A stretch of DNA of 11,800 bases from Chloroflexota bacterium. Lineage in GTDB: Bacteria > Chloroflexota > Anaerolineae > Anaerolineales > Anaerolineaceae. The notes under the pieces are model-generated. The model was not told the origin of the DNA. It ran no database searches and saw only the letters and a program-made list of their open reading frames with translations. Positions 1-11,800 of the stretch are shown here, in pieces. The stretch is from NCBI GenBank assembly GCA_021796375.1, contig JAJYJF010000029.1, forward strand, positions 1 through 11,800. Direction: 5' to 3'. Made by a program: the position numbers and the translations under genes. Each line of letters starts with the position of its first letter. The stretch's first letter is position 1.

Positions 1-804
1 AAACGTCTCATCGACGCCGGCAAACTCGGCAAGGTCTATCACGTGCGTTCTGTTGGCCACCGCCGCATCGGCCGCCCGGGGGTCGATTTTCCATTGAGCA
101 CCGACTTTTTCTCGAAAGAGATCGGCGGGCACGGCCCCATGTTCGATATCGGAACCTACCATATTTCGCAGATGCTCTACCTGCTGGGCCTTCCCAACCT
201 GGAAAGCGTTTACGGCGTGGCGCACCATGACTTTTACATGGATGAGCGGCTGCTTAAAGGAAAGAAATTCGAGGTCGAAGACCTGGCCGTTGGCCTCGCC
301 CGGTTTGAAAACGGCCTGTCAATGGACATGTATGAAGACTGGGCCCTCAATATGGATGAGGTTGGCAATTCGTTTATCGCGGGCAGCCTCGGCGGCCTCA
401 AACTGGTCAATATTGACGTATATGGAGGGAGAATCCCGAACCCGGAGCTGTACAAGGCGCATCACCCCGAACTGGAATTCTTCGGATTTGAAGATGGGCT
501 CATGGTTGACAAGAAATATAACTGCGCTTTGAACGAATCTTCCGAGGGGTTCCTCGATCCCAACGTGATCTGGTTTGACAACAACCAGTACCAGTGGGCG
601 GCTTACCTGCGGGGCGACCTGAACGACGAGACCCGGATCAACACCCCGCTGATCACCCTCAAAACGATGCTGGTTATGGACGGCATCTTCCTTTCTCACA
701 AGCTCGGTCGTTCCGTCACCGCGGAGGAGATCGACGCCCTGTCGGAATCCACTGCGGTTCGCCGTCAGGTGACCGACTGGGGGGATTTTACGTACGATTT
801 TTAG
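1..804 (+). CDS. Gfo/Idh/MocA family oxidoreductase, C-terminal part (5' end outside window)
   Basis: The reading frame is open from base 1, so the start and the N-terminal Rossmann domain lie upstream; 267 residues are visible before the TAG stop. The first residues (RLIDAGKLGKVYHVRS) match the segment that joins the NAD(P)-binding domain to the C-terminal alpha/beta domain in this family. The block GGHGPMFDIGTYHISQMLYL (about residues 42-61 of the visible part) is the typical glycine-rich stretch followed by Asp and the active-site-region His of Gfo/Idh/MocA dehydrogenases. The family oxidises or reduces sugars, inositols and related polyols with NAD(P) in the cytoplasm; the substrate cannot be told from this part. 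It runs in the same direction as the downstream locus but is separated by 308 bases, and nothing links it functionally to the reductase genes. Family assignment is firm, specificity unknown. Confidence 0.88.
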   Translation, partial: KRLIDAGKLGKVYHVRSVGHRRIGRPGVDFPLSTDFFSKEIGGHGPMFDIGTYHISQMLYLLGLPNLESVYGVAHHDFYMDERLLKGKKFEVEDLAVGLARFENGLSMDMYEDWALNMDEVGNSFIAGSLGGLKLVNIDVYGGRIPNPELYKAHHPELEFFGFEDGLMVDKKYNCALNESSEGFLDPNVIWFDNNQYQWAAYLRGDLNDETRINTPLITLKTMLVMDGIFLSHKLGRSVTAEEIDALSESTAVRRQVTDWGDFTYDF

Positions 805-1022
805 CGCAGCCCGGCGAAAAGGCCGGTGAAGCGGCGATTATCTCAGCTTTGCCGGCCGCCGGGAGGATTTGGTCCTCGCACGATTGGTTGTCTTGCCGCT
901 GGCAAAGACTGCGCGGGCGGTTCACCCCTGTTTTGCTGCCAGATCGAGCTTCTGATTCTGGCAAATTGATGACGTATGTGAACCAGGAACGGTTACATCC
1001 TGCGCTTGTTTACTACCCAAAA

Positions 1023-1036
1023 GTGATTAAAATCAC
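1023..1036. promoter_or_regulatory. CRP/FNR-type palindrome upstream of the sensor kinase
   Basis: The bases GTGATTAAAATCAC are a perfect inverted repeat except for the AA centre. They fit the GTGA-N6-TCAC core of CRP-family sites and also the TGAT-N4-ATCA core of FNR-type sites. The palindrome is centred at 1029.5. Two weak -10 candidates follow: TATATT at 1038-1043 and TTAAAA at 1061-1066. The second would put the site near -43, close to a usual activator position, while the first would make it overlap the promoter core. Neither has a clear -35 box. No CRP/FNR regulator is encoded in the window, so the binding protein is unknown. Confidence 0.5.
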
Positions 1037-1043
1037 ATATATT

Positions 1044-1056
1044 GGATTTTAAATCC
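1044..1056. promoter_or_regulatory. Second short palindrome, GGATTT-T-AAATCC
   Basis: This is a perfect inverted repeat with 6-base arms and a single central T. Its centre (1050) is 20.5 bases from the centre of the neighbouring GTGA/TCAC palindrome, about two helical turns, so both would face the same side of the DNA. It could be an operator half of a tandem arrangement or simply AT-rich promoter DNA. The short length keeps confidence low. Confidence 0.3.
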
Positions 1057-1112
1057 CTCCTTAAAACCGCACAATTCGATTCCGGGTTCTTAAGGCTTGG
1101 CTGCTGATTTCT

Positions 1113-3149
1113 ATGATGATCTATTTCTTTACCGGGTTGTGTTTTAGCGGTCTGGGTTTGGCTGCTTACCTCCAGCTTCATCATGGAGGCGATCTGCCCC
1201 TGCGGAAACAGCTTCCCTGGCTGGCGGCCTTTGGGCTGACCTGTGGCGCGGCGAGCTGGATAGACATGTTCCTGGCCAGCGGCGCGCCGCAGAGCCTCGC
1301 CGGCAGCCTGGCGATCTTGCGGGCTGCGATGCAGGCGCTGAGCGGCCTGCTGCTCTTGAAATTCGGCTGGGGCATCCTCGACAACCTCACCCCCCTGCCG
1401 GCCTGGACCATCTTCATCCCGGGCGTGCTGATCGTGCCCATCGCCTACGCCATCACCTACGCGTCGACGACCTTTATCACCCCCTCCCCGATCGAGATCC
1501 CGGTCGACATCTGGTCTCGCTATTTCCTCTACCTGCCCGGCAGCATCCTGGCCGGGACCGGCTTCCTGCGCGAGTGGAACATCGAGCGCAAGAAGGGCTA
1601 CACCGACGTCGCCAACCTGATGATGGGCGCAGGGCTGGCTTTTCTGTTCGAGGCCTTCGTGGTCGGCCTGGTCGTCCCGGCCGCGCCGTACGGACCGGCC
1701 TCTTACTACAACTACAACCGCGTGGCCTCGAACGCCTTTATCGCCGACCAATCCAGCCCGGTCATGACGTCCATGCTGACCGCCTGGCTCGACTACGCTG
1801 AGGTGCTCAAGACCACCGGCCTGCCGATCGAGTTCTGGCGCATGATCTCCGCCTTCGCGGTGACCTTTTTTGTGGTGCGCGGGCTGGATGTGTTTGATGC
1901 CACCCAAAACCGCCAGTTCCGGGCGCTGCAGGTGGAGCGGGATCAGGCCCAGGAAGCGGCTTTCCAGGCGCAGATCGTCGCCCGGCAGACGGCCGAGAGC
2001 TGGACCGATGCGCTCGTCTCGATCAGCCGGCAGATCGCGGCGCTCGAGAATGTGGATGACATCCTGCAGTGCATCGTGCAGATGGCCAGGTGCCTGCTCG
2101 GTGCGGATTTCATCGGCCTGGCCATCCTCAACGAGGAACACTCGGTTCTCGAGATTAAGTGCTATGCGGACAACCAGCAGACGGTGATGGTCTCCCCGCC
2201 GGTGGCCGTCGTGAACCCGCTAATCCTGGGCGTGGTCAGCAGCTCCCACGAATACCTCACCCGCGGAGATGAAGCGCCGGAGATGCTCGAGCACGTCACA
2301 TTGACTTGCGATAAAGCCGCCAGCTCGATGGCGGTTGTCCCGCTCAACCTGGAAAGCCACCCGTTCGGGGCGCTGTGGATGGCGCGCTGCGAGCCGCTGC
2401 CGTTTTCGGAGACGGACGCGATCTGGCTGGAGTGTATGGCCGATCAGGTGGTGATCGCCATCCAGCACGGGCTGATGACTGCCCAGCTGCAGTCCTTATC
2501 CATCGTCGAGGAACGCGGCCGCATCGCCCGGGATATGCACGATGGGCTGGCCCAGGTGCTGGGATACCTCAACCTGCAGCTGCAGACGCTGGACGCCCTG
2601 TTCAAACAAGGCAAGCTGACCAGCTTCCAGAGCGAGCTCGAGCAGATGCGCCAGGCGATCCAGGTGGCCAATGCCGACGTGCGCGAGAACATCTTGAGCC
2701 TGCGCACGACCCTCTCAAATGAAAAAAGCCTGGTCTCAGCCCTGGGCGAGTACTTCGCGGAATTTGGGGTGCAGACGGGCCTTGACGTTGCCTTTATTAA
2801 TGATGTGGAAGGGAATATCAACCTGTCTTCCGTCGCCGAGGTGCAGCTGGTTTGCATCCTGCAGGAGGCGCTGACCAACGTGCGCAAACACGCCCACGCC
2901 AGCCATATCCGCGTTTTGATCAGCAAGCAGGACGAAGACATCGTGATGGAAATCTCGGATGACGGCATCGGCTTTGTGATGCACGCCGCGAAGCTCAGCT
3001 TTGGGCTGCAGACCATGCGCGAGCGCGCTCAAAGCGCCGGCGGCGAGTTCGAGGTCCATTCCATCCCGGATCAAGGCACGCAGATCGAGTGCCGCTTTCC
3101 TTGTTTAAAGCCCGAGAAGCTGAGCCAGCACAGCCTGGCCTTATCTTGA
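1113..3149 (+). CDS. Membrane sensor histidine kinase (7TM-like region, GAF, HisKA_3, HATPase_c)
   Basis: This 678-residue protein is a NarX/DegS-type (HPK7) kinase that should autophosphorylate and pass the phosphate to the response regulator at 4182. Residues 1-260 hold about seven hydrophobic segments (near 1-22, 33-55, 64-87, 97-117, 136-152, 166-190, 240-260), with an aromatic-rich loop around 190-235. A charged, probably coiled-coil stretch follows (about 262-295), then a GAF-like domain (about 300-455). The dimerisation and phosphoacceptor box IARDMHDGLAQVLGYLNLQL places the phosphorylated His at 476. The ATPase domain shows the N-box (LQEALTNVRKHA, near 583-594), the G1 motif DDGIGF (near 616-621) and the FGLQTMRERA block. 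The start is the first of two adjacent ATG codons; no good Shine-Dalgarno sequence is visible, so ATG 1116 is also possible. The signal is not evident; the 46-base gap to the DmsC-like gene suggests co-transcription. Confidence 0.9.
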   Translation: MMIYFFTGLCFSGLGLAAYLQLHHGGDLPLRKQLPWLAAFGLTCGAASWIDMFLASGAPQSLAGSLAILRAAMQALSGLLLLKFGWGILDNLTPLPAWTIFIPGVLIVPIAYAITYASTTFITPSPIEIPVDIWSRYFLYLPGSILAGTGFLREWNIERKKGYTDVANLMMGAGLAFLFEAFVVGLVVPAAPYGPASYYNYNRVASNAFIADQSSPVMTSMLTAWLDYAEVLKTTGLPIEFWRMISAFAVTFFVVRGLDVFDATQNRQFRALQVERDQAQEAAFQAQIVARQTAESWTDALVSISRQIAALENVDDILQCIVQMARCLLGADFIGLAILNEEHSVLEIKCYADNQQTVMVSPPVAVVNPLILGVVSSSHEYLTRGDEAPEMLEHVTLTCDKAASSMAVVPLNLESHPFGALWMARCEPLPFSETDAIWLECMADQVVIAIQHGLMTAQLQSLSIVEERGRIARDMHDGLAQVLGYLNLQLQTLDALFKQGKLTSFQSELEQMRQAIQVANADVRENILSLRTTLSNEKSLVSALGEYFAEFGVQTGLDVAFINDVEGNINLSSVAEVQLVCILQEALTNVRKHAHASHIRVLISKQDEDIVMEISDDGIGFVMHAAKLSFGLQTMRERAQSAGGEFEVHSIPDQGTQIECRFPCLKPEKLSQHSLALS

Positions 3150-3195
3150 ATGGATCCCCAAATGTTTTGGCAACTGCTTTGGATGGAAGAGTCCT

Positions 3196-4116
3196 ATGAA
3201 CCTGCGTGAATGGGCGCTGCCGGTGTATACGGTCTTGATGCAGATGGCCATCGGCGGGTTTGCCGCGCTGTGGATCCTCCGCGCCGCGGTTAAGGTCCGG
3301 CTGGAGCGCGCGGAGCTGGACCGCCTGATCCAAAACCCGCTGATCATCCTCTTCACCACCGTGGTTGTGGCGATGATCGGATCGCATTTTCACCTCAGCC
3401 GGCCGTATCTATCCTTTCTGGCCATCCTCAACTTCCGCTCCTCCTGGTTGAGCCGGGAGATCGTCTTCACCGTGCTGACCTTCAGCGTGATCGCCAGCCT
3501 GTCGCTGCTGCAAGTGACCCACCGCGGGCGAGAGCCTTTCCTCTCGGCGCTGGGCTGGGTGGGGATCGCCTTGGGGAGCGCGGCCATCTACTGCATGTCG
3601 CGCATCTATTTGCTGCCGACGCAGGTGTCCTGGAACACGCCGATCACGGTTTATACCTTTTACAGCACGGCGGTTCTGTTGGGATCGATGGCCATGGCGG
3701 CCATTCTGGTCATCAACCAGAAATTTCTCGAGATCCACAAGGTGGGCGATGCGACCGTTCGCGCCGGGGTTGTGCGCCAGGCGCTGTGCTGGCTGGCGGG
3801 GATCGCATTCGGCATGCTCTGGGTGGTTGTGGCCCTGAATGTTTTCATGGTCCTGTCGCTGCGCAGCGCCGGCGGCATCGCGCAGATCAGCCTGGAGCTG
3901 CTGCTGGGCCTCTACCAGCCGCTGTGGATCCTGCGCCTGCTCGTGCTGCTGGTCGGGGTGGGCTGGCTGGTGGAGACGGTGGTGACCAACGTCTGGAAGC
4001 GCACGACGAGCAGAGACCTGACCATGCCCGTATACATCGCCTGCCTGCTGGTGATGATTGGCGAGATCCTGGGAAGGTTTTTGTTTTATGCCACCCATGT
4101 AAAGATGGGGATTTAA
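3196..4116 (+). CDS. DmsC-family quinol-binding membrane protein lying between kinase and regulator
   Basis: A 306-residue, highly hydrophobic protein of the DmsC anchor family with about eight membrane segments. It matches the operon's own DmsC (8495-9415) without gaps for the first 89 residues, at 38 identities by my hand count, and again at TFY-TA-LLGS-AM and the end GRFLFYAT-V-GI. The family normally anchors a molybdoenzyme and oxidises menaquinol. His66 (in SHFHLSRP) and Glu88 (in SSWLSREI) fall where E. coli DmsC has His65 and Glu87, which are implicated in menaquinol binding. No catalytic or Fe-S subunit gene is adjacent: the neighbours are a histidine kinase 46 bases upstream and a response regulator 65 bases downstream. 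I infer a sensory role, reporting quinone redox state to the kinase. It might instead be a spare anchor. ATG 3196 follows GGAAGAG (3185-3191). Confidence 0.88.
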   Translation: MNLREWALPVYTVLMQMAIGGFAALWILRAAVKVRLERAELDRLIQNPLIILFTTVVVAMIGSHFHLSRPYLSFLAILNFRSSWLSREIVFTVLTFSVIASLSLLQVTHRGREPFLSALGWVGIALGSAAIYCMSRIYLLPTQVSWNTPITVYTFYSTAVLLGSMAMAAILVINQKFLEIHKVGDATVRAGVVRQALCWLAGIAFGMLWVVVALNVFMVLSLRSAGGIAQISLELLLGLYQPLWILRLLVLLVGVGWLVETVVTNVWKRTTSRDLTMPVYIACLLVMIGEILGRFLFYATHVKMGI

Positions 4117-4166
4117 CCCGATCGATCCATGCCAAAGCACCGGAAATGGGTTGTTGATGGGAATAT

Positions 4167-4174
4167 GGAGGGAG
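4167..4174 (+). promoter_or_regulatory. Ribosome binding site of the response regulator
   Basis: GGAGGGAG ends 7 bases before the ATG at 4182 and fixes that start. It is the strongest site in the regulatory locus; the kinase itself has none that is obvious, so the regulator may be translated in excess over the kinase. Confidence 0.7.
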
Positions 4175-4181
4175 TTCATCC

Positions 4182-4844
4182 ATGACCATTCGCGTCCTGA
4201 TCGCCGATGATCACAAACTATTCCGCCAGGGGCTGATCAGCCTGATGCGCACCCGCGAAGACCTGGTCGAGGTGGTAGGAGAAGCCGAGACCGGCGCCGA
4301 AGCCGTCCGCATGGCGGGCTTGCTGCGCCCGGCCGTGATCCTGATGGATATCTACATGCCCCAGGGCAGCGGGCTGCAAGCGGCCGCTGAGATCCGCCAG
4401 CGCTATCCCGAGGTAGCCGTGGTGATGCTGACCTCTTCGGAGAGCGACGAGCACCTCTACGAAGCGGTCCGCCTGGGAGCCTCCGGGTACCTGCTCAAGA
4501 GTCTGGATGCGGACGAGCTGTTCGACCTGCTGGTCGGCGTCATCCACGGCGAAGCCGCCATGACGAAAGCCATGGCGACCCGCCTGTTAAAGGGCATCGC
4601 CATGCGCTCGGCCGACCCGAATCAGGGTGAAGAACCCCTGACCGAGCGCGAGCTGATGGTCTTGAAATTGGTGGCAAAAGGCGCCAGCAACGCCGAGATC
4701 GCCGAGAGCCTCTCCATCTCGGTCAACACCGTGAAGAGCCACCTGAAGAGCATCTTGGAGAAGCTGCAGCTGGATAACCGCACCCAGGCCGCCGCTTACG
4801 CCGTCAACCGCGGGCTGGCCTCTCCCCGTTCCTTGGGGGGATGA
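4182..4844 (+). CDS. NarL/FixJ-family two-component response regulator
   Basis: This 220-residue cytoplasmic transcription factor should be the partner of the kinase at 1113. The receiver domain (about 1-120) has the acidic pair Asp9-Asp10, the phosphoacceptor Asp56 (VILMDIYMP), Thr84 (VVMLTSSE) and Lys106 (GYLLKSLDADEL), so all expected residues are present. A short linker leads to a LuxR-type helix-turn-helix (about 150-215) with LTERELMVLKLVAKG and the recognition region AEIAESLSISVNTVKSHL. Length and domain order are normal for the family. It ends 313 bases before dmsA, whose leader has palindromes that could be its operators. Control of the dms operon is inferred from position, not shown. 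Confidence 0.93.
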   Translation: MTIRVLIADDHKLFRQGLISLMRTREDLVEVVGEAETGAEAVRMAGLLRPAVILMDIYMPQGSGLQAAAEIRQRYPEVAVVMLTSSESDEHLYEAVRLGASGYLLKSLDADELFDLLVGVIHGEAAMTKAMATRLLKGIAMRSADPNQGEEPLTERELMVLKLVAKGASNAEIAESLSISVNTVKSHLKSILEKLQLDNRTQAAAYAVNRGLASPRSLGG

Positions 4845-4923
4845 AGGGTTCAGCCGATGATTCCGCGGTGGCGTTTCACCTGCAGCCGGCAGCGGGTGCG
4901 CGGTCGTTCGCGATCTGCCTCTC

Positions 4924-4939
4924 TCACCCAAGTGGGTGA
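4924..4939. promoter_or_regulatory. Palindrome TCACCCA-AG-TGGGTGA, candidate activator site
   Basis: A perfect inverted repeat with 7-base arms and a two-base centre. Its centre (4931.5) is about 65 bases upstream of the transcription start expected from the TATATT box, a usual place for an activator. The response regulator encoded just upstream is the obvious candidate to bind it, since LuxR-type regulators bind as dimers to inverted repeats. This is an inference; the half-site does not match a consensus I can name. Confidence 0.45.
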
Positions 4940-4961
4940 TCCGGTACTACCCCCTAGAAGG

Positions 4962-4990
4962 TTGTGATGGATGTCACAGATGGGTATATT
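4962..4990 (+). promoter_or_regulatory. Sigma-70-type promoter of the dms operon
   Basis: The -35 box TTGTGA (4962-4967, four of six consensus bases) and -10 box TATATT (4985-4990, five of six) are separated by exactly 17 bases. Transcription would start near 4997. The CRP/FNR-type palindrome covers the -35 box and most of the spacer, so a protein bound there would block polymerase unless the true start is elsewhere. Confidence 0.5.
4963..4978. promoter_or_regulatory. CRP/FNR-type palindrome TGTGA-N6-TCACA upstream of dmsA
   Basis: TGTGATGGATGTCACA matches both conserved halves of the classical CRP-family consensus exactly. It is centred at 4970.5 and overlaps the -35 element. The related GTGA-N6-TCAC palindrome upstream of the kinase gene (1023-1036) suggests that one regulator of the CRP/FNR superfamily acts on both transcription units. 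The regulator is not encoded in this window. Confidence 0.55.
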
Positions 4991-5145
4991 CCGTCTATGC
5001 ACATTTCCCAGATGGGAAAATCGTGCGACCTCATCCACCAGGAAGGCGCCCTCCAGACAGAATAACCCAACCCCCGACCGTCCCCCACTGTATTCATTTT
5101 TTGAAAAAAGCGTGCATTTCGAGAGAGCTGATAAAGCGATCATAC

Positions 5146-5150
5146 GGAGG
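5146..5150 (+). promoter_or_regulatory. Ribosome binding site that sets the dmsA start
   Basis: GGAGG, within ACGGAGGAG, lies 7 bases before ATG 5158. It decides between this start and the in-frame GTG at 4936, which would put 74 extra residues ahead of the Tat signal. Confidence 0.8.
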
Positions 5151-5157
5151 AGAATTT

Positions 5158-7857
5158 ATGAGCAATAAAGATTTCCTCACCAAGGCCCTGACCGAAACCG
5201 CCGTCACCCGGCGCAGTTTCCTGAAGTGGAGTGCCATTCTGGGAGGCACGGCTGCGCTGGCTGGAGGGCTGAAATTTGGACTGAAACCAGAAAAAGTATC
5301 TGCACAATCCAACGATCCAGGTAAATGGGTACCCGTAGCATGCTGGCATAACTGCGGGGGCCGCTGCCTGAACGTGGCGTTAGTTAAAGATGGGGTGGTT
5401 GTCCGTCAAAAGACGGATGACACTCACCCAGACAGCCCGGATTACCCCCAGCAGCGGGGCTGCCAGCGTGGGCGTTCACAACGCCACCAGGTATTTGGCG
5501 TGGATCGCATTAAGTACCCGATGAAACGCAAGAATTGGGCTCCGGGTGGGGGGAAGAAGGAGTTGCGCGGCGCCGATGAATGGGTACGTATTTCCTGGGA
5601 CGAAGCCCTGGATATCGTGGCGAGTGAAATTAAACGCGTTAAAGCTGCTTATGGCAACACGGCTTTCTTCACACCCAGGGGTTCTAGCAAGCTCCTTAAT
5701 CTCTATGGCGGGGAGACCGGTTCTTACGGCGTCACCTCGGATGGTTCCTGGCCTCTTGTCCAGAGTATGATGTCCGGCAACTTGTATAGCCCGAACGACC
5801 GGCTGGATTATCGCAACTCTAGATTAATCGTGCTCTGGGGTTCGGACCCGGCCTGGAGCAGCGCAGGAAACCCCAATTTCAATTATTTGCAAGCCAAAAA
5901 GGCTGGGGCCAAATTCATTCTCGTGGACCCGTTTTACAGCGCCACGGTTCAAAGCTTAGCCGATGAGTGGATCCCGGTGAGACCCTCTACCGATACTGCG
6001 CTCTTGCTCGGTATGGCCCACTACATGATCACTAACAACCTGCAAGACCAGGCCTTCCTGGATAAGTACACGGTTGGTTTTGACGGCGATCATCTCCCGA
6101 AAGGTGCCGATCCCAAAGGTAGCTTTAAAGATTACGTTCTGGGCACCTATGATCACACTCCCAAGACCCCAGAATGGGCTTCTGAGATTTGCGGAACACC
6201 CCCAGATGTGATTCGGAGCTTTGCACAAGAAATTGCTACCACCAAACCGATGATCTTCCAATCATCGTCCGCTGTGGCCCGCACTCATCTCGGCCAGCAG
6301 TTCTGCCAGGCGTTTCTGACAGTCGGTTGGATGACGGGCAACGTGGGTACTTCGGGGAGCAGCATTACCCATAGCTATCACAGCGGCGCCAGCTACGGCG
6401 GTGCTTCATTGGTCGCACCCGGATCACCCAAATTACCCAGTGTGCCGAACCCACTCTGCCCAAACGGAGATGGTTATGGCTGGGCTAGCCCTGAAAAGCC
6501 TGGTAGCCACCTCGTGGTTTACGAAGAGAGCTGGGATGCCATCCTGAATGGCGAATACACCTCTCTGAAAGGAACGATGGCCGAGGCGAATGCGAACGGT
6601 AAAATCCCTGTCGATATCCGTTTGCTGTACATCGTGCGCGATGGCAATGGCGGTAACTCGTTGAACCAGTCCGCCGGCATCCCCAAGGGTATTCAGGCCT
6701 TCCGGAAAGTGGATTTCATCGTAACCAACGATATCGTGCTCTCGACGGTATCCAAGTACGCCGATGTGGTCTTGCCCTCGACGACTCCCTGGGAGCAGGA
6801 TCTGGGCGGTTTCTTGACCGGCAACCCTGAAATGGTGCTCTGGTACAACCAGGTCACCGAGCCGCTGTTCGAGGCTCGTGACGCCCAATGGATCGAGAGC
6901 CAACTGGCAACCCGCCTGGGCCTGGATCCGAATAAACTCTATCCCATTTCGCGGACTCAGCAGGGTTTCAACCAGTTGGTGGGCGCCAAGGTGATCAAAA
7001 ACGACGGCTCCGGATACGAGCCCCTGGTGACGATCACAGCGGACGACATCCAGAAACTTGGCGTCAAAGGCAAACCGCAGCAAGGCCGGATCACCTTTGA
7101 AGAACTGAAGACCAAGGGTGTTTACCAGGTGAAACGCTACCCGGGCGACCCATTCGGATTTATCTCCGGCAAAGACTTCCGCGATGACCCGGCAGCTCAC
7201 CCGGTTAAGACGGCCAGCGGCAAGTTGGAAATCTATTGCCAGGCCCTTTCGGATAAGATCGCTGCTTTCCGGCTCAGCACCTGCCCGCCGGTTGCCCAAT
7301 ACCGCAAACCGGTCGAGGGATATGAAGATACCTTCTCCGATTGGAACAAGAAAGTTAAAGGCGACTACCCCTTGCAGTTGGTCACCATCCACTATCCTCG
7401 CCGCAGCCATTCGGTATTCGACAATATCAGTAATTTGCGGCGTGCCTATCCCCAGGAAGTGACCATAAACAGCATCGATGCACAGGCCCGCGGCATTAAA
7501 AGCAATGATTTTGTCCTGGTTTCCAGCCGCTGGGGAAAAGTCCTGCGCCCGGTCGAGGTGTCCAACCGAGTTGTCCCCGGAGTGGTCATGATCGGCGAAG
7601 GTGCATGGGTCGAGATGGACGAAAACCTTGGCATCGATAAAGCGGGTGCAACGAATATGTTGAATGGTACTCACCCGACTGGCCAAGGCGAAGAACCCTG
7701 GAACTCCTGCAATATCCAGGTTGCTAAATGGACAGGTGCGCCATTACAAAACGACTACCAGTGGCCGCATCGAGTGCCAATCTCGGGAGCGTCGGACCCA
7801 CTTTCCGATGATTGGCATTTAGAGCCTGATGTCATCATCCCTCTAAAGGAGGCGTAA
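5158..7857 (+). CDS. dmsA: DmsA-like molybdopterin reductase, catalytic subunit, Tat-exported
   Basis: This 899-residue subunit would reduce an oxidised substrate (DMSO, an N-oxide or another oxyanion-type acceptor; not decidable here) at a Mo-bis(MGD) centre outside the cytoplasmic membrane. The N-terminus has a twin-arginine signal, TRRSFLKW with Arg18-Arg19, a hydrophobic core to about 42 and a likely cleavage after Val-Ser-Ala49. Cys62, Cys66, Cys70 and Cys102 (CWHNCGGRC, then GCQRGRS) form the FS0 [4Fe-4S] site. RIKYPMKR matches E. coli DmsA. Ser194 in YGVTSDGSW aligns with the DmsA Mo-ligand Ser region. The dinucleotide-binding domain occupies about 735-880. The protein is somewhat longer than E. 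coli DmsA. dmsB starts 3 bases after the stop, with its Shine-Dalgarno sequence inside this gene. GC is lower than in the flanking genes. The DmsA-type family is firm; the substrate is not. Confidence 0.92.
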   Translation: MSNKDFLTKALTETAVTRRSFLKWSAILGGTAALAGGLKFGLKPEKVSAQSNDPGKWVPVACWHNCGGRCLNVALVKDGVVVRQKTDDTHPDSPDYPQQRGCQRGRSQRHQVFGVDRIKYPMKRKNWAPGGGKKELRGADEWVRISWDEALDIVASEIKRVKAAYGNTAFFTPRGSSKLLNLYGGETGSYGVTSDGSWPLVQSMMSGNLYSPNDRLDYRNSRLIVLWGSDPAWSSAGNPNFNYLQAKKAGAKFILVDPFYSATVQSLADEWIPVRPSTDTALLLGMAHYMITNNLQDQAFLDKYTVGFDGDHLPKGADPKGSFKDYVLGTYDHTPKTPEWASEICGTPPDVIRSFAQEIATTKPMIFQSSSAVARTHLGQQFCQAFLTVGWMTGNVGTSGSSITHSYHSGASYGGASLVAPGSPKLPSVPNPLCPNGDGYGWASPEKPGSHLVVYEESWDAILNGEYTSLKGTMAEANANGKIPVDIRLLYIVRDGNGGNSLNQSAGIPKGIQAFRKVDFIVTNDIVLSTVSKYADVVLPSTTPWEQDLGGFLTGNPEMVLWYNQVTEPLFEARDAQWIESQLATRLGLDPNKLYPISRTQQGFNQLVGAKVIKNDGSGYEPLVTITADDIQKLGVKGKPQQGRITFEELKTKGVYQVKRYPGDPFGFISGKDFRDDPAAHPVKTASGKLEIYCQALSDKIAAFRLSTCPPVAQYRKPVEGYEDTFSDWNKKVKGDYPLQLVTIHYPRRSHSVFDNISNLRRAYPQEVTINSIDAQARGIKSNDFVLVSSRWGKVLRPVEVSNRVVPGVVMIGEGAWVEMDENLGIDKAGATNMLNGTHPTGQGEEPWNSCNIQVAKWTGAPLQNDYQWPHRVPISGASDPLSDDWHLEPDVIIPLKEA

Positions 7858-7860
7858 ATC

Positions 7861-8493
7861 ATGGCGAAGCAGTTAGCTTTTCACATTGACAACTCAGCCT
7901 GTATTGGCTGTAAAGCCTGCCAGATCGCTTGCCAGGATAAGAACGAACTGCCGCCGCAAATCTTATGGCGTCGCGTTTTCCAATACGGAGGTGGCAACTG
8001 GGTATCTGATCCATCCATCCCCATACTTTACCGAGCCAATGGTGTTTACAGCTATTCGGTGTCGGTAGCCTGTATGCATTGCCAAAACCCGATCTGCGTA
8101 ACTGTTTGCCCGACAAAGGCGATGCATAAACGCGACGATGGGGTCGTATTAGTCGATCAGACGAAATGTGTTGGCTGCCGATACTGCGAATGGGCCTGCC
8201 CCTACGGCGCCCCCCACTTCGATCAAACCAGCGGTGTCATGACCAAATGCACGTTTTGTGAAGATTTGTTGGCGCAAGGCGAAAACCCTGCCTGTGTCGA
8301 TGCGTGTCCCATGCGCGCAATAGACTATGGCGAGTTAGAAGATTTGCGGCAAAAGTACGGCGACATCGATGCAATCGAGCCGCTGCCGTTAGATCGATAC
8401 ACACATCCGTCTGTTGTCATCACACCGAACAAACACGCGCAGCTAAGTGGCACTGGCACAGGCAAAATCCAGAACTTACTGGAGGAGTTGTAA
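7861..8493 (+). CDS. dmsB: DmsB-like electron-transfer subunit with four [4Fe-4S] clusters
   Basis: This 210-residue ferredoxin-type subunit would carry electrons from the membrane anchor to DmsA. It has the full set of 16 cysteines in four groups: 14/17/20/24, 71/74/79/83, 103/106/109/113 and 130/133/145/149. The motifs are those of the family (CIGCKACQIAC, CMHCQNPICVTVCP, CVGCRYCEWACPYG, CTFCEDLLAQGENPACVDAC). There is no signal peptide; in this family the subunit is exported by riding with the Tat-tagged catalytic subunit. ATG 7861 is preceded by AAGGAGG (7846-7852) and lies 3 bases after the dmsA stop; dmsC begins 1 base after its own stop, so the three are tightly co-translated. Length is normal for DmsB. 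The family is certain; the name follows the neighbours. Confidence 0.94.
   Translation: MAKQLAFHIDNSACIGCKACQIACQDKNELPPQILWRRVFQYGGGNWVSDPSIPILYRANGVYSYSVSVACMHCQNPICVTVCPTKAMHKRDDGVVLVDQTKCVGCRYCEWACPYGAPHFDQTSGVMTKCTFCEDLLAQGENPACVDACPMRAIDYGELEDLRQKYGDIDAIEPLPLDRYTHPSVVITPNKHAQLSGTGTGKIQNLLEEL
8481..8487 (+). promoter_or_regulatory. Ribosome binding site that sets the dmsC start
   Basis: GGAGGAG lies at the end of dmsB, 7 bases before ATG 8495. It favours that start over the in-frame GTG 8447 inside dmsB. The resulting N-terminus (MNTREWAL) also matches that of the paralogue at 3196 (MNLREWAL). Confidence 0.8.
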
Positions 8494-8494
8494 A

Positions 8495-9415
8495 ATGAAC
8501 ACCCGTGAGTGGGCTCTAATTGCCTTTACCATCTTAAACCAGATGGCGGTGGGCTCCTTCCTGGTCCTGGGCATTGTCCACGCCTACGCGATGCGCAAGA
8601 AGGGCATGCAGCAGGCCGACCAGCTCAGCGACATGGCCCTGGTCTCGATCGTTCCGGTCGTCGGCCTGGCGCTGATTGCCTCCCTGTTCCACCTGGGGAA
8701 CCCGATCAACGCTCCGCGCGCCATCGCCAATCTTGGGACCTCCTGGCTGAGCCGCGAAATCCTGCTCGACCTGATCTTCGCCGCATTGGCATTGGTCTTC
8801 GCCTTCATGCAGTGGCGCAAGATTGGCTCGTTCAGCCTCCGCAACATCATCGCCTGGATCGCAGCCATCGAAGGCCTGGGCCTCATCTACGTCATGTCTA
8901 ACGCCTACATGCTGGAAACCGAGCCCTCGTGGAATACCCTGGCGACGCCGGCGACCTTCTACGCGACGGCCTTCCTGCTCGGCTCGCTGGCCATGGGCGC
9001 GGCCTTCGTGGCCAACTATGCCTACGTCCAGAAACACAATCCGGGCTGCGCCAGCGAACAGTGCGAACTCATGCGGGATGCCGTGCGCGGGATCTCGATC
9101 TCTACCCTCGTCTTCCTGGGGGTCGAGTTCGTGACCCTGCCCCTCTACCTCGCCACGCTGTCCTCCGCCGGCCAGGCTGCCCAATCCAGCCTGCTGCTCA
9201 CGATTGGCCCCTTCAGCACGGTATTCGTCCTGCGCCTGGTTCTCGGTTTCCTGGGCGCGGGCGTGTTCGGGATTTTCCTGTACCGCAACGCGGCCAGCGC
9301 CGGGCACGAGAAGACCCTGGGCTACCTGGTCTACGCGGCATTCGCCCTGGTGCTGGTGGCCGAAGTCCTCGGCCGGTTCCTCTTCTACGCGACCCGGGTC
9401 CGCATCGGAATCTAG
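8495..9415 (+). CDS. dmsC: DmsC-like membrane anchor subunit (menaquinol oxidation)
   Basis: A 306-residue integral membrane protein with about eight hydrophobic segments that anchors the DmsAB dimer and takes electrons from the quinol pool. Key features match the DmsC family: the start MNTREWALIAFTILNQMA, SLFHLGNP with His66, TSWLSREI with Glu88 (counterparts of E. coli His65 and Glu87, implicated in quinol binding), TFYATAFLLGSLAMGA, and the end GRFLFYATRVRIGI. It is the same length as the DmsC paralogue at 3196-4116. Beyond the first 60 or so bases the DNA becomes clearly richer in GC than dmsA and dmsB (41 of 60 at 9301-9360 against 30 of 60 at 7981-8040), which hints at a separate history or selection. 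A strong hairpin follows the stop codon. Confidence 0.92.
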   Translation: MNTREWALIAFTILNQMAVGSFLVLGIVHAYAMRKKGMQQADQLSDMALVSIVPVVGLALIASLFHLGNPINAPRAIANLGTSWLSREILLDLIFAALALVFAFMQWRKIGSFSLRNIIAWIAAIEGLGLIYVMSNAYMLETEPSWNTLATPATFYATAFLLGSLAMGAAFVANYAYVQKHNPGCASEQCELMRDAVRGISISTLVFLGVEFVTLPLYLATLSSAGQAAQSSLLLTIGPFSTVFVLRLVLGFLGAGVFGIFLYRNAASAGHEKTLGYLVYAAFALVLVAEVLGRFLFYATRVRIGI

Positions 9416-9469
9416 AAACCGGTTCGAAGACCGGCAGCAGCTCGATAACGGTAGTTGACATGAGGTATT

Positions 9470-9510
9470 TTCCATCTGGAGCAGGACGATCAGTCCTGCT
9501 TCAGATGGGA
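9470..9510 (+). promoter_or_regulatory. Long stem-loop between dmsC and the torD-like gene
   Basis: The arms 9472-9487 (CCATCTGGAGCAGGAC) and 9493-9508 (GTCCTGCTTCAGATGG) pair along 16 positions, with one G-U pair (9479-9501), around a 5-base loop GATCA (9488-9492). Two more pairs (9471-9509 wobble, 9470-9510) extend it. No T-run follows on either strand, so it is not a standard intrinsic terminator. It may stabilise or help process the mRNA between the abundant structural subunits and the chaperone genes, or be attenuating. CCATCTGG (9472-9479) could alternatively pair with CCAGATGG (9520-9527), and the loop with TGATC (9516-9520), both just before the next gene. Confidence 0.6.
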
Positions 9511-9540
9511 TGGAATGATCCAGATGGTAGATGAATGATA

Positions 9541-9547
9541 AGGAAGG
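9541..9547 (+). promoter_or_regulatory. Ribosome binding site that sets the torD-like start
   Basis: AGGAAGG lies 4 bases before ATG 9552. The upstream in-frame ATG 9531 has only GATGG-like sequence ahead of it, and the extra residues (MNDKEGR) add nothing family-like, so 9552 is preferred. Confidence 0.6.
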
Positions 9548-9551
9548 TCGG

Positions 9552-10253
9552 ATGAAATCGGTATTCAACACGGAAGATTGGACGGAGACTCTGACCGGAG
9601 AGAGTCTTCTGTTGGGTTTACTGGGGAAGATGCTCTACACGCCGCCCGGCCGGGAGTGGATGGAAGAGCTGATCCGCGGCGATCTGTTCAGCGAGCCGCC
9701 TTTTGGCGGGGACCAGCCCCTCGTGCAGCAGGGGCTGCAGACGCTGCAGGCCTGGTGCCTGGAGAACCAGAATGGGATCCCCGACCCGGCGCTGGCGGAC
9801 CTACAGAACGATTACCTGCGCCTGTTCATTGGCCTGGAGAAAGTCCTTGCTCCGGCCTGGGAATCGGTGTATTTCAGTAAAGATCGCCTTATTTTCCAGG
9901 AGCAGACCCTGCAGGTGCGCCAGTGGTACGCGCGCTACGGGGTGGAGATCGAGCGCCTGCACAAAGAGCCGGACGACCACATCGGCCTGGAGCTGATCTT
10001 TGTGGCTCACCTGGCGCAGTGCGCGGTAGACCACCTGGCGCAAGCCGATCCCGCCGCTTTCGAGGCTGACCTGACGGCGCAGCGCCAGTTCCTGAGCGAG
10101 CACCTGCTGCGCTTCGCCCCGGCCTGGTATGCTCTGGTCGAGGAACATGCTTCCACTGACTTTTACCGCGGCCTGGGGCGCCTGATCTGGGGCGCACTGC
10201 AAGCCGCAGCCGATCTCCTGACGGTCGAAATCCCGATGGGAGCAGTGTATTGA
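9552..10253 (+). CDS. TorD/DmsD-family molybdoenzyme chaperone
   Basis: A 233-residue, mostly helical cytoplasmic protein of the TorD/DmsD (NarJ-like) family. These chaperones bind the Tat signal of their reductase, hold the apoenzyme during Mo-bis(MGD) insertion and prevent early export; here the client would be DmsA. Two family signatures are clear: YLRLFIGLEKVLAPAWESVY (the usual Y-x2-LF-x-G with a downstream P-x-WESVY) and KEPDDHIGLELIF (the EP-DDH-x4-EL motif). Length is slightly above the typical 200 or so residues. It is separated from dmsC by 136 bases and a strong hairpin but overlaps the next gene by 4 bases, so it forms a tight unit with the following Fe-S protein. I give no symbol because TorD, DmsD and related subgroups cannot be separated by eye. 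Confidence 0.9.
   Translation: MKSVFNTEDWTETLTGESLLLGLLGKMLYTPPGREWMEELIRGDLFSEPPFGGDQPLVQQGLQTLQAWCLENQNGIPDPALADLQNDYLRLFIGLEKVLAPAWESVYFSKDRLIFQEQTLQVRQWYARYGVEIERLHKEPDDHIGLELIFVAHLAQCAVDHLAQADPAAFEADLTAQRQFLSEHLLRFAPAWYALVEEHASTDFYRGLGRLIWGALQAAADLLTVEIPMGAVY
10238..10242 (+). promoter_or_regulatory. Ribosome binding site supporting a TTG start
   Basis: GGGAG lies 7 bases before TTG 10250, whose last two bases share the TTGA overlap with the TGA stop of the torD-like gene. The overlap and spacing support TTG as a true start and translational coupling. Confidence 0.6.
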
Positions 10254-11452
10254 ACCTGTTCTCGGTTGCCGAATGGATCGCCTCTTTCGGGCAGACGGAG
10301 GTCCGCTACGACCCGCGCCGCTGCGTGGTGGCCAGCGACCGCTATGGAGAGTGCCAGGCGTGTATCCTGACCTGCCCAGCAGGCGCCATCAGCGCCGGCA
10401 AGCCGCCCGTCTTCCACGAAGAAAAGTGCGTCAACTGCGGCGCCTGCCAGGCGGCCTGCCCGAGCAGCGCTCTGCACGCTCCCGATCCCCTGGCTGCGAT
10501 CTTCCAGCCGCCGCGGGCGAGCGTTTCTGGCGCGCTGGACCTCTTCTGCGCCCGCCTGCCCCAGGGCCAGGGTCTGGTTGGCCCGGCGCACAGCACCGGC
10601 TTTCGCGTGAAGGGCTGCCTGGCCTCGGTGAGCGCGGGCGCTTACGCGGCCCTCATTGCCCGGGGCTTCGAGCACGTCTGGGTGCGCACGGATGCCTGCC
10701 GCGGCTGTCCCTGGGAGCAGCTCACGGCGCAGATCGAGCGCCAGGTGGAGCGCGGGAACCAGCTGTTGGCATTCTGGGGGCTGGCTGGTTCGCTTTCCGT
10801 TCTGAGGGCGCTCGAGAAGGCGCCGCAGCGCCCGCTGTGGAACGCGGGGCCATCTCAAGCGGATCTCTCGCGGCGCGACCTGTTCCGGATGGCAGTCCGC
10901 CGCCCGGCGCCGGCGCCAGCGCCGGCGCCCCAACCGCGGGCGATAGAGAACGAAGACCTGTTGAGCCGCGACCGGGTATATCTCCTGCAGGCGGCGAGCC
11001 AGCTGCGCAGTTCTCTGGGCGACCCCACCGCTCGTCTGGAGGGGCTGGGTTTTGCCAGCCTGGCGCCCTCCGGCGCGTGTACCGCCTGCGGCGCCTGCGC
11101 GCGGGTTTGCCCCACCGGCGCGCTGCGCTTCACCGCCGCCCCCTCTGAGACCAGCTTCCAATTGAGCTTCCAGGCCGAAGCCTGCAACGGCTGTGCGGCC
11201 TGCCTGCGGGTATGCTCTCCGGCGGCAATCACCCTTGACCCCGCCCCGCAAGCGGCCGCCGTATTTTCTGCCCGCGACCCGGTTGTCTTGCACAGCGGCG
11301 CGCTGGCGCGCTGCGAGCGCTGCGGGATCCCCTTCGCCAGCCAGGATGGGCAGCACCTGTGCACGCTGTGCGCCTACCGCGCCGAGCACCCCTTTGGCTC
11401 GGTCCTGCCGCCCGGGTTCCAACGCCCCGCGCCGCAGGCCGGGAAGGAGTAG
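10250..11452 (+). CDS. Multi-cluster iron-sulfur protein (two ferredoxin domains, Cys-rich middle, zinc-ribbon-like tail)
   Basis: A 400-residue cytoplasmic-type protein with no signal peptide. The N-terminal ferredoxin domain has Cys25-x9-Cys35-x2-Cys38-x3-Cys42-Pro, then Cys60/63/66/70-Pro, so the first spacing is longer than usual. The middle region (about 95-200) has Cys100, Cys123, Cys150 and Cys153 in an alternating pattern (KGCLASVSAG, a GFEHVWVRTDACRGC strand-turn) that resembles MvhD/FlpD-type domains; this likeness is from memory. An Ala-Pro linker follows (RRPAPAPAPAPQPR). The second ferredoxin domain has Cys277/280/283/287-Pro and Cys312/315/318/322. The tail Cys355-x2-Cys358-x12-Cys371-x2-Cys374 looks like a zinc ribbon or rubredoxin-like knuckle. 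Placement between a TorD-type chaperone and a radical SAM gene suggests electron supply to maturation or to an accessory reaction. The exact function is unknown. Confidence 0.8.
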   Translation: MNLFSVAEWIASFGQTEVRYDPRRCVVASDRYGECQACILTCPAGAISAGKPPVFHEEKCVNCGACQAACPSSALHAPDPLAAIFQPPRASVSGALDLFCARLPQGQGLVGPAHSTGFRVKGCLASVSAGAYAALIARGFEHVWVRTDACRGCPWEQLTAQIERQVERGNQLLAFWGLAGSLSVLRALEKAPQRPLWNAGPSQADLSRRDLFRMAVRRPAPAPAPAPQPRAIENEDLLSRDRVYLLQAASQLRSSLGDPTARLEGLGFASLAPSGACTACGACARVCPTGALRFTAAPSETSFQLSFQAEACNGCAACLRVCSPAAITLDPAPQAAAVFSARDPVVLHSGALARCERCGIPFASQDGQHLCTLCAYRAEHPFGSVLPPGFQRPAPQAGKE

Positions 11453-11457
11453 GGCGC

Positions 11458-11800
11458 ATGATCACGGATATTAACCCCGCTACACTGGAGATCATCCGCA
11501 ACCCGGCCCTGCGCGCGTATGCCGCGCGGTACCTGGAGATCTATCAGGATTTCATGCAGCAGGTGGAGACGACCGGGGTGGAAATCGCCGCACCGGAAGA
11601 TGGCCAGGCAGGGCCGTCCATCGCTGAGCTGCAGCAGAAGGGCTTGCGCGTGCGCAACGACGGCAAGAGCCTATACGTCAACCGGATCTCGCCTGCCTGC
11701 CAGGCCTGCCAGACCGCCGCGGACAGCGCTACCTTTTTCATTTCCCTGCGCTGTCACCGCAGCTGCTTCTACTGCTTCAACCCCAACCAGGAAGACTACG
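11458..11800 (+). CDS. Radical SAM protein, N-terminal part (3' end outside window)
   Basis: The reading frame is open from ATG 11458 to the window end, giving 114 residues. Arg98-Cys99-His-Arg-Ser-Cys103-Phe-Tyr-Cys106 is the CX3CX2C motif that holds the [4Fe-4S] cluster for S-adenosylmethionine cleavage, set after a strand (TFFISLRC) as in the family. A further CxxC (Cys81, Cys84) stands 15 residues earlier, and FNPNQEDY follows. The start is backed by AAGGAG (11443-11448), 9 bases upstream, and lies 5 bases after the Fe-S protein stop, so the genes are co-transcribed. The N-terminal 75 residues before the CxxC are helical and not recognised. The reaction is unknown; the setting suggests a role in maturation of, or metabolism linked to, the molybdoenzyme. 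Confidence 0.85.
   Translation, partial: MITDINPATLEIIRNPALRAYAARYLEIYQDFMQQVETTGVEIAAPEDGQAGPSIAELQQKGLRVRNDGKSLYVNRISPACQACQTAADSATFFISLRCHRSCFYCFNPNQEDY

Follow-up and report, generated by a model that had tools for sequence, protein, structure and literature searches.

Why would a gene for the membrane anchor of a respiratory enzyme lie between a histidine kinase and its response regulator? Our window (the whole stretch of DNA that we analyzed, 11,800 nucleotides from a Chloroflexota bacterium) encodes, all on the forward strand, a histidine kinase with Pfam GAF, HisKA_3, and HATPase_c domains (1113..3149), a DmsC-family protein that we call DmsC1 (3196..4116; Pfam DmsC), and a NarL/LuxR-type response regulator (4182..4844; Pfam Response_reg and GerE). 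The ORF coordinates confirm what the sequence-only reading had said of this arrangement: the three genes run in one direction, with gaps of 46 bases (kinase to DmsC1) and 65 bases (DmsC1 to regulator), and neither DmsA nor DmsB adjoins DmsC1 in the window. Our best explanation, which we consider a little better than an even bet, is that the kinase, DmsC1 as a co-sensor, and the regulator form a three-part system that reads quinol and controls the dms operon via a palindrome.

That operon lies downstream on the same strand. It begins with a DmsA-like molybdoenzyme with a Tat-type N-terminus (5158..7857, with the start ATG at 5158). Its scores for TIGR02166 (508 bits) and TAT_signal (20.7 bits) are below the cut-offs of 777.7 and 22.7, as computed from 5152, two residues upstream of the ATG. 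Next come DmsB, the four-cluster Fe-S subunit (7861..8493), which at 227.5 bits is above the TIGR02951 cut-off of 214.1, and DmsC2, the operon's own anchor (8495..9415; identified from Pfam and from a tree of 95 DmsC proteins). A TorD/DmsD-type chaperone (9531..10253) is over the Pfam cut-off for Nitrate_red_del and below the cut-offs of the DmsD and TorD models.

The order of kinase, DmsC1, and regulator is more than chance, because it recurs in 27 other DmsC1-type rows of our comparison and at locus L163; it is found in many assemblies and not here alone. On the tree, the 28 of 95 DmsC proteins that are flanked by the kinase and the regulator form a single clade (support 100/100), apart from the ordinary anchors, and none of the remaining 67 lies between such a kinase and regulator. 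DmsC1 proteins share a mean identity of 48% with each other, and the DmsC1 and DmsC2 of the window are 36% identical. In some Chloroflexota, it appears, the gene for a respiratory enzyme's membrane subunit was duplicated, and one copy became the constant companion of a sensor kinase that controls the genes of that very enzyme.

DmsC1 is clearly a member of its family (72.5 bits against PF04976, with a curated cut-off of 22.3), and it has the eight-helix NrfD fold, which is matched by the DmsC part of a fused model that we discuss below. A sequence search with the DmsC1 profile found no related solved structures at E up to 1. In E. coli DmsC, a member of the NrfD-like family, the quinol site comprises His65, Ser82, and Glu87 (PMC8076601). 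DmsC1 resembles that protein in fold, in length, and in this site, and differs from it in lacking a DmsB neighbor, in having an extra residue, His64, that is specific to the DmsC1 clade, and in losing the counterpart of Arg115. Aligned to the DmsC of NC_000913, Ser63, His66, Ser83, and Glu88 of the window's DmsC1 correspond to Ser62, His65, Ser82, and Glu87, so the earlier assignment of His66 and Glu88 was right. His66, Ser83, and Glu88 are retained in all 28 members of the clade, while the position of Ser63 is Ala in 14 of the 28; the counterpart of Arg115 is Arg in just 2/28 DmsC1 proteins versus 42/42 of the DmsC2 type. Residues specific to the DmsC1 clade also lean towards the P side (16/21 vs. 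11/26, Fisher p 0.037), a weak bias because the sides were assigned from predicted helices.

The kinase has a 7-TM N-terminal domain (about residues 1-270), followed by GAF (313-452), HisKA_3 with His476, and HATPase_c. It had been described as NarX-like, which holds for the core only: the NarX model matches residues 444-664 at 112.9 bits and the NarQ model residues 394-664 at 136.8 bits, far below their equivalog cut-offs of 578 and 553. The UhpB model matches residues 468-664 only (83.5 bits, cut-off 408). More distinctive is a 27-residue insertion in the loop between TM6 and TM7 (kinase residues 195-221, at 1695..1775 on the forward strand), which we identified from the alignment and consider a candidate docking loop. 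It is present in 26/26 kinases linked to DmsC1 and in 0/13 aligned relatives without DmsC1.

As read from its sequence, the regulator has a receiver domain with Asp56. Comparison across loci revealed a candidate site for it, the operator-like palindrome TCACCC-AAGT-GGGTGA (4924..4939) 5' of dmsA. The slightly longer form, ATCACCC-N4-GGGTGAT, occurs upstream of dmsA in all 22 DmsC1 loci with a readable interval and in 5/5 sister loci, but before none of the 18 dmsA genes whose stretches lack a kinase of this type. The conserved palindrome supports the proposal that the unit controls the downstream dms operon.

We propose that DmsC1 arose when the respiratory anchor was duplicated, that this copy departed from the enzyme, and that it now acts as a membrane co-sensor of the 7-TM kinase. 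It would retain the quinol pocket on the periplasmic side (His66, Ser83, and Glu88, plus the new His64) and would be altered by the binding of quinol or by its redox state. The GAF/HisKA_3 core could receive this change via the kinase's periplasmic loop of 27 residues, which is specific to DmsC1-linked kinases, and the NarL-type regulator would then bind ATCACCC-N4-GGGTGAT and control the operon. If so, the cell might produce the enzyme when its menaquinone pool has reducing equivalents to dispose of. The comparison of sequences supports the three-gene unit, its single origin, the associated loop, the operator, and the conservation of the pocket. What we infer is that the kinase and DmsC1 touch, that quinol is the signal, that the regulator binds the palindrome, and which sign the response has. 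The original claim of a three-part redox sensor is partly supported. Neither of the outcomes named beforehand as refuting it was seen, and the palindrome supports control of the operon; the sensing of quinone and the contact are plausible extensions. DmsC1 may read the redox state of quinol, but ordinary anchors keep the same residues. A bolder version, which we hold tentatively and would put somewhat short of an even chance, is that DmsC1 is a dedicated quinol-redox sensor in which the kinase loop replaces DmsB as the partner, and that this kinase family repeatedly adopts molybdo-respiratory pieces as sensor parts (an anchor here, a molybdoenzyme in a sister lineage).

Could DmsC1 simply be a spare anchor that lies between two regulatory genes by chance? 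It does belong to the DmsC family by Pfam, but the single clade, the constant gene order, and the linked loop insertion in the kinase all speak against this, as does the lack of a spare DmsB over the cut-off. We considered another DmsAB as its partner and rejected the idea: G027, G252, and G256 (completeness 96-99%) each contain one DmsB over the cut-off, one DmsC2, and one DmsC1, and a search with the DmsB model did not find a second DmsB over the family cut-off in these genomes or in G000. The next-best matches in G027, G252, and G256 score 82, 130, and 116 bits against the cut-off of 214.1, which is not perfect, as the true-looking DmsB of G089 scores 213.6. A spare anchor is already largely contradicted, and we find it very hard to believe.

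We take more seriously, but still think unlikely, the idea that the operon's DmsAB docks on DmsC1, which then reports the presence, assembly, or turnover of the enzyme to the kinase, rather than the state of the quinone pool. DmsC1 retains the REW.LP motif at its N-terminus and nearly all of the shared P-side positions (30 of the 31 positions conserved in both the DmsC1 and DmsC2-type groups are in the P-side half), and each of the three genomes has one DmsAB pair that could dock. Also, in a sister lineage, a molybdoenzyme with a receiver-like domain adjoins this kinase type, and kinase-linked sensing of enzyme activity has a precedent in HoxBC-HoxJ (PMC6978683). On the other hand, the distances among DmsC1 proteins track the kinase's membrane domain (partial r 0.73, given DmsB) and not DmsB (partial r 0.31, given the membrane domain), and DmsB adjoins DmsC1 in 0/27 DmsC1-type rows. 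Alternatively, DmsC1 might be a structural or inhibitory partner of the kinase, similar to LiaF, with its pocket a relic and the 7-TM domain doing the sensing. By mean distance, the 7-TM domain (0.42) has diverged less than DmsC1 (0.77), and relatives of this domain occur without DmsC1: at E up to 1e-5 they are in 127 of 298 genomes of the class, while DmsC1 is in 4/298. But we would not expect the pocket residues of a relic to be invariant among proteins this divergent, and we consider this improbable.

We set aside one apparent proof of contact, a natural kinase-DmsC fusion (P0177), as it is known from one cluster on one contig and is topologically odd. The N-terminus of E. coli DmsC is expected to be on the periplasmic side, and the charge pattern, as read by eye, gives the same expectation here, while the C-terminus of the kinase is cytoplasmic. 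When we searched for further cases among proteins roughly 550 to 1750 residues long, this DmsC domain turned up in P0177 again and in a single DmsB-type fusion. A co-fold attempted through P0177, with an alignment of joined rows, gave a model with pTM 0.54 and no interface measure, whose tether would need to span the membrane; from this model we take the fold match of its DmsC part and draw no conclusion on contact.

Returning to the co-sensor reading, the closest known parallel may be UhpABC, in which UhpC, a transporter paralog that senses sugar phosphate, is the co-sensor of the kinase UhpB, and UhpA is the regulator. By this analogy, which we think is the best reading, a duplicated respiratory anchor would serve as the co-sensor for its own operon. 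Both systems combine a multi-TM HisKA_3-type kinase, a NarL-family regulator, and, encoded alongside, a membrane paralog of a protein of the target operon; they differ in that DmsC1 is a paralog of a quinol anchor rather than of a transporter and in that the kinase is not UhpB by model. ArcB and other quinone-responsive kinases sense with a domain of their own; the proposed input, the quinone pool, would be the same, but a separate subunit with a quinol site would do the sensing. Even for the best-known kinases, it is still debated how bacteria sense whether the quinone pool is reduced or oxidized. In the regulatory hydrogenase system HoxBC-HoxJ-HoxA, a relative of a respiratory enzyme is also the sensor unit for a kinase that controls the enzyme's genes, but HoxBC is an intracellular catalytic unit, whereas DmsC1 is a cofactor-free membrane anchor alone. 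And in DctA/DcuB-DcuS, a multi-TM membrane protein is the activity switch of a membrane kinase, but that co-sensor is a working transporter and DmsC1 is a dedicated paralog outside the enzyme (PMC6978683 for both comparisons). Among the matches listed by our search of open-licence papers (titles and abstract openings), none described a DmsC/NrfD protein as a kinase partner. If our proposal is true, cells would have a means, new to us, of monitoring their own electron-transport chain, and the NrfD fold would be able to act as a receptor. Because the proposed sensor is separate from the kinase and has a known fold and a mapped quinol site, quinone binding and signaling could be tested separately. 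His64, the loop, and the operator would be genome markers for finding such systems.

Upstream of the kinase gene, we found no shared dyad above shuffles (at most 2 loci). The window contains a palindrome there, AGTGATTAAAATCACA (1022..1037), with 1 mismatch to TGTGAN6TCACA, which we take to be the CRP/FNR site type. Another CRP-type palindrome, TGTGATGGATGTCACA (4963..4978), which is perfect, lies 5' of dmsA.

Three genes of the window read in one direction, with the intergenic gaps of 46 and 65 bases that the sequence-only reading had stated. They encode a histidine kinase (1113-3149), a protein of the DmsC family that we call DmsC1 (3196-4116), and a response regulator of NarL type (4182-4844). 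After another 313 bases comes a dms operon with dmsA (5158-7857), dmsB (7861-8493), dmsC2 for the operon's own anchor (8495-9415), and a torD/dmsD-type chaperone gene 3' of dmsC2. DmsC1 and DmsC2 are 36% identical. DmsA scores under the cut-off of its family, so any assignment of the enzyme's substrate is tentative. Beyond torD, 10250-11452 encodes a multi-Fe-S protein, whose like also follows torD in many related loci, and 11359-11800 encodes the first part of a protein rich in cysteine.

We think it quite likely that the kinase, DmsC1 and the regulator form a dedicated unit that controls dms. The gene order is conserved, and the counts are of loci found rather than a census because the scan's peptide patterns were derived from DmsC1-type sequences. 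Scanning one genome per species yielded 66 loci, and of 298 genomes of the class that we searched, 13 matched at E up to 1e-20; neighbors were called by comparing every ORF with the window's proteins. We left out copies from the window itself, ORFs fused to DmsB, rows scoring less than 40 bits, six duplicates, and ORFs shorter than 250 residues (one of these, L028, is a DmsC1 fragment followed by a regulator, with the kinase side cut off). Of the 93 rows kept, 27 score higher against DmsC1 than against DmsC2, and all 27 have the kinase upstream. Both neighbors were called under the strict rule in 26; in the other (L021), the regulator lies within an overlapping extended ORF. None of the other 66 DmsC rows has this setting: 63 adjoin DmsB and three adjoin neither. 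A locus found later (L163) has the kinase-DmsC1-regulator order as well.

These proteins also stand apart by phylogeny, a test that the sequence-only reading had proposed. Our tree holds 95 DmsC proteins, of which 28 sit between kinase and regulator (the window's among them), 64 adjoin DmsB, and three have neither neighbor. All 28 fall in one clade, with support of 100/100 from a bootstrap that is not fully settled, and the stem of this clade measures 0.86 changes per column. The kinases of DmsC1 loci likewise group in a single clade (26 of the 39 rows of their tree; SH-aLRT of 100 by a quick method). DmsC1 is uncommon: it is present in 4 of 298 genomes of the class sample (G000, G027, G252, and G256) and in 3 of 400 genomes of the phylum sample (E up to 1e-50). 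The named loci are all from Chloroflexota assemblies except L019, which is labelled SAR324. L019 holds the full kinase-DmsC1-regulator-dmsABC set, and in the DmsC tree it falls within the Chloroflexota, so either gene transfer or mis-binning could explain it. Several phyla have single ORFs in which a DmsB part is fused to a DmsC part (L039, L040, L042-L044, L046, L047, L052, L061, L064, L065, and L068). We also saw a topologically odd kinase-DmsC1 fusion of 1002 residues (P0177; one cluster, one contig), which perhaps reflects a lost stop codon.

How might DmsC1 act? The sequence-only reading proposed a three-part redox sensor. Comparison of sequences supports the unit, its single origin, a linked loop in the kinase, the kept pocket (His66, Ser83, and Glu88, plus a clade-specific His64), and an operator; contact between kinase and DmsC1, quinol as the signal, and the direction of the response are what we infer. 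DmsC1 would bind menaquinol at His66 and Glu88, with His64, and its state would reach the kinase via the periplasmic loop. We lean slightly towards this full quinol-sensing account. The main rival, which we consider rather unlikely, is that DmsC1 docks DmsAB and reports the enzyme to the kinase. Across 21 complete loci, DmsC1 distances correlate with those of the kinase core (0.90), membrane domain (0.88), and GAF domain (0.85), and with those of DmsB (0.75), DmsC2 (0.74), the regulator (0.65), and DmsA (0.64); the locus pairs are not independent, and the best-scoring dms genes were used, which in L005 are perhaps not the nearest set. G027 (one contig, 99% complete), G252 (96%), and G256 (98%) each encode exactly two DmsC proteins (DmsC1 and DmsC2) and exactly one DmsB over the cut-off, as does the window's own genome (64% complete). 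No spare DmsB over the cut-off was found in these four; G027, G252, and G256 also hold weaker Fe-S subunits of other enzymes (at most 130 bits, versus a DmsB cut-off of 214.1).

In the kinase, a membrane domain that has no Pfam name is followed by GAF, HisKA_3, and HATPase_c. The loop between helices 6 and 7, predicted from helix positions and charge to be periplasmic, has 55-57 residues in all 26 DmsC1-linked kinases and 29 residues in all five sister kinases (related kinases without DmsC1) and in eight more distant ones that aligned, from 12 fetched. The 27-residue insertion (residues 195-221 of the window's kinase) is conserved in sequence among DmsC1-linked kinases, yet residues 191-223 are under pLDDT 50 when the kinase is predicted alone, and the loop lacks confidence in a tethered kinase-DmsC1 model too. 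To judge from these models, it may be a segment that becomes ordered on a partner. The seven-helix domain (1113-1982, residues 1-290), which matches nothing in Pfam, has relatives at E up to 1e-5 in 127 of the 298 genomes of the class. In 12 distant stretches that we inspected, a regulator always adjoins or is fused to it, and DmsC1 was not found.

In our best reading the arrangement works like UhpABC, in which UhpC is a co-sensor membrane protein: a membrane protein paralogous to one of the operon under control would be the co-sensor, alongside a kinase of HisKA_3 type and a regulator of NarL type. Membrane proteins that act as co-sensors, and sensors derived from enzymes, have precedents (PMC6978683). 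What appears new is the quinol anchor in the co-sensor role, which was not among the papers listed by full-text searches of open-licence literature, although this does not prove its absence from print.

The sister kinases (G011, G085, G089, G118, and G155; 42-45% identity over about 190-200 membrane-domain residues) lie next to their own regulator and to a dms operon, with DmsC1 absent. Directly upstream, four of the five loci encode a molybdopterin oxidoreductase (for example L153, 4207-7107, minus strand; L128, 1989-4715, plus strand; and L159), together with an Fe-S subunit and a chaperone; this set includes no anchor of the DmsC type. By eye, we saw no Tat motif on the oxidoreductase. Its N-terminus is receiver-like but degenerate (Response_reg E of 0.0024 and 0.00023 in the two copies scanned, both under the Pfam cut-off), and the matches in G089 and G085 also cover this part. 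Of the 298 class genomes, 5 have the oxidoreductase at E up to 1e-100, namely the four sister genomes and G246 (37% identity), none of which is among the four with DmsC1. It is possibly an enzyme-derived signalling part. To judge by gene order, it seems that related kinases adopted different components of molybdo-respiratory complexes.

The regulator's candidate site is a palindrome 5' of dmsA, at 4924-4939 in the window. In 14 of 22 loci its inner dyad, TCACC-N6-GGTGA, shows no mismatch (at most 2 in 20 shuffles), and ATCACCC-N4-GGGTGAT is within three mismatches of 14 in all 22 (mean 0.26 and maximum 2 in 100 shuffles). It also precedes the first dmsA after the regulator in all five sister loci, and not the second dmsA of L128 or of L129. 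No copy lies within 500 bases of any of 20 other dmsA genes. Two of these are in genomes that do carry such a kinase: L032, whose DmsC duplicates one in G155, and L029, which has a one-mismatch palindrome between a divergent kinase and torD-dmsABC (looser matches there are not in excess of chance). The other 18 are from stretches, not whole genomes, without this kinase type. Exact copies are scarce: each of nine genomes has 1 to 4 in all (the reversed control pattern has none), and in every one of the nine the dms region holds one or more. Copies away from it occur in G000, G011, G027, and G256. Two of these, exact TCACCC-N4-GGGTGA in G000:C140 (L146, near 2563) and G011:C77 (L150, near 2847), lie just 5' of other two-component genes, so the regulator may control more than dms, or the site may be shared with other regulators. 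Finally, the window has CRP-type palindromes (TGTGAN6TCACA) 5' of the kinase (1022-1037, one mismatch) and 5' of dmsA (4963-4978, no mismatches), against 0.21 expected by chance in the whole window, and one-mismatch copies are also found 5' of the kinase in L010, L013, L017, and L018.
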